Origin: Candidatus Desantisbacteria bacterium CG1_02_49_89
GTDB lineage: Bacteria; Desantisbacteria; UBA1551
DNA length: 5,457 nt
Direction of reading: 5' to 3'
Assembly: GCA_001871075.1 (NCBI GenBank)
Contig: MNUP01000119.1
Coordinates: forward strand, 1-5,457
Shown here: in pieces, positions 1 to 5,457 of the stretch
How the letters are laid out: each line of letters starts with the position of its first letter
Position numbering within the stretch: position 1 is the first letter of the stretch
Position numbers and translations under genes: made by a program
Notes under the pieces: model-generated
Told to the model about the DNA's origin: nothing
What the model saw: the letters and a program-made list of their open reading frames with translations, nothing else
Database searches by the model: none

Positions 1-2
1 GG

Positions 3-137
3 GGGGTGGGTACTCTCGAAGGCAGAATCTGGAAGGTAGGTCGATTTCCGGAGCAAGAAGTAACCGTGTGTCTTATCCCCAACAAAAAGATTATTGTGTT
101 AAAAGATGAGCAGAAAATCGGGGAATATCATTTATGA
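3..137 (+). CDS. C-terminal fragment of a probable DDE transposase/integrase (5' end outside window)
   Basis: An open frame enters from the left edge and ends at TGA 135-137, giving 44 residues that start GVGTLEGRIWKVGRF and end with KIGEYHL. The pattern (a glycine-arginine turn, a V-G-R strand, a 'V-T-V-C-L-I-P' strand, then 'K-I-I-V-L' and 'I-G-E-Y') resembles the small beta-barrel that closes Mu-like and IS481-like transposases. That barrel binds DNA next to the catalytic core. The catalytic DDE residues lie outside the window, so the family cannot be settled. Support comes from the context: the stop is followed at once by paired palindromes and a possible element terminus. It is the only gene on the + strand. 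It could instead be the tail of an unrelated beta-rich protein. Confidence 0.5.
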   Translation, partial: GVGTLEGRIWKVGRFPEQEVTVCLIPNKKIIVLKDEQKIGEYHL

Positions 138-138
138 G

Positions 139-174
139 AAAGTATACTTTTAAGGTTCCCAAAAGTATACTTTT
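139..174. repeat. Twin palindromic boxes AAAGTATACTTT at the element end
   Basis: Copy 1 (139-151) reads AAAGTATACTTTT and copy 2 (161-174) reads AAAAGTATACTTTT, a perfect 14-bp palindrome. The GTATAC centres are 23 bp apart, about two helical turns, so both boxes would face the same side of the DNA. The link between them (152-160) is AAGGTTCCC. Repeated boxes of this kind inside the end of an insertion sequence are usually transposase binding sites; that role is inferred here. Confidence 0.6.
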
Positions 175-221
175 GAATGTTGCGGAACAGGAAAAAACAT
201 ACCTTTAAACTTAGAGACGCA

Positions 222-265
222 GACCCCGGCAGCTTAATCCCGATTTATCGGGATTAGCAGGGGTC
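222..265. repeat. Nested hairpin with a CCCGAT/ATCGGG stem
   Basis: The outer arms are GACCCC (222-227) and GGGGTC (260-265). The inner arms are TAATCCCGAT (235-244) and ATCGGGATTA (247-256), separated by TT. No U-rich tail follows in either direction, so this is not an ordinary intrinsic terminator. It sits between the element end and the terminator at 283-315. The inner stem has the same CCCGAT/ATCGGG core as the hairpin at 2332-2353. A dispersed repeat unit or an mRNA 3' stem is possible. Confidence 0.6.
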
Positions 266-282
266 AAGTATCATAATAAAAA

Positions 283-315
283 AAAGCCCGGCTGCACTTC
301 GCGCAAACGGGCTTT
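283..315 (-). terminator. Rho-independent terminator for the minus-strand genes
   Basis: Read on the minus strand, the 8-bp arms are AAAGCCCG (315 to 308) and CGGGCTTT (290 to 283), with a loop that contains a further short GCGC/GTGC stem. The second arm runs straight into eight consecutive T residues on the minus strand (285 to 278), then ATTATGATA. It lies about 50 bp past the stop of the methionine-rich gene. On the + strand the hairpin is followed by TTTGTTTA, so it could also stop leftover transcription coming out of the insertion element. Confidence 0.85.
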
Positions 316-366
316 GTTTATGTTTACATGCCTGGTAGCCGGCTCTCCTGCAGGATTTCGTGTTAC

Positions 367-876
367 TCAATTATGCTTTTTCATGGAAGGCGTTTCTCCG
401 AACGTGTTTTTCATCTTTTTGCCGGGCGCCGGGCCCTTGCCCATCATTTCTTCTCTCATTTTCTTCATCTCTTCCTGCGCTTTCTTCATAGCTTCCATGT
501 CTATTTTGATCTCGGCTTCGCCCTTGAGCTTCAGGTCCTTGTCATATTTATACATTTTGTTTCCTATTATAAGGACCACGCCGGCGTCAGAGGTGGCGAC
601 CATTTCCCTGCCCCCCATCATAGGCCCTGCGGCGCTCATGCGGTTCTGCTGCATTCCCTGCGCCATCCTGCCCTGCATCATCTGTTTTTGCATCTGGCCC
701 ATCTTCTGGCCCTGCATCTCCGCGCCCTGCATTCCCATCCTGGGATGCATCATTCCCTTTTCCACCATTCCTCTGCCTTTGCACATCGGGCAGGTGTCCA
801 TATCGCCCATCTGCGCGTAAGCGCCTGCGCCTAACATTATTGCCGCGCCGATCACAAGAATCAAAATCTTCTTCAT
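367..876 (-). CDS. Secreted methionine-rich protein with a CxxCxGxG zinc-knuckle motif, function unknown
   Basis: The gene encodes 169 residues. An N-terminal signal peptide is clear: MKK, a hydrophobic stretch at about residues 4-19, and an AYA-Q cleavage site after residue 21, so the product should be exported. Next comes CPMCKGRG (residues 29-36), the half-site seen in DnaJ-type zinc fingers; a second half-site is absent, so zinc binding would need a partner molecule. Residues 41-92 are rich in Met, Gln and Gly with many MxxM spacings. About 30 of 169 residues are Met. Residues 91-120 form a short beta-like piece (VATSDAGVVLIIGNKMYKYD) resembling one blade of a propeller. Residues 126-146 are a charged helix rich in Met, Glu and Lys. 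The ATG at 874-876 has AAAGGGGGG four bases upstream. The Met clusters suggest soft-metal (copper or silver) binding or redox buffering, which is inference. I do not recognise a named family. Confidence 0.85.
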   Translation of the reverse strand: MKKILILVIGAAIMLGAGAYAQMGDMDTCPMCKGRGMVEKGMMHPRMGMQGAEMQGQKMGQMQKQMMQGRMAQGMQQNRMSAAGPMMGGREMVATSDAGVVLIIGNKMYKYDKDLKLKGEAEIKIDMEAMKKAQEEMKKMREEMMGKGPAPGKKMKNTFGETPSMKKHN

Positions 877-880
877 ATAA

Positions 881-889
881 CCCCCCTTT
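881..889 (-). promoter_or_regulatory. Ribosome binding site AAAGGGGGG for the methionine-rich gene
   Basis: AAAGGGGGG lies four bases before the ATG at 874-876. It is an unusual Shine-Dalgarno form with a run of six G instead of AAGGAGG. The same nine bases precede the peptidase start at 4640. Confidence 0.7.
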
Positions 890-894
890 AGATT

Positions 895-1002
895 CAGAGA
901 GTCAGAGAGTCAAAGTGGTTACTCTCTGTGCCGTAGGGTCATTAACTTGGTTCTGACCCGTAGGTCCCTGTGTTGAGTTCCAGTTTTATCGGAACTACAG
1001 GG
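895..1002 (-). other. Three consecutive stem-loops in the leader of the methionine-rich gene
   Basis: Read toward the gene, the stems are: ACAGGG-GGAACT type arms at 966-981 and 991-1002 (six plus six pairs with a 4-nt bulge); GGGTCA/TGACCC at 936-941 and 954-959; and CAGAGAGT/ACTCTCTG at 903-910 and 921-928. The last left arm has a second copy at 895-902 that could pair with the same partner, so two alternative pairings exist within 20 bases of the ribosome binding site. The near-direct repeat CGTAGGGTC / CGTAGGTCC (933-940 and 960-966) also sits here. A structured 5' leader is one reading; an accumulation of intergenic repeats is another. Confidence 0.4.
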
Positions 1003-1004
1003 AA

Positions 1005-1020
1005 CTCCGTGCCTCTGTGG
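1005..1020. repeat. CTCCGTGN tandem 8-mer words, two copies
   Basis: CTCCGTGC (1005-1012) is followed by CTCTGTGG (1013-1020) and then TTAATTTTTA. The same word family recurs at 4739-4778 and 5212-5257, always in this orientation. The rest of the spacer, 1021-1132, is AT-rich with a weak GTATATA/TATATAC inverted repeat (1074-1080 and 1099-1105). I see no gene in it. Confidence 0.6.
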
Positions 1021-1132
1021 TTAATTTTTACGCTTCTATATAATTAGACAGGGTATTCTGCGAAAAACTTGCTGTATATACGCTATTTTAGACAGCCATA
1101 TATACCGGAAGGTTTAAAGCGGGCAAAGCCGG

Positions 1133-2230
1133 CTATTTTATTTCCTCGATATTATATTTAATTGAACAGGGGTAGGCCTCGGAAAGGTAATTAAGCATCA
1201 GGTAGGGGTCTTTGCCGTGGATCTTCTCAAACAGGTGTTTTCCCTTTTCAACCAGTTTCCTGCCTGGCGGCAGGCCTTTGGGCAGGACCTTTTCCTTGTC
1301 GATCAGGTCAAGGCTGGCCGTGTCGATCGCCGCGATGTCCGATGAGCCCAATATCCCTATATCCGGCACAAGGCTTGCCGTGGAGAACCCCCAGCAGTCG
1401 CAAAACACCGTGATGTTCATAAGGAAATTAATGAAAAGCAGGTTCTCGGGCTTGTATTTTTTCAGGAACGCGGCGGTCACAAGCGCCATCCCTTTCGAAA
1501 AATCCTCGAATCTCCTGCCTTCCATTTTTATAGCGCCTTCCGGGCATATCATTTCGCAGTGCTGGCAGTACGTGCAGTTGTGCAGGAAGAAGTTGATAAT
1601 CTTCTTTTCTTTGTCCGGCTGTATCGCGTCAGTCCTGCAGCTTTCCTTGCATTTCAGGCAGAACTTGCATTTTGACTTGTCATACTTAAGGCCGCCTTCA
1701 AGCGAGTGGAGCTTACCCCGCGTTTCCCCGGGAACAGTGCCCATCGCAATATTTTTCAAAGCCCCGCCAAACCCGCAGTCACCGTGCCCCTTCACGTGCG
1801 AAAGGTCTATGAAGAAATCGCAGTCAACCGCTTCGCCTCCGAATATCGCCTCATCCAGGTGCTTGAAACCGATCTTTTCCCTGTAGGTATATCTGCCTGA
1901 TTCCCCGAAGCACGATACGATCGGGCATCCCAGGGTCTGCGGTGTATAGCCGCGCACAACCCCCGGGCCCGGGTCCCCGTCCATTACCTTTATCTGCTTT
2001 GCTCCGGATTCCCGCAGCTCGTCCACAAGCATCCTCACGAAAAAAGGATGGACCGTGGTGTAACCAATGCCCCCGCCCAGGTGCATCTTTATACCCACGC
2101 TTTTATCCTTCACCCTTTCCGCAAGCGCGAATTTCTTCAGCATACGCTTGAACTTAGCGGGCAGGGTCTTGTTCCCCTCAAGGGCCTCTATAGCTATATC
2201 CGCGAAATAAACTATCGGCGCGTCCGGCAT
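1133..2230 (-). CDS. DUF362 domain protein with two [4Fe-4S] ferredoxin motifs
   Basis: The gene encodes 365 residues, a normal length for DUF362 proteins fused to a ferredoxin module. The DUF362 core is seen at residues 46-90 (KMHLGGGIGYTT, then MDGDPGPG) and 137-170 (DFFIDLSHVKGHGDCGFGGALKN). The ferredoxin insert lies at about 185-235. Its first set is C188-x2-C191-x2-C194-x3-C198, followed by Arg instead of the usual Pro. The second is C219-x2-C222-x2-C225-x3-C229-Pro. A further CDC pair (277 and 279) lies in the conserved C-terminal part. There is no signal peptide, so it should be cytoplasmic. The family is common in anaerobes and its reaction is unknown; electron transfer is the reasonable expectation. 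The start ATG has GGAG five bases upstream. The aldo/keto reductase lies upstream across a 187-bp repeat-filled spacer, and co-transcription from the promoter at 3568-3596 is possible. Confidence 0.93.
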   Translation of the reverse strand: MPDAPIVYFADIAIEALEGNKTLPAKFKRMLKKFALAERVKDKSVGIKMHLGGGIGYTTVHPFFVRMLVDELRESGAKQIKVMDGDPGPGVVRGYTPQTLGCPIVSCFGESGRYTYREKIGFKHLDEAIFGGEAVDCDFFIDLSHVKGHGDCGFGGALKNIAMGTVPGETRGKLHSLEGGLKYDKSKCKFCLKCKESCRTDAIQPDKEKKIINFFLHNCTYCQHCEMICPEGAIKMEGRRFEDFSKGMALVTAAFLKKYKPENLLFINFLMNITVFCDCWGFSTASLVPDIGILGSSDIAAIDTASLDLIDKEKVLPKGLPPGRKLVEKGKHLFEKIHGKDPYLMLNYLSEAYPCSIKYNIEEIK

Positions 2231-2247
2231 AATTTCTCCATATATTC

Positions 2248-2275
2248 AATTATGAATTATGAGTTATGAATGAAG
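2248..2275. repeat. Heptamer repeat AATTATG, about four units
   Basis: The units are AATTATG (2248-2254), AATTATG (2255-2261), AGTTATG (2262-2268) and a degenerate AATGAAG (2269-2275). They lie just upstream of the ribosome binding site of the DUF362 gene. Related heptamers occur at 3607-3620, 3687-3707 and 5135-5162. Confidence 0.65.
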
Positions 2276-2389
2276 GAATCAGGGCTCCCTCCCAACAAGA
2301 TTGGCGGGTCTTCGAGAAGCCCTGAGTTATCCGCCCCGATGTCCATCGGGGCGAGACCTCGCCCCAAAGGGGCGGGCAATAGATTCCTT
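2273..2389. repeat. Compound hairpin element flanked by an 8-bp inverted repeat
   Basis: The outer arms are AAGGAATC (2273-2280) and GATTCCTT (2382-2389). Inside are three stems: TCAGGGCT/AGCCCTGA (2279-2286 and 2318-2325), CGCCCCGAT/ATCGGGGCG (2332-2340 and 2345-2353) and CGCCCC/GGGGCG (2360-2365 and 2369-2374). A fourth pairing, GGGGCGA/TCGCCCC (2348-2354 and 2359-2365), would break the second and third stems. No U-tract follows, so it is unlikely to be a simple terminator for the reductase gene. It fills most of the spacer between the reductase and the DUF362 gene. It could be a dispersed palindromic element, an mRNA processing or stabilising structure, or an attenuator. Confidence 0.6.
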
Positions 2390-2417
2390 GCAGTTGCGTT
2401 GATACATTGACACGCAT

Positions 2418-3533
2418 TTACGCTGTTTCTTTCAAGGTCAACGCCACTTCTTTCAGCTGTTCTGAGATCTTTATTTTCTGCGGGCACTTCTCCTCGCATT
2501 TTTTGCATTCCTTGCAGAACTCGGCGCTCGCCTTCCTTTCCGTAAGGTGCTTGTAAACGTGCTTCGCGTGTTCCTTAAGCCCGTACAGCCGGAAAGAGTT
2601 CATGGCGGAGAAATTCGCAGGTATGTTCACGCGGTTCGGGCAGGGCATGCAGTATTTGCAGTCCGTGCAGTAAAGGTCGGCGAGCTTTTTCTTTTCGTCC
2701 AGCGCGGCCTGTATGCCTTTAAGTTCTTTTTCAGAAAGCGGCTTTTCGCTTGACGCGACCGCGCAGTTCTCCTCGACCATTTTGACCGTGTTCATACCCG
2801 ACATCGCGGTTGAAACGCCCTGGTTCGAAAGCACGAACCTCAGCGCGAGCTCAGCGGTGCTTTTTGAGCCGCCTGGTATAAGGCCCTGGATCTCGGGTGA
2901 CGGCGAGCCGAGTTTACCGCCTGCGACAGGGCCCATGACCGCGATGCCAAGCCCGTTATTATGCGCGTATTCTATAACCTTCTCGTTGACCCTGTCCAGC
3001 AGGTTGTACTGCAGGATCATTCCCTCAAGATATCCTTCCTCAAAAAGTTTTATCATATTCTCCGGGGTGTCATGGCAGGAGATGATCAGGTGCTTCAGGA
3101 TACCTTCTTTTTTCGCTTTCAGGGCTTCTTTCAGCCAGTTGTTCTCAACCTTTTTGCTCTCTAAATACGCGTCCATGCGCACGTCATGCCAGACCGCGTA
3201 TATGTCAAAATAGCTTAACTGCATCCTTTTAAGCGAAAGCTCCAGTTTCCTGCGCCAGTGGGTATCCGTGTAGTTTTTGTCCCACATCGGATTTTTGCTG
3301 GACACGATGATCTTGTCCCTGGGGTATTTTTTGAGCGCCTTGCCGCACACGAGCTCGCTTTCCCCGTATACGAACGCGGTGTCCAGGAAATTCACTCCAA
3401 GGTCAAAGGCGCGCTGTATCACCGCGATCGCCTCGTCCTCCAGTATCACGTTCATTATATTCGGAAGCCTCATCGCCCCGAACCCCAGCGCCGAAATCTT
3501 CAAGCCGGTTTTCCCGAAATCCCTGTATTGCAT
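2418..3533 (-). CDS. Aldo/keto reductase with C-terminal double [4Fe-4S] module
   Basis: The gene encodes 371 residues. Residues 1-270 form the NAD(P)H-dependent aldo/keto reductase barrel, opening with MQYRDFGKTGLKISALGFGAMRLP-type sequence. The catalytic tetrad is complete: D51, Y56, K80 and H116 (in VWHDV). Residues 285-355 are the iron-sulfur tail found in one branch of the family: C289-x2-C292-x2-C295-x2-C298-Pro and C340-x2-C343-x2-C346-x3-C350-Pro. There is no signal peptide, so it should act in the cytoplasm. The substrate is unknown; the Fe-S tail suggests that electrons pass between NAD(P)H and a ferredoxin-type partner. The DUF362 protein downstream could be one, by inference. The ATG at 3531-3533 has AAAGGAG four bases upstream and a strong promoter about 35 bp upstream, which supports this start. 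Confidence 0.95.
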   Translation of the reverse strand: MQYRDFGKTGLKISALGFGAMRLPNIMNVILEDEAIAVIQRAFDLGVNFLDTAFVYGESELVCGKALKKYPRDKIIVSSKNPMWDKNYTDTHWRRKLELSLKRMQLSYFDIYAVWHDVRMDAYLESKKVENNWLKEALKAKKEGILKHLIISCHDTPENMIKLFEEGYLEGMILQYNLLDRVNEKVIEYAHNNGLGIAVMGPVAGGKLGSPSPEIQGLIPGGSKSTAELALRFVLSNQGVSTAMSGMNTVKMVEENCAVASSEKPLSEKELKGIQAALDEKKKLADLYCTDCKYCMPCPNRVNIPANFSAMNSFRLYGLKEHAKHVYKHLTERKASAEFCKECKKCEEKCPQKIKISEQLKEVALTLKETA

Positions 3534-3545
3534 CCCGCTCCTTTA

Positions 3546-3601
3546 TTAACTTGACTTGAATGGATTTAATATATCATATACCGGATAAAAAGTCAAGTTA
3601 A
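3546..3601. repeat. 12-bp inverted repeat enclosing the reductase promoter (possible operator)
   Basis: TTAACTTGACTT (3546-3557) and AAGTCAAGTTAA (3590-3601) are perfect inverted copies 32 bp apart. The right arm contains the -35 box of the minus-strand promoter and the left arm falls at or just after the expected start point. Because the left arm carries TTGACT on the + strand, a second, weaker promoter facing the other way is possible (TTGACT 3551-3556, then TCATAT 3574-3579 at 17 bp). A repressor or activator pair-site is the simplest reading. It is not a terminator: the loop is 32 bp and AT-rich. Confidence 0.55.
3568..3596 (-). promoter_or_regulatory. Sigma70-type promoter for the aldo/keto reductase gene
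   Basis: On the minus strand the -35 box is TTGACT (3596 to 3591), the spacer is exactly 17 bp, and the -10 box is TATATT (3573 to 3568). Each hexamer matches consensus at five of six positions. Transcription would start near 3561, leaving a leader of about 28 bases that contains the AAAGGAG site. This is the best promoter in the window. Confidence 0.75.
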
Positions 3602-3606
3602 ATAAT

Positions 3607-3620
3607 AGTTATGAATTATG
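3607..3620. repeat. Heptamer repeat AGTTATG AATTATG, two units
   Basis: Two adjacent 7-bp units, the same words as at 2248-2268 and in the same orientation. They lie right beside the inverted repeat around the reductase promoter, in the spacer after the peptidase stop. Confidence 0.55.
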
Positions 3621-3662
3621 AGTCAACGGCAAGGCCTTTGATTTAAATTAAAACTATTGTTT

Positions 3663-3707
3663 AACCATGAGCAATGAGCCGCGTTCAGCTATGAGCTATG
3701 AGCATTT
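3663..3707. repeat. Heptamer repeat AGCTATG, degenerate units up to the peptidase stop codon
   Basis: Units AACCATG (3663-3669), AGCAATG (3670-3676), a diverged stretch, then AGCTATG (3687-3693), AGCTATG (3694-3700) and AGCATTT (3701-3707) keep a 7-bp register. The array stops exactly at the TAA of the peptidase gene (3708-3710). The words are the A[AG][TC]TATG type seen elsewhere in the window. Confidence 0.6.
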
Positions 3708-4640
3708 TTATTCTATACTGTCTATTTCCAGTATGCCGGCCAGCGCCAGCTTTGTTGCCAGGAACACATTTTCAATGTCAACCCTGTCAGCAGAGTCACC
3801 TTCTTTGTGGTATTCGGGGTCAGCGTAGGGATAGGAACCGAACAGGGCGATAGCCGCGGTATATCCCGCCTTAACAAACGAGCCGTCATCGTCCCCGGGC
3901 GCCTGCCTCTTGTATTCCGTGTGCTTCAGGCCTATGCCGTAGTCGGTGTTGGCTTTTGTCACGATCTCCGCGAGCCTTTTTCCGTCCGGCTCGGTGGTGT
4001 AAAGCACGGCGCTTGTTTTGTTTCCCGCGTCAATGTCCGCCTGGGATTTCCCGCCGATAGTGTCAATGTTAAAAACGGTTGTGATATTATCGCCGCGCGC
4101 CTTCGCCCTTTCTGCCGCGGCAACACTTGTCCAGGGCACGTGTTCCTCGTTGCAGAAGACAAACCATATCGAATGCCTTGCCCGGTAATCTTGCAGGACG
4201 CGGCTTATTTCAAGGCTTGCGACTGTCCCGGTGGCGTTGTCATAAGCCGCGGGAGAATCAACCCAGCTCTGGGAATCCTTGTGGGAAATGACAACCATGA
4301 TCTTTTCAGGGAACTCAACCCCTTTCTTTCTGGCGTAAATGTTATAAGCGGTATGCCAGGGTGATTCAGCGGGGGGGAATGAATACTGGTGGGATTTTGG
4401 CTTGGATTCGTCCCTTGAGAACGCCTTTACCTTTAATTCTTCTTTTTCAACCGTGTACCCGTATTCCTCAAGCCTTGCCTGCAGGAAATCGTCTGCTTCA
4501 TCCAGGGTGTTCTTGCTGTGGCCCGGAACCGTATAGTTCACCTTGCGGAAAGGCAGGGGGTCTTTCGCGATATAGTATAAGTGTTTTTTGAGATTTTCTG
4601 AGCTTACTTTTTTTAGCATTTCCGAAATTGCTTCATTCAT
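3708..4640 (-). CDS. M28-family zinc peptidase, no visible signal peptide
   Basis: Residue numbers use the ATG at 4638-4640 (310 residues). An earlier TTG at 4665-4667 would add nine residues, but it has no ribosome binding site and would place AAAGGGGGG inside the gene. All M28 metal ligands can be placed: H120 (in SHKD), D134 (in AAYDNATG, bridging), E166, D193 (in NIDTIGG) and H278 (in EYHKEGDS). E165, in NEE, is the catalytic base. Residues 10-60 match the region before the catalytic domain in this family. Known relatives cleave N-terminal residues or related amide bonds and are often exported, yet the N-terminus here (MNEAISEMLKKVSSENLKKH) is charged and not hydrophobic, so a cytoplasmic site is likely. 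The substrate is unknown. No dedicated terminator was found after the stop, only heptamer repeats. Confidence 0.9.
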   Translation of the reverse strand: MNEAISEMLKKVSSENLKKHLYYIAKDPLPFRKVNYTVPGHSKNTLDEADDFLQARLEEYGYTVEKEELKVKAFSRDESKPKSHQYSFPPAESPWHTAYNIYARKKGVEFPEKIMVVISHKDSQSWVDSPAAYDNATGTVASLEISRVLQDYRARHSIWFVFCNEEHVPWTSVAAAERAKARGDNITTVFNIDTIGGKSQADIDAGNKTSAVLYTTEPDGKRLAEIVTKANTDYGIGLKHTEYKRQAPGDDDGSFVKAGYTAAIALFGSYPYADPEYHKEGDSADRVDIENVFLATKLALAGILEIDSIE

Positions 4641-4643
4641 ATT

Positions 4644-4652
4644 CCCCCCTTT
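4644..4652 (-). promoter_or_regulatory. Ribosome binding site AAAGGGGGG that sets the peptidase start
   Basis: AAAGGGGGG ends three bases before the ATG at 4638-4640. It favours that codon over the upstream TTG at 4665-4667. The spacing is short if the last G is counted, but normal if pairing uses AAGG.GG with a wobble. The same string precedes the methionine-rich gene. Confidence 0.65.
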
Positions 4653-4670
4653 GATATACGGCCGCAAATG

Positions 4671-4778
4671 TATTTGTTTCGCGGTTTCGAAGCTTAAAGG
4701 TTTCGCGTTTAAAAAATTTCAGTACCTTCACCGGCAAAATCCGTGTTTACCCGTGTGCATCCGTGGTTATTCGTTTGG
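4671..4778. repeat. Word-repeat spacer: TTTCG block and CCGTG 10-mers
   Basis: TATTTGTTTCGCGGTTTCG (4671-4689) recurs, one base shorter, at 5185-5202. Positions 4739-4778 form four 10-bp units: ATCCGTGTTT, ACCCGTGTGC, ATCCGTGGTT and ATTCGTTTGG. These belong to the same word family as the 8-bp units at 1005-1020 and 5212-5235. The spacer shows no gene and no convincing promoter for the peptidase. Confidence 0.6.
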
Positions 4779-4783
4779 CCTGC

Positions 4784-5116
4784 TCACGCCCATTTGCGGA
4801 ACATAAAGAACGCGGCGGCAACCATAAAAAGGAACCCGACTACGTAGTTCCACCTGAAAGGTTCTTTGAGATATGTAACCGAAAAAACGGCGAACACGAT
4901 AAGCGTGATGATCTCCTGTATGGTTTTCAGCTGAGCGGCTGAGAACTGGTAGTGCCCGATGCGGTTCGCAGGCACCTGGAAGCAGTATTCGACGAACGCG
5001 ATAAGCCAGCTTACCAGGATTGCTATCCACAAAGGCGAGTCCTTGTATTTCAGGTGCCCGTACCACGCTATCGTCATAAATATATTTGAGATCAAAAGCA
5101 GTATGACCGTCTTCAT
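4784..5116 (-). CDS. DUF486 (DMT-like) four-helix membrane protein
   Basis: The gene encodes 110 residues, the full usual length for the DUF486 family, which is related to small drug/metabolite-type transporters. Four hydrophobic segments are seen at about residues 2-20, 28-46, 65-83 and 88-106. Hallmark stretches are SNIFMTIAWYGHLKYKD (10-26), FVEYCFQVPANRIG (41-54) and FSAAQLKTIQEIITL (58-72). It should lie in the inner membrane, probably as a dimer or larger assembly given the small size, which is inference. No substrate has been established that I can name. The ATG at 5114-5116 has GGAGGA within nine bases upstream. It stands alone, with spacers of about 140 bp on both sides, so its link to the peptidase or the propeller gene is not clear. 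Confidence 0.95.
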   Translation of the reverse strand: MKTVILLLISNIFMTIAWYGHLKYKDSPLWIAILVSWLIAFVEYCFQVPANRIGHYQFSAAQLKTIQEIITLIVFAVFSVTYLKEPFRWNYVVGFLFMVAAAFFMFRKWA

Positions 5117-5134
5117 TTCTCCTCCATTGTATTT

Positions 5135-5162
5135 GCTGGATGCTGAAAGCTGAATGCTGAAT
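5135..5162. repeat. Heptamer repeat GCTGAAW, four units
   Basis: Units GCTGGAT (5135-5141), GCTGAAA (5142-5148), GCTGAAT (5149-5155) and GCTGAAT (5156-5162) form a tandem 7-bp array just upstream of the DUF486 gene. The sequence differs from the TATG heptamers, but the period, the setting and the strand are the same. Confidence 0.7.
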
Positions 5163-5184
5163 GTAATAATCCGTGGTTGAAATA

Positions 5185-5257
5185 TATTTGTTTCGGGTTT
5201 CGTGGAAAAATCTCCGTGCCTCCGTGTCTCCGTGGTTTATCGTGTGTAATCGCGTGG
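5185..5257. repeat. TTTCG block and CTCCGTGN tandem 8-mers
   Basis: TATTTGTTTCGGGTTTCG (5185-5202) repeats the block at 4671-4689. It is followed by three perfect-register 8-mers: CTCCGTGC (5212-5219), CTCCGTGT (5220-5227) and CTCCGTGG (5228-5235). More diverged TCGTGTGTAA and TCGCGTGGTTA words run up to the stop codon of the propeller gene at 5258. An isolated CCGTGGTT also occurs at 5171-5178. Confidence 0.65.
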
Positions 5258-5457
5258 TTACGATAAGCTTTTAAGGAAATCCGGGTCAACGCCTGCCGCG
5301 TACACCTGCGGAACGCCTGTCCTGTCAGAATTGAATATTACCCGCTTGTTGTCAGAGGTCAGGTAGGGGTGGACATGCGACCAGTCAGCGAAATTAAGAG
5401 AAACCGAAGTTTTTGAGTCGCACAGCACCTTGTACCTGCCTGTTTTTATGCTGCCTA
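5258..5457 (-). CDS. C-terminal end of a beta-propeller protein, possibly oligogalacturonate lyase-like (partial)
   Basis: An open frame enters from the right edge (first full codon at 5455) and ends at TAA 5258-5260, giving 65 residues. It reads GSIKTGRYKVLCDSKTSV, then WSHVHPYLTSDNKRVIFNSD, then RTGVPQVYAAGVDPDFLKSLS. The 'H-P-x-x-T-S-D-x-K-x-V-I-F-x-S-D-R-x-G-x-P-Q-V-Y' run is the WD40-like (PD40) blade seen in TolB and in oligogalacturonate lyases. The HVHP and ending resemble the lyases more than TolB, so pectin-fragment breakdown is a possible role. The N-terminus, any signal peptide and the catalytic residues are outside the window, so this assignment is tentative. It is upstream of the DUF486 gene, 141 bp away. 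Confidence 0.75.
   Translation of the reverse strand, partial: GSIKTGRYKVLCDSKTSVSLNFADWSHVHPYLTSDNKRVIFNSDRTGVPQVYAAGVDPDFLKSLS

Follow-up and report, generated by a model that had tools for sequence, protein, structure and literature searches.

The contig and its spacers

The window is a whole contig of 5457 bp (C32) from a 2.48-Mb draft genome. On the minus strand it carries genes for a hypothetical protein, a DUF362/Fer4 protein, an aldo/keto reductase with Fer4, an M28 peptidase, a DUF486 protein and a partial PD40 protein; no IVP gene (see below) was found in it. An earlier note had described short tandem words in all five spacers between these genes. TRF detects arrays in each spacer, about where they had been placed: 890-912 (period 8), 2248-2271 (7), 3687-3703 (7), 4739-4765 (10), 5134-5163 (7) and 5212-5234 (8). 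It also reports weak arrays within ORFs (444-496, 1269-1292, 2491-2516 and 4584-4602), the words of which differ and the periods of which mostly differ. The features of the spacers are collected in Table 1.

Table 1. Repeat features in the spacers of the window, with the basis of each assignment
Feature	Position	Strand	Basis
Tandem 8-bp array (AGAGTCAG)	890..912	.	TRF; class uncertain
ACTCTCTGTGCC, left part of an 8-bp CCGTG/CTGTG array, GxxExxY class	921..932	+	Sequence
GTAG-tagged REP doublet, GTAGGGTC..GACCC and GTAGGTCCCTG..CAGGGA, nested in the array	933..1003	+	
Right part of the split array and the bases after it	1004..1035	+	Match to right arm of own-genome GxxExxY element C114:9957, score 19.5
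ATTATGA heptad arm, start-proximal, IVP-class element	2248..2271	+	Class from unit length alone
Element core, inverted pair AAGGAATC ... GATTCCTTG, more hairpins nested within	2272..2395	.	Sequence and fold z -3.8
Octad arm of the GTGTCAAC family, stop-proximal	2396..2415	-	Sequence and family rule
ATTATGA-type arm with half core (GTTATGAATTATGAGTCAACGGCAAGG...), without partner arm	3607..3650	+	
AGCTATG heptad arm, stop-proximal	3660..3705	+	Match to both arms of own-genome IVP element C56, 20.5 and 17/17 exact
10-bp CCGTG array, stop-proximal	4738..4770	+	Match to both arms of own-genome GxxExxY element C114:7409, score 22
TGCTGAA heptads, start-proximal	5134..5163	+	TRF; IVP class from unit length alone
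8-bp CCGTG array (CTCCGTGCCTCCGTGTCTCCGTGG)	5211..5248	+	Match to both arms of own-genome GxxExxY element C114:9957, 30.5 and 20

The array that starts at 921 is split by the REP doublet, and other copies show a like arrangement. In the spacer 2231-2417 the two arms bear unlike words, ATTATGA heptads at one end and GTGTCAAC octads at the other, only 2 bp separating the octad arm from the stop codon. This may reflect an exchange of arms or two overlapping elements.

Periodic words and their inverted arrangement in the genome

The periodicity of spacers was determined in 80 stretches which together comprise 1.02 of the 2.48 Mb; 20 of the 80 are mostly contigs with repeat matches and 60 were picked by contig number. 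Genes were called by a simple codon-score caller which reproduced the genes of the window. Because it missed some long genes, long spacers were excluded from the spacer statistics. The null expectation was derived from dinucleotide shuffles.

In the spacers of this 1.02 Mb, the counts of exact 6-mer matches at lags 7, 8, 9 and 10 are 1191, 547, 429 and 391, compared to 29-35 per lag in the shuffles (35 at lag 7) and 30-61, i.e., near background, in coding slices. At lags 7, 8, 9, 10, 14 and 21 the spacer matches exceed expectation about 10- to 35-fold. Spacer arrays found by TRF with periods of 7, 8, 9 and 10 bp total 274, 122, 89 and 104, respectively, periods 1-6 being almost absent. On average arrays cover 26% of spacer and 0.8% of genic bases, and 72% of the spacers of 60-400 bp contain an array. 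Thus the pattern described in the earlier note extends over the genome and is far beyond chance.

The situation is different for orientation. The window had suggested that the arrays always lie opposite to the genes, and genome-wide no such general rule exists: the AATTATG family has 20 arrays opposite to and 19 in the direction of the gene strand, and the array families overall are balanced relative to genes. Orientation is instead governed by the position in the spacer. Arrays reading forward in the sense of the genes occupy the stop-codon half, their reverse complements the start-codon half (ATTATGA, 26:2 vs 2:39, p 2e-14; GTGTCAAC, 28:0 vs 0:21; CCACGG-type, 44:7 vs 13:24), and in the best families Fisher's p for this inward-facing rule is about 1e-14. 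The arrays of the window conform to it, as a small sample. The tandem words are paired inverted arms. A signal in transcription or replication was considered as the source of orientation and ruled out, since the families are balanced relative to genes and arm position accounts for the direction.

The ATTATGA family is a case in point. Of its pairs within 250 bp, 22 are convergent, one is divergent and none is on the same strand, and the spacing of the convergent pairs is mostly 69-103 bp. The consensus is nearly palindromic: about four heptads are followed by RTCAACNRCAAGGAATTTTATTTAAATAAAATTCCTTGCNGTTGAY and by about four heptads reversed. For one intact element an RNA fold with z -8.35 is predicted. 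The left and right arms each have a conserved order of units, these orders are unlike each other, and the elements occur in both orientations; the family therefore has the look of copies from one master element. That both arms carry one word as a result of the copying of one arm is unsupported within this family. The copies are short, lack a gene, end in inverted repeats and are scattered over the spacers. No target-site duplication is evident at the ATTATGA elements of this genome. ATTATGA words were not found in the genome of an order-level relative and have sporadic matches only in other phyla, while TCCGTG-type words recur in many.

Two gene families between inverted arrays

TCCGTG-type arrays are present in 44 of 290 genomes, in several at high copy. 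Where the surroundings were read they often form inverted pairs in which the arrays are outermost and the interiors vary. Three families of small genes that are common in such genomes were tested: PDDEXK_3 (GxxExxY), 23S_rRNA_IVP (IVP; S23, a four-helix bundle) and Y1_Tnp. GxxExxY genes are flanked by inverted arrays of words like CCACGGAGACACGGAG, CCGCCGATGAACGCCGAT and CCGCAAAGGCGCAAAGG, IVP genes by inverted arrays of words like GGAGTTA, TCGGGTT, AGTTACA and GCGTGTA. Among 88 loci, which are best-scoring matches and not a random sample, the flank score exceeds the 95% level of a modest control of 42 ORFs at 39 of 46 IVP and 38 of 42 GxxExxY loci; against the 95% level of 12.7 of a control of 234 ORFs the figures are 36/46 and 34/42. 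Loci that had not been used in forming the idea behave alike, 20 of 25 (IVP) and 19 of 23 (GxxExxY) lying above the control level. The two families differ in the period of their arms: IVP arms have periods of 7 (42 arms), 8 (8), 6 (2) and 9 (2), GxxExxY arms of 8 (9), 9 (15) and 10 (8), and never 7. An approximate query, a few letters off the IVP protein of locus L308, identified 2gsc as a structural relative; among solved structures no relative of GxxExxY was found.

Y1_Tnp, i.e., RAYT, was ruled out as the owner of the arrays, as its flanks are simple REP-type palindromes or hairpins (GGGGACAGG type) devoid of tandem arrays. The REP doublet at 933-1003, which has a GTAG tag and palindrome, is part of a dispersed family; about 40 matches to it occur in this genome and none in 40 other genomes. 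Together with a RAYT gene in the genome (10 Y1_Tnp matches of RAYT type) this makes for a REP/RAYT system, which is a separate family nested within the arrays and not their cause.

The genome itself has 11 IVP and 5 GxxExxY matches. Inverted flanks within the top 4% of 624 control genes were observed in 6 of 8 IVP and 4 of 5 GxxExxY copies tested. Among the IVP copies one (C55) has both arms in one direction, another (C34) has no clear arms, and a third (C25) has the 8-bp word GTGTCAAC upstream, from which it follows that 7 bp is not strict for the IVP class. In four of the five spacers, window arrays can be aligned with arms of these gene-bearing copies, and every score (Table 1) exceeds the 95% level of 12-12.5 obtained with shuffled sequence. 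In this genome no gene-bearing copy was found with ATTATGA or TGCTGAA arms, which is why these were placed in the IVP class by unit length only, and none matches the array at 890..912.

Filled and empty sites were observed in other genomes. Cyanobacterial plasmids of Trichormus variabilis and Scytonema NIES-4073 carry an IVP element that is lacking in plasmid regions, about 98% identical, of Nostoc linckia, Fremyella and Tolypothrix. The filled site reads AAAAA-GTAAT-[insert]-GTAAT-TAACAA, the empty one AAAAAGTAATTAACAA (also written AAAAAGTAATTAACAAATAA); the 5-bp target duplication GTAAT is clean, a single case at a gene-bearing cyanobacterial insert. Between the Trichormus and Scytonema carriers the left array of the insert differs by exactly 14 bp, i.e., two heptads. 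Further IVP inserts are missing in relatives, with less sharp edges, at cas6-cas4, a TraM gene, an integrase gene, nrdB-nrdA and other junctions. In Nostoc ATCC 53789 the TraM junction holds a pair of related arms without a gene. In Bacteroides finegoldii the space between radA and the gene that follows holds a GxxExxY element, which starts 3 bp past the stop codon, while in Parabacteroides distasonis, a different genus with about 73% identity, it is absent and 13 bp separate radA from the next gene. In one further genome family a candidate empty site for GxxExxY has a flank conserved at one side only. Insertion at such tight gene junctions creates the spacer, and this is why arrays abut stop codons and stay out of genes.

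Mobile-element reading, rivals and known systems

From these comparisons of sequence we conclude, with a probability of roughly 0.78, that the spacers are filled by gene-less, decayed copies of two classes of mobile elements with tandem-array ends. Each element would have two inverted arms, in each of which a short word is repeated in tandem about 3-5 times; class 1 would carry the 23S_rRNA_IVP gene and mostly 7-bp words, class 2 the GxxExxY (PDDEXK_3) gene and words of 8-10 bp. At a gene junction one arm would come to lie beside the stop codon and the other would precede the start codon of the following gene. In this genome the majority of copies would be gene-less and MITE-like, often nested or one-armed, and they would accumulate in spacers because they survive only between genes. 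The array is presumably the recognized end of the element, the encoded IVP and GxxExxY proteins may take part in movement, and gene-less copies probably move in trans. Of the causes proposed in the earlier note the dispersed element thus stands, slippage is reduced to a minor part such as the difference of two heptads, and a transcription-linked process is not needed as orientation follows arm position. A bolder proposition, which we regard as less likely than not, is that two unrelated small proteins, an Avd/S23-type four-helix bundle and a PD-(D/E)XK-type GxxExxY protein, each define a class of mobile elements that crosses phyla, the ends of which are recognized from the length of the unit and the inverted symmetry and not from a fixed sequence, so that the word drifts between copies and yet is the same in both arms. 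If true, this is a new type of mobile-element end, and it would explain the heptad and CCGTGG repeats across bacteria.

The arrays might be ends of mobile elements all of which are moved by another enzyme, the IVP and GxxExxY genes being passengers that profit from intergenic insertion. IVP has no known catalytic domain, and gene-bearing copies are few (11 and 5) compared to hundreds of arrays. We nevertheless consider this rather unlikely, as two gene families track two classes of unit length across many unrelated genomes, which is unexpected for free cargo. Less likely still is that the arrays are host regulatory sites, either paired targets bound by a global regulator or hairpins that act in termination or in the stability of mRNA. 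Such functions were proposed for Geobacter metallireducens, with its paired opposite-strand tandem words including TCTCCGTS[Y] (PMC2700814), and for cyanobacterial STRRs, and the stop-proximal arrays and the strong predicted fold of an intact element are in line with them; presence or absence among close relatives, the many different words, the carriage of two unrelated genes and the inconstancy of the sites argue against. Host use of the elements after insertion may occur.

Replication slippage has been put forward for heptamer repeats, in a proposal cited in PMC4679880. Spacers would drift, units of 7-10 bp, lengths favored by the polymerase, would expand in place, and coding regions would be purged. 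The excess of 7-bp units, the exact two-heptad difference between nearly identical inserts and the variation of heptad number by 2-3 among Coxiella strains (PMC4990558) agree with this. Yet identical words recur at many unlinked places in inverted pairs of fixed spacing, the arms are conserved and unlike, two gene families are linked to them, and whole inserts are absent at orthologous sites; microsatellites that originate in place by slippage would have neither shared words nor pairing. Simple slippage as the main cause is ruled out, an origin which we regard as highly improbable, and it remains as a local process that alters copy number.

Words of 7-10 bp in spacers (STRRs, TAACTGA, the Geobacter pairs) have appeared in catalogues for decades, and no cause has been agreed upon. 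Their link to two gene families with distinct unit lengths, together with insertion polymorphism, makes of them one testable mobile-element idea, and this bears on what the common S23/IVP and GxxExxY proteins do. Among the open-access papers searched we found none that joins IVS, STRRs and Geobacter pairs or describes GxxExxY elements, and a search with the repeat sequence strings gave no match. PF05635 resembles the Avd protein of diversity-generating retroelements (PMC10053308).

MITEs are likewise short and gene-less, with terminal inverted repeats and many intergenic copies; the present ends differ in being tandem arrays, the word of which varies by family, without a known matching transposase. 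The TAACTGA repeats of Beggiatoaceae, found in scattered distant taxa, are intergenic heptads like ours (PMC4679880), but nearly all are direct repeats and most are immediately upstream of start codons. In G. metallireducens pairs of 7-8-bp tandem words on opposite strands, at variable distance, were read as global-regulator sites; opposite-strand pairing is what the present arrays show. Cyanobacterial STRRs are usually 7-bp repeats, intergenic, hairpin-forming and of unknown function (PMC2670836). The 7-bp part of our arrays answers to this description as tandem units in spacers, and the filled and empty IVP elements come from the same cyanobacterial group; STRRs were described as repeats without an owner gene. 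The 23S rRNA IVS is a further relative. In Coxiella burnetii it has an S23p gene and terminal inverted repeats, and its ORF is preceded by three tandem heptamers, the number of which varies among strains (PMC4990558); gene-bearing relatives of the window elements have the S23p/IVP gene inside inverted arms. The Coxiella IVS is inserted in helix 45 of the 23S rRNA, from which RNase III excises it, whereas the present elements, including the window arrays, lie between protein genes, are mostly gene-less, and comprise a second class with GxxExxY and longer units.

Gene direction and divergent spacer words

Genes of the Desantisbacteria genome are strongly co-directional: among 623 neighbouring called gene pairs from 80 of its stretches (L050-L069 and L088-L147; 1.02 of 2.48 Mb) only 15 switch strand; a cruder ORF count of the same sample, which includes shadow ORFs, gives 81/617. 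The word AATCAC[CT]GTAATC is frequently positioned immediately 5' of start codons in the spacers of this genome, where its pairs are divergent (15 '-+' vs 0 '+-'). It also adjoins the GxxExxY gene of contig C45 (L107).

REP doublets, arrays and cores

The GTAG-REP doublet, a pair of GTAG-tagged REP palindromes, tends to lie immediately 3' of GTGCC in a CCGTG/CTGTG/TTCGTG array, and these arrays look as if they were its target. The cores of ATTATGA elements possess nested hairpins common to several copies. Long, perfect ATTATGA arrays, single in direction throughout, are present in an unrelated genome (G265, contig C207, near 12064 and 38989).

Locations of recurrent features (L numbers, individual DNA stretches)
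Feature	Location	Sequence
GTAG-REP doublet after GTGCC of array	window 933-1003; L053, L063, L109, L125	
Nested core hairpins, ATTATGA elements	window 2290-2390; L114, L118, L127	CAGGGCT..AGCCCTG; CCGCCCCGATG..CATCGGGGCGG; CCCGAAGGGATCCCTTCGGG
Divergent words, spacer example	L125:1658-1842	AATCAC[CT]GTAATC

Individual IVP genes and elements

On contig C55 of the Desantisbacteria genome (L267) the heptad arrays flanking one IVP (S23) gene are co-directional, not inverted. At a contig edge in this genome (C25:5738, L091) an 8-bp word, GTGTCAAC, lies upstream of another IVP gene, so a 7-bp unit is not a strict rule for the IVP class. Another IVP element occupies the cas6-cas4 junction of the type I-D CRISPR locus on Anabaena sp. 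90 plasmid pANA02 (L355), where its array appears to supply the stop codon of cas6.
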